From positions 124,001 to 188,000 of the forward strand of contig NZ_CP009428.1 in the NCBI RefSeq assembly GCF_000758725.1: 64,000 bases of DNA, in the 5' to 3' direction. Position numbers and translations under genes: made by a program. The DNA is from Paenibacillus odorifer. Its GTDB lineage: Bacteria; Bacillota; Bacilli; Paenibacillales; Paenibacillaceae. The number at the start of each line of letters is the position of its first letter. The first letter of the stretch is position 1. This document shows positions 1 to 64,000 of the stretch, in pieces. The notes under the pieces were generated by a model that had not been told where the DNA came from, did no database searches, and saw only the letters and a program-made list of their open reading frames with translations.

Positions 1-1659
1 CTTGTAAATGAACGGGTAAAAGAAGCCATCGCCGATGCGATTGTGAATGCTGGGCTGGTTGCACCGGAAGAGGTTCCGGATATTGTACTAGAAGTACCAA
101 GAGATAAGGCGCACGGTGATTTGGCTACGAACGCTGCTATGCAGCTGACCAAAATTGCTAAACGTAATCCACGCCAGATTGCTGAAGCTATTATTGAGCA
201 TTTGGATACGAGCAGAGCTTCTATTGAGAAAGCGGAAATTGCAGGACCAGGCTTTATTAACTTTACCCTGTCTAAGAACTACTTGTACCCAATCATCAGC
301 CTTGTTGCTGAGCAGGGGGATGACTATGGCCGTATTAATCTGGGTCAAGGTCAGAAGGTTGAAATGGAGTTCGTCAGTGCCAATCCAACAGGTAGCCTAC
401 ATTTAGGGCATGCCCGTGGTGCTGCTGTCGGTGATGCGCTGTGTAATGTGCTTGATTATGCAGGTTATGAGGTGACCCGGGAATATTATATTAATGATGC
501 CGGTAACCAAGTGGCTAATCTTTGTAAATCCATTGAAACCAGATACCTGCAGGAGCTGGGTCAAGAGGCAGAAATGCCGGAAGATGGTTACCATGGTGAG
601 GATATTAAGGGTTTTGCGAAGGAGCTTGTGGCAGAAAAGGGCGATACCTTGCTCGAGATGAGCCCTAGTGAGCGCGCTGCTTTTTTCCGGACCTATGGAC
701 TTAATAAAGAGTTGGATAAAATCAAACGTGATCTAGGTCTTTTCCGTGTAAACTTCGATATCTGGTTCAGTGAAACCTCGCTGTATGAGAACGGAGAAGT
801 ACTGCGCTCGCTGGACGAGCTCCGTGATCGTGGAGAAGTGTACGAGCAAGATGGGGCAACCTGGCTGCAAACGACAAAATACGGCGATGATAAAGACCGA
901 GTCTTGATCAAAAATGATGGCACATATACCTACCTTACCCCGGATATTGCTTATCACAGCGATAAGTATGGCCGCGGTTACGATAAAATGATTAACATTT
1001 GGGGCGCTGATCACCATGGTTATATTCCGCGGATGAAGGCGGCAATGTCAGCCCTTGGCAATGATCCTGAGAAGCTAGTGGTTCTGATTGCTCAGATGGT
1101 CAGCCTGTTCCAGAATGGTGAAAAGGTCAAAATGTCCAAACGTACCGGCAAAGCGGTTACGATGGAAGATTTGATGGAGGAAGTAGGAATCGATGCGATT
1201 CGTTATTTCTTCACCATGCGCAGCATGGATTCTCATCTTGATTTCGATATGGATTTGGCGATCTCTACTTCTAATGAAAATCCTGTATTCTATGTTCAAT
1301 ATGCGCATGCCCGTATTTGCAGTATTTTCCGTCAGGCAGAGGAGCAAGGGATTTCTATCCCTGATTACGCTGAAATTGACTTCTCCAAGCTGACAGCAGT
1401 GCATGAATATGACCTGCTGCGCAAAATTGGTGAGCTCCCGGCAGAAATCGCTGTTGCGGCTGAAGGTTATGCTCCACATCGCCTCATCCGTTATGTATAT
1501 GATCTGGCTGCGATGTTCCACAGTTATTACAAAGCTGAACGTGTAATTACTGAGGATGCTGCTCAAACCGTGGCGCGTCTTACATTGCTTGGCGCAACGC
1601 GTACTACTATTGCCAATGTACTGCGTCTTGTCGGAGTTTCTGCACCGGATCGCATGTAA
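1..1659 (+). CDS. argS: Arginyl-tRNA synthetase, 5' end missing
   Basis: Class I aminoacyl-tRNA synthetase that charges tRNA-Arg with arginine in the cytoplasm. The frame is open from base 1, so the true start lies before the window; the GTG at 43 is internal. The HIGH-type motif reads HLGH inside [15 protein letters not shown], and the KMSKR loop is at about 1129-1143. The C-terminus ends in the usual tRNA-binding helical domain, closing with VGVSAPDRM. Next to rpoE and pyrG it matches the B. subtilis argS-rpoE-pyrG order, although here an S8 peptidase on the other strand lies in between. Family assignment is certain; only the N-terminus is unseen. Confidence 0.97.
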
Positions 1660-1675
1660 ATCAACAGCAAACGAC

Positions 1676-1714
1676 AAAAAATCCGCCTTCCGGTTTCCTG
1701 GGGGCGGATTTTTC
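1676..1714. terminator. Terminator between argS and the S8 peptidase gene
   Basis: AAAAATCCGCC pairs with GGCGGATTTTT around a 15-nt loop. T-runs on both strands make it a plausible bidirectional terminator for argS and the convergent peptidase gene. Confidence 0.75.
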
Positions 1715-1786
1715 TTGGCTGCCGTTCTTCGCACCGGCATCAGCTGCGCTCACGTCAGAGTGACCCACCCGGTGCCCGGGCGGGGT

Positions 1787-2953
1787 CTACACGTTCGCGG
1801 AGACCGAACGCTTCGCCCTTACTCCTGCTCTCAGCAGTCGCAGGGCATCGGCAGAGCCGCCGCCTAGGGATGCGCGGCGTTGCCCCTTGCGTAGCCGCAC
1901 CGGGGACGCGGTGCGGCGCAAGAGCAGCTTCAGCTCCCTTGGCGTGAGGCCCGGTCGCAGTGCGAGCAGCAATGCGGCGGCTCCCGTGACATGCGAGGTC
2001 GCCATGGAGGTGCCGCTCATTTCTTTGTAGCCCTCCTTCAGCCAGCAGGAGGGCACGCCTTCGCCGGGCGCGTATACATCGATATATGAACCGCGATTGC
2101 TGAAGCCGGCAACCCGGTGTCTTTTATCGATGGCGCCCACGGCTATCGTCTCGGGATAACGTGCGGGATAGTCCCCGCCACGTTTGCCGTCATTCCCAGA
2201 GGAGGCAATGACGGCGATTCCGGCCCGATATGCTTTTATAACCACATTGTGGAGCGCCTTGCTTCTAGTCTTCATTCCAAAGCTCATATTAATGACGTCG
2301 ATTCGGTTCTGCACACACCAATCAATACCTAGCACAATATCGGACACATAGGCTGATCCACTATGATCAAAGGCCTTGACTGGATATAGCAGCGCTCGCG
2401 GCGCCACTCCCATCATTCCGCGATTTCCCCCTGCTGCCGCTAAGGTTCCGGCGATATGAGTTCCGTGCCCGTTATCATCCAGCGGCAGCATCCCGCGGTG
2501 TAGTAGGTTGACTCCAGAGGCTAATGAATGCTTCAGATCGGGATGACGGTAATCCGCGCCGGTGTCAATGACGCCGATTTTGACGTGAACTCCGGTTGAT
2601 TTAGACCATGCCTGAGGAGCATGAATCGCTTTCACCCCCCAAGGGAGCGCGGCGATTCCGCTTTTTTCGTTAGCTATGGAATGAATTTGAATTTGCAGAT
2701 CGTCTTCGACGTTTAGAAGGTCTGCAAATCGGTTCATCAGCTTTCCGGCGGCAGCGGGCACGAAGAAGGCCCGAATCAGCGGAGATACCTGTACTTGACG
2801 CAGCTCGGGCTGCTTTGCTTTTAGAGCCTTCCATTGGGAGAAAGCTCCGGCATACTGGCGGGGATCGTTGAAGGTAAGAATACGCCGCTCACCATTTTTT
2901 GGGGCAACCGATATTTCTTCAAGAAGCATGTTCCAAAATTTGTAATAGTCCAT
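1787..2953 (-). CDS. Subtilisin-like S8 family serine peptidase
   Basis: Serine endopeptidase of the subtilase family. All triad motifs are present: Asp in GVIDTGADY (about residue 130), His in NGHGTHIAG (about 163) and Ser in GTSMATSHVTG (about 317), plus the oxyanion Asn in SSGNDG. About 105 residues precede the catalytic domain and probably act as a propeptide-like region. No signal peptide or membrane segment is visible, so an intracellular or non-classically exported enzyme is possible. The frame opens at an ATG at 2989, but the ATG at 2953 is preferred because a GAGGGGGG purine run precedes it. It converges on argS. Substrate unknown. Confidence 0.85.
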   Translation of the reverse strand: MDYYKFWNMLLEEISVAPKNGERRILTFNDPRQYAGAFSQWKALKAKQPELRQVQVSPLIRAFFVPAAAGKLMNRFADLLNVEDDLQIQIHSIANEKSGIAALPWGVKAIHAPQAWSKSTGVHVKIGVIDTGADYRHPDLKHSLASGVNLLHRGMLPLDDNGHGTHIAGTLAAAGGNRGMMGVAPRALLYPVKAFDHSGSAYVSDIVLGIDWCVQNRIDVINMSFGMKTRSKALHNVVIKAYRAGIAVIASSGNDGKRGGDYPARYPETIAVGAIDKRHRVAGFSNRGSYIDVYAPGEGVPSCWLKEGYKEMSGTSMATSHVTGAAALLLALRPGLTPRELKLLLRRTASPVRLRKGQRRASLGGGSADALRLLRAGVRAKRSVSANV

Positions 2954-3059
2954 AGGTTTCGCTGTCCCCCCTCGGTGCCCTGCTGCCATATTGTATGAGC
3001 GGAGGGAGGGGTCCGAATGGGAACTTGCCCTTTTTTAAGGAAATGGGCTGCCCAGCGTG

Positions 3060-3185
3060 TCAAAAGACGGCGCTTTACATAAAATAAACAGAAGAGATTA
3101 AAACTCTCTTTGTAACATCCCGTAAGGAGCCGATCCTTGGCGTGGATACAGTCATGCGCGGAGGTCTTCCTCCGCCTTTTTAAAT
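3060..3185 (+). ncRNA. Possible small RNA with orphan terminator
   Basis: No gene is seen in 2990-3310. The stretch holds small hairpins (AAGAG/CTCTT near 3092, AAGGA/TCCTT near 3124) and then a strong intrinsic terminator on the plus strand: GCGGAGG-tctt-CCTCCGC followed by a T-run (about 3158-3183). The nearest upstream gene runs the other way, so the terminator must serve some plus-strand transcript. A small RNA is an inference; no clear promoter was identified. Confidence 0.35.
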
Positions 3186-3310
3186 CCCATTTCTGAAAAC
3201 TTTGGGTGCGGCGACCCTTGCTACAATTACATATCAACTCTTCTTGATGAAGACAGGTTTCCTGTATGGATAATAAGCAGGAGGCTTTTTCTGTTGGGAG
3301 GTTCTTGCAT

Positions 3311-3339
3311 TTGACTTGCATTTTGTTGTTAAATAGGTT
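3311..3339 (+). promoter_or_regulatory. Probable sigma-A promoter of rpoE
   Basis: TTGACT (3311-3316), a 17-bp spacer and TAGGTT (3334-3339), about 75 bp before the rpoE start. The -35 is good and the -10 weak. Confidence 0.45.
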
Positions 3340-3413
3340 TTACTTAGTTTTGTTAATGGATATTATTGAAATAAACCGTAATGTGAACAATGCGTGAGAG
3401 GAAGTGTCCTTTA

Positions 3414-3962
3414 GTGAGTACGCCACTCAATTTAAAGCTAGACCCTGAGAAAGTTAAAGAAATGCCAATGGTGGATCTTGCCTTTCTGGTGCTTAAAGCA
3501 GCCAATACACCGTATTATTACCGTGATCTGATGGTCGAGGTAGCCAAGTTACGCGGTATGACCGATCAAGAAAGCCAAGATACTATTGCCCAGTTATATA
3601 CCGAGATTAACATTGACGGGCGTTTTGCCTGTGTCGGAACCAACCTTTGGGGACTGAAACGCTGGTATCCTCTAGAGCGCTCCGATGATCCGGTTGGTAA
3701 CACTAAACGAGTGCGCATCATCAACGATGAAGACGATGATTTGGAAGATGACGATTTTGCTGATGAAGAAGAAAACTACACAGCTGAAGAAGAGGATTTC
3801 GACGCTATCGATGAAGATCGCGACGACCTCTATTCTGACGACGACAGCGAAGAAGAAGTCGACGAAGATGTCGTGATCGATGAAGATGACATAGACGAAG
3901 ACGATACGGACGAAGACGATGCAGAAGATAGCGACGATGAAGATTCCGAGGATGACAAGTAA
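3414..3962 (+). CDS. rpoE: RNA polymerase delta subunit RpoE
   Basis: Accessory delta subunit of Gram-positive RNA polymerase, which promotes polymerase recycling and promoter selectivity. Residues 1 to about 90 form the HARE-HTH fold (LDPEKVKEMPMVDLAFLVLKAAN... YTEINIDGRFACVGTNLWGLKRWYP). The remaining ~90 residues are an almost pure Asp/Glu tail, the hallmark of the family. The GTG at 3414 is chosen because AGAGGAAG (3397-3404) sits 9 bases before it; the upstream ATG at 3390 has no such site. It precedes pyrG as in B. subtilis. The tail is longer than I expect for the family. Confidence 0.95.
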   Translation: MSTPLNLKLDPEKVKEMPMVDLAFLVLKAANTPYYYRDLMVEVAKLRGMTDQESQDTIAQLYTEINIDGRFACVGTNLWGLKRWYPLERSDDPVGNTKRVRIINDEDDDLEDDDFADEEENYTAEEEDFDAIDEDRDDLYSDDDSEEEVDEDVVIDEDDIDEDDTDEDDAEDSDDEDSEDDK

Positions 3963-4005
3963 GATCAATAATCAGAAGAGTCTTGTCTGTGGCATAATTC
4001 CTCCC

Positions 4006-4118
4006 TTGACAGTGGGGGATCGTCAGAGTAAACTATTGCATGGGCTTATCATGTAAGTTAATAAACGTGTTTTCTAAAATAAAAAGTGCCCCGGTTCTAC
4101 GGGTGTCACTTTTTTGTT
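4006..4118 (+). promoter_or_regulatory. pyrG promoter, GGGC start and attenuator
   Basis: A strong promoter, TTGACA (4006-4011), 17 bp, TAAACT (4029-4034), places +1 at G4042 of the sequence GGGC. About 40 nt downstream a terminator hairpin (4081-4118) has a CCCC run in its 5' strand and ends in a long T-run. B. subtilis pyrG is known to start at GGGC and, when CTP is low, to add extra G residues. These pair with the pyrimidine-rich terminator strand and allow readthrough. The same parts in the same order are seen here; the mechanism in this strain is inferred. Confidence 0.7.
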
Positions 4119-4275
4119 TTTTTAGATGCAAAGTAGCTGTAGATTAATGGAATTTGCGGGATGACGTTTTATGTTTTCCCCGGTGAATTAAACTTTTGAT
4201 TTCCCCTGTTTTGATGATAGTAAAACGGGTTACGATAAACACCATGTGCCGCTTTTATGTTTGGACTTTATTTAG

Positions 4276-5895
<1,620 letters not shown>

Positions 5896-5938
5896 TTTAT
5901 ACACAGACAGAAAGAACCCATCGGTTCTTAAATAGTCT

Positions 5939-5971
5939 AAGAGAGCCTTCATCCGAAGGCTCTCTTTTTGT
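5939..5971 (+). terminator. pyrG terminator
   Basis: AGAGAGCCTTC pairs with GAAGGCTCTCT over a 4-nt loop, followed by a T-run. Confidence 0.85.
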
Positions 5972-6047
5972 ATTACCCTTTAATAGAAATATTGTAACTG
6001 ACATTTATTTCATTTTAGACTCTTTATTTACCCATTTTATCCAATTA

Positions 6048-6076
6048 GCAGGATTTGGACAGTAAAGCACGAATAA
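6048..6076 (+). promoter_or_regulatory. Candidate sigma-H promoter of spo0F
   Basis: GCAGGATTT (6048-6056) fits the sigma-H -35 consensus RNAGGAWWW. After 11 bp comes CACGAATAA (6068-6076), one mismatch from RNNGAATWW. B. subtilis spo0F is known to be transcribed by sigma-H, which supports the reading. No clear 0A box (TGNCGAA) was seen. Confidence 0.55.
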
Positions 6077-6166
6077 TAGGTTTCGTATGGAGTAGTTTCT
6101 AAAGGGGCCGGTCGCTGTGGAGAGCGCGGTATAGTCAATCTGCCTTAATTTCTGGGAGGGTATCGT

Positions 6167-6553
6167 ATGGAAAAGAAGAAAGTATTAATTGTCGATGATC
6201 AGAACGGGATCCGGATTCTTCTTATGGAAGTGTTCAATAGTGAGGGATATACAACATTTCAAGCGGCTAACGGAAAATTGGCATTAGACATTGTTCGCAG
6301 CGAGTCACCCGATTTGGTCTTACTCGATATGAAAATACCGGGAATGGATGGACTCGAGATCCTGAAGCATCTAAAGGAGATCAATCCGTCCATTAAGGTC
6401 ATTATGATGACGGCATATGGTGAACTGGACATGATTAAGGAGGCGACCAAGCTAGGGGCGTTAATGCATTTTACAAAGCCGTTCGACATAGACGAAATGC
6501 GCGTAGCGGTAAACATGCATCTTCATAACAAGTCTGTGGATCAATGCAGTTAG
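6167..6553 (+). CDS. spo0F: Sporulation phosphorelay response regulator Spo0F
   Basis: Single-domain response regulator that takes phosphate from sporulation kinases and passes it to Spo0B, feeding Spo0A activation. The receiver fold is complete: acidic pair Asp10-Asp11, phosphoacceptor Asp54 ([13 protein letters not shown]), Thr82 (MMTAYGE) and Lys104 (HFTKPFD). There is no output domain; the length (128 aa) and position between pyrG and fba match Spo0F of B. subtilis. GGGAGGG precedes the ATG. It points to a spore-forming organism. A CheY-like role is less likely given the locus. Confidence 0.93.
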
Positions 6554-6636
6554 AACGGTGATTTCTGTATCGGTCCTATTTCGCGTGGTGACTCCGAAGA
6601 GGATGAGTCTAATTGCTATATGGGCTGGATAAAAAT

Positions 6637-6659
6637 CGTCCCACCGGGACATTTTTTTG
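6637..6659 (+). terminator. spo0F terminator
   Basis: GTCCC-acc-GGGAC hairpin with an A-run before and a T-run after. Confidence 0.75.
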
Positions 6660-6689
6660 TTTACCCTATTTAGTATTTGACACAGGATG

Positions 6690-6698
6690 TGCTATAAT
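6690..6698 (+). promoter_or_regulatory. fba extended -10 promoter
   Basis: TGCTATAAT at 6690-6698 is a perfect extended -10 element. A TTGACA lies only 10 bp upstream (too close to serve as its -35). The fba start is about 62 bp downstream. Confidence 0.5.
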
Positions 6699-6760
6699 AA
6701 GCCTGTATGTGATGTCGGTTTAAAAACATAGCCAACCAACATTCTTAGGAGGATGAAACC

Positions 6761-7615
6761 ATGCCATTAGTATCTATGACAGACATGTTGAACAAAGCAC
6801 TTGAAGGAAAATATGCAGTAGGTCAGTACAACATTAACAACTTGGAGTGGACTCAAGCTATTCTTGGTGCCGCTGAACAAGAAAAATCACCAGTAATCCT
6901 TGGTGTATCTGAAGGCGCAGCACGCCACATGGGCGGCTTCACTACTGTTGTTAAAATGGTTGAAGGTCTAATTATTGACATGAATATCACTGTTCCTGTA
7001 GCTATCCACCTTGACCATGGATCTAGCTTTGATAAATGTAAAGCAGCAATTGATGCTGGATTTACATCCGTAATGATCGACGGTTCCCATCACCCAATCG
7101 ATGAGAACATCGATATGACTAAAAAAGTCGTTGAATATGCTCACGCTAAAGGCGTTTCTGTAGAAGCTGAAGTAGGTACTGTTGGTGGACAAGAAGACGA
7201 CGTTATCGGCGGCATCATGTATGCTAAGCTTGATGAGTGCGTACGTATTGTGAAAGAAACAGGTATCGACACCCTGGCTCCTGCACTTGGTTCCGTTCAT
7301 GGACCTTACCATGGCGAGCCTAACCTCGGATTCAAAGAAATGGAAGAAATCCGTGACGCTACTAACATCCCAATGGTTCTTCATGGTGGTACAGGTATTC
7401 CTGAACATGACATCAAGAAAGCCATCTCCCTGGGTACTTCCAAAATCAACGTGAACACTGAGAACCAAATCGTGTTCGCAAAAGTGGTTCGCGAAGTTCT
7501 AGCTGCTAAACCTGATGCTTACGATCCACGTACATTCATCGCACCAGGTCGCGATGCAATCAAAGAAACCGTTATTGGTAAAATTCGCGAATTTGGATCC
7601 AACAACAAAGCCTAA
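6761..7615 (+). CDS. fba: Class II fructose-bisphosphate aldolase
   Basis: Zinc-dependent aldolase that reversibly cleaves fructose 1,6-bisphosphate to DHAP and glyceraldehyde 3-phosphate in glycolysis and gluconeogenesis. Metal and substrate motifs are visible: [21 protein letters not shown], the [13 protein letters not shown] loop, [10 protein letters not shown] and [12 protein letters not shown]. At 284 aa it matches B. subtilis FbaA, which also sits after spo0F. Codon use is strongly biased (many GCT, GTT, AAA, GAA codons), as expected for a highly expressed gene. TTAGGAGGATG precedes the ATG. Confidence 0.97.
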
Positions 7616-7697
7616 TCATTGTAGCTTCCGCCTCAGGTGGACAAGCAATTTGTTAAAGGATAGGGCTATTACTCTGTCCAGTTGAATAGTTTGATGA

Positions 7698-7733
7698 GGA
7701 AAGCACACCGCTTAGCCGGTGTCTTTCCATTTT
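7698..7733 (+). terminator. Terminator-like hairpin after fba
   Basis: GGAAAGCACACCG pairs with CGGTGTCTTTCC with one internal mismatch, followed by ATTTTC. The T-run is modest. Confidence 0.6.
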
Positions 7734-7803
7734 CATCACTAAAAGTCCACAGCACGTATTGCCCACCCAGCTGCAATACACGTAGGGGGAAATTGATAAA
7801 TCT

Positions 7804-9057
7804 ATGGAAAAATTAATGATTGGCGGTGGACGTCCGCTAGAGGGCGTTGTAACCATCAGTGGAGCAAAGAATAGTGCCATTGCGCTTATTCCTGCGGCAA
7901 TTTTGGCCGAATCTGAAGTTGTTCTGGATAATTTACCGTCCCTTAGTGATGTAGCCGTTTACTCCGAAATCTTGCAAGAGCTTGGCGCTAATGTATCCTG
8001 GTCAGGCAATCAGATGAGAATTGACCCTTCACGTATTGTATCTATTCCAATGCCCAATGGGCCGGTTAAGAAACTTAGAGCTTCGTATTATATGATGGGA
8101 GCTCTGCTTGGAAGATTCAAAGAAGCGACAATAGGTCTTCCTGGTGGCTGTAATTTTGAACCTCGTCCAATTGATCAACATATCAAGGGTTTCGAGGCTT
8201 TAGGAGCAACAGTTACCAACGAACATGGTTCTATCCATTTATATGCAAAAGAGCTACGCGGTGCGAAGATTTATCTGGACGTATCAAGCGTAGGTGCCAC
8301 TATAAACATCATGCTGGCGGCTTCACGAGCCAAAGGCTCTACAATTATTGAAAATGCGGCTAAAGAGCCTGAGATTATAGATGTAGCTACCCTATTGAAC
8401 TCTATGGGCGCTGTTATTAAAGGCGCTGGTACAGAAACCATCCGGATCGAAGGGGTCTCGGAAATGCACGGTTGCCGTCATTCCATTATTCCCGATCGGA
8501 TTCAAGCAGGAACTTATATGATTGCCGCTGCGGCTACGCGTGGTAATGTGTTGATAGATAATGTTATTCCTAAGCACTTGGAAGCCTTAACAGCCAAGCT
8601 TTTAGAGATGGGCGTGGATATTGAAGAGCTTGATGAAAGTATCCGAGTTATAGGTAGAGCTAATTATGAACATGCAGATGTTAAAGCACTGACCTATCCT
8701 GGATTTCCTACAGATTTACAATCTCCTATGACAAGTATGCTGACACAGGCAGAAGGGGTTAGTGTGCTTAGCGATTTCGTTTACAGCAACCGCTTCAAGC
8801 ATGTGCCAGAGTTGGTAAGAATGGGCGCAAAGATTCGTGTTGAGGGCCGATCTGCAATTATTGAGGGCAGTAAACTTAATGCTGCAAAAGTAAAGGCAGC
8901 TGATCTGCGTGCGGGTGCAGCCCTTGTCATTGCCGGGTTAACAGTAGAGGATGGTATTACTGAAGTGACCGGCGTAGAGTATATTGATCGTGGTTATGAT
9001 AATTTAGTGAGCAACCTTCGGCAACTTGGTGCTCATGTTTGGCGTGAGAATGAATAA
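7804..9057 (+). CDS. murA: UDP-N-acetylglucosamine 1-carboxyvinyltransferase
   Basis: First committed step of peptidoglycan synthesis: transfers enolpyruvate from PEP to UDP-GlcNAc. The protein opens with [25 protein letters not shown], and the catalytic Cys is present in [16 protein letters not shown], so a normal fosfomycin target is expected. At 417 aa it is full length. Position after fba and before rho matches the second MurA paralogue (MurZ/MurAB) of B. subtilis, so another murA copy elsewhere is likely. The promoter was not pinned down in the 188-bp gap upstream. Confidence 0.95.
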
Positions 9058-9074
9058 TATTAGGATATCCCGCT

Positions 9075-9118
9075 TGGAAGGAGTATTAATTTGCGGCCAA
9101 ACCGCATATTTCCTTCCA
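9075..9118 (+). terminator. Hairpin between murA and rho
   Basis: TGGAAGGA (9075-9082) pairs with TCCTTCCA (9111-9118), enclosing a second stem TGCGG/CCGCA. No real T-run follows, so it may be a weak terminator or part of a rho leader structure. A small second hairpin, CCTAGT/ACTAGG, lies near 9168-9185. Confidence 0.4.
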
Positions 9119-9221
9119 TTTGGGGTAATACTAACCTAATGAGCATTTTAATAGAATCATATTTTTGCCTAGTAGATAGACTAGGAAGAACTCATTTAAA
9201 AATTGAATAGGTGGTTATTAC

Positions 9222-10575
9222 ATGGATCTTCAAATTTCCGATCTGGAAGAAATGAAGCTGACCGAGTTATATAAGCTGGCCAAGAAATACCAGATCCCTT
9301 ATTACGGACAGCTGAAGAAACGGGAACTGATCTTTGCGATCCTTCGGGCACAGGCAGAGCAGAGCGGTCTCATGTTTATGGAAGGCGTGCTAGAAATTTT
9401 GCCTGAGGGCTATGGATTTCTTAGGCCAATTAACTATTTGCCCAGTGCTGAAGATATTTACATCTCAGCTTCACAAATTCGTAAGTTTGATCTCAGAAGC
9501 GGAGATCTTGTGTCTGGTAAATGTCGGACACCAAAAGAAAATGAACGATATTTTGGCCTGCTTCAAGTCAATGCCGTTAATGGCGAGAACCCTGCTAGTG
9601 CAGCGGAGCGTCTTCATTTTCCAGCATTAACACCACTTTATCCGCAAGACAAGCTACCGCTTGAAACATCCCCTACTCATTTGTCTACCCGAATAATGGA
9701 TTTGCTCGCTCCTGTAGGTTTGGGGCAGCGGGGTTTGATTGTAGCACCTCCAAAAGCAGGAAAAACGCTCCTCTTAAAAGAAATTGCCAATAGTATTTCC
9801 ACTAATAATCCTGAGATTGAGCTCTTTGTATTGCTGATTGATGAACGTCCTGAAGAAGTAACCGATATGCAGCGTTCTGTAAAAGGCGAAGTGGTTGCAT
9901 CGACGTTTGATGAGCTTCCAGAGAATCATATTAAAGTGGCTGAGCTTGTGTTGCAAAGGGCACTTCGTTTAGTTGAGCACAAGAAGGATGTAGTTATTCT
10001 TTTGGATAGCATTACGCGTCTGGCGCGTGCTTATAATCTGGTGGTTCCACCATCTGGACGTACACTAAGCGGGGGGGATTGACCCGGCGGCTTTTCACCG
10101 GCCGAAGCGGTTTTTTGGTTCTGCACGGAATGTGGAAGAAGGCGGCTCATTAACTATTTTGGCAACAGCATTAATAGATACTGGCTCGCGTATGGATGAT
10201 ATTATATATGAAGAATTTAAGGGTACCGGTAATATGGAGCTTCATTTGGACCGCAAATTGGCGGAACGCCGGATATTCCCAGCTATCGATATTCGTCGTT
10301 CAGGTACACGTCGCGAAGAAGTGCTCTTGAGCAAAGAAGAACTGGATACGATTTGGGCGATTCGCAAAAATATGAACGAATCCTACGATTTTGTGGAGGG
10401 ATTCATCAAAAAGCTGCGTGATACGAAGACTAATGCTGAGTTCTTGGCATCCTTTGACGTTGCCGGGGCAAAAACAACACCAAACGGGACTGCAAGTAAC
10501 GGGGGCACCTCCAACAGTGGTACAGCTGCTCGTCGTACCACGCGGGCGAAGACACCTTCAGTACCTACAACTTGA
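9222..10575 (+). pseudogene. rho: Transcription termination factor Rho, frameshifted
   Basis: RNA-dependent ATPase helicase that terminates transcription. The first frame (9222-10082, 286 aa) has the N-terminal RNA-binding domain and the Walker motifs (PPKAGKT; VLLIDERPEE; VVILLDSITRLARA). It then stops just after the G7 run at 10071-10077, reading GRTLSGGD-stop. Removing one G restores [17 protein letters not shown] and a continuous protein to 10575, about 450 aa. Without the second part the Q and R loops are lost, so the short product should be inactive. The cause could be a sequencing error, a real mutation or a switch by homopolymer slippage. Rho is dispensable in B. subtilis. Confidence 0.9.
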
Positions 10576-10600
10576 GAATTGATAATAAGAGGAGACTAAC

Positions 10601-11878
10601 ATGTATTTGGTATATGCCGACGGGCAAGGAAACGTATATGATCATCCCGAACTGTACGGGCTAGCTCGTAGCGGGGATATGATTGTTGAAATGCTGGAGG
10701 AAGAATTAATTCCATTACCAGAAGGTGCTACGCTCGTGGGCTTGCCTAGTACACGTGCTGTGGGTATGAATCCTGAGACGGGTGAAATGATGTCTTTGCC
10801 GGAAGGCTCGCAGGCTGTCGGAGCGCTGCTGCCGCAAGGCTATACTCGTCTATGTCTTCCTGGTTATGTGAAGACAGATAAGTCTTATAAGCTTCCTCTG
10901 TTTGGGTATTCGGCTGTAGTGTGGAAGGATGGCGGGTTCTATGTTGCGGCAGACCCTACCGATAATCCAGAGAAATGGAATCCACTTAATTGTGACAAAG
11001 AAGATCTTGAAGTCAGCGTTGGTGAGATGACAGCCAAATATCCTGATAACCGTCTCTATGAGCATCTTTCTAACTGTGCGCTTGGCTATGAATGCCTGAC
11101 TTCCTCCAATACCTTTTTAGGGCGTTGGGAGGGCGGTGTACCCGTCTCTTATTCATGTAATGCTGGATGTTTTGGCTGTATTTCTGAGCAACCTGATGAT
11201 AGCGGCTTTGTATCTCCGCAGACTCGGATGAATTTCCGGCCTACGGTCAACGAAATTTCACAAGTTATGTTGGAGCATTTAAAGACGCCTGAATCGATTA
11301 TCAGCTTTGGACAAGGCTGTGAAGGGGAACCTTCCACGCAAGCAAAACTTATTATAGAAGCTATTCGTGAAGTGCGCTCGATTACTGATATGGGCTATAT
11401 CAATATCAACACCAATGCGGGATTAAGCGATCATATGCGAGGAATCGTTGATGCTGGGCTCGATTTGATGCGTGTCAGCACAATCAGTGCCCTTGATGAC
11501 CATTATAATGCTTATTACAAACCACGCGGTTATACATTGGCCAATGTAGAGAAATCTTTGAAATACGCTGCTTCGCAGGGCGTTTACACATCGATCAATT
11601 ATCTGATCTTCCCTGGAGTGACTGATCGCGAAGAAGAGATTGAAGCGATGCTGGAGTTTGTAAGACGTACTGATCTGAAGCTTATTCAGATGCGTAATCT
11701 AAACATTGACCCGGAGAGCTATTTAGAGTTGATTCCTCCTGCCCAGGGTGAAATCCTTGGGATGAAGACGATGCTTGATATTTTCCGCGATGAACTTCCG
11801 GATGTAGTTATAGGCTCTTATACACATGTGCCACCAGCAGATATGGCGCGGGCTAAGCGGCGGGGAATCAATATTTAA
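10601..11878 (+). CDS. Radical SAM protein of unknown function
   Basis: The cluster motif is clear: CNAGCFGC (Cx3Cx2C), near residue 187, should bind a [4Fe-4S] cluster and S-adenosylmethionine. About 180 residues precede it, with two Pro-Glu-Gly segments (PLPEGATLVGLPSTRAVGMNPETGEMMSLPEG). FGQGCEGEPS fits the GGE-type SAM-binding strand of the family. No second cluster-binding Cys group stands out. It follows rho by 25 bases and precedes rpmE, so it may be co-transcribed with rho. I do not recognise the reaction and assign none. Confidence 0.85.
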   Translation: MYLVYADGQGNVYDHPELYGLARSGDMIVEMLEEELIPLPEGATLVGLPSTRAVGMNPETGEMMSLPEGSQAVGALLPQGYTRLCLPGYVKTDKSYKLPLFGYSAVVWKDGGFYVAADPTDNPEKWNPLNCDKEDLEVSVGEMTAKYPDNRLYEHLSNCALGYECLTSSNTFLGRWEGGVPVSYSCNAGCFGCISEQPDDSGFVSPQTRMNFRPTVNEISQVMLEHLKTPESIISFGQGCEGEPSTQAKLIIEAIREVRSITDMGYININTNAGLSDHMRGIVDAGLDLMRVSTISALDDHYNAYYKPRGYTLANVEKSLKYAASQGVYTSINYLIFPGVTDREEEIEAMLEFVRRTDLKLIQMRNLNIDPESYLELIPPAQGEILGMKTMLDIFRDELPDVVIGSYTHVPPADMARAKRRGINI

Positions 11879-11999
11879 GCAGCTAAAATGTAAAAATGAA
11901 ACATATTGCCCAATTCGATATTTCGTGCTAAAATACCACAGTGTAATCATATAACTCTGGGTCCGCATGAGGCTTAGGGCATGAGAGGTGAAATTCAAA

Positions 12000-12197
12000 A
12001 TGCAAGAAGCAATTCAACCAAAGTATAATGTAACTAAGGTAACCTGCGCATGTGGCAACACTTTCGAAGCTGGCTCTGTTAAACAAGAGCTTCGTGTCGA
12101 AATTTGCTCCAACTGCCATCCGTTCTTCACTGGCAAGCAGAAGTTCCTGGATGCCGGCGGTCGCGTAGATAAATTTAAGAAGAAATATGGTATCTAA
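12000..12197 (+). CDS. rpmE: 50S ribosomal protein L31
   Basis: Small ribosomal protein of the large subunit bridging to the 30S head. Four Cys (CAC near residue 15, CSNC near 36) mark the zinc-binding C+ form, the type used when zinc is plentiful. The ATG at 12000 is chosen because GAGAGG lies about 10 bases before it; the GTG at 11988 overlaps that site. At 65 aa it is normal. It sits at the end of the rho region as in B. subtilis and is followed by a strong terminator. Confidence 0.96.
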
Positions 12198-12232
12198 TTT
12201 GAACAGTCGCTTTGCGGCTTAACGGTTAGATT

Positions 12233-12266
12233 GAGCCCCCAGCTGTATAGCTGAGGGGCTCATTTT
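12233..12266 (+). terminator. rpmE terminator
   Basis: GAGCCCC-CAGCT-gtat-AGCTG-AGGGGCTC hairpin followed by ATTTTAT. Confidence 0.85.
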
Positions 12267-12277
12267 ATGTCTTGGAG

Positions 12278-12306
12278 TTGATTTTTGTCCGAGCGTGAGC
12301 TATACT
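12278..12306 (+). promoter_or_regulatory. SRP RNA promoter
   Basis: TTGATT (12278-12283), 17-bp spacer, TATACT (12301-12306), placing the start near 12312. Confidence 0.65.
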
Positions 12307-12311
12307 TATCT

Positions 12312-12585
12312 TCGCCGTGCTAGACGGGGAGGTAGCGGTGCCCTGTAACTCGCAATCCGCTGTAGCGAGGTTGAATTCCTGTTAGAGGTGCTATCGATGT
12401 GAGGCCTTGGTTCCTATGGGCTGTGTTGACAGTTGGGTCCTCCGCAATGAGTGCTTATGAACCTGGTCAGGTCCGGAAGGAAGCAGCCATAAGTAAGATT
12501 ACTCTTGTGCCGGAGGGTGGCCTAACTCGAGCAGTCATGTAGGGTTGCCGCTTGGATCGTAGCCATCAATAACAGGTGCACGGTT
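12312..12585 (+). ncRNA. ffs: Signal recognition particle RNA, large Gram-positive type
   Basis: RNA core of the signal recognition particle, which with Ffh targets membrane and secreted proteins. The universal domain IV signature GTCCGGAAGGAAGCAGC is at about 12470-12488. The 5' region GTGCTAG..GGGGAGGTAGCGGTGCCCTGTA and the 3' end AGGTGCACGG match the ~270-nt Bacillus scRNA with an Alu domain, rather than the short E. coli 4.5S form. Its place just upstream of dnaX is the same as in B. subtilis. Ends are estimated to within a few bases. Confidence 0.93.
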
Positions 12586-12603
12586 TATAATTCTGTTTAT
12601 CAT

Positions 12604-12636
12604 AGCATCTTTGCCACAAGCAAAGATGCTTTTTGT
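12604..12636 (+). terminator. SRP RNA terminator
   Basis: AGCATCTTTGC-cacaa-GCAAAGATGCT perfect 11-bp stem with a T-run. Confidence 0.88.
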
Positions 12637-12720
12637 TTTTGGTCAATAGCCGATGAATATAGTATAATAAATTTGCGACAAATGCCGGGAAAGCGGCAGC
12701 TTAAGAGAGGGTAATGCATA

Positions 12721-14490
12721 GTGGAACATATCGCGCTGTACCGTGCTTGGCGGCCGCAGTCGTTTCAAGACATGGTTGGACAACAGCACATTATCCAAAC
12801 GCTGCAGAACGCAATTCGTGAACAGCGGGTTTCGCATGCCTATCTGTTCAGCGGTCCGCGGGGAACTGGTAAGACAAGTGCTGCTAAAGTCTTAGCTAAA
12901 GCGGTTAACTGTGAACGTGGGCCAGGTCCGGAACCTTGTAACGAATGTCCATCCTGCCTGCGAATCGCTGCGGGTAATGTAATGGATGTGCAGGAAATAG
13001 ATGCGGCATCAAACCGGGGCGTAGAGGAGATCCGTGATCTGCGTGAAAAGGTGAAGTATGCACCTACCGAGGTACGCCGTAAAGTGTATATCATTGATGA
13101 AGTGCATATGCTGACTACAGAAGCTTTTAATGCTCTATTAAAGACGTTGGAGGAACCTCCGTCACATGCGATGTTTATTCTTGCGACAACGGAACCTCAC
13201 AAATTGCCAGCGACAATAATTTCCCGTTGTCAGCGTTTTGACTTCCGTAGAGTGGCGTTAGAAGAACAGACCGCCCATCTGACTGCTATTTGTGAGAAGG
13301 AAGGGATTACAGCGGATAACAACGCATTGCAGTATATTGCCCGTCTATCTGATGGCGGTATGCGTGATGCATTGAGCTTGCTGGATCAGATTTCATCCTT
13401 TACAGATGGTAATGTTACGTACGAACAAGTGTTAGGAATGACAGGAGGAATTCCCTCCGAGCAATTTGCACGTCTTGCCACTGCCATATTGGAAGGTGAT
13501 ATGGGTCTTCTTCTGGAGCTCGTTGAGCAGCTTATGCATGAAGGTAAAAGTGCAGATAAATGCCTAGAGAATCTCATGTATTATTTCCGAGATTTATTGA
13601 TGATTAAGATGGTACCCGAGGCCGATCAATTAACAGAGCGGGTGCTGAATCCTGCTGAATTTAAAGATATGGCCACCGCATTTTCTCGGGAGCGTCTATT
13701 TCAGATTGTAGATACAATCAATAAATACCTAGGTGAAATGAAATACGCAACACATCCTCAGACACTGTTTGAAGTGGCGCTGATGAAGCTTTGCAGCTTG
13801 CAGCAAGAGGTAAGTCAGAGCGCCGCATTTGCTCCGTTAGGTGAAACAAATGCCGGAGTAGGCGCGAATAATTCGAGCGTTGACTCTGGTGAACTGGATC
13901 TTCTCAAAAGACAGATCGCAGCACTGGAGAAGAAGCTGGAACAGGCTATGCAATCCGGTGGTATTTCCGGAGGAGGGCGTGATGGTGCTCCTGCACCGAA
14001 ATCGCATGCGGTTCCAACACCGCGGGTTTCTTCAGCCTCAAAAATGCCTCCTAACGTAGATAAGTTTATTGCTGGTAAAGATAGTCCCGATTTTGCAGCA
14101 ATCTATAAACAGTGGAGCCTTGTCCTGCAGGGAGTAAAAGAGGAAAAGGTAACGGTTCATGCATGGTTTGTAGACGGTGAGCCAGTATCGATTATGGAGG
14201 ATGCGGTGCTTGTTGCATTCAAGAACACGATTCACCGCGATACTACTGAGAAGCCGGCAAACAGACAGGTTATTGAGAGTGTGCTTGCAGCGCGTCTAGG
14301 CAAACCTTATAGACTTGTAACCATGATGCTTCGTGACTGGAATGAAGCTGCCCAGAAGTCTGTGGGACAGACTGGCAAAGAAGAACTGCAGCTGGAGCAT
14401 GAACACGATACTGCAGAAGCTAAACCTGAACCTTGGATTGATGAGGCTATCCAGCTTTTTGGAGAAGACCTTGTTGTCATAAAAGAGTAA
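12721..14490 (+). CDS. dnaX: DNA polymerase III subunit gamma/tau
   Basis: Clamp-loader ATPase that assembles the sliding clamp and tethers polymerases at the fork. Residues 1 to about 240 form the AAA+ core with Walker A (GPRGTGKTS), four zinc Cys (CERGPGPEPCNECPSC), Walker B (YIIDEVHM) and sensor 1 (ILATTEPHKLP). A central collar and a linker rich in Gly, Ala and Pro (about 375-445) lead to a C-terminal tau domain. It starts at GTG, with AGAGAGGG about 8 bases ahead. At 589 aa it is complete. It begins the dnaX-ybaB-recR unit. Confidence 0.96.
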   Translation: MEHIALYRAWRPQSFQDMVGQQHIIQTLQNAIREQRVSHAYLFSGPRGTGKTSAAKVLAKAVNCERGPGPEPCNECPSCLRIAAGNVMDVQEIDAASNRGVEEIRDLREKVKYAPTEVRRKVYIIDEVHMLTTEAFNALLKTLEEPPSHAMFILATTEPHKLPATIISRCQRFDFRRVALEEQTAHLTAICEKEGITADNNALQYIARLSDGGMRDALSLLDQISSFTDGNVTYEQVLGMTGGIPSEQFARLATAILEGDMGLLLELVEQLMHEGKSADKCLENLMYYFRDLLMIKMVPEADQLTERVLNPAEFKDMATAFSRERLFQIVDTINKYLGEMKYATHPQTLFEVALMKLCSLQQEVSQSAAFAPLGETNAGVGANNSSVDSGELDLLKRQIAALEKKLEQAMQSGGISGGGRDGAPAPKSHAVPTPRVSSASKMPPNVDKFIAGKDSPDFAAIYKQWSLVLQGVKEEKVTVHAWFVDGEPVSIMEDAVLVAFKNTIHRDTTEKPANRQVIESVLAARLGKPYRLVTMMLRDWNEAAQKSVGQTGKEELQLEHEHDTAEAKPEPWIDEAIQLFGEDLVVIKE

Positions 14491-14537
14491 TATAAACATA
14501 CTAGCGCTAATTGCGCATTCCAAAGGAGAGACGAAGT

Positions 14538-14849
14538 ATGAATAATATGAACCAAATGATGAAGCAAGTTAAGAAAATGCAGGAGCAAATGCTCAAAGCT
14601 CAAGAGGAACTCGGAGGCAAGGTTATTGAGGGTTCATCAGGTGGCGGCGTAGTTACTGTCCAAGTAAACGGCCACAAAAAATTGCTGTCTATTCAAATTA
14701 AACCGGAAGCCGTTGATCCGGAAGATGTTGAAATGCTGCAAGATCTTGTAATCACTGCTGTAAATGATGCATTGACTCAAGCTGAAGAGCTTGCTAACAA
14801 TGACATGGGTAAATTCACTGGTGGAATGAAGATCCCAGGCTTGTTCTAA
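14538..14849 (+). CDS. YbaB/EbfC family nucleoid-associated protein
   Basis: Small DNA-binding protein of the YbaB/EbfC family, conserved between dnaX and recR in most bacteria; it binds DNA as a dimer. The sequence starts [28 protein letters not shown] and ends GGMKIPGLF, both typical. The ATG at 14538 follows AAAGGAGAG by 8 bases; an upstream in-frame start is discounted. At 103 aa it is normal. The exact cellular role is not settled in the literature. Confidence 0.95.
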
Positions 14850-14887
14850 TAGCCCACTCCACTTCAGTCTAAAGGAGAATTATTAAT

Positions 14888-15487
14888 TTGTATTATCCCG
14901 AACCGCTAGCTAAGCTGATCGATGCTTTTACGCGTTTGCCCGGGATTGGACCGAAGACAGCCGCCCGGTTAGCTTTTCATGTGCTTAACATGAAAGAGGA
15001 TGAAGTCATTGATTTTGCAAAAGCGCTAGTAAGCGTCAAACGCAATCTTCACTATTGCTCGGTCTGCTGTAATATTACGGATACGGACCCTTGTAAGATA
15101 TGTCAGGACAAAACTAGAGATCCTTCAGTGATATGTGTGATACAAGACTCTAAGGATTTGGTGGCTATAGAACGAACCAAGGAGTTTAATGGATATTACC
15201 ATGTTCTTCAGGGCGCAATTTCACCTATGGAAGGTATCGGCCCTGATGATATTCGCTTGAAAGAATTATTGACCCGTCTGAGTGATGAGAGAGTAAGCGA
15301 GCTTATTATGGCGACCAACCCCAACATCGAGGGAGAAGCAACGGCGATGTACATTTCTCGTCTTGTTCGGCCGTTTGAGATTAAAATCACCAGGATAGCT
15401 CATGGCTTGCCTGTAGGTGGCGATCTTGAATACGCTGATGAAGTTACCTTGTCCAAAGCGTTGGAAGGTCGTCGCGAGCTATTCTAG
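14888..15487 (+). CDS. recR: Recombination mediator RecR
   Basis: Works with RecO/RecF to load RecA on gapped DNA. It has the N-terminal helix-hairpin-helix ([16 protein letters not shown]), a four-Cys zinc finger ([16 protein letters not shown], about residues 57-72) and a Toprim domain ([18 protein letters not shown] onward). It starts at TTG at 14888, with AAAGGAGAAT about 6 bases upstream. At 199 aa it matches the family. It is the last gene before a terminator, so dnaX-ybaB-recR is one unit. Confidence 0.97.
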
Positions 15488-15509
15488 CAGCTCTATAGTG
15501 GTATTTTTC

Positions 15510-15541
15510 AAAAAGGAAGCCCTCGGGTTTCCTTTTTTTTG
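15510..15541 (+). terminator. recR terminator
   Basis: AAAAAGGAAGCCC-tc-GGGTTTCCTTTTT hairpin with a long T-run. Confidence 0.8.
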
Positions 15542-15624
15542 TTCTAAGTTTGTCCCTATCCCGATATGAATGAGAATAACGAGATGTGTATTTTGCATCA
15601 AAATTATTCTGAGGAGGAATTGAA

Positions 15625-15876
15625 ATGGGATGGTGGAGAGAGCTGTGGCGGGGAGTGGATAAGGAACAAGGCAAAAAGGAAAGTGAGGGATGGGAAACCC
15701 TCTTAGAGGTCCGTAAGGCGCATTCAGAGTGGGAGAGGGCGTATCTGATGTTCGACGAGGCATTGGGACAGGATCAGATAGATTACGCGATATATATTCT
15801 GGAGGCTGCAGAACGTAAATATCAGATACATCTCAAACATGCAAAAAGCTTGGGGTTGAACAGTAGTCAAATATAA
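15625..15876 (+). CDS. DUF2508 family protein (YaaL-like)
   Basis: Small soluble protein, 83 aa, rich in charged and aromatic residues, predicted largely helical. Its position between recR and bofA is that of B. subtilis yaaL, whose family is DUF2508. There are no cysteines, membrane segments or recognisable catalytic motif. GAGGAGG lies 8 bases before the ATG. Function unknown; co-transcription with the downstream bofA (33-base gap) suggests, but does not show, a link to sporulation. Confidence 0.85.
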   Translation: MGWWRELWRGVDKEQGKKESEGWETLLEVRKAHSEWERAYLMFDEALGQDQIDYAIYILEAAERKYQIHLKHAKSLGLNSSQI

Positions 15877-15909
15877 GGGCTTATAAATAAATGTATAAGG
15901 GGGATCTAC

Positions 15910-16176
15910 ATGCTTAGAATGATAGCTATGGGCGTATTGATATTATCTGTTATCTTATTAGGTTTAGTTGTATTTAGAAAAAAGCTGGGTTTTGGGTGGC
16001 TAAGTTTATTTGGGGTTCATTTGGTATTGGCTGCACTCGGGATATATGTAGTGAACTTCTCAGGTTTGCTCACGCAGGTGTATATCCCTTTGAACCCTGC
16101 AACTATAGGCGCAGTAACGGTTCTTGGGCTTCCTGGCGTGGTTATGTTGCTCGGATTAAGAATAATTTTATTTTAA
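15910..16176 (+). CDS. bofA: Pro-sigma-K processing inhibitor BofA
   Basis: Membrane protein of the forespore envelope that holds the SpoIVFB protease inactive until the forespore signal arrives, delaying sigma-K activation in the mother cell. At 88 aa it has two clear hydrophobic segments (about 5-22 and 30-50) and a hydrophobic C-terminal part with the family-typical N-P-T/A-x-x-G and G-L-P-G-V turns (PLNPATIGAVTVLGLPGV). The locus, immediately upstream of an rRNA operon, is exactly that of B. subtilis bofA-rrnA. It supports a spore-forming host. Confidence 0.93.
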   Translation: MLRMIAMGVLILSVILLGLVVFRKKLGFGWLSLFGVHLVLAALGIYVVNFSGLLTQVYIPLNPATIGAVTVLGLPGVVMLLGLRIILF

Positions 16177-16179
16177 TGC

Positions 16180-16209
16180 TTGACGTGGCTTTGAAAAATA
16201 TGATACATT
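16180..16209 (+). promoter_or_regulatory. rRNA operon promoter P1
   Basis: TTGACG (16180-16185), 18-bp spacer, TACATT (16204-16209). It begins just after the bofA stop. Confidence 0.55.
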
Positions 16210-16287
16210 AAGTCTCGCCCGTTTGGACAAGCTGTTGATTAACAACTTGCTGAAACGGTCAAGCAAAAAAAGAAATTAAAAAAATGC

Positions 16288-16317
16288 TTGACGAAAACAA
16301 AGGCGCTGTGATATATT
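16288..16317 (+). promoter_or_regulatory. rRNA operon promoter P2
   Basis: TTGACG (16288-16293), 18-bp spacer, TATATT (16312-16317), about 165 bp before the 16S 5' end. Tandem promoters are usual for Bacillales rRNA operons. Confidence 0.65.
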
Positions 16318-16480
16318 ATAAAGGTCGCTGCTGACAAGCAACGACGACGAAAGATGAGACATTGATCTTTGAAAACTGAACAACGAGTGAGTGGGAAATC
16401 ACGCAAGTGAAATCCAAATTAGAGAATTAATTTTCTCGTCAGATGTTTCAAAATGAGCATATCGCTCTTTTCAATACTAA

Positions 16481-18038
<1,558 letters not shown>

Positions 18039-18159
18039 TGGAGAATCGTTCTCTGCAATGAGGACATTCAAATCGGAAGTTTAACTTCCATAATAGAACC
18101 TTCGGGTTCGAACACTCACTCGTGTTCAGTTTTGAAAGAGCAAGTCTCTTTCACATGCG

Positions 18160-18276
18160 TTTGGTGGCGATAGCGGAGGGGTTCCACACGTACCCATCCC
18201 GAACACGACCGTTAAGCCCTCCAGCGCCGATGGTACTTGGACCGAAGGGTCCTGGGAGAGTAGGACGTTGCCAAGC
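18160..18276 (+). rRNA. 5S ribosomal RNA, between 16S and 23S
   Basis: Reads TTTGGTGGCGATAGCGGAGG to GACGTTGCCAAGC, with the loop A/B sequence CCCATCCCGAACACGACCG and terminal stem TTGGTGGC/GTTGCCAA. It lies 120 bp after the 16S 3' end, ahead of the spacer tRNAs. No second 5S sequence is seen after the 23S, so this is the 5S of the operon in an atypical place. Confidence 0.93.
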
Positions 18277-18322
18277 GGACAACCAATTCATTGGTTGATT
18301 CACAATGTTATATATGTTATAT

Positions 18323-18399
18323 GGGCTTTTAGCTCAGTTGGTTAGAGCGCACCTCTGATAAGGGTGAGGTCGGTGGTTCGAGTCCACCAAGGCCCACCA
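18323..18399 (+). tRNA. tRNA-Ile (GAT)
   Basis: Full cloverleaf, with GGGCTTT pairing to AGGCCC and anticodon loop CTGATAA. CCA is encoded. A typical 16S-23S spacer tRNA. Confidence 0.97.
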
Positions 18400-18423
18400 T
18401 ATAACATTATAGAGTAATTTTAT

Positions 18424-18499
18424 GGGGCCATAGCTCAGCTGGGAGAGCGCCTGCCTTGCAAGCAGGAGGTCAGCGGTTCGATCCCGCTTGGCTCCACCA
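18424..18499 (+). tRNA. tRNA-Ala (TGC)
   Basis: Acceptor GGGGCCA/TGGCTCC, anticodon loop CTTGCAA (TGC), CCA encoded. Second spacer tRNA. Confidence 0.97.
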
Positions 18500-18663
18500 T
18501 AAATTTTTAAATGAATAACTTTTTTAACTTGATCCTTGAAAACTGGATACCGAAACGAATTTGCGTTTTAGAACATCTTTTAGCAACTTGTGCAAACAAG
18601 TAAATGTTATTAGTGAGATTTTTCAAAGAAGATATCGTTCGATATTTTCCTACGGAAAAATCA

Positions 18664-21590
<2,927 letters not shown>

Positions 21591-21673
21591 ATACTTAGAA
21601 TGCAGATTCGTTTCGGATTCAGTTTTCAGGGAGTCAAATTCCTGTTTGGATTGCTGTGGTACTGATATCGTTT

Positions 21674-21765
21674 GGAGAGATACCCAAGTGGCTATAAGGG
21701 GACCCTCTGCTAAGGGGTTAGACTGCGTAAGCGGTGCGTGGGTTCGAATCCCACTCTCTCCGCCA
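21674..21765 (+). tRNA. tRNA-Ser (GCT)
   Basis: Class II tRNA with a long variable arm (92 nt), acceptor GGAGAGA/TCTCTCC, anticodon GCT, CCA encoded. Confidence 0.96.
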
Positions 21766-21795
21766 TTTTCAATCCATAGCAATACTAATTATTGT

Positions 21796-21872
21796 GGCGG
21801 TGTAGCTCAGCTGGCTAGAGCGTACGGTTCATACCCGTGAGGTCGGGGGTTCGATCCCCTTCGCCGCTACCA
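21796..21872 (+). tRNA. tRNA-Met (CAT), elongator type
   Basis: Anticodon loop TTCATAC. The first acceptor pair is a G-T wobble, not the C-A mismatch of an initiator, so this is the elongator form. CCA encoded. Confidence 0.93.
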
Positions 21873-21880
21873 TAATACCT

Positions 21881-21956
21881 GGAGGCTTAGCTCAGCTGGG
21901 AGAGCATCTGCCTTACAAGCAGAGGGTCGGGGGTTCGATCCCCTCAGCCTCCACCA
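21881..21956 (+). tRNA. tRNA-Val (TAC)
   Basis: Acceptor GGAGGCT/AGCCTCC, anticodon loop CTTACAA, CCA encoded. Confidence 0.96.
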
Positions 21957-21988
21957 TTTTCATCTTTTTAGAATTGCTTTTACACCGT

Positions 21989-22064
<76 letters not shown>

Positions 22065-22078
22065 TTTTTAATTAATGC

Positions 22079-22156
22079 GGAACCGTGGTGTAGTTGGCCT
22101 AACATGCCTGCCTGTCACGCAGGAGACCGCGGGTTCGAATCCCGTCGGTTCCGCCA
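22079..22156 (+). tRNA. tRNA-Asp (GTC)
   Basis: Acceptor GGAACCG/CGGTTCC, anticodon loop CTGTCAC, CCA encoded. Confidence 0.96.
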
Positions 22157-22218
22157 TTTTTTCCACAAAATGAGTGGGAAGTGTAAGACTTTTCCGCTTA
22201 ATTGTCATGTAATCTTAT

Positions 22219-22291
<73 letters not shown>

Positions 22292-22299
22292 CCTTTTTT

Positions 22300-22385
22300 G
22301 GGGGATTAGCGAAGTGGCCAAACGCATCAGACTGTAAATCTGCTCACGTACGTGTTCGGTGGTTCGAATCCATCATCCCCCACCA
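22300..22385 (+). tRNA. tRNA-Tyr (GTA)
   Basis: Class II tRNA, 86 nt with a long variable arm; acceptor GGGGGAT/ATCCCCC, anticodon loop CTGTAAA, CCA encoded. Confidence 0.96.
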
Positions 22386-22390
22386 TTTAT

Positions 22391-22463
22391 GAGCCATTAG
22401 CTCAGTTGGTAGAGCACCTGACTTTTAATCAGGGTGTCGAAGGTTCGAGTCCTTCATGGCTCA
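22391..22463 (+). tRNA. tRNA-Lys (TTT), CCA not encoded
   Basis: Acceptor GAGCCAT/ATGGCTC, anticodon loop CTTTTAA. The discriminator A is followed by TCC, so CCA is added after transcription. Confidence 0.95.
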
Positions 22464-22475
22464 TCCCAAACAGAA

Positions 22476-22508
22476 AGTCATCACCTTAGGGTGGTGGCTT
22501 TTTTTGTG
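22476..22508 (+). terminator. Terminator of the rRNA-tRNA operon
   Basis: AGTCATCACC pairs with GGTGGTGGCT, followed by a T7 run, 12 bases after the last tRNA. Confidence 0.88.
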
Positions 22509-22603
22509 TTTTTATGTCGTATTATAGTAGTGCGCTGCTGTAGTGATTAACATAATATTAGAGAATATGCTAAAATAGGCGAAAAGAGCAAAAGTGGTGG
22601 AGT

Positions 22604-23707
22604 ATGGTGACTATGGATAGCGAAACATTGCGGAAAAAGTTAGAGCAGCTCACCGGAAAGAAAACCGGAATCAAGCAGTTAGGTAGGCAACATTCAGCTT
22701 CTCTTTTTAGCATGGGATTGGAAGCACAGGAACAGCCGGTAATCCATGAGGGTCATCTTTGGGCACCATTATATGAGACTGATGGACGTGTAACCGCTGT
22801 CTGGGTGGAATTGGATGGACTTAACTCTTTGGAAATTCAATTAGTGAATTATGCGGTTCGAAACTTTGCAATTGCACTAAAAGCTACTGGGGTTAGAGAA
22901 GAAGGGGAAGCGGAGGCTCGGCAGCTGGGTACCTGGTTGAACACCGAACTGGAGCAAGAGAAAAATGACTCTGAGATACCCGATGAGATGGCTCTAAAGG
23001 GACGTTTATTCGGAGATATGGTTCCATTCCTACTTAGCAGTGAGAATGCACATAGCCCGCAGATCACTTATCGTTCCTTAATGAAGCTGTTGCGCAGCTA
23101 TTTTGAGAATGAAATTCTGCTTATACCTCTTCAAGAAAAAGAATGGTTAATATTGGCCCGGAAGGAACTACTCACGGGCGGAGATGATAAGGATGAGGAA
23201 GAAGAGAGTGTAGATGAAATTCTGGCTCAGACCAGCATGGGCTTACACGAACTGATAGCCAGCGAATGGGTAGGTGTATTCCATTTGGCTGTAGCTCCGG
23301 CTATTGTTCCTGTTAAGGGATTGACGGGATCCGTGGCCTTGCTGAGGGAGACTATTGTACTCGGACGTATTTTCCAAGTGGGTGAATATATTCATTTACC
23401 TTGGGAGCTGCATCTGGAACGTTTGGTTAACAGCATTCCTGATGCACGGCGTAAACAGTTACTTGGACAGATTGGCGACTATTCCTCCGTATTATCGGAT
23501 AAAGAGATGCTGATGACCCTGGAGACGTTTTTTGAGATGGATTGTAATGTAAGTGAAACAGCCAAGAAGCTATATATTCATCGCAACACGCTTTTATACC
23601 GTCTGGACAAGATCAAACAGGAGACTGGCGCGGATGTGCGTAGCTTTGGGGACGCTGCTATTGTGAAGCTTACTATGCTTTTGTATAAAGTGACGAAAAG
23701 GAAATAG
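22604..23707 (+). CDS. PucR/CdaR-type helix-turn-helix regulator
   Basis: The last ~65 residues form the C-terminal HTH of the PucR/CdaR family (LETFFEMDCNVSETAKKLYIHRNTLLYRLDKIKQETG). The N-terminal ~300 residues have no motif I recognise and include an acidic stretch (GGDDKDEEEESVDEI, about 196-210). The family usually responds to small metabolites, for example sugar acids or purine intermediates. The neighbour 112 bases downstream is an MsmX-like sugar ATPase, which suggests but does not prove that it controls carbohydrate uptake. The ATG at 22604 is used; 22613 is an alternative start. Confidence 0.82.
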   Translation: MVTMDSETLRKKLEQLTGKKTGIKQLGRQHSASLFSMGLEAQEQPVIHEGHLWAPLYETDGRVTAVWVELDGLNSLEIQLVNYAVRNFAIALKATGVREEGEAEARQLGTWLNTELEQEKNDSEIPDEMALKGRLFGDMVPFLLSSENAHSPQITYRSLMKLLRSYFENEILLIPLQEKEWLILARKELLTGGDDKDEEEESVDEILAQTSMGLHELIASEWVGVFHLAVAPAIVPVKGLTGSVALLRETIVLGRIFQVGEYIHLPWELHLERLVNSIPDARRKQLLGQIGDYSSVLSDKEMLMTLETFFEMDCNVSETAKKLYIHRNTLLYRLDKIKQETGADVRSFGDAAIVKLTMLLYKVTKRK

Positions 23708-23711
23708 GTTT

Positions 23712-23728
23712 TTTGTGAACGTTACAAA
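23712..23728. promoter_or_regulatory. Operator-like palindrome before the msmX-like gene
   Basis: TTTGTGAACGTTACAAA is a near-perfect inverted repeat centred on AACGTT, just after the PucR-type stop codon. It partly resembles a cre site (about 11 of 14 positions of TGWAANCGNTNWCA by eye). Binding protein unknown. Confidence 0.35.
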
Positions 23729-23818
23729 TAGCCACCGTGTCCCGTCTAGGGTAATATAAATGTACAAGGAAAAAAGAATTTTTCAATTAATCAATAATTA
23801 ACTCGAGGGGGAAATACA

Positions 23819-24940
23819 ATGGCAGGCGTACGTTTAGAGCATATTTTCAAAAAATACCCGGGTTCAGATAAAGCAACAGTAATGGATATCAATCTTGATA
23901 TTAAAGATAAGGAATTTCTAGTATTGGTTGGACCATCCGGTTGCGGTAAATCCACAACTTTGCGTATGATCGCTGGTCTGGAAGAAATCTCCGAAGGTAA
24001 AATGTACATTGGCGATCGTGTAGTCAACGACGTTGCACCTAAAGACCGCGATATCGCGATGGTATTCCAATCCTACGCCCTGTATCCGCATATGAGCGTA
24101 TACCAAAACATGGCTTTCGGTTTGAAACTTCGTAAAGTGAAGAAAGATGAAATCGACAAGAAAGTACGTGAAGCTGCTAGAATTCTCGATATCGAGCATT
24201 TGCTAGATCGTAAACCAAAAGCACTTTCCGGTGGTCAACGCCAACGTGTAGCTTTGGGACGCGCTATCGTACGTGATCCACAAGTCTTCTTGATGGATGA
24301 GCCTCTTTCCAACTTGGATGCTAAACTTCGTGGTCAAATGCGCGCTGAAATCACTAAACTGGTTAAACGCCTTGAAACCACTTGTATCTACGTAACGCAT
24401 GACCAAACAGAAGCTATGACAATGGGTGACCGTATCGTAGTTATGTATGATGGTATCATTCAACAAGCAGCTTCCCCTGAAGAGTTGTACAATGAACCAA
24501 CTAACCTGTTCGTAGCTGGATTTATCGGATCCCCTACAATGAACTTTATCAATGGTACTTTGTCCGAAGCAAACGGTTCTGTCCGTTTCCGTGCTGAGAA
24601 CCTTGATGTTGAAGTACCAGGCGGAAAAGCTCAAATCATCCGCAGCAAAGGCTACATTGGCAAAGAAGTAATTATGGGCGTTCGTCCAGAAGATATCCAT
24701 GAAGAGCCAGTATTCTTGGAAGCTTCCCCGAACACAATCTTTACTTCATTGGTTGATGTAACTGAAAACCTTGGTCACGAAATGCTCCTTTACTTGAGCG
24801 GCCTTGGTAAATCTACTGTAATCGCTCGTGTAGATGGACGTTCCACTACTCGCGAAGGCAGCAAGCCAAAATTGGCTATCGATATGAACAAAGTTCACTT
24901 CTTCGATAAAGAATCCGAAGTTAACATTCTGTTGGGATAA
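23819..24940 (+). CDS. MsmX/UgpC-type ABC transporter ATP-binding protein
   Basis: ATPase subunit for carbohydrate importers of the CUT1 class. The nucleotide-binding domain (about 1-235) has Walker [11 protein letters not shown]-loop [10 protein letters not shown], signature [14 protein letters not shown], Walker [13 protein letters not shown] and the switch His in [10 protein letters not shown]. The C-terminal ~140 residues are the MalK-type regulatory/TOBE domain. No permease or binding protein is adjacent, so it probably energises several sugar transporters, as MsmX does in B. subtilis. Strong codon bias implies high expression. A clear terminator follows. Confidence 0.93.
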
Positions 24941-24964
24941 GATCGCAGGATCTTTTCTCTCTTG

Positions 24965-24994
24965 ATAAAGCCACCCGAAAGGGTGGCTTTATTG
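24965..24994 (+). terminator. Terminator after the msmX-like gene
   Basis: ATAAAGCCACCC-gaaa-GGGTGGCTTTAT, a perfect 12-bp stem, followed by TGTTT. Confidence 0.88.
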
Positions 24995-25150
24995 TTTAAT
25001 TAGGGTCGTAATGGATAGGCGTTAAGATTGCATTCACAAGCGTTATCAATTAAGATAGCAGGAGAATTACCTCCGGAATTGTAATGAGATCGCTGTCAAC
25101 CGGACGCAGTAAGCGGACATATACCGCAGGTGACGAAAGGACGAATTTAC

Positions 25151-26089
25151 ATGGCTAAGAAAGTAAAAGTATCTGAATTGGTACAACATTTTCAATTAGA
25201 GGTTATTTCCGGCCAGGAAGGTCTAAAGCGACCTATTACGGTAGATGACCTGAATCGCCCTGGACTAGAGATTGCTGGTTATTTCGAATATTATCCGGAA
25301 GAACGTGTTCAACTATTAGGTAAGACAGAACTCGCATTCTTCTCCATGCTGCCTGAAGCTGAACGTAAAAGTAGGCTTCGTGGAATCTGTAATGACAATA
25401 CCCCTTGTATCGTAATTACCCGTAGTTTGGATGTACCACAGGAGTTAATTGATATAAGTAATGAAAAGGGACTTCCTGTGCTTCGTAGCTCGATGGCTAC
25501 GACTATTTTCTCCAGCCGTTTGACGAGCTTCTTAGAAGGGAGATTAGCCCCTACAGCAACGATTCATGGTGTACTCTGTGATGTATATGGTGTAGGTATG
25601 CTGATTACTGGTAGTAGTGGTATTGGTAAGAGTGAGACAGCCCTTGAACTTGTAAAACGTGGACATAGACTGATCGCTGATGATGCCGTGGAAATCCGCC
25701 AGACTTCAGATAACCAGCTGCATGGTACAGCCCCTGAGTTGATCCGTCACTTGTTGGAAATTCGCGGAGTAGGTATCATTAACGTAATGACACTTTTTGG
25801 TGCGGGTGCTATCCGTAATCATAAACGGATTACACTTGTCGTTAGATTAGAGGCTTGGCAGCAAGACAAGCAGTATGACCGGCTTGGACTTGATGAGGAA
25901 ACGACGCGGATTATTGATACCGATGTTCCACTTGTAACCATTCCTGTACGTCCAGGACGTAACCTTGCCGTTATTATTGAGGTTGCTGCGATGAACTATC
26001 GCCTGAAGCAAATGGGCTTTAATGCAGCCCTGCAGTTTACGAATAAGTTAACTGCGACCATATCTGAGGATATGGACGATCTCGATTAG
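25151..26089 (+). CDS. hprK: HPr kinase/phosphorylase
   Basis: Bifunctional enzyme that phosphorylates HPr on Ser46 with ATP or PPi when glycolytic intermediates are high, and removes the phosphate when they fall; the sensor of carbon catabolite repression. It has the N-terminal MurF-like domain and the C-terminal kinase with P-loop GSSGIGKSE and the signature [11 protein letters not shown]. The ATG at 25151 is chosen because AAAGGA precedes it; the GTG at 25130 overlaps that site. It heads hprK-lgt-ppaX-acyltransferase, as in B. subtilis. Its HPr substrate is encoded at 57.7 kb. Confidence 0.96.
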
Positions 26090-26101
26090 GAGTGTGAGAC
26101 A

Positions 26102-27133
26102 ATGTTCCCATTAGCAATAGATCCTATTGTATTCTCAATTGGATCACTGCCTGTACACTGGTACGGGTTAATACTAGGGGTCGGTGCACTCGCGGGATTA
26201 TTTCTTGCGATCCGCGAGGGCAAACGGTTCGGAATCCCGCAAGAATTCTTTATGGATATGCTGCTACTGGGTGTACCCTCGGCAATTATAGGGGCACGGA
26301 TTTATTTTGTAGCTTTTAAATGGGACGATTATAAGCATAATCTGATAGACGTCTTTAAGATCTGGAATGGCGGCATCGCCATTTACGGCGCATTAATAGG
26401 AGCGATTATTTGCGGAATTATTTATTTCCGTTATAAGGGTTACCCTTTCTGGCGTATTGTTGATATTTGCGCACCTGGACTACTGGCGGGTCAAATGATT
26501 GGCCGCTGGGGAAACTTTGTCAACCAAGAGGCATACGGCAGCGTAGTTGAGGAATCTTTTTTACGGGATAAACTGCATTTACCTGACTTCATCGTTAATC
26601 AAATGTACATAGGGGATGCTTTTCATCATCCGACTTTCCTGTATGAATCTCTTTGGAGCTTACTAGGGATTGCGTTATTGATGGTTCTCCGTCGTCAGAA
26701 GTTTGTACGTGCTGGAGAAATCTTCATGTCTTACTTTATATGGTATTCCATCGGTCGGTTCTTCATCGAGGCTGTGCGTACTGACAGTTTAGCTTTTAAC
26801 GGAAGTGCAGGACTGGCTTCGTTTATAAATGGCTTATGGAGTCCGATGGAATGGTTAGGTTTTGAACAAGGATATCTGGATCCTGCCTATGGTAATATTC
26901 GTATTTCTCAGCTGCTTTCTCTACTGATTATTGTGGCAGCTATATTATTAATCGTTATTCGCAGAGTAACCGGAGAGCCTAAAGCACATTATTCTGACCC
27001 TATCGTATGTACTAAACTGATCCAAGCAGATACTGTAGTGCCAGAAAGCGCAGTAAATACACCGCAGAAAACTCGTCAAGGAACACAACCTGAGCAAGGA
27101 CAGCCAGCGGATGGAGATAAGAAGGAGCAGTAA
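26102..27133 (+). CDS. lgt: Prolipoprotein diacylglyceryl transferase
   Basis: Integral membrane enzyme that moves diacylglycerol from phosphatidylglycerol to the lipobox Cys of prelipoproteins, the first step of lipoprotein maturation. About seven hydrophobic segments are visible. The family signature is GRWGNFVNQEAYG (about residues 137-149), and HWYGLILGVG is near the N-terminus. At 343 aa it is longer than most because of a hydrophilic C-terminal tail of about 50 residues rich in Thr and Gln. It starts 12 bases after hprK. Confidence 0.95.
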   Translation: MFPLAIDPIVFSIGSLPVHWYGLILGVGALAGLFLAIREGKRFGIPQEFFMDMLLLGVPSAIIGARIYFVAFKWDDYKHNLIDVFKIWNGGIAIYGALIGAIICGIIYFRYKGYPFWRIVDICAPGLLAGQMIGRWGNFVNQEAYGSVVEESFLRDKLHLPDFIVNQMYIGDAFHHPTFLYESLWSLLGIALLMVLRRQKFVRAGEIFMSYFIWYSIGRFFIEAVRTDSLAFNGSAGLASFINGLWSPMEWLGFEQGYLDPAYGNIRISQLLSLLIIVAAILLIVIRRVTGEPKAHYSDPIVCTKLIQADTVVPESAVNTPQKTRQGTQPEQGQPADGDKKEQ

Positions 27134-27138
27134 AACTT

Positions 27139-27795
27139 ATGATAGAATGCGTTCTTTTTGATCTGGATGGAACGATTGTCGATACGAATGAGCTAATCAT
27201 TAGTTCATTTATGTACGCGCTGAAGGACAATGGTCTGGCTCCACTGACCAGAGAAGAGATAATTCCGCATATGGGAACAACCCTTCAGCAACAGATGAGA
27301 GTATTCTCTGGACTAGAGGATGTAAATGGTACGTTAGAAAAGTCCTATCGTTCTTATAATAATGAGCATCATGATGAGTTAGTGCGGTCCTTCCCGCTTG
27401 TAAAGGAGACCATTGAGGAGCTCTCGAGTCGTGGGATCAAACTTGGGATTGTAACTACTAAGATCCGTCCAACAACGATCAAGACTCTGGAAAGGTTCGA
27501 TTTGCTTAAGTACATGGATACGATTGTGACTGTGAACGATGTTACTGAACCAAAGCCACATCCGGAGCCCGTTCTGACAGCGGTCAAAAACCTTGGCGTT
27601 GATCCTCGTAAAACCTTAATGATAGGTGACAGTGCGGTTGATATTCAATCAGCCAAAGCTGCCGGTGTATACGCTGTTGGAGTATCTTGGTCTTTGAAGG
27701 GCGAGGATACGCTCCGCAAGTATGATCCGGACTTTATCATCCATAACATGAAGGATATTATAGAAATTATGGAGCGAGGAACGAATGAATCGTGA
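27139..27795 (+). CDS. ppaX: Pyrophosphatase PpaX
   Basis: HAD-superfamily hydrolase that splits the pyrophosphate released when HprK dephosphorylates HPr, pulling that reaction forward. HAD motifs: I FDLDGTIVDTNE (nucleophile Asp8), II GIVTTK, III Lys in TEPKPHPEPV, IV MIGDSAVD. At 218 aa it matches the family. The position downstream of hprK and lgt supports PpaX over a generic phosphoglycolate phosphatase. It overlaps the next gene by four bases (GTGA). Confidence 0.9.
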   Translation: MIECVLFDLDGTIVDTNELIISSFMYALKDNGLAPLTREEIIPHMGTTLQQQMRVFSGLEDVNGTLEKSYRSYNNEHHDELVRSFPLVKETIEELSSRGIKLGIVTTKIRPTTIKTLERFDLLKYMDTIVTVNDVTEPKPHPEPVLTAVKNLGVDPRKTLMIGDSAVDIQSAKAAGVYAVGVSWSLKGEDTLRKYDPDFIIHNMKDIIEIMERGTNES

Positions 27796-28301
27796 GAAAC
27801 GTAACCCGTTATCCAGTAGAAGGTCATAACTCACTTTGGTATATTTACCGTACGGTCAGCCCTTGGAAGGGTGTCCGCAACTTTATTTTTATTCAGATTG
27901 CCCGCTATTGTCCGATTCTACCGTTAAAGAATTGGATCTATCGACGGATGCTGGGGATGAAAGTTGGTAAACACACGGCTTTTGGTCTTATGGCAATGGT
28001 GGATGTGTTTTTTCCGGAGAAAATAACGGTAGGTGAGAATTCTATTATTGGTTATAACACGACGATTCTAGCGCATGAGTATCTGATCAAGGAATATCGC
28101 CTGGGCGAAGTGGTGATCGGTGAAAATGTATTGATCGGCGCGAATACAACGATTCTTCCCGGTGTAACCATTGGAGATTGGGCAGTTATAGCTGCTGGCT
28201 CCGTGGTGCACAAAAATGTGGCAGCTGGCTCTTTTGTCGGGGGCAATCCACTGCGAGAGCTGCGCCCCTCTTCAACGGAAGAACATGCGGAACAAGTGTA
28301 A
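27792..28301 (+). CDS. Acyltransferase of the left-handed beta-helix family (YvoF-like)
   Basis: Hexapeptide-repeat acetyl/acyltransferase. The repeats (I/V-G-x-N/D-x-x-I) run from about residue 75 to 155: ITVGENSIIGYNTTILAHEYLIKEYRLGEVVIGENVLIGANTTILPGVTIG. A catalytic-type His follows in LAHEYL. Order and overlap with ppaX match yvoF in B. subtilis. The substrate is not known; maltose/galactoside O-acetyltransferases are the nearest named relatives. It starts at GTG. Confidence 0.85.
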   Translation: MRNVTRYPVEGHNSLWYIYRTVSPWKGVRNFIFIQIARYCPILPLKNWIYRRMLGMKVGKHTAFGLMAMVDVFFPEKITVGENSIIGYNTTILAHEYLIKEYRLGEVVIGENVLIGANTTILPGVTIGDWAVIAAGSVVHKNVAAGSFVGGNPLRELRPSSTEEHAEQV

Positions 28302-28314
28302 ACGATGCTTTTTT

Positions 28315-28371
28315 AACCCTGCAGTTACATATTGCGTTTTTTTAGCGCAGGTTCTGCAGGGTTTCTTGCGT
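28315..28371 (+). terminator. Terminator of the hprK operon
   Basis: AACCCTGCAG pairs with CTGCAGGGTT across a ~36-nt loop; TTTCTTG follows. The large loop makes efficiency uncertain. Confidence 0.6.
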
Positions 28372-28594
28372 CTTAGAGAAGATTATTAAGGAAACTTTAA
28401 GTTCTTCTTAAGTTTTTAGAACAGATACATTCGATATAATTAGCGTTAGTGATAAGGCGAATCCCACGCTAGGCATTCAGCTTCAAATATCAGAATGTAA
28501 AATCAGCAGGTGCAGGCTTCCTGGTATTTTCAGTTTCCACATTCCGCTTAGCGTCTCTATGAACAACCATCATAGTAGAGAAGAGGAATATAAT

Positions 28595-29803
28595 ATGAAC
28601 ACTGCGAGACAGGAAAGGCTGCCCCAGCTGGATATCTTCAGAGCATTAGCGATCTTAGGCGTATTGCATGTGCATTCCTCATCTTTTGCCGCTGGAGAGC
28701 AGGCACTGCATTCACCTTATTATTACTGGCTGAACTGGATCAACATTTTCTTTAAATTCGGTACGCCCTCATTTATTTTTCTGAGCAGCTTTGTATTGTT
28801 TTATAATTATTATGGGCGCCCTGTGACACGCAGCTTGATTATTAATTTCTACCGTCGTCGATTAAAGTATATTTTATTGCCTTATCTGCTAGCCTCTATG
28901 GGCTATTACGCACTAACCTTATATGTGAACGGACGATTGACCCAGAACCTCGGTGGCAACCTGTACAGCTTTATTAGAGCGTTATTCTCAGGTTCCGCAT
29001 ATGCGCATTTGTATTTTGTATTTATCAGCATTCAGTTTTATTTGCTTTTTCCAGTACTGCTTAAGCTACTCCAGAGTTCCCGCTTTTTAATAAAATGGGC
29101 GATTCCACTCGGATTGGCACTTCAGTGGGGGTTTATTTTCTGGAATAAATACGAACTGCACATTGTTGAAAAAGGGAGCTTGGCGATCTCTTATCTGGCT
29201 TATTATATGATGGGCGCTTATATCGCGATTCACTTTGAGAAGGTGAAGACGTGGCTGATGAAGCCATGGAGGCAGCTAACTGCCAAGCAAAAAGGATGGA
29301 CTGCCCTGTTAGTGAGCGGGTGGTTAATTGCAGCCTTTATCCATGTGCAGCTATGGTATGTGGCCCGCCATTTTGGGGTGTGGACGGATTCGTTGTGGTA
29401 CGAGCTATTATGGAATGTCCATACGATGTTATCAGCATTGGTTCTGTTGTATGCTACATTTCTGATCTATCGTAAGGCTCCTCGCGGGATTGTTGCTTTT
29501 TTTACTCGTTTGGGTGAACTCTCCTTTGCGATATATTTGATTCATCCGCTATTGCTGGCGGTATATCGCAGGTTCAGATATCATATTCCCCTAGAGTCGC
29601 TAACATATGTTTTGTTCATCTACGGAGGGCTTGTGGTCGCACTGGGAGGGAGCTGGCTTATTGTGCAGTTTGCTTTCCGGCGAGTTCCGGGTTCATGGAT
29701 TATTTTTGGAAGCGTGCCTCGCTCTTTGGAGTCCAGTCCGCAGGAAAAGTCAGGTTATATCCCTGAGGAACGGGCAAAGGGGTTCGTGCAGCAGGAGAAA
29801 TAA
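28595..29803 (+). CDS. Membrane acyltransferase, acyltransferase-3 family (copy 1)
   Basis: Polytopic protein with about ten hydrophobic segments. It has the family start RLPQLDIFRALAILGVLHVHSSS, which carries the conserved Arg and His, and the motif FGTPSFIFLSSFVLFYNY. These enzymes move acyl groups onto surface sugars or exported molecules. ATG 28595 is preferred over 28559 because AGAGGAATATAAT precedes it. The next gene is a paralogue sharing LDIFRA, PSFIFLS, AYAHLYF/AYTHLYY and the closing VPGSWIIFGS. Substrate unknown. Confidence 0.87.
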   Translation: MNTARQERLPQLDIFRALAILGVLHVHSSSFAAGEQALHSPYYYWLNWINIFFKFGTPSFIFLSSFVLFYNYYGRPVTRSLIINFYRRRLKYILLPYLLASMGYYALTLYVNGRLTQNLGGNLYSFIRALFSGSAYAHLYFVFISIQFYLLFPVLLKLLQSSRFLIKWAIPLGLALQWGFIFWNKYELHIVEKGSLAISYLAYYMMGAYIAIHFEKVKTWLMKPWRQLTAKQKGWTALLVSGWLIAAFIHVQLWYVARHFGVWTDSLWYELLWNVHTMLSALVLLYATFLIYRKAPRGIVAFFTRLGELSFAIYLIHPLLLAVYRRFRYHIPLESLTYVLFIYGGLVVALGGSWLIVQFAFRRVPGSWIIFGSVPRSLESSPQEKSGYIPEERAKGFVQQEK

Positions 29804-29914
29804 CGTTAAAAGAAGGTCTCATACACGCACACGCTTAAACGTGGGGAGGTAGCCTTCATAATACTTGGTTAAAAAGGCATCACTTCGATGCGGAGCTTAA
29901 CAGGAGGAAAGATT

Positions 29915-31072
29915 ATGAGACAAAAAGAAAGAATTCCGCAGCTGGATATTTTTCGGGCGATTGCTATTTTTGCAGTGCTGGCTATTCATGCTACTTCACG
30001 AACGTTGGCGGAGACACTAGGCACAAACATGTTTCATCCGTTCTTATTTATTAATAAATTCAGCCAGTTCGCCGTACCTTCATTCATATTTTTGAGTGGG
30101 TTCGTGCTCTTCTATAACTATATTGACCGTCCGCTGGGTGGCAAAACGCTAGGAAAGTTCTACTCTAGAAGGCTGCTTTATATTATTGTGCCTTATGTAG
30201 TGTTTTCGCTGCTGTATTTTGCGTTAAAAATGAATGCCGGAAATACTTGGGGCTTACCTCCGGGGGAGATGGCTTCTAAGCTATGGAAGTATTTATGGAC
30301 AGGAACGGCATATACGCATCTGTATTATATTATTATCATTATTCAGTTTTACGTGTTATTTCCGCTTATTTTGTGGTGCTTGCAAAAGGTTCGTCATCTG
30401 GCGGCTTGGGCGCCGCTGATCGGGTTATTACTACAGTGGGGTTTTGTGCTGCTGAATAAATACATGACCAATCACGGGTATTGGCAGTTATCCAAGGGGA
30501 GTCTGGCGATTACTTATTTCTCGTATTTCCTGCTGGGTGCTGGGATTGCGGTGTATTATTCTTCTTTGAAAAAATGGCTAGTGCCTTCACGTGAAGGCTG
30601 GCGCGCCGGTAAAGGTCCGGTTTGGATTACGTTGTGGTTGTTATGGATTGTATCAGGGGTTGTTCATGTTGAGCTATGGTTTAACAACTACACGAAAAAA
30701 ACTGTCATCAACAGCTTATGGTATGAGGGTTTCTCTAATCTACATGCGCTACTCTCTTGTGTGGTGCTGTTGCAAATCTCCTTCTTGCTCTATGGAGCGG
30801 GTCGAAGCTTGCTGACAAGACTCTTGGTATCCGTGGGAGCATGCTCCTTCGGGATTTATCTATTACACCCTATGTTGCTGTATTTCTATAGAAAATTACC
30901 GTTTCACGGGGGTTCTCTTGCGTACATCGCAGCGATTGCAGGAGGATGGCTTGTTGCGCTGCTGGTCTCATGGCTGGCAGTGGCTCTCGTCTTCCGGTAT
31001 GTGCCTGCGTCTTGGATTATTTTCGGATCAGGCGCACCAAAGAAAGCTAAAACAGGTTCCCAAAGCGCATAG
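29915..31072 (+). CDS. Membrane acyltransferase, acyltransferase-3 family (copy 2)
   Basis: Paralogue of the preceding gene, 111 bases downstream and probably co-transcribed. It opens RIPQLDIFRAIAIFAVLAIHATS with the conserved Arg and His, then FAVPSFIFLSGFVLFYNY, and ends VPASWIIFGS, as copy 1 does. About ten membrane segments. The ATG at 29915 has AGGAGGAAAGATT directly before it. The pair looks like a tandem duplication that has diverged, since similarity is strongest at the ends. An O-acyltransferase acting at the membrane is likely; its target is not known. Confidence 0.87.
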   Translation: MRQKERIPQLDIFRAIAIFAVLAIHATSRTLAETLGTNMFHPFLFINKFSQFAVPSFIFLSGFVLFYNYIDRPLGGKTLGKFYSRRLLYIIVPYVVFSLLYFALKMNAGNTWGLPPGEMASKLWKYLWTGTAYTHLYYIIIIIQFYVLFPLILWCLQKVRHLAAWAPLIGLLLQWGFVLLNKYMTNHGYWQLSKGSLAITYFSYFLLGAGIAVYYSSLKKWLVPSREGWRAGKGPVWITLWLLWIVSGVVHVELWFNNYTKKTVINSLWYEGFSNLHALLSCVVLLQISFLLYGAGRSLLTRLLVSVGACSFGIYLLHPMLLYFYRKLPFHGGSLAYIAAIAGGWLVALLVSWLAVALVFRYVPASWIIFGSGAPKKAKTGSQSA

Positions 31073-31089
31073 TTTACTGCTAGGTAATA

Positions 31090-31136
31090 TAAAAGCGTCG
31101 GTCTCCCGTATGTGCGGGTTGACCGGCGCTTTTTAT
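31090..31136. terminator. Bidirectional terminator
   Basis: AAAAGCGTCGGTC pairs with GACCGGCGCTTTT with an inner CCCG/CGGG stem, between the acyltransferase gene and the convergent gluconokinase gene. T-runs on both strands. Confidence 0.82.
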
Positions 31137-31144
31137 TTTTTGCT

Positions 31145-32689
31145 CTATTCTCCAGCTTGTTCCCGCTGAAACTCCGCAATAGCTTGATACTGGCTTTCCA
31201 GACTACGGTAGACGGAAATATAAATCGGCAGCAGCTGCTTGTACACTTTGGTATGTTCATCAATCGGATCATGCTGGTAAGTTGAGCCGATCATGTCGAA
31301 TACAACATCGAAGGAGTCCACGCGGCCCGTTGCGTAAAGTCCAAGCACTACTGCTCCGAGGCAGGAGCTTTCGATACTCTCCGGAATGATGACCTCTTGA
31401 TCAAAAATATCAGACATCATCTGCCGCCATACTGAGGAGCGGGCAAAGCCCCCTGTAGCCAGAATTTTGCTAGGACGCCCGATTTGCTCTTCCATAGCTA
31501 GCAGAACCATATACATATTGAAAATTACGCCTTCTAGTACCGAGCGAATCATATGCTCCTTATGGTGATTCATCGAAAGGCCGAAGAAGGAGCCACGAGC
31601 ATCAGGATTCCACAGCGGTGCCCGTTCACCAGTTAAGTAAGGATGGAACAAAAGACCACCGCTACCTGCCGGAACTTGTTCCGCGATGCGCGTTAGAACC
31701 TCGTAAGGGTCAATGCCAAGACGTTTGGCGGTTTCGACTTCAGAAGCAGCGAACTCATCCCGTACCCAGCGGAACAACATACCGCCGTTATTAACGGGTC
31801 CTCCGATCACCCAATGTTTTGGGGTTAAGTTATAACAGAAGGTCCGTCCTTTAGGGTCGGTAAGCGGGTGATCGACTACGGTACGAATCGCTCCGCTTGT
31901 TCCAATCGTAGCGGCCACTACACCGGGCTTAATCGCGCCTACGCCAAGGTTGGACAAGACGCCATCACTGGCTCCTACGACAAAAGGTGTGGCCGGGAGC
32001 AGTAACAGCTCCTCTGCTAGACCGGGAAGCAGGCCTTGCATGATCTCTGTGGTGGGAACAAGCCGTGAGAGTTGATCTGGTGAAATATGGGCTATCTCCA
32101 GGGCCTCTTTATCCCACTCCAAAAGTTTAAGGTTGAGCATGCCTGTAGAAGAGGCAATGGAATGATCGATGATGTATTCGCCGAACAGCCGAGCGAATAT
32201 GTATTCTTTTATAGAAATGAATTTATAGGCTTGTTGGAACAACTCAGGCTGCTCATCCCGAAGCCACATTAGCTTGGTAATCGGTGACATAGGATGAATA
32301 GGTGTTCCTGTGCGCAAATACAACTCATGTCCGTTAAACTCGTTCTTCAGGCGAAGTGCAGACCCGGCACTACGGTTGTCAGCCCAAGTGATGCAGGCAG
32401 TAAGTGGTTTACCTAGCTGATCAATTGCAATGACACTGTGCATGGCTGAACTGAAAGAGACGAATAGGATCTTATCTGGAGTTACGGCGCTTTGCCGCAT
32501 GACATTAGAGATGGTATGAAAGACTGCACCTAGGATTTGCTCTGGGTCCTGCTCCGCTATAGAAGGGGAGGGTTGATGCAAGGGATAACCCATATTCGCT
32601 TGTGCAACTATGGCTCCATTCTCCTCGAAGAGAACTGCCTTTGTACTTGTAGTACCAATATCAACGCCAATCATATAGGATTTAGTCAA
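31145..32689 (-). CDS. gntK: Gluconokinase (FGGY family)
   Basis: Phosphorylates gluconate to 6-phosphogluconate for the pentose phosphate pathway. It has the FGGY start YMIGVDIGTTSTKAVLF and the C-terminal signature region GGFARSSVWRQMMSDIF. At 514 aa it matches GntK of B. subtilis. No gluconate permease (gntP) or 6-phosphogluconate dehydrogenase (gntZ) lies next to it, so uptake must be encoded elsewhere. It stands alone on the minus strand between plus-strand operons. Xylulokinase is the main alternative, but the sequence reads closer to GntK. Confidence 0.88.
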   Translation of the reverse strand: MTKSYMIGVDIGTTSTKAVLFEENGAIVAQANMGYPLHQPSPSIAEQDPEQILGAVFHTISNVMRQSAVTPDKILFVSFSSAMHSVIAIDQLGKPLTACITWADNRSAGSALRLKNEFNGHELYLRTGTPIHPMSPITKLMWLRDEQPELFQQAYKFISIKEYIFARLFGEYIIDHSIASSTGMLNLKLLEWDKEALEIAHISPDQLSRLVPTTEIMQGLLPGLAEELLLLPATPFVVGASDGVLSNLGVGAIKPGVVAATIGTSGAIRTVVDHPLTDPKGRTFCYNLTPKHWVIGGPVNNGGMLFRWVRDEFAASEVETAKRLGIDPYEVLTRIAEQVPAGSGGLLFHPYLTGERAPLWNPDARGSFFGLSMNHHKEHMIRSVLEGVIFNMYMVLLAMEEQIGRPSKILATGGFARSSVWRQMMSDIFDQEVIIPESIESSCLGAVVLGLYATGRVDSFDVVFDMIGSTYQHDPIDEHTKVYKQLLPIYISVYRSLESQYQAIAEFQREQAGE

Positions 32690-32948
32690 GCGTTAGCCCT
32701 TCTTTCTAGGTGAAAGTATATTTTTAGAACACCAATTACAAAATTATGAAGTACAATCGTATTAGCTCATTATAGTATTCGATAAGCGGGGAGGCAAAAA
32801 TAAAGAAAATGCCAAACGCTCGACTAAGGGTTTGATTGACGAAAAAGCAGTGAACATGATACGATATTGAAAATACTTTAATTTGCTACCACTTTACCAT
32901 AGTAAAGTAAACATAAACAGTATCTAATGATAACTGACGAGGTGAACA

Positions 32949-34172
32949 ATGAAGATGTCCAAACCAAAGGGATTTGAGAAGCCGTCTGGCGTTCGGGACT
33001 ATCTGCCCCGGGCCGTAACGAAATTGCGCAAAATTGAGAACGATGTACTGCATTGCATGAGTCGCTGGGGATATCAGCAAATGATGACTCCAACGTTGGA
33101 ATATTACGATACAGTTGGCGTGGCTAGCTCTACGTCCGACCAGAAGCTCTATAAATTACTTAACAATCGTGGTCAGGCTTTGGTGCTTCGATCAGAAATG
33201 ACTGCCCCGGTTGCCCGTGTTGTTGCCTCTCTATTGAAGGATGAGCCACTGCCATTGCGTCTGTCATATCACGCGAATGTATTCCGTGCTATTGAGGAAG
33301 AAGCGGGGCGGGAAGCGGAGTTCTTCCAGACAGGTGTAGAGCTGGTAGGTGATGATTCACCAGAGGCCGATGCGGAGGTAGTGGCGCTTGCTATTTCTTC
33401 GCTGCAAGCCGCGGGTGTGAAGTCTTTTAAGATCGCTATGGGGCATGTAGGCTTTCTGAATGGGTTATTTCAAGAGGCACTTCCTGAATTACCCGAGGCT
33501 CAAGAGGAGCTGAAAAGTCATTTGCTGGGCCGTGACTATGTTTCTTTCCGGGAGACTTTACGGCGGCTGGATCTTACAGAAGCGCAGAAGAACGAACTGG
33601 ATGGGCTGCTGCGTCTGCGCGGAGGCAAGGAGATTTGTGGACAGGCGCTAGAGCTGAGCAATCATCCGCTCGCCCGTCATTCGATTGATCATTTGTGCAA
33701 GGTGTGGGAGGTGCTGGTCTCTTACGGCGTATCACAGCATGTACTGATTGATCTGACGATGATCGGGGACTTTTCCTATTATACAGGCATGACTTTTGAA
33801 GGTTATGCAGCGGAATTAGGATTTCCGGTATGCAGCGGTGGTAGATACGACAATCTGCTGCAACAGTTTGGGCGTCCGATCCCATCCACAGGATTTTCCT
33901 TAAAAACGAATCGCATCCTGGATGGTGTAACTGGAGTGGTCGAAGAGGAAGAGCTGCCTATTTTGATCCAATATGATGCGATTCGCAGAAAAGAAGGCTT
34001 GGAAGAGGCAACACGCCTGCGGTCAGAGGGTCATGCAGTCGTTACTAGACTTGCTGCAGGTCCAGAAGAGCTTGAAACGGTGAAGCGTTTGGATACGGAC
34101 ACGGTTGAAGCAGAGGGTGTACGGTACGGTGAAATCTATACATTCGTATCTTTTGTAAGTGAGCATGGCTGA
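32949..34172 (+). CDS. hisZ: ATP phosphoribosyltransferase regulatory subunit HisZ
   Basis: Paralogue of histidyl-tRNA synthetase that lacks tRNA charging and forms the regulatory subunit of the short-form HisG. The class II core is visible (LVLRSEMTAPVARV; FQTGVELVG; YYTGMTFEGY; CSGGRYDNLL). It is the first gene of the his operon. GAGGTG lies 5 bases before ATG 32949; ATG 32955 is also possible. A candidate promoter, TTGACG-18-TACGAT, lies about 100 bp upstream. No T-box leader was found. Confidence 0.95.
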   Translation: MKMSKPKGFEKPSGVRDYLPRAVTKLRKIENDVLHCMSRWGYQQMMTPTLEYYDTVGVASSTSDQKLYKLLNNRGQALVLRSEMTAPVARVVASLLKDEPLPLRLSYHANVFRAIEEEAGREAEFFQTGVELVGDDSPEADAEVVALAISSLQAAGVKSFKIAMGHVGFLNGLFQEALPELPEAQEELKSHLLGRDYVSFRETLRRLDLTEAQKNELDGLLRLRGGKEICGQALELSNHPLARHSIDHLCKVWEVLVSYGVSQHVLIDLTMIGDFSYYTGMTFEGYAAELGFPVCSGGRYDNLLQQFGRPIPSTGFSLKTNRILDGVTGVVEEEELPILIQYDAIRRKEGLEEATRLRSEGHAVVTRLAAGPEELETVKRLDTDTVEAEGVRYGEIYTFVSFVSEHG

Positions 34173-34241
34173 GGATATCGCTAGTACAAAAAGCGATTAA
34201 CATAAATTTTGCATGGAGATGGAAAAGGAGGCAACTTAACA

Positions 34242-34880
34242 ATGGCACAGATATTGAAGGTGGCTATGCCAAAAGGCCGGATTTACGAAAAGGCTGCTGA
34301 GCTGTTCCGCCAGGCAGGTCTTCCGATTCCACCGGACGGTGAGGCATCACGCAAGCTTGTTATTCCGCTGCCTGAGGCAGGGATGGAGTTTATATTGGCG
34401 AAACCAGTAGATGTACCTACATATGTAGAATATGGCGTGGCGGATATTGGGATCGTGGGCAAGGATGTTTTGCTGGAGGAAGATCGTGATGTATACGAGC
34501 TGCTTGATCTTGGCATTGCCCGCTGCCGGATGTCTATCATCGGATTGCCGAACTGGCAGCCGGGGATTCAGCAGCGTGTAGCGACGAAATATCCGAATGT
34601 AGCTTCAAGGTATTTTAGGGAGCAGGGCCAACAGGTCGAGGTCGTGAAGCTGAATGGATCCATCGAGCTTGCACCACTGATTGGTCTGGCCGATCGTATC
34701 GTGGATATGGTAGAGACCGGGCAAACGCTGCGGGACAACGGATTAATCGAAATGAAGAGTATATTCGAAATTACAAGCCGCCTGGTGGCGAATCGTGTGA
34801 GCTATCGGATGAAAAATGAAGAGATACAGCAACTGTGTGACCGACTACAGGCAGTTATAGGGCAACCTAATTTGCGGTAG
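34242..34880 (+). CDS. hisG: ATP phosphoribosyltransferase, short form
   Basis: Catalyses the first step of histidine synthesis: ATP plus PRPP to phosphoribosyl-ATP. At 212 aa it is the short form, which needs HisZ, encoded just upstream. Motifs: [12 protein letters not shown] at the N-terminus, [14 protein letters not shown], and the PRPP loop [21 protein letters not shown] 34242 is chosen because AAAGGAGG precedes it; the earlier ATG at 34209 lacks a site. Confidence 0.97.
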
Positions 34881-34918
34881 GCGGCAACAGATGTTAGGGG
34901 TAAAGGGAGGAACCAGCG

Positions 34919-36229
34919 ATGAAGGTTGTGTCGAGCAAGGACTTTAAGCTAGAGCGGGAAGTGGAGTATGGTACGCCAGAGCAAAATCAGGCGGTAAAGG
35001 AAATTGTGGCCGCCATTAAAAAAGAAGGAGACACGGCGCTTCTTCGCTATACGGAGCAATTTGACCGGGTCGTACTTACGCCGAATCAGCTGCGGGTAAC
35101 CCCGGAAGAGCTTCAGGCAGCATATGGCCGAGTAGAGCAATCTTTCGTATCCGCTATTCAAGCGGCTGCAGCCAATATCCGGGCGTTCCATGCCAGACAG
35201 AAACGGAATTCATGGATGGACTTGCAGCCGGATGGCACGATCTTGGGGCAGATTATTCGTCCGCTGAAGCGGGTAGGGGTATATGTACCTGGTGGCAAAG
35301 CAGCTTATCCCTCCTCGGTGCTGATGAACGTGATCCCAGCACAGATCGCGGGTGTGCCGGAGATCGTCATGGTGACTCCGCCATCCACCGGCGGCAAAGA
35401 AGGGATTGACCCTTATATCCTGGTTGCTGCCGCAGAAGCAGGTGTGAATGAAATCTACCGTGTGGGCGGAGCACAGGCGGTAGCTGCTTTGGCTTTTGGT
35501 ACGGAGAGCATAGCGCCGGTAGATAAAATATGTGGACCCGGCAACATATACGTTGCGCTGGCTAAACGCGAGGTATATGGCGCCGTGGATATCGACAGTA
35601 TCGCGGGTCCAAGCGAAATTGTCGTGCTGGCAGATGAGACCGCTGAGCCGGCCTATGTCGCAGCGGATCTGCTCTCGCAGGCCGAGCATGACGAGATGGC
35701 CTCGGCGATTCTGGTCACGCCATCGCAGAGCCTGGCGGATAGCGTGGCGGCCGAAGTGGAGCGTCAGCTGCAAGAACTGCCGCGTCAGGCGATCGCCCGT
35801 TCTTCCGTAGAGAATTACGGCGCGATCATTGTTGTGGAATCTATGGAGGAAGGGATCTCCGTAGTGAATAGACTGGCACCAGAACATCTGGAGATTGTTG
35901 TCGAAGATCCTATGGGCCTCGTAGGCAGCATTGAGAATGCTGGAGCCATCTTCCTGGGAGCGTATAGCTCTGAGCCCGTGGGTGATTATTTTGCCGGGCC
36001 AAATCATATTATCCCAACCAATGGGACCGCACGTTTCTCGTCACCAGTGGATGTGGATGATTTTATTAAAAAATCAAGTCTGATCTATTACAGTAAGGAA
36101 GCACTCTTGCGTGATGGGAAGACCATTATAGAGCTGGCACGCCGCGAAGGGTTAGAAGGCCACGCACGAGCCATTGAGATTCGACTCAAGAACGAAGGAA
36201 AAGGTGGAGACGGATATGGAGAACAATAA
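34919..36229 (+). CDS. hisD: Histidinol dehydrogenase
   Basis: Zinc enzyme that oxidises L-histidinol to L-histidine in two NAD-dependent steps, the end of the pathway. Characteristic segments: [56 protein letters not shown] (zinc/active His) and [10 protein letters not shown]. At 436 aa it is complete. AGGGAGG lies 8 bases before the ATG. Its 3' end overlaps the start of hisB by 14 bases, showing tight operon packing. Confidence 0.97.
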
Positions 36230-36824
36230 CGAACAGGCCTTGCGCCAAGCTGGATTAAGCCGCAAAACAAACGAGACGGATATAAAGTTGTCTCTTAATG
36301 TAGATGGAAGTGGAGTTTCAGAGCTGGAGACGGATGTTCCTTTTCTGAATCATATGTTGGATCTGTTCACGAAGCACGGACAATTTGACCTGTCTGTACA
36401 GGCGCGTGGAGACATCGAGATTGATGACCACCACACGGTTGAAGACATTGGGATCTGCCTAGGGCAGGCGCTGCACGAAGCACTGGGTGATAAAAAAGGA
36501 ATCAAACGTTATGCGAGTGTTTTTGTACCGATGGATGAAGCTTTGGCGCAGGTTGTGATCGATATCAGCAATCGCCCGCACTTTGAATATCGTGCAACCT
36601 ATCCTTCACAGCAGGTAGGCAGCTTTTCGACGGAGCTTGTTCAGGAGTTCCTGTGGAAGTTCGCGCTCGAAGCACGGATTACGTTGCATGTTATCGTACA
36701 CTACGGTTCTAACACTCATCACATGATTGAGGCTGTATTCAAAGCGCTTGGACGGGCGCTGGATGAGGCAACTTTGATTGATCCACGTGTGAAGGGTGTG
36801 CCTTCTACGAAGGGAGTGCTGTAG
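36216..36824 (+). CDS. hisB: Imidazoleglycerol-phosphate dehydratase
   Basis: Manganese enzyme that removes water from imidazole glycerol phosphate. Metal ligands lie in [17 protein letters not shown] and [18 protein letters not shown]. It is the single-function form (202 aa) with no phosphatase domain; the phosphatase is hisJ downstream. ATG 36216 is chosen over 36174 because GGTGGAGACGG precedes it and the family starts near there. It overlaps hisD by 14 bases and ends one base before hisH. Confidence 0.96.
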
Positions 36825-36825
36825 G

Positions 36826-37443
36826 ATGACTGTTGCAATCGTCGATTATGGCATGGGCAACCTGCACAGTGTGAGCAAGGCGGTAGAACGTCTCGGTTAT
36901 GAGTGTGTAGTGACGGGTGATGCCGAGCAAATTCTCGCTGCTGATAGTGTCATTCTGCCAGGTGTCGGTGCATTTGGCGATGCGATGGGGCATCTGCGGG
37001 AGAATGGTTTGGATCTTGTCGTCAAACAGGTAGCCGCTGGAGAGCAGCCTCTGCTTGGGATCTGTCTTGGCATGCAGCTGTTGTTTAGCACCGGTGAAGA
37101 GCATGGCAGCCATGAGGGGCTAGATATTCTCTCGGGTTCAGTGGTGCGGTTCGCTCCTAGAGATGGCTATAAGGTGCCGCATATGGGGTGGAACAAGCTC
37201 AGCTTTAGACAGCCGGAGAATCCGCTTTTTGTTGGCCTTGAGGAGGGGCATGTGTATTTTGTCCACTCTTATCACGCGCTTGTAGCAAAAGAGAGTGATC
37301 TGCTGGCTGTCACAGATTATGGTTACCCAGTCACGGCTATTGTCGGGCAAGATAATGTGTTCGGTATGCAGTTCCATCCGGAAAAAAGCGGAGAGCTGGG
37401 AATCAAGCTGTTGGGTAATTTTTTGAAATATAAGAAAGTATAA
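36826..37443 (+). CDS. hisH: Imidazole glycerol phosphate synthase, glutaminase subunit
   Basis: Supplies ammonia from glutamine to HisF. Class I glutaminase triad: Cys in LLGICLGMQLL (about residue 80), His and Glu in GMQFHPEKSGE. At 205 aa it is normal. The ATG is placed one base after the hisB stop, with GAAGGGAG upstream inside hisB, so translation is probably coupled. Confidence 0.96.
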   Translation: MTVAIVDYGMGNLHSVSKAVERLGYECVVTGDAEQILAADSVILPGVGAFGDAMGHLRENGLDLVVKQVAAGEQPLLGICLGMQLLFSTGEEHGSHEGLDILSGSVVRFAPRDGYKVPHMGWNKLSFRQPENPLFVGLEEGHVYFVHSYHALVAKESDLLAVTDYGYPVTAIVGQDNVFGMQFHPEKSGELGIKLLGNFLKYKKV

Positions 37444-37479
37444 GTTTCACAATACACTTTATCCTTATATTTCTCGCTT

Positions 37480-37517
37480 AAACGCTTACGGTCCTTATAA
37501 GGACGACGAAGGCGTTT
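37480..37517. repeat. Intergenic palindromic element, copy 1
   Basis: In the hisH-hisA gap. AAACGCTTACG and CGAAGGCGTTT (nine of 11 complementary) flank the perfect palindrome GTCCTTATAAGGAC. A related copy lies at 44752-44787, before trxB. Confidence 0.65.
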
Positions 37518-37590
37518 ATACTTGAAGATTAAGAGAGAGCGGGCGTAAGCCACGCTATAAATATAATGTAACGAAAGTGGGGAGCGCCAA

Positions 37591-38328
37591 ATGTCTTCTT
37601 TTATTGTATATCCGGCGATTGATATCCGGGATGGAAAATGCGTCAGGCTGCAGCAGGGGGATTACAATCAGGAAACGATATACAATGATAGTCCACTAAA
37701 GGTGGCAAAATCATGGGAAGAGCAAGGTGGAAAGTTCATTCATTTGGTGGACTTAGATGGTGCGAAAGCAGGTCATCCTGTGAACGATGCGATCATCGGG
37801 GCTATTGCTGCTAATGCTAACGTTCCTGTGCAGGTGGGCGGCGGTCTTCGCAATCTTGCGGACGTAGAGAAATTGCTCGGACTTGGCGTTAGCCGCGTCA
37901 TTATCGGTACTGCTGCGATTAACGATCATGCTTTTACCGAAGAGGTATTGGCAAAATACGGCGATAAAGTAGCGATTGGCATTGATGCGCGCAACGGTTA
38001 TGTTGCTACACACGGCTGGCTGAACACTTCCGAAGTTCGTGCTGAAGCTCTTGCCAAAGAATTGGCGGCAAAAGGAGCCGAGACGTTCATTTACACCGAC
38101 ATCTCCCGTGACGGGATGATGCAGGGGCCGAACGTGGACGGTATCCTGTCCATGGCGCAAGCCAGCGGTAAAACAGTGATCGCCTCCGGCGGAGTCACCA
38201 GTCTTGATGATCTGTTGCGTCTGAACGTGCACAACGGCAGCGGTGTGGGTGGAGCTATTGTTGGCAAGGCGTTATACACGGGCAATATTGATCTTTCTGA
38301 AGCTTTGCGAGCGCTTAGGCAGAAGTAG
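37591..38328 (+). CDS. hisA: ProFAR isomerase HisA
   Basis: Opens the ribose of ProFAR to give PRFAR, the fourth step of histidine synthesis. TIM barrel with phosphate loops VGGGLRN and ASGGVTS. The catalytic Asp residues lie in AIDIRDGKCVRL and YTDISRDGMMQGPN. At 245 aa it is complete. GTGGGGAG precedes the ATG. Unlike the rest of the operon it is followed by 1.1 kb of non-coding repeats before hisF. Confidence 0.96.
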   Translation: MSSFIVYPAIDIRDGKCVRLQQGDYNQETIYNDSPLKVAKSWEEQGGKFIHLVDLDGAKAGHPVNDAIIGAIAANANVPVQVGGGLRNLADVEKLLGLGVSRVIIGTAAINDHAFTEEVLAKYGDKVAIGIDARNGYVATHGWLNTSEVRAEALAKELAAKGAETFIYTDISRDGMMQGPNVDGILSMAQASGKTVIASGGVTSLDDLLRLNVHNGSGVGGAIVGKALYTGNIDLSEALRALRQK

Positions 38329-38350
38329 CGTTGGGCGAACGCGCTAATTG

Positions 38351-38579
38351 ATGAGCGGATGAACAAAAAGACGACATGGGTTAGCCAAGGAATAGTGGAT
38401 CAATGAAACAGACAGAACCAACAGTGGGTTAAAGAAATAGACTTAACAGTAACGTAGTGAACACATATCACCAAATCACCAAACTAAATTAATAGACGAG
38501 CGAATGAACAAAAAGACAACAGTTGAGCAATCCAATGAGCAGTGGATAAAAGAAATAGACGTAACAGTAAATGAGTAAC
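38351..38579. repeat. A-rich imperfect direct duplication
   Basis: A block starting at 38351 (GAGCGGATGAACAAAAAGAC) recurs at 38496 (GAGCGAATGAACAAAAAGAC). The second parts, AAAGAAATAGACTTAACAG (38431) and AAAGAAATAGACGTAACAG (38549), also match. The first copy has about 29 extra bases. No coding frame. Confidence 0.75.
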
Positions 38580-38728
38580 TAATAATAATTAAATGAACGC
38601 CCAGAGAAGCAAACTAGCAAAAGTTAAACGAACAAACTAGTAAACCAGCAAAAGGGCTAAACAACAAAGCAACAAAAGAGCTAAAACAAACCAGCTGACC
38701 AATAAAGCAACAAACCCAACTAGCTAAT
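38580..38728. repeat. A-rich, low-complexity tract
   Basis: T-poor on the plus strand, made of short variants such as ACTAGCAAAAG, CCAGCAAAAGGGCTAAA and AAAGCAACAAA. No gene is seen. Confidence 0.6.
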
Positions 38729-39148
38729 GTGTTTCACTTTGTACAATCAAAACTGGTTAAAAATCTCCTTTTCGTGGATTCTACAGGAAACTATTGCACG
38801 AAATGCAACACACTGCTCAACTAGAGGGTATGAGTTCGATTCTATTGCACTGAGTGCAATAGAATGTTGAACTAAGCTGATTATCGGCTAAAACCCGCTG
38901 CACAATCTGCTACAATAGGCGTAATTAGGCGGCGGGAAGGGTATTTTTCCTCGGATGATGATTTAAGTGTACTTTATACAGCTATTTTTCACATTTAGAG
39001 CTGATTAGCTAATTTAGTTGTATTTCGTGCAGCTATAACTCAGAGATGAGTTGATTTATAAGCTCATCCTCAGATTTAGTTGTACGAAATGCAGTTAAAA
39101 GAGTGGCTTGCAAAAAGGCTGATAAAATAACTGCACGTTGTGCAACTA
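38729..39148. repeat. Array of seven degenerate 21-nt palindromes
   Basis: Each unit has arms of the form TAGTTGYAC and RTGCARCTA round a 3-nt loop. Units are at 38729, 38791, 38842, 38964, 39015, 39077 and 39128 (start positions, each 21 nt). Their centres are 62, 51, 122, 51, 62 and 51 bp apart. A decayed eighth unit may lie near 38896-38916. Both loop orientations (GAA and TTC) occur. The sequence between units is unique. It may be a set of protein-binding sites or hairpins in the his transcript; no function is known to me. Confidence 0.8.
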
Positions 39149-39159
39149 AATACTCGTGG

Positions 39160-39420
39160 GCTTGCAGGTGGCGCGAGCCCTTCCGACCACATAAGGGCCA
39201 AAACCGCGGAACATGAAGGTGTTATGGATCTAGGAAGCGGCCCCGAAGGGGTTAGCGATCATAGCACATGTTCAGTAGTGTGGGCTATGGTTCAGCCGGG
39301 TGGGCTATGATCCGCCATGCCAACAATCAAGGTTTCCAAAGGGCAGGGGCCCTTGGGCTCCCCTTGGGCTAAGAGGGCTTTAGGGGGACCGACACACTTT
39401 AGGCGCTTGAAACGCTTTTT
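39160..39420. repeat. GC-richer repeat block before hisF
   Basis: Contains a 20-bp tandem period (GTGGGCTATGGTTC at 39280, GTGGGCTATGATCC at 39300), an inverted pair ATCATAGC/GCTATGAT (39258, 39304), a GGCCCC/GGGGTT hairpin near 39239, and CCCTTGGGCT twice near 39350. No open frame is seen. Confidence 0.6.
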
Positions 39421-39440
39421 AAAGAAAGGGGGATTTCATA

Positions 39441-40199
39441 ATGTTAGCAAAACGTATCATCCCCTGTCTTGACGTTAAGGATGGACGGGTAGTCAAAGGC
39501 GTTAACTTTGTGAATCTGCGTGATGCTGGAGATCCGGTAGAGCTAGCGGCGCTGTATGACCGCGAGGGCGCAGATGAGCTTGTGTTTCTCGATATATCGG
39601 CTTCCGTGGAAGGTAGAGCAACGATGATCGAGGTTGTGCGGCAGACCGCCGGTGAGATTGCCATTCCTTTTACAGTGGGTGGAGGGATCTCTACAACTGA
39701 TGATATGAAAAGGATTCTTCGTGCAGGCGCAGATAAAATCGGCATTAATACGGCAGCCATCACTAATCCTCAGTTAATTTTGGACGGCGCTCGCCGATTT
39801 GGCTCCCAGTGTATTGTAGTAGCGATAGATGCTAAATATAATGAGGCTTTTGGTGAATGGGAAGTGTACACTCATGGCGGGCGTAAGCCCACGGGCATCC
39901 GTGCTCTGGCTTGGGCTAAAGAAGCTGAGAAGCTGGGCGCAGGCGAGATTTTGCTCACTAGTATGGATGCAGATGGCACAAAAGACGGCTTCGATCTGAA
40001 GCTAACCTCGGCAGTATGCGATTTGCTCAGCATTCCTGTGATTGCTTCTGGCGGCGCTGGGAAGAAGGAGCATTTTTACGATGTATTTACGGAAGGGAAA
40101 GCCGATGCGGGACTTGCGGCGACCATTTTTCACTATAAAGAGATTGCAATTAATGATTTAAAGGCAGATTTGAAGCAAAAAGGGGTAGAAATCCGATGA
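39441..40199 (+). CDS. hisF: Imidazole glycerol phosphate synthase, cyclase subunit
   Basis: Joins PRFAR and ammonia from HisH to make imidazole glycerol phosphate and AICAR. TIM barrel with catalytic Asp residues in [14 protein letters not shown] and [14 protein letters not shown], and the phosphate loops VGGGIST and ASGGAGK. At 252 aa it is complete. AAAGAAAGGGGG precedes the ATG. It overlaps hisIE by four bases. Separation from hisA by 1.1 kb raises the question of whether it has its own promoter. Confidence 0.97.
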
Positions 40200-40909
40200 G
40201 CGAAACACAAAAGAATACAACAATAAGCCAAAAAGAAGCTCTGGCAGGCATTCGCTGGAATGAAGCCGGTCTGGTGCCTACGGTTGTTCAGGATGCTAGC
40301 AGTTTAGAGGTACTGATGGTTGCTTATATGAACTCCGAATCGTTACAGCTATCACTGGAGAGTGGTCAGACTTGGTTTTGGAGCCGCTCACGCAGCGAAC
40401 TTTGGCATAAAGGCGGAACCTCAGGCAACACACAAGCTATTACCTCCATATCCTATGATTGTGATAGCGACACACTACTCGTGAAGGTTGTGCCTGAAGG
40501 ACCAGCTTGCCATACTGGAGCTACGTCATGCTTTTTCCGTGAGATTCCTTTGAATAACCCAACAACAGATGCTTCGAAACCAGTGTCTAGTTTGACAGAT
40601 GGTGAGCGTTTTGCTGTTCTTGGTGAGCTGGAGCGTGTGATTGCTGAGCGGGAAGTGGAACGCCCGGAAGGCGCGTATACCACTTATTTGTTTGATAAAG
40701 GCGTGGATAAGATCCTCAAAAAGGTAGGCGAGGAAGCTTCCGAGACCATTATTGCCGCCAAAAATAAAGATAACGCCGAGCTGCGCCTTGAAGTCAGCGA
40801 TCTGATCTATCATCTGTTGGTATTGCTGCAAGAACGTAAGCTTCCACTGGATGAGATTATGGAAGAGTTGAGTACCCGTCACGAACGCCCACGCCGGGAT
40901 CAGTACTAA
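40196..40909 (+). CDS. hisIE: Bifunctional phosphoribosyl-AMP cyclohydrolase / phosphoribosyl-ATP pyrophosphatase
   Basis: Two fused domains for steps two and three of histidine synthesis. Residues ~15-125 are the cyclohydrolase, with [14 protein letters not shown], the metal site SYDCDSD and [12 protein letters not shown]. Residues ~140-237 are the pyrophosphatase, with the helical metal motif [11 protein letters not shown]. At 237 aa it matches fused HisIE. Start overlaps the hisF stop (ATGA). Confidence 0.96.
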
Positions 40910-40922
40910 GGGGGACTGAGTG

Positions 40923-41750
40923 ATGCATATTGATTACCACACGCATCATGAACGCTGTGGCCATGCCGTGGGTAAGCTTGAGGAGTACGTGCAGCGCGGG
41001 ATAGAGCTTGGACTTCAGCAGCTGGGGTTATCTGACCACTTGCCGCTTATCCACGTAGATCCCGCCAGCTATTATCCTGAAATGGCTATGCCAATGGCTG
41101 AGCTGCCTCGTTACGTGGAGGAATGTCTAACCCTAAAGGAGCGTTACCGTGGAGTCATAGATCTGCGGGTGGGGCTGGAAGCCGATTATATCGAAGGCTA
41201 CGAAGAGCAAATCCGCGAGGTTTTGTCACCGTATCCATGGGATTATCTTATAGGTTCTGTGCATTTTCTTGGGGAGTGGGATATAACGGATCATCGCCAG
41301 GTTCATGGTTGGGAAGGCAAAGATGCGCTAGAGGTATATCGTCTTTATTACGATGCGGTAAAGAAGTCGGCGTTATCGGGATTATATGATATTATAGGAC
41401 ATATGGATGTTATTAAACGGTTCGGTTATGGTCCACAAACACCGGAGGGCAAGGCTGAGGTGAAGGCGCTGGAGCTAGAGACCTTAAAGGTTATAGCGGA
41501 TAGTGGAATCGCCATGGAGCTGAATGCTTCCGGACTTACGAAGCCTTGCGCTGAGATGTTCCCGGCAGAGCATCTGCTACAGGAGGCCCTAAGGCTCGGC
41601 ATACCGCTGACATTAGGCTCCGATGCACATGATCCTGCCAAGCTGGGGGACGGGCTGCAAGAGGCGCGTAGCATGCTTTGGCACACTGGTTTTCGTGAGC
41701 TGGCTGTATTTGAGGGACGCCGCCGTACCACTGTTCAGTTCAAACTATAA
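40923..41750 (+). CDS. hisJ: Histidinol-phosphatase, PHP type
   Basis: Removes phosphate from histidinol phosphate. PHP-domain metal motifs are clear: DYHTHHERCGHA at the N-terminus, GLSDHLPL, GLEADYIEG, IGSVHFLGEW, IIGHMDVIKRF and GSDAHDP. This is the HisJ/HisK type used by Bacillales rather than the HAD type fused to HisB. ATG 40923 is preferred because GGGGGA lies 7 bases away; the adjacent GTG 40920 is also in frame. It ends 26 bases before the prs gene. Confidence 0.93.
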   Translation: MHIDYHTHHERCGHAVGKLEEYVQRGIELGLQQLGLSDHLPLIHVDPASYYPEMAMPMAELPRYVEECLTLKERYRGVIDLRVGLEADYIEGYEEQIREVLSPYPWDYLIGSVHFLGEWDITDHRQVHGWEGKDALEVYRLYYDAVKKSALSGLYDIIGHMDVIKRFGYGPQTPEGKAEVKALELETLKVIADSGIAMELNASGLTKPCAEMFPAEHLLQEALRLGIPLTLGSDAHDPAKLGDGLQEARSMLWHTGFRELAVFEGRRRTTVQFKL

Positions 41751-41776
41751 TAATTTATAATCCGCAGGAGGGTATT

Positions 41777-42727
41777 ATGCATCATCAACAATTACGTATT
41801 TTTTCCGGTTCGTCGAATCCAAAGTTAGCGGCTGATATTGCGGAGCGACTTGGTGTTGAATTGGGGCAGATAAAGCTGACCCGCTTCATGAGCGGCGAGA
41901 TTTACGTTCATTACGAAGAAAGCATCCGGAACTGCGACGTATTTTTGGTGCAATCCCTTTCGCATCCCATTAATGAGATGTTCGTGGAACTGCTGGTGAT
42001 GATAGATGCTGCCAAACGGGCTTCAGCTCGCACAGTGAACATTATTGTGCCGTATTATGGATATGCTCGGCAGGAGCGGAAGTCCGCACCTCGTGAGCCG
42101 ATCTCGGCTAAGATGGTGGCTGATGTGCTGACGACCGCTGGAGCAACCCGCGTGATCACTATCGATTTACACGCAGCGGCGATTCAAGGCTTTTTCAACA
42201 TTCCGGTCGATCATCTGACTGCACTCGATTTGATCAGCAGCCATTTGAAAGCCAAGGCAATGTCTGATCTGGTCATTGTTTCCCCGGATGCAGGGCGTGC
42301 GTCTATGGCTGAGAAGCTGGCGAATAAGCTGGATTCACCTTTTGCCATTATGATCAAGAAGCGTCCAGCCCATAATGAATCGGTAATCACTCATGTGATT
42401 GGTGATGTCGAGGGACGGACACCAATCATTATTGAGGATCTGATCGATACTGGGACGACCATTGTGAATGTGGTAGAAGGTCTGAAGGAGAGAGGTGCGA
42501 AGGACAGTATTGTCTGCGCGACGCACGGATTATTCTCAGGGCCCGCGCTACAGCGGCTTGACCATCCTTCTATTCAGGAAGTGGTTACGACAGATTCTAT
42601 TGCACTGCCTGATGACCATTCAAGTCGGTTTACGGTATTATCTGTTGCACCGATGCTTGCCCAGGCTACGCACATCATCCTTGAGGGTGGTTCAATCGAT
42701 AAGCTATTTAGAGACGCGGGAATTTAA
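41777..42727 (+). CDS. prs: Ribose-phosphate pyrophosphokinase, his-linked paralogue
   Basis: Makes PRPP from ribose 5-phosphate and ATP; PRPP is the HisG substrate, so its place in the his operon is logical. Conserved segments: RFMSGEIYVHYEESIRNCDVFLVQS, YYGYARQERK, the catalytic-loop region REPISAKMVADVL, and DLHAAAIQGFF. The PRPP loop reads IEDLIDTGTTI instead of the usual DDIIDTAGT, and several other positions differ from the housekeeping enzyme. This suggests a second, diverged Prs. At 316 aa it is full length. GCAGGAGGG precedes the ATG. Confidence 0.88.
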   Translation: MHHQQLRIFSGSSNPKLAADIAERLGVELGQIKLTRFMSGEIYVHYEESIRNCDVFLVQSLSHPINEMFVELLVMIDAAKRASARTVNIIVPYYGYARQERKSAPREPISAKMVADVLTTAGATRVITIDLHAAAIQGFFNIPVDHLTALDLISSHLKAKAMSDLVIVSPDAGRASMAEKLANKLDSPFAIMIKKRPAHNESVITHVIGDVEGRTPIIIEDLIDTGTTIVNVVEGLKERGAKDSIVCATHGLFSGPALQRLDHPSIQEVVTTDSIALPDDHSSRFTVLSVAPMLAQATHIILEGGSIDKLFRDAGI

Positions 42728-42748
42728 TTCCCCGTCTTTTTTATTTTT
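42713..42748 (+). terminator. Terminator of the his operon
   Basis: GACGCGGGAA pairs with TTCCCCGTC, followed by a T6 run. The left arm overlaps the last codons of the prs paralogue. Confidence 0.82.
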
Positions 42749-42959
42749 TGTCAAAAAAGATGTTGTAAGCAGAGTGGTAGAGTCTTTCTCAACTTGAGAT
42801 TCTCGCTGTCACATGTGGTATACTGTGTGGAGATACCCGCGCCCAATAAGGGAACGGAATAGCGATTAAGGATGGAGCTCCGGCATACCCCATAGGGCGC
42901 CGCCCTCCTATTTTTCGTTAGTATAAGGAAGCTTCTTATAAGGGAGGTGCCTTGCTTCC

Positions 42960-44699
42960 ATGATTGAGAGAACTTCAGAGTATGAACTGGGGAATGATAA
43001 TGTGATTCCTGTAACTCTGAATGCCAATTTTTTCTTTGAAAGAGCCGTTCGGTCCTTGGATCGCTTTCAATATGATAAGGCATTAAAGAATTTTCGCAAA
43101 GCTGTAGAGTACGAGCCGGAGAATCCGGTCAATCATTGCAACGTGGCTGGCGTATTATCAGAAATGGGTAATTATGAAGCATCCAACGACATTTTAACCC
43201 ATGTACTGGAGAATATTGATCCGGCAATGACGGAATGTTATTTCTATATGGCTAACAACTTCGCCAATATGGAAAGCTATGAGGAGGCAGAACGCTCACT
43301 CGTCACTTATCTCGAAGAAGATGTGAACGGTGAATTTCTGGCCGAATCGGAAGAATTGATGGAGCTGCTGCAATATGAGCTGGACCGTCCTGCTCCACTT
43401 ATCCGGATTAGAAGCCGGGAAGGTGTAATAGAGCATGAGCGAGCCCGAGCACTGTTGGAGGAGGGCAAGTTTACACAAGCCGTCACTTTGCTTGAAGAGA
43501 TTGTGAGCAATACGCCTGACTTCCTGGCGGCACATAACAACCTAGCCCTAGCGTATTTTTACATGGGTCGTTTTACCAAAGCTAAGGAATGTATTATGCG
43601 GGTGCTGGAGCAGGACTCCGGGAATCTGCATGCACTCTGTAACTTAGCGATCTTCCTTCAGTATGAAGGTGACCGCGGACAACTGGATGGATTGTTACGC
43701 CTTCTGGAGACCACTATTCCGTTTCATCAGGAGCATCTGTTCAAAATGGCCACCACCATGGGGATTCTGGGACGCCATAGAACCGCCTATGGCCATTTTA
43801 GACGTCTGTTGAAGGATGAAGAGGTCGGTGGCGACGCCAGTCTCTATCATTATTGTGCGGCTGCTGCCAGCAATAGTGGCCTGTATACAGAAGCCCAGCG
43901 CTGCTGGCAGAAGGCGGCTAAGCTCGATCCGGAATCGGCTGTGCCGAGATTTTTTCTAGCTCAGCTGCAGCAGGCGCAGGGGGAAGGCAAAACGCTGTCG
44001 CTGGTCAGCTACAACTATCAGCTTCCTTTTCAGGAGCAGCTGAAGCTGTGGAAGGACAACAAGGGCAGCTTTACCGAAGAGGTACGGAACAATCCGCTGC
44101 TTCGCTCTTCCTTCTTCTGGGCGCTCCGCTACGGGGATGCCAATACGAAGCTTCAGGTTACAGAAGCTCTGCGGTGGATTGAAGATGAAGAGATGTCCGA
44201 AATTCTGCAAGGACTTCTGAAGCAGCAGCCCTTGCAGGAAGAAAAGCTGCAAGAAGCGGCACTTCTTAGTCTGCAGCGGCTGATTGGAAGTGTTCCTGAA
44301 GAGAATGTGCTTCAGGAAGTCAAAGAAACCTCTTCCCCGCGTCTGAAGGGACTGCCGGAATGGAGAGAGGATTGGCAGAAAGTTATCGATCAGACCCTTA
44401 GTATGATGGATCGAAGATATGATGCAATCCACAAAAAAGATGCTGAATTACTTTGGAAGCAATTTCTGAGCAGCCTTTATCCGGATATTCCGTTTATCCG
44501 TCATGCGAATGGCTGGTGTGCTGCCTTAGAATATCTAATTGCTAAAACGCATAACCTGCCGGTCACCTATCGTGAAGTAGCTCAGCGTTACAATGTTTCT
44601 GTATCTATGGTCAGTCGTTATGCTCGGCGCATAGATGAGGAATGTAGTTTCGAGGGAAGTGTGAGCGACAGTCTTCCGCCATTTACCGAGAATATCTAA
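42960..44699 (+). CDS. TPR-repeat protein with C-terminal HTH-like segment (YvcD-like)
   Basis: 579 aa, soluble. Tetratricopeptide repeats are clear at about residues 20-55 (RAVRSLDRFQYDKALKNFRKAVEYEPENP), 55-90, 150-215 and 300-335. The last ~50 residues read YREVAQRYNVSVSMVSRYARRIDEE, which looks like a helix-turn-helix. The position between the his operon and trxB matches yvcD of B. subtilis. AAGGGAGG precedes the ATG. Function not known; TPRs usually mediate protein contacts, and the HTH may bind DNA. Confidence 0.8.
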   Translation: MIERTSEYELGNDNVIPVTLNANFFFERAVRSLDRFQYDKALKNFRKAVEYEPENPVNHCNVAGVLSEMGNYEASNDILTHVLENIDPAMTECYFYMANNFANMESYEEAERSLVTYLEEDVNGEFLAESEELMELLQYELDRPAPLIRIRSREGVIEHERARALLEEGKFTQAVTLLEEIVSNTPDFLAAHNNLALAYFYMGRFTKAKECIMRVLEQDSGNLHALCNLAIFLQYEGDRGQLDGLLRLLETTIPFHQEHLFKMATTMGILGRHRTAYGHFRRLLKDEEVGGDASLYHYCAAAASNSGLYTEAQRCWQKAAKLDPESAVPRFFLAQLQQAQGEGKTLSLVSYNYQLPFQEQLKLWKDNKGSFTEEVRNNPLLRSSFFWALRYGDANTKLQVTEALRWIEDEEMSEILQGLLKQQPLQEEKLQEAALLSLQRLIGSVPEENVLQEVKETSSPRLKGLPEWREDWQKVIDQTLSMMDRRYDAIHKKDAELLWKQFLSSLYPDIPFIRHANGWCAALEYLIAKTHNLPVTYREVAQRYNVSVSMVSRYARRIDEECSFEGSVSDSLPPFTENI

Positions 44700-44720
44700 A
44701 TCGATCATGTAGTATTTCGT

Positions 44721-44817
44721 AGAAACGGAGCCCTTTTTATATGTCTTGCGTAAACGCTAATGTTCCTTATAGGGGCACCGAAGGCGGCTATGCATGCCAA
44801 AAAAGGGCCCGTTTCTT
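44721..44817. repeat. Long inverted repeat carrying palindromic element copy 2
   Basis: AGAAACGGAGCCCTTTTT (44721-44738) pairs with AAAAAGGGC and CCGTTTCT (about 44800-44816) over 17 bp with one bulged A. Its ~60-nt loop holds a copy (44752-44787) of the palindromic element seen at 37480-37517. No strong T-run follows the right arm, so terminator function for the TPR gene is uncertain. Confidence 0.6.
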
Positions 44818-44850
44818 CTAAATAAACCCTATTGTGAGGAGGCCACTGTT

Positions 44851-45804
44851 ATGTACAAAACGATTGTAATCGGAACAGGCCCAGCCGGGCTTACTGCTGC
44901 AATTTATTTGGCACGTGCCAACCTAAACCCACTTGTGATTGAAGGTATGCAACCAGGTGGACAACTGACAACGACAACAGAAGTCGAGAACTTCCCAGGC
45001 TTTCCTGAAGGAATTCTAGGCCCGGATTTAATGGACAACATGCGCAAGCAGGCTGAACGTTTTGGAGCTGAATTTAAGAATGGCTGGGTGGATTCAGTTG
45101 ATTTTTCACAGCGTCCATTTAAAGTGACTGTAGATGGATTGGGAGTATTAGAAGCGGAGTCAGTGATCATCTCAACCGGCGCATCTGCCAGATATTTAGG
45201 AATCCCCGGGGAGCAGGAGAATGTGGGCCGTGGGGTCAGCACTTGTGCTACTTGTGACGGATTCTTTTTCCGTGGCAAAAAGATTATTGTCGTCGGTGGT
45301 GGAGATTCAGCGATGGAGGAAGCCAGCTTTTTAACCCGATTCGCTTCCAATGTAACATTGGTTCACCGTCGTGATGAGCTTAGAGCTTCGAAGATTATGC
45401 AGGCTCGCGCACGGGATAACAGTAAGGTATCGTGGGCTCTTAACCGTACACCGCTTGAGGTTACAACCGACGAGTCTGGCGTTAAAGGGCTGACGGTTCG
45501 CAACAATGAGACGGGAATTGATGAACTCATCGAAGCGGACGGAGTGTTTGTCGCGATCGGGCACACGCCGAACACCGGATTTTTAGGGGGACAAATTACG
45601 ACCGATACCAACGGCTACATTGTGGTCAACCCTGGAACGACAGAAACGAACATCCCGGGCGTATTCGCTTGTGGCGACGTGCAGGATACCCGTTATCGTC
45701 AGGCAATTTCTGCAGCCGGATCTGGCTGTATGGCAGCAATGGATGCCGAGAAGTACCTAGAGGGCACGATGGTGCATGACTGGAGCGAAACACTGGATAG
45801 TTAA
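44851..45804 (+). CDS. trxB: Thioredoxin-disulfide reductase
   Basis: FAD-dependent enzyme that reduces thioredoxin with NADPH, maintaining cytosolic thiol balance. FAD site [18 protein letters not shown], redox pair in [14 protein letters not shown] site [12 protein letters not shown], and the C-terminal FAD motif [13 protein letters not shown] 44851 follows GTGAGGAGG; the frame is open further upstream but without a site. At 317 aa it matches B. subtilis TrxB. A terminator follows. Confidence 0.97.
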
Positions 45805-45836
45805 TTTTGCGAGAAATCGTAGTCCGATGACATATA

Positions 45837-45881
45837 AGCAGGTTATCCTTTTTCTAAAAGGTTGCCTGCTTTTTTTATAAT
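45837..45881 (+). terminator. trxB terminator
   Basis: AAGCAGG pairs with CCTGCTT, with an inner CTTTT/AAAAGG stem, followed by a T7 run. Confidence 0.85.
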
Positions 45882-46003
45882 GGTGGGGCCGTGTCCGGAA
45901 ATTAAATATGTTGTTTATTTATTACCGCTCAGAAGTTAAAATAACTGTAACAATGTCCTTATAAAAAGACTTGCGCATTTTAAAAATACGTTTACAATGA
46001 AGA

Positions 46004-46111
46004 TATAATGTTAACGTGAACAATTTATATTAATACCTATTACAAGCAATGATTTTAAGTTTAAAATATTTATTGGGAAATCAACTGATTAAATTAATGT
46101 TCACGTTAAAC
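46004..46111 (+). promoter_or_regulatory. uxaC promoter with two LacI-type operators
   Basis: A -10 TATAAT (46004-46009) is followed at once by TGTTAACGTGAACA (46009-46022). A second site, TGTTCACGTTAAAC (46098-46111), is nearly its reverse complement. Both are variants of GTTnACGTnAAC, the kind of pseudo-palindrome LacI-family proteins bind. Centres are 89 bp apart. Overlap with the start region predicts repression, probably by the LacI-type regulator encoded in the cluster. The rest of 45882-46155 is AT-rich with no gene. Confidence 0.6.
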
Positions 46112-46155
46112 TTTGTGTAACTCCCATTCGAACTTAAAGGAGAGCAGCAAACCTC

Positions 46156-47583
46156 ATGAGTAAAAAATTCATGGATGAGAACTTTCTATTGTCGAGCGAG
46201 ACCGCAATTAAGCTATTTCATAATCATGCGAAAGACATGCCCATTATCGATTATCATTGCCACCTCAGTCCAAAAGAAATTTATGAGAACAAAACGTTCA
46301 ACAATATTACCGAAGCTTGGCTGTATGGCGACCATTATAAATGGAGAGTGATGCGCGCTAACGGTATAGAAGAGAAATTCATTACTGGCGATGCCAGTGA
46401 TTATGATAAATTTATGGCCTGGGCTAGAACGGTTCCGATGATTATCGGGAATCCGCTATACCATTGGACGCATCTGGAGCTGCAACGTTTCTTCGGTGTA
46501 TATGAGTTGCTGAATGAAGCTAACGCACCAAAAATTTGGGATGAAGTGAATAGACAGCTACAAAGTGAAGGATTCGGAGCAAGAGATTTGATCATTAAAT
46601 CGAAGGTGACTACGGTTTGTACTACCGATGATCCTGTAGATAATCTAGAATATCATGAGAAAATCAGTAATGTGAGTGGGTTCAATGCTAGCGTTGTGCC
46701 GGGATTCCGGCCAGATAAAGCGCTTGAAATCAACCGTCCTACCTTCCAGCCGTGGGTAGCCCAGCTAAGCGAAGTTTCGGGAATGGCTGTTGAGAATTAC
46801 GGACAGTTTCTTGCAGCATTGGAGAGCAGAGTTAGATTCTTCCATGCCAGAAGCGGCCGTGTATCTGACCATGCTTTGGATGCGGTAATGTTTGAGCCTA
46901 CTACCTTGGAGGAAGCTACAGCTATATTTGCTAAAGCACTTCATGAAGGCACTGTAAGTGAGAGTGAAGAAAAGAAATATAAAGGATTCACGCTAGTATT
47001 CCTCGGCAAATTGTATAACGAGCTGGGTTGGGCGATGCAATTCCATATTCATGCGCTTCGGAATAACAACAGCGTAATGTTCGGACGTCTCGGACCTGAC
47101 ACGGGTTATGATTCCATCAATGACGGCGTGATTGCTAAGCCTTTGGCGGGTCTGCTCGATGCGCTGGATCGTGAGAATGCATTGCCTAAGACCATTTTGT
47201 ACTCACTGAACCCTAATGATAATCATGTTATTGCCAGTTTAATGGGCAGCTTCCAGGGCGGTGGTATTCCAGGCAAGATTCAATTCGGAACCGCATGGTG
47301 GTACAACGACAATAAAGACGGCATGCTGGAACAGATGAAGACACTTGCTAATCTAGGCGTACTTAGCCAATTTGTTGGGATGCTAACAGACTCCAGAAGC
47401 TTTTTATCGTATACCAGACATGAGTACTTTAGAAGAATCTTGTGTGATCTGGTAGGCTCTTGGGTAGAGGCTGGAGAAGCCCCGGATGATATGGAGTTAC
47501 TGGGCAGTATGATTGAGAACATCTGTTACAATAACGCTGATCATTATTTTAATTTCTCGAAACAGGCATTGGTGACTAGGTAA
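46156..47583 (+). CDS. uxaC: Glucuronate isomerase
   Basis: Converts D-glucuronate to D-fructuronate and D-galacturonate to D-tagaturonate, the entry step of hexuronate breakdown. Amidohydrolase-like barrel with metal motif DYHCHLSPKEI near residue 35 and AMQFHIHALRNNN near 300. At 475 aa it is typical. AAAGGAGAG lies before the ATG. First gene of a cluster with a LacI-type regulator, uxaB and uxaA. No uronate transporter gene is in the window. Confidence 0.95.
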   Translation: MSKKFMDENFLLSSETAIKLFHNHAKDMPIIDYHCHLSPKEIYENKTFNNITEAWLYGDHYKWRVMRANGIEEKFITGDASDYDKFMAWARTVPMIIGNPLYHWTHLELQRFFGVYELLNEANAPKIWDEVNRQLQSEGFGARDLIIKSKVTTVCTTDDPVDNLEYHEKISNVSGFNASVVPGFRPDKALEINRPTFQPWVAQLSEVSGMAVENYGQFLAALESRVRFFHARSGRVSDHALDAVMFEPTTLEEATAIFAKALHEGTVSESEEKKYKGFTLVFLGKLYNELGWAMQFHIHALRNNNSVMFGRLGPDTGYDSINDGVIAKPLAGLLDALDRENALPKTILYSLNPNDNHVIASLMGSFQGGGIPGKIQFGTAWWYNDNKDGMLEQMKTLANLGVLSQFVGMLTDSRSFLSYTRHEYFRRILCDLVGSWVEAGEAPDDMELLGSMIENICYNNADHYFNFSKQALVTR

Positions 47584-47640
47584 TCGTTATGATATCCTTA
47601 CATGGAAGAGCCAAACCCGTTTGATAAGGAAGGTTGACCC

Positions 47641-48645
47641 ATGGCACCTACAATCAAGGATATCGCCAAATTGGCGAATGTATCGCATACAACTGTATCG
47701 AGAGCACTTAACAATAGTCCACTAATTAAAGAGGTCACACGTAAAAAAATTGCCGAGATCGCTGCGCAAGTGGGCTACGTCCCTAATTACAATGCCAAAA
47801 GCCTTGTGATGCAGCGATCCTATACCATTGGTCTGTTCTTCACGAGTATTGCCAACGGCACAACTTCGGGTTTCTTCTCTGACACGATTCGTGGTGTAAA
47901 TAGTGTCATAGATGTAGAGTACAATCTGTTCATCCGTGGGATCGACGATTATGCGGAATATTCCTCTATTCATCGCAAACGTTTTGATGGAATTATTCTA
48001 ATGAGCCAGAGTGAAGCAGATAATAAATTCATTTACCATGTTGTCCAGCAAGGCATTCCAATCGTTGTGCTGAACCGGGAAATTGATGACCGCTCCATTA
48101 TCAACATCATCTCGAACGACCGGGAAGGTGCTTATAATGCAGGCAAATACCTGATCGAAAACGGGCATCAAGACATTGCAATTATTGAAGGTGTCGAGGG
48201 CTTTAAATCCACACAGGAACGCAGAGATGGCTTTATAAAAGCTTTGATTGACCATAATATCCCTGTTCGTAATGACTACATGATAAGTGGTAATTATGAT
48301 ATGCAAAGTGGATATGAGGCGATGGGCAAGCTACTGGATCTCGAGAAACCACCAACTGCTGTATTTTGCTCCAATGATGATATGGCGATTGGGGCTATGA
48401 AAGGTGTGTTTGAGCGAGGGCTGCAGGTGCCAAATGATATCTCTGTTGTTGGTTTTGACGACATTGGGTTTTCACTTTTTGCCAATCCTTCACTCACCAC
48501 GGTCAAACGTCCTATTGAGAAGATTAGTGAGCAAGGCGCTCGCCAGCTGTTAAGCTTGGTCAAGGAGCCCTCAGAAAAAGACGGGCGGATCTCGATCGAG
48601 ACAGAGCTTATTGCCAGAGAATCAGTCAGGAAGTTGCAGAAGTAG
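47641..48645 (+). CDS. LacI family transcriptional regulator
   Basis: Repressor-type regulator: N-terminal HTH (IKDIAKLANVSHTTVSRALNNS, residues 4-25), hinge helix, and a periplasmic-binding-like effector domain (to 334 aa). Between uxaC and uxaB it is almost certainly the local regulator of hexuronate use, equivalent to ExuR in B. subtilis. Its likely operators are the paired sites before uxaC and possibly the CGTGTGCAT repeats before uxaB. The inducer is unknown; a uronate is expected. GAAGG precedes the ATG. Confidence 0.9.
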   Translation: MAPTIKDIAKLANVSHTTVSRALNNSPLIKEVTRKKIAEIAAQVGYVPNYNAKSLVMQRSYTIGLFFTSIANGTTSGFFSDTIRGVNSVIDVEYNLFIRGIDDYAEYSSIHRKRFDGIILMSQSEADNKFIYHVVQQGIPIVVLNREIDDRSIINIISNDREGAYNAGKYLIENGHQDIAIIEGVEGFKSTQERRDGFIKALIDHNIPVRNDYMISGNYDMQSGYEAMGKLLDLEKPPTAVFCSNDDMAIGAMKGVFERGLQVPNDISVVGFDDIGFSLFANPSLTTVKRPIEKISEQGARQLLSLVKEPSEKDGRISIETELIARESVRKLQK

Positions 48646-48705
48646 AGGCTGCGTATAGCAGCCTAATCCTTTACTATCGTAAAGGGTTGCTATCTAAAAT
48701 TTTCA

Positions 48706-48781
48706 CGTGTGCATATATTTAATTAATTATCAATATAAATATGATTTTATATAGTTTGTTTAATTAGTTTATCGTGTGCAT
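48706..48781 (+). promoter_or_regulatory. Direct repeats upstream of uxaB
   Basis: CGTGTGCAT occurs at 48706-48714 (within TTTTCACGTGTGCAT) and at 48773-48781, 67 bp apart. The first copy includes CACGTG and partly resembles the uxaC operators. A CCTTTAC/GTAAAGG hairpin at 48668-48685 follows the regulator gene. Confidence 0.4.
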
Positions 48782-48802
48782 TTACTATTAGGAGGCGTTT
48801 AT

Positions 48803-50272
48803 ATGAAAAGATTAAATAGCGATAATTGGACAGCTTACAAGCAGTATCCTGAGAAGGTCCTACAATTTGGCGAAGGCAATTTCATGCGCGCTTTTGTAGA
48901 TTGGCAGATTCATACCATGAATCAAAAAACGGATTTCAATGGTGGAGTGGTTGTTGTACAGCCGCTGGCTAACGGACTGGCGGAAATGCTAAATGATCAG
49001 AATGGGCTGTATACCCTTTATCTGCAAGGCATTAAAGACGGAGCGGCTGTAAAAGAGCACGAGGTAATTAATTGTATTACGCGGACGCTTAATCCCTATT
49101 CACAGCATGAGGAGTATATGAAGCTGGCTGAGAACCCTGAGCTGCGCTTTATCGTGTCTAATACTACTGAAGCGGGAATTGCTTTTGAAGCCGGCGACAA
49201 GTTAACCGATACGCCGCAGAGTAGTTTCCCGGGCAAGCTGACGGCCTTATTGTACAAACGTTATCAAATTTTTAATGGGGATGCTTCTAAAGGTTTTATC
49301 ATCATTCCATGTGAGCTGATTGACCGGAATGGTGATGAGCTCAAAAAGGTTATTTTGAAATATGCTGAGCTGTGGAATCTTGGAGAAGGTTTTGTGAACT
49401 GGTTGAATGAAGCTAATACCTTCTGCTGCAGTCTGGTGGACCGCATTGTTCCCGGTTATCCAAGAGACAGCATTGCCGAGATTACAGAAGAGTTGGGTTA
49501 TGAGGATAAGCTGGTCGTTGTCGGCGAGCAATTCCATCTTTGGGTAATTGAAGGACCACAGTGGATTAAAAAGGAGTTCCCGGCTGAACTAGCAGGTCTT
49601 AATGTGTTGGTGGTGGATGATATGGCCCCTTATCGGACTCGTAAAGTGAGGATTTTAAACGGAGCTCATACAGCTATGACACCAGTAGCGTATTTGTACG
49701 GTATTGATACGGTTGCTGAGGCCATTGAGCACGAAGAGGTTGGGGCGTACGTGAAGTCCTTAATCTACGATGAGATTATACCAACGCTGGATCTGCCGGC
49801 AGAGGAATTGAATTCTTTTGCAGACGCGGTATTAGAAAGATTCCTGAACCCTTATGTGCAGCATTACTTGATGAGCATTTCCCTCAATTCTATATCGAAG
49901 TTTAAGACAAGAGATCTGCCTTCTTTACTGCGATATGTAGAGGCCAAAGGACAATTGCCTGAAAAGCTTGTCTTCTCATTGAGCGCATTAATTGCCTTCT
50001 ATAGAGGACGCAGAGGGGAAGAAGACATTCAACTGGCTGATGATGCGGATATTTTGGAATGGTTCGCCTCCTTATGGGGAGGGTGGGATGGCACAGACAC
50101 CGGGCTGCGCGCACTGGCCGTCGAAGTACTTGCCGCAACCAATCGCTGGGGCTGTGATCTGAATGAAGTGGCTGGACTTACTGACAAGGTGACAGAAGGA
50201 CTGATTGCGATTGAGAAAAATGGCATGAAGCAAGCGTTAAAAGCGTACGTGAAGAGACCGGCACACAACTAA
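48803..50272 (+). CDS. uxaB: Tagaturonate reductase
   Basis: NADH-dependent reduction of D-tagaturonate to D-altronate, the second step of galacturonate breakdown. Mannitol dehydrogenase-like family: [15 protein letters not shown] at the N-terminus binds the cofactor, and [21 protein letters not shown] contains the active-site Lys/Asn/His region. At 489 aa it is complete. The ATG at 48803 has TTAGGAGG before it; an upstream TTG/ATG in frame is not used. Fructuronate reductase (UxuB) is the alternative, but the uxaA neighbour favours UxaB. Confidence 0.92.
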
Positions 50273-50293
50273 TACCCTGGAGGTGACAATGAT

Positions 50294-51796
50294 ATGATCA
50301 AGACGATGAAAGAAGTATTGCAGATTAATGAGGCTGATAATGTCGCTGTTGCACTTAAAGACTATAAAGCAGGCGACACCATTGTGATTGGTTCAAAAGA
50401 GATTAAAATTACTGAAGATATCGCTAGAGGCCATAAAATTGCACTATCCAGCATTAGCGAAGGTGAAAACGTATTGAAATATGGTTACCCCATTGGTCAT
50501 GCTATAGCGTCTATCGCGCCGGGGCAGTGGGTGCATACCCATAACACTAAGACAAACCTAACAGGGGTAGAGGAATATACCTTTGAGCAGAAGCTGACGC
50601 CGAATCCTTTTACAGCGGAGAATTTGACCTTTAAGGGGTATCGCCGCTTTGATGGATCCGTAGGTATCCGCAATGAGCTGTGGATCGTCCCTACTGTTGG
50701 TTGTGTGAATGGAGTGGCGGAGCAGATCATCAATATTTTCAAAGCAGAGGTTGGGGATATCGCACCTTTCGATAACGTGCTCGTGCTTAAGCATAATTAC
50801 GGTTGCTCCCAGCTGGGCGATGATCATGACAATACGCGAACGATTCTGGCTAACGCGGTTAAACACCCGAATGCGGGCGGCGTGCTTGTGCTCGGATTGG
50901 GCTGTGAGAATAACAATTTGCATATTTTTAAAGATATGCTTGGCAGCTATGATGAGGATCGTGTGCGTTTCCTTGTCTCCCAAGAGGTTGGGAATGAGAT
51001 TGAAGAAGGCGTGAAGCTGCTGAAGGAAATCTACAATAATGTACAAGGCGATCAACGGGAAGAAGTATCACTCTCCGAGCTGAAGATCGGTCTGAAATGT
51101 GGAGGCTCCGACGGGTTATCCGGTATTACTGCGAATCCGCTCCTTGGACGTCTGTCTGATTATATGGCTGCTCAAGGCGGGACCACTGTACTGACTGAAG
51201 TGCCTGAAATGTTTGGTGCCGAAAAAATTCTAATGGAACGTGCTGCGGACGAAACTATTTTCCACAAAATTGTCGATCTCATTAATGACTTTAAGCAGTA
51301 TTTTATGGACTATAAACAGCCGGTATATGAAAATCCTTCTCCAGGGAATAAAGCCGGAGGGATTACTACGCTTGAGGATAAATCATTGGGTTGTACTCAA
51401 AAATCCGGGAACGCTACAGTGATGGATGTACTCAAGTATGGAGAGCTTATCACTAACAAAGGCTTAAATCTCCTTAACGCACCTGGCAATGATCTAGTGG
51501 CTTCCTCTGCACTGGCTGCTGCTGGCTGCCAATTGGTGATCTTTACGACCGGGCGGGGAACACCATTTGGTACATTCGTGCCAACGATGAAGGTATCTAC
51601 CAATACCCCATTGTATGAAGGCAAACGTCACTGGATCGATTTTAATGCAGGTGTATTGGTGGAAGATGGTTCTCCAGATGAGGTCCTGCGCAGCTTCATA
51701 AACTATATTATTTCGGTGGCCAGCGGTGAATGGGTTAATAATGAAAAGAATAATTTCCGTGAGATCTCCATATTCAAAACAGGAGTAACGCTATAA
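50294..51796 (+). CDS. uxaA: Altronate dehydratase
   Basis: Removes water from D-altronate to give 2-keto-3-deoxygluconate. N-terminal SAF-like domain (about 1-95), then the large UxaA domain with GSVGIRNELWIVPTVGCVNGVAEQI, HNYGCSQLGDD and LGLGCENNN, where Cys residues may bind iron. At 500 aa it is typical. GGAGGTGACAATGAT precedes the ATG. It ends the cluster; kdgK/kdgA for the next steps are not here. Confidence 0.94.
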   Translation: MIKTMKEVLQINEADNVAVALKDYKAGDTIVIGSKEIKITEDIARGHKIALSSISEGENVLKYGYPIGHAIASIAPGQWVHTHNTKTNLTGVEEYTFEQKLTPNPFTAENLTFKGYRRFDGSVGIRNELWIVPTVGCVNGVAEQIINIFKAEVGDIAPFDNVLVLKHNYGCSQLGDDHDNTRTILANAVKHPNAGGVLVLGLGCENNNLHIFKDMLGSYDEDRVRFLVSQEVGNEIEEGVKLLKEIYNNVQGDQREEVSLSELKIGLKCGGSDGLSGITANPLLGRLSDYMAAQGGTTVLTEVPEMFGAEKILMERAADETIFHKIVDLINDFKQYFMDYKQPVYENPSPGNKAGGITTLEDKSLGCTQKSGNATVMDVLKYGELITNKGLNLLNAPGNDLVASSALAAAGCQLVIFTTGRGTPFGTFVPTMKVSTNTPLYEGKRHWIDFNAGVLVEDGSPDEVLRSFINYIISVASGEWVNNEKNNFREISIFKTGVTL

Positions 51797-51823
51797 TAAA
51801 TAATTAATTAATGACAGATCAGG

Positions 51824-51864
51824 CTGTCTCTTATGCTTTTTAAGCGTAGGGGACAGTTTTTTGT
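51824..51864 (+). terminator. uxaA terminator
   Basis: CTGTCTCTTATGCTT pairs with AAGCGTAGGGGACAG with G-T pairs, followed by a T6 run. Confidence 0.8.
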
Positions 51865-51923
51865 AGGTTCAAAGCATACATAATTCGTCTTTAAAAGAAC
51901 GATAATTGCATTCTTGGAAATTA

Positions 51924-51985
51924 GTGATTGCAATCACAATGGTCCTGTACGGCCTGTGCTAATCTTTTATTGAGAATAGTTCTCA
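51924..51985 (+). promoter_or_regulatory. FNR-like and Fur-like palindromes at the DUF1858 promoter
   Basis: GTGATTGCAATCAC (51924-51937) is a perfect palindrome of the GTGA-N6-TCAC CRP/FNR form. A possible extended -10, TGCTAATCT, ends at 51965, which would put the palindrome centre near -41.5, the usual place for activation. TGAGAATAGTTCTCA (51971-51985), nearly palindromic and Fur-box-like, covers the expected start. The regulators are inferred. Confidence 0.5.
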
Positions 51986-52004
51986 CATAAAGGAGAAGAG
52001 TCAA

Positions 52005-52229
52005 ATGGAAAAAGTGCTGAGTTTGGATGAATCTATATTCGAGATGGTATCACGGCATCCGGAGGTCATCGAGATTATGGTAGAGCTGGGCTTTAAGGAT
52101 ATTGCCAAGCCTGGCATGCTGCAGACCGCTGGCCGTTTCATGACCTTATCCAAAGGAATTAAGCTGAAGAAAATGGATCTCGAGCACGTGAAGCTAACTT
52201 TTGAACGTCATGGTTTCGAGATTATTTAA
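52005..52229 (+). CDS. DUF1858 domain protein
   Basis: 74-aa soluble protein of the DUF1858 family, which is often found fused or next to hemerythrin and DUF438 proteins. The recognisable core is SIFEMVSRHPEVIEIMVELGFKDIAKPGMLQTAGRFMTLSKG. It has no Cys, so it is not itself a metal or redox protein. AAAGGAGAAGAG precedes the ATG. It starts 15 bases before the DUF438 gene and is certainly co-transcribed. Function unknown; the context suggests oxygen or nitric oxide response. Confidence 0.85.
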   Translation: MEKVLSLDESIFEMVSRHPEVIEIMVELGFKDIAKPGMLQTAGRFMTLSKGIKLKKMDLEHVKLTFERHGFEII

Positions 52230-52244
52230 TAAAGGAGTGTTAAT

Positions 52245-53504
52245 ATGAGCGAACTAATTAACAACCGTGAAGTTGATGTGCCGGAACAGACTCGTCGCCA
52301 GGCTATGCTTAAGGAAATTATTAAAGAGCTGCATGCAGGCAAAAGTGTAGAAGAGGTTAAGGCGCGGTTCGCCGAAGCTGTGGGTGATGTTACCGTAGCG
52401 GAGATTTCCGCGATGGAGCATTCATTAATGACCGAAGAAGGAATTCCGGTATCCGAGGTCCAACGTCTTTGTTCGGTGCATACAGCCATCTTTAAAGGCT
52501 CTATTGAGCAGATTCACCGCTCGTCTAAGCCCGAGGAGCAGCCAGGCCATCCAGTACACACCTTCAAATTGGAGAATCGTGAGATCGAAAGACTTGTTAA
52601 CTTCCGCATGGATCTGCACGCAACAAAGTTTCAAAAGAACGATAGTGAGGAATTGATCTTCAAGTTGTTGGAGGATCTTAGCTTGCTGCTGGATCTTGAT
52701 AAGCACTATAGCCGAAAAGAAAATCTGCTGTTCCCATACCTCGAAAAATACGGCATTTATGGCCCAACCAAGGTAATGTGGGGAGTGGATGATAATATCC
52801 GCCGTATGATTAAAGAGGCAAAAGCAGCGCTCAGCACTTATAGCGGAAATGCAGCAGAAATAGGCGTTCAGCTTGAGGAGATCATCAAGGAAGTTAATGA
52901 AATGATCTTTAAGGAAGAAAATATTCTACTGCCCATGGCCCTGGACAAACTGACGGAAGATGAATGGGTCAAAATCGCCCGGGAGAGCGATGAGATCGGG
53001 TTCTGCCTAACCGCACCGGAGCAGGAGTGGATCCCTGAGCGGGCTGCAGAGCCGGAAGGCGCAGTGCCGGAAGAAACAGAAGGAGCGACGCCGCAAGGCG
53101 GGTTCATCCGTTTTGAGACAGGGTTGTTGTCACTGCATCAGCTCGAGACCGTACTCAACCATCTGCCTGTAGATCTAACCTTCATTGACGAGAATGATGT
53201 CGTTCGATATTTTTCACACGGGAAGGAACGTATCTTTGCTCGAGCTAAAGCGGTTATCGGCCGTACAGTACAGAACTGTCATCCCCCGCAAAGTGTTCAT
53301 GTGGTAGAGAAGCTTTTGGAAGACTTTAAGGCAGGTCGTAAGGATGCTGAAGACTTCTGGATCAACATCAAGGATAAGTTTATCTACATCCGTTACTTCG
53401 CTGTACGAGACGAGTCAGGCCAATATATGGGCACGCTAGAGTTCACACAGAATATCGCTCCTATCCGAGCACTAGAGGGACAAAAGCGCATTTTATCAGA
53501 ATAA
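52245..53504 (+). CDS. DUF438 / hemerythrin / PAS protein
   Basis: 419 aa in three parts. Residues ~15-85 are DUF438 (MLKEIIKELHAGKSVEEVKARFAEAVGDVTVAEISAMEH). ~85-235 are a hemerythrin-like four-helix bundle with likely di-iron ligands in HTAIF, DLHATKFQ, DKHYSRKENLLFPYLE and FKEENILLPMA. ~290-410 are a PAS domain (LPVDLTFIDENDVVRYFSHGKERIFARAKAVIGR). A Glu/Pro-rich linker joins the last two. Such proteins are thought to sense or handle O2 or NO. AAAGGAG precedes the ATG. No output domain is present. Confidence 0.88.
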   Translation: MSELINNREVDVPEQTRRQAMLKEIIKELHAGKSVEEVKARFAEAVGDVTVAEISAMEHSLMTEEGIPVSEVQRLCSVHTAIFKGSIEQIHRSSKPEEQPGHPVHTFKLENREIERLVNFRMDLHATKFQKNDSEELIFKLLEDLSLLLDLDKHYSRKENLLFPYLEKYGIYGPTKVMWGVDDNIRRMIKEAKAALSTYSGNAAEIGVQLEEIIKEVNEMIFKEENILLPMALDKLTEDEWVKIARESDEIGFCLTAPEQEWIPERAAEPEGAVPEETEGATPQGGFIRFETGLLSLHQLETVLNHLPVDLTFIDENDVVRYFSHGKERIFARAKAVIGRTVQNCHPPQSVHVVEKLLEDFKAGRKDAEDFWINIKDKFIYIRYFAVRDESGQYMGTLEFTQNIAPIRALEGQKRILSE

Positions 53505-53545
53505 ATCGGTACGTTGGGTTATTTTCCAGATAATAATATAGGTAC

Positions 53546-53582
53546 AAGACTCTCTTACTTAGGCGTAAGGGGGTCTTTTTAG
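53546..53582 (+). terminator. Terminator after the DUF438 gene
   Basis: AAGACTCTCTTAC pairs with GTAAGGGGGTCTT, followed by a T-run. Confidence 0.75.
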
Positions 53583-53636
53583 AATATAATAGAGTATACT
53601 CTTAAAATAAGGAATTCCCGGGTGTGTTGTCTTTCC

Positions 53637-53665
53637 TTGACCACAGAGAGGGCTTCTATTATAGT
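53637..53665 (+). promoter_or_regulatory. glcK promoter
   Basis: TTGACC (53637-53642), 17-bp spacer, TATAGT (53660-53665). A perfect 12-nt palindrome AGAGTATACTCT lies upstream at 53591-53602. Confidence 0.55.
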
Positions 53666-53713
53666 TGGTACTTAGGATTAACTATTTTAGTATAAAAAAA
53701 GGTGGCTTGTTAC

Positions 53714-54664
53714 ATGTCTGAGAATATCTACGTTGGCGTGGATTTGGGTGGAACTGCAATTAAGGTTGGAATCTGTAATGCTGAAGGTACCCTGCTACAT
53801 ACTTATGAGGGACCTACAGGAACTGCAGAGGGTGTCGATACTGTTATCGATAATATCGAGAAGTATGTACGCCAAATTGTGGAGGATTCCCCGTACTCTT
53901 GGGATCAGCTTGCAGGTGTAGGAGCGGGTGTAGCCGGGTTCACAAATATTCGTGAAGGAATCATCATCCTTGCGCCTAACATAGGATTTAGAGATGTGCC
54001 GATCCGTTCCATTTTGGAAGATCGTTGGAACAAGCCTGTCAAAATAGACAATGATGCGAATGTGGCTGCACTGGGGGAAGCTTGGAGTGGTGCGGGACGT
54101 GGCGTTGATAACTGTGTCTGCTATACGCTTGGAACAGGTGTCGGTGGCGGAATCATTATTAATGGAAAGATTTATCAAGGTTTTGCGGGATTAGCTGGTG
54201 AGCTTGGACATATCACAGTAGTGCCGGATCTGGAAGCTATTCAATGCGGCTGTGGCAACATGGGCTGTCTGGAAACCGTTTCCTCCGCTACAGGTATTAT
54301 CCGCATGGCTAATGATGCAGTAGCTCGTGGCGATCGTACTTCCCTCTCTATGGTAGAGAAGATTGCTGCGAAAGAAGTCTTTGATGCGGCTAAGGCTGGC
54401 GATGAAGTAGCTATCCGTATAGTAAATCGTGCAGCGTACTATCTGGGTAAATCCATGGCTTCTGTTGCGGCTGTGCTTAACCCTGAAGTATTTATCGTTG
54501 GCGGCGGCGTGTCTAAGGCTGGAGATATTCTATTTGATGAGGTTCGTCGTGTGTTTGCGAAATTGACACCGGCTCCGCTTCAAACTGGTGTTTCGATTAT
54601 TCCAGCTGAGCTTGGCAATGACGCAGGTATTGTTGGGGCTGCCGGCCTTTTGCTGCGTTCTTAA
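53714..54664 (+). CDS. glcK: ROK family glucokinase
   Basis: Phosphorylates glucose with ATP. N-terminal phosphate loop YVGVDLGGTAIKVG, glucose site IDNDANVAALGE, and the ROK zinc motif with Cys in CGCGNMGCLETV. At 316 aa it matches B. subtilis GlcK. ATG 53714 follows AAGGTGG; the upstream in-frame codon at 53702 is not preferred. Encoded just before rapZ-yvcK-whiA-HPr, it extends a carbon-control cluster. ROK repressors are excluded because there is no N-terminal HTH. Confidence 0.94.
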   Translation: MSENIYVGVDLGGTAIKVGICNAEGTLLHTYEGPTGTAEGVDTVIDNIEKYVRQIVEDSPYSWDQLAGVGAGVAGFTNIREGIIILAPNIGFRDVPIRSILEDRWNKPVKIDNDANVAALGEAWSGAGRGVDNCVCYTLGTGVGGGIIINGKIYQGFAGLAGELGHITVVPDLEAIQCGCGNMGCLETVSSATGIIRMANDAVARGDRTSLSMVEKIAAKEVFDAAKAGDEVAIRIVNRAAYYLGKSMASVAAVLNPEVFIVGGGVSKAGDILFDEVRRVFAKLTPAPLQTGVSIIPAELGNDAGIVGAAGLLLRS

Positions 54665-54710
54665 AAGACGGGAAGTATTCATATACTAAATCTAGGGAGG
54701 GGACGCTTTT

Positions 54711-55610
54711 ATGACCGAATTGGACAATACCCCAACGGCTGGAGCCACCCTGATTATTATTACGGGAATGTCAGGTGCGGGGAAGACAATTGCTGTACAG
54801 AGTCTGGAAGACCTAGGGTTCTTCTGTGTCGATAATTTACCACCGGTGCTGATTCCCAAGTTCGCAGAGCTAATTGAACAGTCGAAGGGTAAGATTGCCA
54901 AGGTAGCCCTTGTAATTGACCTGCGTGGTCGAGAATTCTTCACTGCTTTGTCTGAGTCTCTTGCCTATATCAAGGATGAGTCAACCATTGGCTGTGAGAT
55001 CTTGTTTTTGGATGCTACAGATTCAGTACTTGTTCAGCGTTACAAGGAAAGTCGACGTCATCATCCATTAGCACCTAAGGGGCTGCCGCTTGATGGTATC
55101 AAGCTAGAACGTAAGATGCTTGAAGAATTGAAAAATTCAGCTACGTTATGTTTAGATACCAGCAGTATGAAGCCTGTGCAGCTTAAGGAGAAGATCATTT
55201 CACGGTTTTCGCATCTAGGAAAAAGTACGCTTTCCGTCAATATTACATCCTTCGGATTTAAGTACGGTATCCCTATTGATGCAGATCTTGTCTTCGATGT
55301 CCGCTTCTTGCCTAACCCACATTATGTGGACCATCTGCGGCCTAAAACCGGCCAGGATAGTGAAGTCTACGATTATGTAATGAAGTGGCCTGAAACACAG
55401 GTGTTCCTGACCAAACTGCTCGATATGCTTCATTTTCTAATTCCGCAATATCGTAAGGAAGGTAAGTCCCAGATTATCATTGGCATTGGCTGTACGGGAG
55501 GTAAACACCGTTCTGTAGCCATATCCGAGTATTTGGGTAAAATGCTGGGCGTTAGCGAGACGGAATCCGTAACCGTTAGTCATCGGGATTCCGAGCGTGA
55601 TCGGCACTAG
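54711..55610 (+). CDS. rapZ: RNase adapter RapZ / nucleotide-binding protein YvcJ
   Basis: P-loop protein of the RapZ/YvcJ family. In E. coli RapZ guides RNase E to the glmZ RNA; in B. subtilis YvcJ binds and hydrolyses GTP and affects competence, so the precise role here is open. Walker A GMSGAGKT (about 19-26), the C-terminal block [23 protein letters not shown], and [18 protein letters not shown]. At 299 aa it is complete. GAGGGGACG precedes the ATG. It heads the rapZ-yvcK-whiA-HPr order conserved in Bacillota. Confidence 0.94.
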
Positions 55611-55625
55611 AGAGAAGGGGTCATA

Positions 55626-56612
55626 GTGGCTGAAGAACAAAGACAGCGTCCGCGTATCGTCGTTATGGGCGGTGGCACGGGGTTATCTGTCATGCTTCGT
55701 GGTTTAAAAGAGAAGCCATTAGATATTACTGCTATTGTTACCGTTGCCGATGATGGGGGAAGCTCTGGTATTTTACGCAGTGAACTGCAAATGCCTCCTC
55801 CTGGGGACATCCGCAACGTATTGACAGCTATGGCTGATGTTGAGCCGCTCATGGCAGAGATTATGAGATACCGTTTCAACACGGGTGAGGGACTAGCTGG
55901 TCATAGTCTCGGCAACTTGATTCTTGCTGCGCTCACGGATATATCCGGCGATTTCGTTACGGCTGTTCGGGAGCTTAGTCGATTATTCGCTGTTCGCGGG
56001 CGGGTATTGCCTGCGGCCGGTGAGGCTGTAATCCTGCATGCAGAAATGTCGGACGGCACGATTATCACAGGGGAGTCCAAAATCCCTGAAGCTGGCGGGA
56101 TCATCAGACGAGTGTCCTTGGAGCCGCCAGATGTAGAACCGTTGCCCGAAGCGCTTGAGGCGATTCGGAATGCAGATGCGATCCTGCTGGGTCCTGGCAG
56201 TCTGTATACGAGCATTCTTCCCAACCTGCTTGTTCCGAAACTGGCAGAAGCGGTTGTATCTTCGAATGCTATCAAAATTTTCGTCTGCAACGTAATGACT
56301 CAGCCGGGTGAAACGGATAACTATACCGTCAGCGATCATCTTCAAGCTGTATATGATCATATCGGGATTGATTTATTCGATTATGTTATTGTTAATGACG
56401 GTGAGATTCCGGAACAGGTCCAGACGAAGTACGCCGAGAAGGGCGCGCGCCCGGTGCAGCTTGATAAAGAAGCGCTGGATGGCAATGGATACAAGGTTAT
56501 AGCCGATAAACTGGTTTTATTCCGAACTTATTTGAGACATGATACCGATAAGCTTAGCCATCACATTTATCAGCTTGTGCAGGATTGGATAAACAGAAAC
56601 CCTAGGGTATAA
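55626..56612 (+). CDS. yvcK: Gluconeogenesis factor YvcK
   Basis: CofD-like protein that binds UDP-sugars and is required for normal growth and cell shape on gluconeogenic carbon in B. subtilis. Signature VVMGGGTGLSVMLRGLKEK at the N-terminus, then TVADDGGSSGILR, PPPGDIRNVL and ILLGPGSLYTSILPNLLVP. At 328 aa it is normal. It starts at GTG 55626, with AGAAGGGG before it, 15 bases after rapZ. Confidence 0.94.
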   Translation: MAEEQRQRPRIVVMGGGTGLSVMLRGLKEKPLDITAIVTVADDGGSSGILRSELQMPPPGDIRNVLTAMADVEPLMAEIMRYRFNTGEGLAGHSLGNLILAALTDISGDFVTAVRELSRLFAVRGRVLPAAGEAVILHAEMSDGTIITGESKIPEAGGIIRRVSLEPPDVEPLPEALEAIRNADAILLGPGSLYTSILPNLLVPKLAEAVVSSNAIKIFVCNVMTQPGETDNYTVSDHLQAVYDHIGIDLFDYVIVNDGEIPEQVQTKYAEKGARPVQLDKEALDGNGYKVIADKLVLFRTYLRHDTDKLSHHIYQLVQDWINRNPRV

Positions 56613-56657
56613 CTTATAGATGAGAATGAAGTACTTATCAAGAAAGAGGTGAGACCC

Positions 56658-57587
56658 TTGTCTTTTGCGGCCCTTACCAAAAAAGAGCTGACGATGGTGG
56701 AGAGTGAACCCTGCTGCGAGAAGGCGGAAATGTCAGCGCTTATCCGTATGAATGGATCTGTGCAGCTTTCAAGCAAAAAGGTTATTCTCGACATTTCGAC
56801 GGAGAACGCCGCGATTGCAAGGCGGGTATATTCTTTACTTAAGAAATATTACCAGGTCCATATTGAGCTACTCGTGCGTAAAAAAATGCGTTTGAAGAAA
56901 AATAACGTCTATATCGTCAGAATTCCAAACCGTGTACAAGAGATCCTAAAGGATCTTAGAATTGTGTCGGAAGGATTTATTTTTACCGATGGTATTGATG
57001 ATGAGATTGTTGGGAATAACTGCTGCAAGCGTGCTTATTTGCGTGGTGCCTTTCTGGCTGGCGGATCGGTTAATAATCCGGAAGGCTCCTCCTACCATTT
57101 GGAGATTTCCTCGATGTATGAGGAACATTGTAAAGCATTAGTGGATCTGGCTGGGGAATTCCACTTAAATGCACGCTGCATTGAACGTAAAAAAGGATTC
57201 ATTCTTTACATTAAAGAAGGCGAGAAGATCATTGAATTCTTAAGTTTGATTGGAGCGCATCAGGCGTTGTTCAAATTTGAGGATGTAAGAATTATGCGCG
57301 ATATGCGTAATTCCGTGAATCGGATCGTGAACTGCGAGACCGCAAATCTCAACAAAACAATAAGTGCTGCGGTGCGGCAGATTGAGAATATCAAGCTGTT
57401 GCAGCGAGAAATGGGACTGGAGAATTTGCCGGATAAACTGCGTGAAGTAGCAGAAATTCGAATGGCGCATCCAGATATCAACCTCAAGGAGGTTGGTGAA
57501 ATGCTCAAAGGTACAGTCAGTAAGTCGGGAGTAAATCATCGGCTTCGTAAGATTGATGAGCTGGCGGACAAGGTTCGAGGCGGCTAA
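56658..57587 (+). CDS. whiA: DNA-binding protein WhiA
   Basis: Homologue of the Streptomyces sporulation regulator; in B. subtilis it affects cell division and chromosome segregation. The N-terminal part is a degenerate LAGLIDADG homing-endonuclease fold ([18 protein letters not shown]). The C-terminal HTH is [31 protein letters not shown] 56658 is chosen because it gives [12 protein letters not shown], the usual start, and AAAGAGGTGA lies 6-7 bases ahead; the GTG at 56649 overlaps that site. At 309 aa it is complete. Confidence 0.94.
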
Positions 57588-57684
57588 TTACTTTTTTTCT
57601 AGTGTGGTTTACGTTATAATGATATAATAATATAAAATTAATGTGAAACTTTTGGGGAGAACTCAATTAGGGGGTAAGCGTTTC

Positions 57685-57954
57685 ATGACAAAGCACCCGG
57701 TAGTTGTTCGGTTGAAGACAGGGCTTCATGCCCGACCGGCAGCATTGTTTGTGCAAGAAGCTAACAAGTTTTCGTCGGAGATTTTCGTGGAAAAAGATGA
57801 TAAAAAAGTAAATGCTAAAAGTATTATGGGGATTATGAGCCTCGCTATCAGTTCCGGCACGGAGATTTACATTAGCGCGGACGGTGCGGATGCCGATCAA
57901 GCTGTAAACGCTTTGACAAGTCTGGTCAGCAAAGAAGAGCTTGAGAACCAATAA
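57685..57954 (+). CDS. HPr family phosphocarrier protein at the crh locus
   Basis: 89 aa. Both phosphorylation sites are present: His15 in KTGLHARPAALF, the PTS site, and Ser46 in NAKSIMGIMSL, the HprK target. In B. subtilis this place after whiA/yvcL is taken by Crh, which has Gln15 and works only in regulation. Here the protein should be able to act both in sugar transport and catabolite repression. ATG 57685 is preceded by TTAGGGGG. Two TATAAT boxes (57615, 57623) lie upstream. No ptsI gene is next to it. Confidence 0.92.
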   Translation: MTKHPVVVRLKTGLHARPAALFVQEANKFSSEIFVEKDDKKVNAKSIMGIMSLAISSGTEIYISADGADADQAVNALTSLVSKEELENQ

Positions 57955-58004
57955 TAGGAAGACAACGTCGTTTCTGCTAGGAAGACTTTATTTATCGCAT
58001 GACC

Positions 58005-58028
58005 AAAAGCCCTTCGGGGCTTTTTTTA
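58005..58028 (+). terminator. Terminator after the HPr gene
   Basis: AAAGCCC-ttcg-GGGCTTT with a stable TTCG loop and a T-run. Confidence 0.88.
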
Positions 58029-58122
58029 ATACCAAAAAATAGATTGAGACGTGCAACATTTACCAAAATGACTCGTCTAGAGGATAATAACAAATCACAA
58101 GAAATGAAAGGGGCTGGCAAAT

Positions 58123-58878
58123 ATGAAAGGTTTATTGAAGAAAATTGGTTCAGTGATGATCGTAGGGAGCTTGTTAATTGGAGGGATCAGCATGAGTGGT
58201 GTTTTCCAAGGTCCTGCAAAGGCTTACGCAGATGAAGTGCAGAAAAATGTCGTTAGTGTAGTAGGTAAAGGCGAATTGTCCCTCAAGCCGGATATCGTAT
58301 ACTTGACCATCGGTGTGGATACTACGGCCACAACTGCGCAAGAAGCGCAGAAGACCAATGCCGCTAAAATTCAGAAGATTATGACTTTACTGAAGAATAC
58401 TTGGAAAATTGCAGATAAAGATATTCAAAGCACGCAGTTTTATGTGCAACCCAATTATAGTTACAGCGAAAAAGAAGGACAGCAAGTGAAGGGGTACAAC
58501 GCCAATCATACGCTGTTAGTGTCTTATAGAGATCTGACTAAGGTTGGTGAATTGCTGGACGCTGCATCTGCGGCAGGGGCGAATAATATCGGAAATGCAC
58601 GTTTTTCTGTGGAAGATACTTCTGCATTTGAAGCTCAGGTGATTGAAAAGGCGATGGCGAACGCAGATGTTAAAGCAGGGGCTATAGCTAAGGCAGCTAA
58701 ACGCAGCTTGGGTCAAGTGATCACGGTCAGCCAAAATGATGGCGATGTCACTCCGGTTTATTTTGAACAGAATCTAAAAATGAATATGGCTGCAGCAGAT
58801 GCTGGTGCAAGCACATCCGTGCAACCCGGAGTAGTTAAAGTTACAACTCAGCTAAGCGTAATGTATGAATTGAAATAG
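58123..58878 (+). CDS. Exported SIMPL domain protein
   Basis: 251 aa with an N-terminal signal peptide (KGLLKKIGSVMIVGSLLIGGISM, cleavage probably after AKAYA near residue 36). The rest is a SIMPL (DUF541) domain: VVSVVGKGELSLKPDIVYLTIGVDTTATTAQEAQ, ending VKVTTQLSVMYELK. SIMPL proteins are periplasmic or extracytoplasmic and of largely unknown function; some form ring assemblies. AAAGGGG precedes the ATG. It has its own terminator. No lipobox Cys is present. Confidence 0.88.
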   Translation: MKGLLKKIGSVMIVGSLLIGGISMSGVFQGPAKAYADEVQKNVVSVVGKGELSLKPDIVYLTIGVDTTATTAQEAQKTNAAKIQKIMTLLKNTWKIADKDIQSTQFYVQPNYSYSEKEGQQVKGYNANHTLLVSYRDLTKVGELLDAASAAGANNIGNARFSVEDTSAFEAQVIEKAMANADVKAGAIAKAAKRSLGQVITVSQNDGDVTPVYFEQNLKMNMAAADAGASTSVQPGVVKVTTQLSVMYELK

Positions 58879-58898
58879 TATCAGAACAAGGTGAATGC

Positions 58899-58951
58899 AG
58901 AGAGGAGAGGTGATCTTCCACTAGTAATAGTGGGGGCGCCTCTTTTTTTGT
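58899..58951 (+). terminator. Terminator after the SIMPL gene
   Basis: AGAGG and CCACTA pair with TAGTGG and CCTCT across an imperfect stem, followed by a T7 run. Confidence 0.75.
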
Positions 58952-59003
58952 GTAAGTTCTCTACGATTCTGTTTAATAAATTGGAAAGGAGAGGAAAAAT
59001 AAG

Positions 59004-60107
59004 ATGATGAATATTATTTCAAAAGAATCAGTACGCAAATGGGGCATAGGTCTGATGTCGGCAGGTTTATTGTTTGGTGGAGGTCTGCTGCCCAGCGAAA
59101 CGGGTTATGCAGCAGCTAGTAAAACGGAGAATAAAGCTATTGATTCGCGTATCGTTTTAAAGGCAAACGGGATAAATTCGTTACAGGAAGGTATTTTGAA
59201 GGAAGGACAGGCCTGGATTCCCATAACTTTTATGCGAGATGTGTTGAGATTACCGCTTGCGTATGATAAGAAGGAAAATGCGTACATGATTGGAAAAGGA
59301 TCGGCCACGGCGAAGTTGATGTTATCTAGTTACGGTACTTCTGTGTGGGTGAATAACTATTTCATTCGAGAGTATGAAGGGAAGTTAATTAATAATCGCC
59401 TCTACGTTCCATCAGGATTGTTAAATGATTATATGGGTTATAAGGTAGATTGGAGTCGGGCCGCCAGTAAGCTGAATGTGGTGAACAGACCGCAGAACGC
59501 GCTGACGGTAACCACGGAAACTTATGCTAAAGATCGGACAGAAGCTTTTATTCAGCTTGATTATCCGAAGATCAGTGGATTGGGCAATTCCAGTGCGCAA
59601 CAAGCTATTAATAATACTTTGAAGGAAAGTGTTATGAAATTCGCGGCGGGTGCAGAACAGGATATCTCCGATCGAGATGGAGCAGAGCCCAAATACACCT
59701 ATGATTCAGGTTATGTAGTGACCTACAATCAGAATGGTGTGATCAGCATAGTGATGCATCAGTATAGTGATACGGGCGGCGCTCATGGAATGACTAACCG
59801 TGAGGCATTCACCTTCTCGCTTAAAGATGGTAAACGTCTATTGTTGGGCGACCTGTTTGGAGCTAATCCAAACTACAAAAAACAGCTGAATGCTAAGCTG
59901 AGCAAGCTGCTGAAGGCAGAGGATAGTTATTTGGGAGGATTCAACGGATTGAATACGGAGAAATATTTCTATCTGAAGGATGACAAGGTTGTTCTGTTCT
60001 TCCAATTATATGAGTACACAGCGTATGCTGCAGGCTTCCCTGAGTATACCTTTAGTTTCAAAGAGCTTTTGCCGGATGACAGCAGCCCGTTTGCTGGCAT
60101 GAAATAA
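59004..60107 (+). CDS. Exported copper-amine-oxidase-N-like / DUF3298 protein
   Basis: 367 aa. The signal peptide is at 1 to about 36 (GIGLMSAGLLFGG, then TGYAAA). About 45-155 resemble the copper amine oxidase N-terminal-like domain common in Paenibacillus cell-surface proteins (AWIPITFMRDVLRLPLAYDKKENAYMI; LYVPSGLLNDYMGYKVDW). About 165-355 are a DUF4163/DUF3298 pair (YDSGYVVTYNQNG; GGAHGMTNREAFTFSLKDGKRLLLGDLF), as in RsiV-type lysozyme sensors. No membrane anchor is seen after the signal. Function not known; a cell-wall role is plausible. Confidence 0.82.
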   Translation: MMNIISKESVRKWGIGLMSAGLLFGGGLLPSETGYAAASKTENKAIDSRIVLKANGINSLQEGILKEGQAWIPITFMRDVLRLPLAYDKKENAYMIGKGSATAKLMLSSYGTSVWVNNYFIREYEGKLINNRLYVPSGLLNDYMGYKVDWSRAASKLNVVNRPQNALTVTTETYAKDRTEAFIQLDYPKISGLGNSSAQQAINNTLKESVMKFAAGAEQDISDRDGAEPKYTYDSGYVVTYNQNGVISIVMHQYSDTGGAHGMTNREAFTFSLKDGKRLLLGDLFGANPNYKKQLNAKLSKLLKAEDSYLGGFNGLNTEKYFYLKDDKVVLFFQLYEYTAYAAGFPEYTFSFKELLPDDSSPFAGMK

Positions 60108-60218
60108 ATGGAGATACCTCGTCTCCGCTAATGTCAGCACAAGGCATCTCCCCCTTACCGGAGTTGTCTCTAGTTCATATGCTAAAGGGAGTAACTAGTT
60201 TATGAACGGGGGAGAGCT

Positions 60219-60857
60219 ATGGGCTACCAATATACTGCAATTGGCGATTCCTTGACGACTGGATTTGGTGCTCTGCCAGGTAACGGTTTTGTTCCGGTGT
60301 ACCGTAGAATGGCAGAAGGGAGACTGCGGACTACTGTAGCCTCTACGAATTTAGGCGTGAACGGAATGACTACTTCAGAGCTGGAGCAGCGGCTGCGCGG
60401 AAATTCCATGATGCGTGAGGCCGTTCGAGAAGCCGATATCATCACTGTGTCTATCGGTGGTAATGATTTGATTCACGCGGCCAAATCAGCAGCAAGACAG
60501 CAAGGGAACTTATCCGCAGAACTGCGCAGATCGCTTCAGGAATGCAAACAAAATTTCTCTGCAATTATGAATATCCTTATACAATTGAAGGCGAGGACGC
60601 GTAGACCTTTTATCATTAGAATTGTGGGATTATATAATCCCTATCCTCAGGTGGTTGGTGCGACAGAGTGGGTCAGACAGTTTAATCAATACGCAGCACA
60701 GTACAGCAGCCGAGTCTGTGGATTTGCTTCGATTTACAGTGAGTTCGCAGGAAATGAGAGAGGGCTGTTATCCATTGATCATTTGCATCCGAATGGCCGG
60801 GGTTATCGCGTAATTGCCGAGAAGCTGGATGCACTAGGTTATGGCGGGCTGAATTGA
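60219..60857 (+). CDS. SGNH/GDSL hydrolase
   Basis: Esterase/lipase-type hydrolase, 212 aa. Block I YTAIGDSLTTGFGA carries the nucleophile Ser near residue 10, block II the Gly in NLGVNGMT, block III GGNDL the oxyanion Asn, and block V DHLHPNGRGY the catalytic Asp-His. No signal peptide is visible, so it is probably cytoplasmic. GGGGGAGAG precedes the ATG. Substrate unknown; acyl esters or lysophospholipids are typical. It converges on clpP with a shared terminator. Confidence 0.88.
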   Translation: MGYQYTAIGDSLTTGFGALPGNGFVPVYRRMAEGRLRTTVASTNLGVNGMTTSELEQRLRGNSMMREAVREADIITVSIGGNDLIHAAKSAARQQGNLSAELRRSLQECKQNFSAIMNILIQLKARTRRPFIIRIVGLYNPYPQVVGATEWVRQFNQYAAQYSSRVCGFASIYSEFAGNERGLLSIDHLHPNGRGYRVIAEKLDALGYGGLN

Positions 60858-60875
60858 TTGGATTTAGGTCTTCTA

Positions 60876-60938
60876 TAAAATATAAAGAGGCTGTGCCCTA
60901 TCCTTTATGGTTAGAGCACAGCCTCTTTATATTTTTAC
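60876..60938. terminator. Bidirectional terminator between the SGNH hydrolase gene and clpP
   Basis: AAATATAAAGAGGCTGTGC pairs with GCACAGCCTCTTTATATTT, a 19-bp stem with A/T-rich ends on both sides. It serves both convergent genes. Confidence 0.9.
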
Positions 60939-60946
60939 TTTATAGC

Positions 60947-61543
60947 TTACACACCGCTAGGCAATGTCTTCTCGATTACTTTATCTACGATACCGTATTC
61001 AGCCGCGTCTGCAGCAGTCATGAAGTAGTCGCGATCTGTATCCTTCTCAATACGTTCTAGAGGTTGACCCGTACGTTCTGCTAGAATACGGTTCAGCTTA
61101 TCGCGCAATTTGAGGATGCGGCGGGCACGGATTTCAATGTCCGTAGCTTGACCTTGAGCACCACCCAGAGGCTGGTGGATCATGATCTCGCTGTTAGGCA
61201 GTGCGAAGCGTTTGCCTTTGGCGCCAGCGTTTAGCAGGAAAGCTCCCATGGAAGCTGCCATACCCACACAGATGGTGGAAACGTCTGGTTTAATGTACTG
61301 CATTGTATCAAAAATAGCCATACCTGCAGTAATGGAACCGCCTGGGCTATTCACGTAAAGGTGAATGTCCTTGTCAGGATCTTCGGCAGCCAAGAACAGC
61401 ATTTGTGCGATGATAGAATTGGCTACCACGTCATTAACCTCCGTTCCAAGGAAAATGATGCGGTCCTTCAGCAGGCGGGAATAGATGTCATAAGCGCGCT
61501 CGCCGCGGTTGCTCTGTTCTACTACCATAGGAATATAACTCAC
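60947..61543 (-). CDS. clpP: ATP-dependent Clp protease proteolytic subunit
   Basis: Forms the 14-mer proteolytic chamber that works with ClpX/ClpC to degrade damaged and regulatory proteins. Triad: Ser98 in [11 protein letters not shown], His123 in [12 protein letters not shown], Asp172 in [20 protein letters not shown]. At 198 aa it matches B. subtilis ClpP. AAGGAGG precedes the ATG on the minus strand. A CtsR box overlaps its promoter, so heat and stress induction are predicted. Confidence 0.97.
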
Positions 61544-61608
61544 GTGGAAAACCTCCTTGATATTGGTTCTTCAAATGTATTCATTTTTACTCTTGCCGTA
61601 TTACCCAC

Positions 61609-61648
61609 ATGATAAACAAATTCAAACAAAAAGTCAAAGAAAGTCAAA
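61609..61648 (-). promoter_or_regulatory. clpP promoter with CtsR operator
   Basis: On the plus strand AGTCAAA-GAA-AGTCAAA (61632-61648) fits the CtsR heptad repeat RGTCAAA-NAN-RGTCAAA exactly. On the minus strand a TTGACT within it serves as -35, with TATCAT 17 bp downstream as -10. Repressor binding would block polymerase. Confidence 0.78.
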
Positions 61649-61657
61649 CTTATATTC

Positions 61658-61687
61658 AAAAAAAAGAGCCGACAAGCGGCTCTTTGG
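61658..61687 (-). terminator. tRNA-Arg terminator
   Basis: On the minus strand AAAGAGCCG-cttgt-CGGCTCTTT followed by a T-run, 50 bases after the tRNA. A second hairpin TAGTAGT/ACTACTA lies between (61692-61711). Confidence 0.82.
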
Positions 61688-61736
61688 TTAAGTAGTAGTA
61701 TAGGCACTACTAAATTATGTACAAAAATCAAATTAA

Positions 61737-61811
61737 TGGCGCGCCCGCCAAGAATCGAACTTGGATCTCAGGCTTCGGAGGCCTACGTCATATCCATTGG
61801 ACCACGGGCGC
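61737..61811 (-). tRNA. tRNA-Arg (CCG)
   Basis: Acceptor GCGCCCG/CGGGCGC, anticodon loop CTCCGAA, CCA encoded. Lone tRNA upstream of clpP. Confidence 0.95.
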
Positions 61812-61964
61812 AACAAAAATGATTATAATACAATTTTTACACAATTGCAATGTAATATTAATACTGGACAAGCGCTCTAGGGGCAGGCATCGGGCGCTAT
61901 ATCTTTTTCTGACCTTATTAATGTATAAGAAGACAAGCGCTTGAGAATTCTACTCTCGGAAGAC

Positions 61965-62034
61965 TTGCGCTTCGAGCAATATTTGGTTAGAATATGGGTG
62001 GGACTTAAAAAGTTTACCCGGGACGTTTTGAGAC
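61965..62034 (+). promoter_or_regulatory. cggR-gapA promoter and CggR operator
   Basis: TTGCGC (61965-61970), 17 bp, TAGAAT (61988-61993). Just downstream TGGGAC-N6-AGTT-N4-CGGGAC-N6-AGAC (61999-62034) has the spacing of the B. subtilis CggR operator (CGGGAC-N6-TGTC twice, N4 between) with a few mismatches. Repression lifted by fructose 1,6-bisphosphate is expected. The 61812-61964 stretch has no gene; ACAAGCGCT occurs twice in it. Confidence 0.7.
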
Positions 62035-62079
62035 CATGAACAAGGGAATAGAGGAAGACGAAGTTGCAGGAGTGAAAGT

Positions 62080-63132
62080 ATGCGTAATTTATTAGATATC
62101 CAAAAGCAGCTTCTGCCTGATCTCATGGAAACCCTTAAGAGACGGTACACGATTCTTCATCAGATCATGCTGTCCGATATTATTGGGCGCAGAACGCTAG
62201 CCGCTTCGCTAGATATGACTGAGCGGGTACTGCGTGCCGAGACGGATCTTCTGAAATCGCAAGGGCTTATTGAGATCGAGAGTGTTGGCATGCGCATTAG
62301 CGCTGCTGGACGTAGACTGCTTGATTTGCTAGAGCCGGTTGTTAAGAGCCTATTTGGTCTGGATGAGCTGGAAGAGAAAATTCGAGCAACGTATGGTCTG
62401 GATAAAGTTATTGTAGTACCGGGTGATTGTGAGTCATCGCCGTTCACCAAACGAGAGCTTGGCCGGGCGGGTGCGAAAGCACTGCTGAGTATACTTCGCG
62501 CAGATGATACAGTTGCCGTCACAGGTGGATCGACGCTTGCCGATATGGCTGATCAACTGACACCGCCGTTGTCCCTTTCCTATAAGAACGCTTGGTTTGT
62601 TCCGGCGCGTGGAGGATTAGGAGAGAGTATGGAGATTCAAGCCAACACGATTGCCTCAACAATGGCAAAGCGGGTTGGAGCCAACTACCGGTTGTTGCAT
62701 GTCCCTGATTTGCTTAGTGGGGATGCATACCAATCGCTGGCACTTGACTCTAATATTGGAGAGATTGTACAAACCATCCGCAGTTCGCGTATTATTGTAC
62801 ATGGGATTGGGGATGCCATTGAAATGACCCGCCGCCGCAAACTGGACGAGGCTACAGTCTCGGAAATCCAGGGTGAAGGGGCAGTGGCCGAATCTTTTGG
62901 CTATTATTTCAATGAAGAGGGTCAGGTTGTCCATACCATGCTTACGATGGGTCTACGTCTAGAAGATATTATTCGGACAGAGAAAGTCATCGGTATTGCA
63001 GGAGGCAAACCCAAGGCCAAAGCCATTCATGCCATGCTGCGTTTCGGGCAGGAGAATATTCTCGTCACGGACGAGGCTGCCGCAGTAGAAATAGGCAAGG
63101 AAATTGACAATCAACTACAGCTATCTTCGTAG
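62080..63132 (+). CDS. cggR: Central glycolytic genes regulator CggR
   Basis: SorC/DeoR-type repressor of the gapA operon that responds to fructose 1,6-bisphosphate. An N-terminal winged HTH (SDIIGRRTLAASLDMTERVLRAETDLLKSQGLI, about 33-65) is followed by a sugar-phosphate-binding domain (VAVTGGSTLADMADQL; VPARGGLGES; GIGDAIEMTRRRKLD). At 350 aa it is slightly longer than the B. subtilis protein. GTTGCAGGAGTG precedes the ATG. It is upstream of gapA and its own operator, so it autoregulates. Confidence 0.94.
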   Translation: MRNLLDIQKQLLPDLMETLKRRYTILHQIMLSDIIGRRTLAASLDMTERVLRAETDLLKSQGLIEIESVGMRISAAGRRLLDLLEPVVKSLFGLDELEEKIRATYGLDKVIVVPGDCESSPFTKRELGRAGAKALLSILRADDTVAVTGGSTLADMADQLTPPLSLSYKNAWFVPARGGLGESMEIQANTIASTMAKRVGANYRLLHVPDLLSGDAYQSLALDSNIGEIVQTIRSSRIIVHGIGDAIEMTRRRKLDEATVSEIQGEGAVAESFGYYFNEEGQVVHTMLTMGLRLEDIIRTEKVIGIAGGKPKAKAIHAMLRFGQENILVTDEAAAVEIGKEIDNQLQLSS

Positions 63133-63191
63133 TTTTTAGATTGCAGGCAATACAACATACTTCTTGCATCATACTTAACATTGTTGTCATG

Positions 63192-63209
63192 ACAGACCTC
63201 ACCGTCTGT
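63192..63209 (+). promoter_or_regulatory. Stem-loop between cggR and gapA
   Basis: ACAGAC-ctcacc-GTCTGT followed by TTTTG, 40 bases before gapA. In B. subtilis the cggR-gapA message is cut near here and the gapA part is stable; this hairpin may protect the 5' end or act as a weak attenuator. Confidence 0.4.
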
Positions 63210-63214
63210 TTTGA

Positions 63215-64000
<786 letters not shown>

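Follow-up and report, generated by a model that had tools for sequence, protein, structure and literature searches.

Two elements between hisA and hisF

In the window, the whole 64,000-nucleotide stretch of Paenibacillus odorifer DNA analysed here, a gap of 1.1 kb separates hisA from hisF and houses two elements made of 21-bp palindromes. The genes and features are as follows, with a dot where no strand is assigned.

37591..38328, strand +, hisA, upstream neighbour (ORF; orthologues accompany the element in relatives)
38678..38862, strand., degraded element, end type B (CTA/TGA outer triplets), frame 51-62-51
38729..38749, strand., unit 2 of the degraded element
38791..38811, strand., unit 3 of the degraded element, CTATTGCACGAAATGCAACAC
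38842..38862, strand., unit 4 of the degraded element, CTATTGCACTGAGTGCAATAG
38964..39148, strand., intact element of end type A (TAR-N-TGYAY), made of four 21-bp palindromes at 51-62-51 bp from centre to centre
38964..38984, strand., unit 1 of the intact element, TAAGTGTACTTTATACAGCTA
39015..39035, strand., unit 2 of the intact element, TAGTTGTATTTCGTGCAGCTA
39077..39097, strand., unit 3 of the intact element, TAGTTGTACGAAATGCAGTTA
39128..39148, strand., unit 4 of the intact element, TAACTGCACGTTGTGCAACTA
39441..40199, strand +, hisF, downstream neighbour (ORF; orthologues accompany the element in relatives)

Seven of these units, with centres 62, 51, 122, 51, 62 and 51 bp apart, had been reported in a preliminary description of the locus, and both their positions and their spacings are confirmed in the sequence. 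Such palindromes are also well above the chance rate (six pattern matches against 0.21 expected in shuffles). The units do not, as had been proposed, form a single seven-unit array. They belong to two four-unit elements, each with 51-62-51 spacing, and the 122-bp step that had been counted as an array spacing is merely the junction between the two copies. The intact element is two-fold symmetric overall and scores 105, compared with a maximum of 33 for shuffled loci. The degraded element scores 43.6 in the frame 38678/38729/38791/38842 and has 0 of 8 TA ends. Its unit 1 (38678-38698) is unrecognisable in the P. odorifer window; a relative (L077) has kept all four units of this upstream copy, at 1137/1188/1250/1301. 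The hisA-hisF element is retained in several species, with units 80-89% identical and spacers 66-68%.

Two other repetitive stretches lie in the same gap. The hisA side (38329-38720) is A-rich, degenerate and repeat-like, with a 31-bp direct repeat at 38422/38540, and is missing from the gaps of most relatives, which are shorter. Just upstream of hisF, two 20-bp direct repeats abut at 39270-39309 (GTTCAG..GTGGGCTATG).

A dispersed intergenic family

The his-operon palindromes are two copies of a dispersed family of ~185-bp DNA elements. Their location in the his operon, as first described, is correct, but hisA-hisF is only one of dozens of intergenic addresses. The genome scan that had been suggested recovers at least 57 inner unit pairs (62 bp apart) in the 6.81-Mb genome G000 and none with a reversed-pattern control. 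The 51/62-bp spacing likewise recurs beyond the his locus: 178 of 269 parsed elements are exactly 51-62-51, most others are off by 1 bp at one gap, and related genomes share the spacing. Surveyed with an end-agnostic four-unit pattern, 40 of 73 genus genomes contain the element, in up to 81 exact-spacing copies, and 33 contain exactly none; named hosts include P. wynnii, P. silagei, P. phytohabitans, P. tritici and P. tepidiphilus. At the level of the order, the element was found in 9 of 49 genera in a sample of 300 genomes, where half-sites drift and the 62-bp spacing is constant.

Element addresses are intergenic, with only 18 of 269 overlapping an ORF of at least 120 aa. The hosting gene pairs are tandem in 139 cases, convergent in 66 and divergent in only 32, which suggests avoidance of promoter regions. 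A subfamily of 18 elements in G000, of which three lie in tandem at a single locus, shares spacer and flanking sequence, from which it follows that copies have spread.

The dispersed, intergenic and patchy distribution, together with the spacer and flank sequence common to this 18-copy subfamily, would be expected of a classical non-autonomous transposon (MITE) or of a selfish repeat whose palindromes are functionless. However, terminal inverted repeats with a target-site duplication, the hallmark of a MITE, are not what the element displays: across 256 flank offset combinations no duplication rose beyond multiple-testing noise, and on this ground we do not class the element as a MITE. Selection is also visible in the palindromes themselves, whose invariant positions stay 98.9% identical in diverged copies while spacers fall to 76%, and orthologous positions are retained across species. 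We therefore consider functionless palindromes very improbable. Flank comparison between species gave diffuse empty sites only, with no exact borders.

Several further features accompany individual copies. A terminator-like long hairpin (CCAGGCAGCGATTCTCC..GGAGAATCGCTGCCTGG-TTTTT) lies ~100 bp before the element at seven loci (L031, L041, L086, L094, L096, L101 and L102); it is common to members of the G000 subfamily at a similar distance, as if part of the dispersed unit. The flanks of a P. vini element (L145) match the window near 18245 (~18.2 kb) at 97-98%, probably through a conserved RNA gene region. A phage origin was considered and rejected, as IMG/VR gave only two matches, each near a contig end. 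In these two putative provirus contigs (L240 and L241) the sequence around the element is probably host flank and not phage DNA.

Anatomy of the site

The unit consensus is TARYTGYAY-TTY-RTRCARYTA. Units 1 and 2 have TTY centres and units 3 and 4 have RAA centres, making the element two-fold symmetric as a whole. The element logo is uninformative beyond ~3 bp of flank. In a second end type CTR or TGA replaces TAR, and a third (ATGTTG) is found in another family of the order.

Changes between the arms of the his units had been described as compensating. A set of 82 non-redundant elements, contributing 328 units, was used as a test: at the variable positions, Watson-Crick pairs are no commoner than independence predicts (0.40 observed and 0.48 expected for pair 3-19, 0.53 and 0.52 for pair 7-15, 0.33 and 0.37 for pair 9-13), and wobble and anti-wobble combinations also occur at independence rates. 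Each unit could fold as a 9-bp hairpin, and the preliminary description had suggested a row of such hairpins in the his transcript, with selection on pairing; they might act, for example, as attenuators or processing sites. The covariation test contradicts this proposal, the elements are hosted by convergent gene pairs too, no Rfam family matches at its gathering score, and the phased A/T content of the spacers described below is a property of DNA. Taken together, these results leave the RNA reading with almost no probability. Linkage between positions is found chiefly within the same half-site or within the centre, a pattern that fits the footprint of a dimeric protein reading two half-sites.

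The sequence between units had been called unrelated, which holds for the letters but misses a strict phasing. A/T-rich peaks recur in the spacers with a period of 10.0 bp, aligned to the unit centres, and with an amplitude of 0.122 against a maximum of 0.013 in 500 shuffles. The phasing stops at the element borders and the flanks are flat. Changes at A/T peaks exchange A and T more often than at other positions. We read the phased A/T as a sign of wrapping or tight bending over ~190 bp of DNA, and the data fit a model in which ~190 bp would be wrapped on four protein dimers. The data strongly support the other early proposal, a dimeric protein binding an array whose units share one face of the DNA, and the analysis also yielded a specific candidate for that protein.

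A DUF559-winged-helix protein is the probable partner

A family of ~222-aa proteins recurs beside elements at unrelated addresses. Its members have an N-terminal DUF559/REase_MTES_1575 domain and a C-terminal winged helix (DUF559-wHTH). Clustering of neighbour genes at ~210 loci returned mainly orthologous addresses; the DUF559-wHTH family was picked from this list and then tested separately. In G000 the candidate partner gene lies at G000:C1:2763454-2764119. PF04480 is above its cut-off in L224 (25.5 vs 20.6), and at E<=1 PF04480 and PF18741 each match 13 of 20 family members. D69, E82 and downstream H/D/R positions of the predicted nuclease fold are invariant in a 20-sequence alignment. The profile match and the conserved D..E-x-K/D residues place the protein with DUF559/REase_MTES_1575, for which cleavage is predicted. 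No HUH/Y1 family was among the profile matches of the linked protein, which were to DUF559/MTES_1575 and winged-helix families instead. The best PDB matches of an AlphaFold2 model (pLDDT 82) are TnsA of Tn7 and the Bax1 endonuclease, with low TM-score.

Each of the 40 element-positive genus genomes has 2-8 members of the family, which is absent from 13 of the 33 negatives. The same holds in other genera, where the family is present in 28/28 element-positive genomes and the element absent from 13/13 family-less genomes. Many family-positive genomes in other genera have no TGYA-type element, showing that the family alone is not sufficient. By active-site motif the family divides into classes that include ECDG, E-x-K and EIMD. 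From this distribution and from the gene neighbourhoods, we regard the DUF559-wHTH protein as the probable partner of the element.

Linkage of ECDG genes and elements

The association is sharpest for the ECDG class. Orthologues at 71% identity or more are present in 36 of the 40 genomes with the element and in none of the 33 without it, although species kinship inflates these statistics. Among the exceptions are a genome with one element and only a gene fragment (G030) and two assemblies that are ~72% complete. Another genome (G026, two elements) has a stop inside its ECDG gene, and a further one (G016) has seven elements without an ECDG gene. In a first comparison of classes, 16 of 23 ECDG genes were linked to an element as compared to 0 of 71 E-x-K genes. 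At 30 ECDG loci from 30 species, chosen by protein similarity alone, a complete element lies no more than 216 bp downstream of the stop in every case (30/30); in G052, on the reading adopted, the last ECDG codon and the first unit have 2 bp in common. Two loci with degenerate units near the gene (L376 and L377) were excluded from the clean linkage cases. The E-x-K (class 1) paralogue was rejected as a partner, being beside TGYA elements in 1 of 30 regions.

At its conserved locus the DUF559-wHTH gene has ptsG/ptsI and a gene for a CoA-binding protein as neighbours. Thirteen of the loci checked keep the series CoA-binding gene, nuclease, element, ptsG, so the gene appears to be vertically inherited. 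The same arrangement of gene and element is found in another family at other loci (L310 and L307).

Tandem arrays of three to five whole elements with flanks, at periods of ~276-395 bp, occur at four loci (L039, at 4152-5861, L034, L049 and L089). One five-copy array is directly 3' of an ECDG nuclease gene.

Wing residues track the end type of the site

The element adjacent to the gene is wholly of TA type or wholly of non-TA type, with a single half-site deviating. Residue 207, in the predicted wing, is Arg with the TA type in 17 of 17 cases and Gly with the other type in 13 of 13 (30/30), although the wing is coded close to the element and this co-variation could partly reflect joint exchange by recombination. 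Neighbouring wing residues likewise track the end type. On a tree built without the wing, end type shows about nine parsimony switches, some within well-supported clades. The local end type also correlates with the type of unlinked copies genome-wide (Spearman 0.64, p 1.4e-4). In G000, which has an Arg-type wing, near-complete cores are kept in 96% of 57 type A elements as compared to 3 of 7 non-A elements, a small sample; the upstream his copy is among the decayed non-A elements.

A motif-free search for four palindromes at 51-62-51, with local shuffling as the null, found arrays with different half-sites (WWWAGGGA-N5-TCCCTWWW; TAAGTGGA-type) in 25 of 50 regions around genes of other paralogue classes, most of them no more than a few hundred bp away from the gene. 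An example half-site pair beside another class is TAAAGGGA-N5-TCCCTTTA. From these arrays, the geometry is common to the protein family, and it is the half-site that varies by paralogue class.

These results bear on the possibility that what binds the elements is a nucleoid-structuring protein or global regulator, such as an Lrp/AsnC-type octamer seated on four palindromes, with the DUF559-wHTH gene as a passenger. Four dimers, 13-bp 5-3-5 cores and wrapping would all be Lrp/AsnC-like, and the palindromes are under strong purifying selection. Nucleosome-like wrapping by multi-subunit assemblies has been proposed for Lrp/AsnC octamers and RemA rings (PMC8481266). However, PF01037 (AsnC_trans_reg) is present in 73/73 genus genomes, including the 33 without the element, and a passenger gene leaves unexplained the element after 30/30 ECDG genes, the match of wing and end type and the paralogue-specific half-sites. 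Lrp/AsnC and RemA also differ from DUF559-wHTH in protein fold, RemA targets are poorly conserved arrays, and for neither is there a fixed four-palindrome element in dozens of dispersed copies. This distribution is not that of an Lrp site, and we find a global regulator with a passenger nuclease gene improbable.

A model for the protein and its element

The array at hisA-hisF is, we propose with a probability of roughly three in four, two copies of a dispersed element, each the cognate site of a dedicated DUF559-winged-helix putative nuclease. One protein dimer would bind per palindrome, its recognition helices contacting the invariant TGYA-N5-TRCA core and its wings reaching the outer triplets (TAR or CTR) one helical turn out. 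Four such dimers, 5, 6 and 5 helical turns apart, would wrap ~190 bp into one two-fold symmetric complex, assisted by A/T-rich minor grooves every 10 bp. As the gene keeps a reference element just past its stop, wing specificity and site type would be inherited or exchanged jointly. Copies may then have spread to intergenic DNA and been held there by selection on the palindromes. The system would act like REPIN/RAYT, a settled, vertically inherited nuclease gene maintaining a population of short repeats. Movement of copies by the nuclease itself is the more conjectural step, as neither target-site duplications nor clean empty sites were found.

A less likely alternative accepts the same partner as an architectural or regulatory wrapping factor only, its nuclease fold inert and copies of the element spread by ordinary recombination and duplication. 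The active-site motif is altered in some paralogue classes (EIMD), the tandem arrays look like ordinary duplication, and a scan of 2.43 Mb of fetched DNA found arrays of the GGGA type at their own genes only, which would suit an autoregulatory site. Against inertness, the invariant D69, E82 and downstream H/D/R positions are joined by a DUF559-like ECDG motif retained in the element-linked class, and the dispersed G000 copies with common flanks show spread to many loci. We thus favour a dedicated putative nuclease.

Comparison with known systems

The closest functional likeness is to REPIN/RAYT, also a dispersed, high-copy population of intergenic palindromic repeats with a settled cognate nuclease gene associated with its own repeat. 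In gammaproteobacterial REPIN/RAYT (TnpA-REP) systems, repeat abundance tracks gene presence (PMC8049555, PMC8266576). RAYTs are HUH tyrosine enzymes, whereas the protein here is a fusion of a DUF559 PD-(D/E)XK-type domain and a winged helix; RAYTs act on single-stranded hairpins, whereas the site here would be double-stranded, non-covarying, four-palindrome and phased for wrapping. Because both the enzyme type and the paired stem differ, we place the system outside REP/RAYT.

In domain order (PD-(D/E)XK plus winged helix) the protein resembles TnsA of Tn7, its best Foldseek match (1t0f, E 5.7e-4), although the global TM-score is low (0.26). Tn7 ends carry several protein-binding repeats. These bind TnsB and not TnsA, however, and the element here is not a transposon end pair. 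At the locus checked, CoA-binding and pts genes flank the nuclease, where a Tn7-like transposon would encode TnsB/TnsC. R.DpnI differs in reading a methylated GATC site, and we know of no gene-linked dispersed cognate repeats for it or for other restriction enzymes that join a nuclease to a winged helix.

The gene-element association points to an undescribed protein-plus-repeat system. Searches of the open-access literature, with subscription papers outside their reach, for palindromic intergenic repeats of Paenibacillus and for DUF559 with Paenibacillus returned nothing relevant. If our model is correct, the maintenance of short dispersed repeats by a resident nuclease evolved separately from HUH/RAYT, here through an enzyme of the PD-(D/E)XK type and a double-stranded, nucleosome-like site. 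It would also give a function and a target to a DUF559 protein family, a sequence-defined wrapped complex on the chromosomes of a large soil genus, and a natural setting in which protein and site have co-evolved through many replicated switches of specificity. Any host benefit of such repeats could then be tested by comparing carriers and non-carriers within one genus.

Other paralogue classes

More speculatively, and at somewhat less than even odds, the system may be one case of an unrecognised general class in which each DUF559-wHTH paralogue class of the Paenibacillales would be paired with its own four-palindrome 51-62-51 wrapping site next to the gene. One class would have multiplied its site to dozens of copies and would switch specificity repeatedly, through exchange of the 3' gene end coding for the wing along with the adjacent element. 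Sites of the old type would afterwards decay, a fate that the type B copy in the his gap appears to be undergoing.

Some class 1 regions also exceeded the array null. These proved to be tandem direct repeats, not clean palindrome arrays, and were set aside. Near class 1 genes, downstream of E-x-K genes at L276 and L285, lie repeats that carry GGGAT/ATCCC motifs and advance in steps of 51 and 61 bp; they are perhaps those genes' own, differently built arrays.
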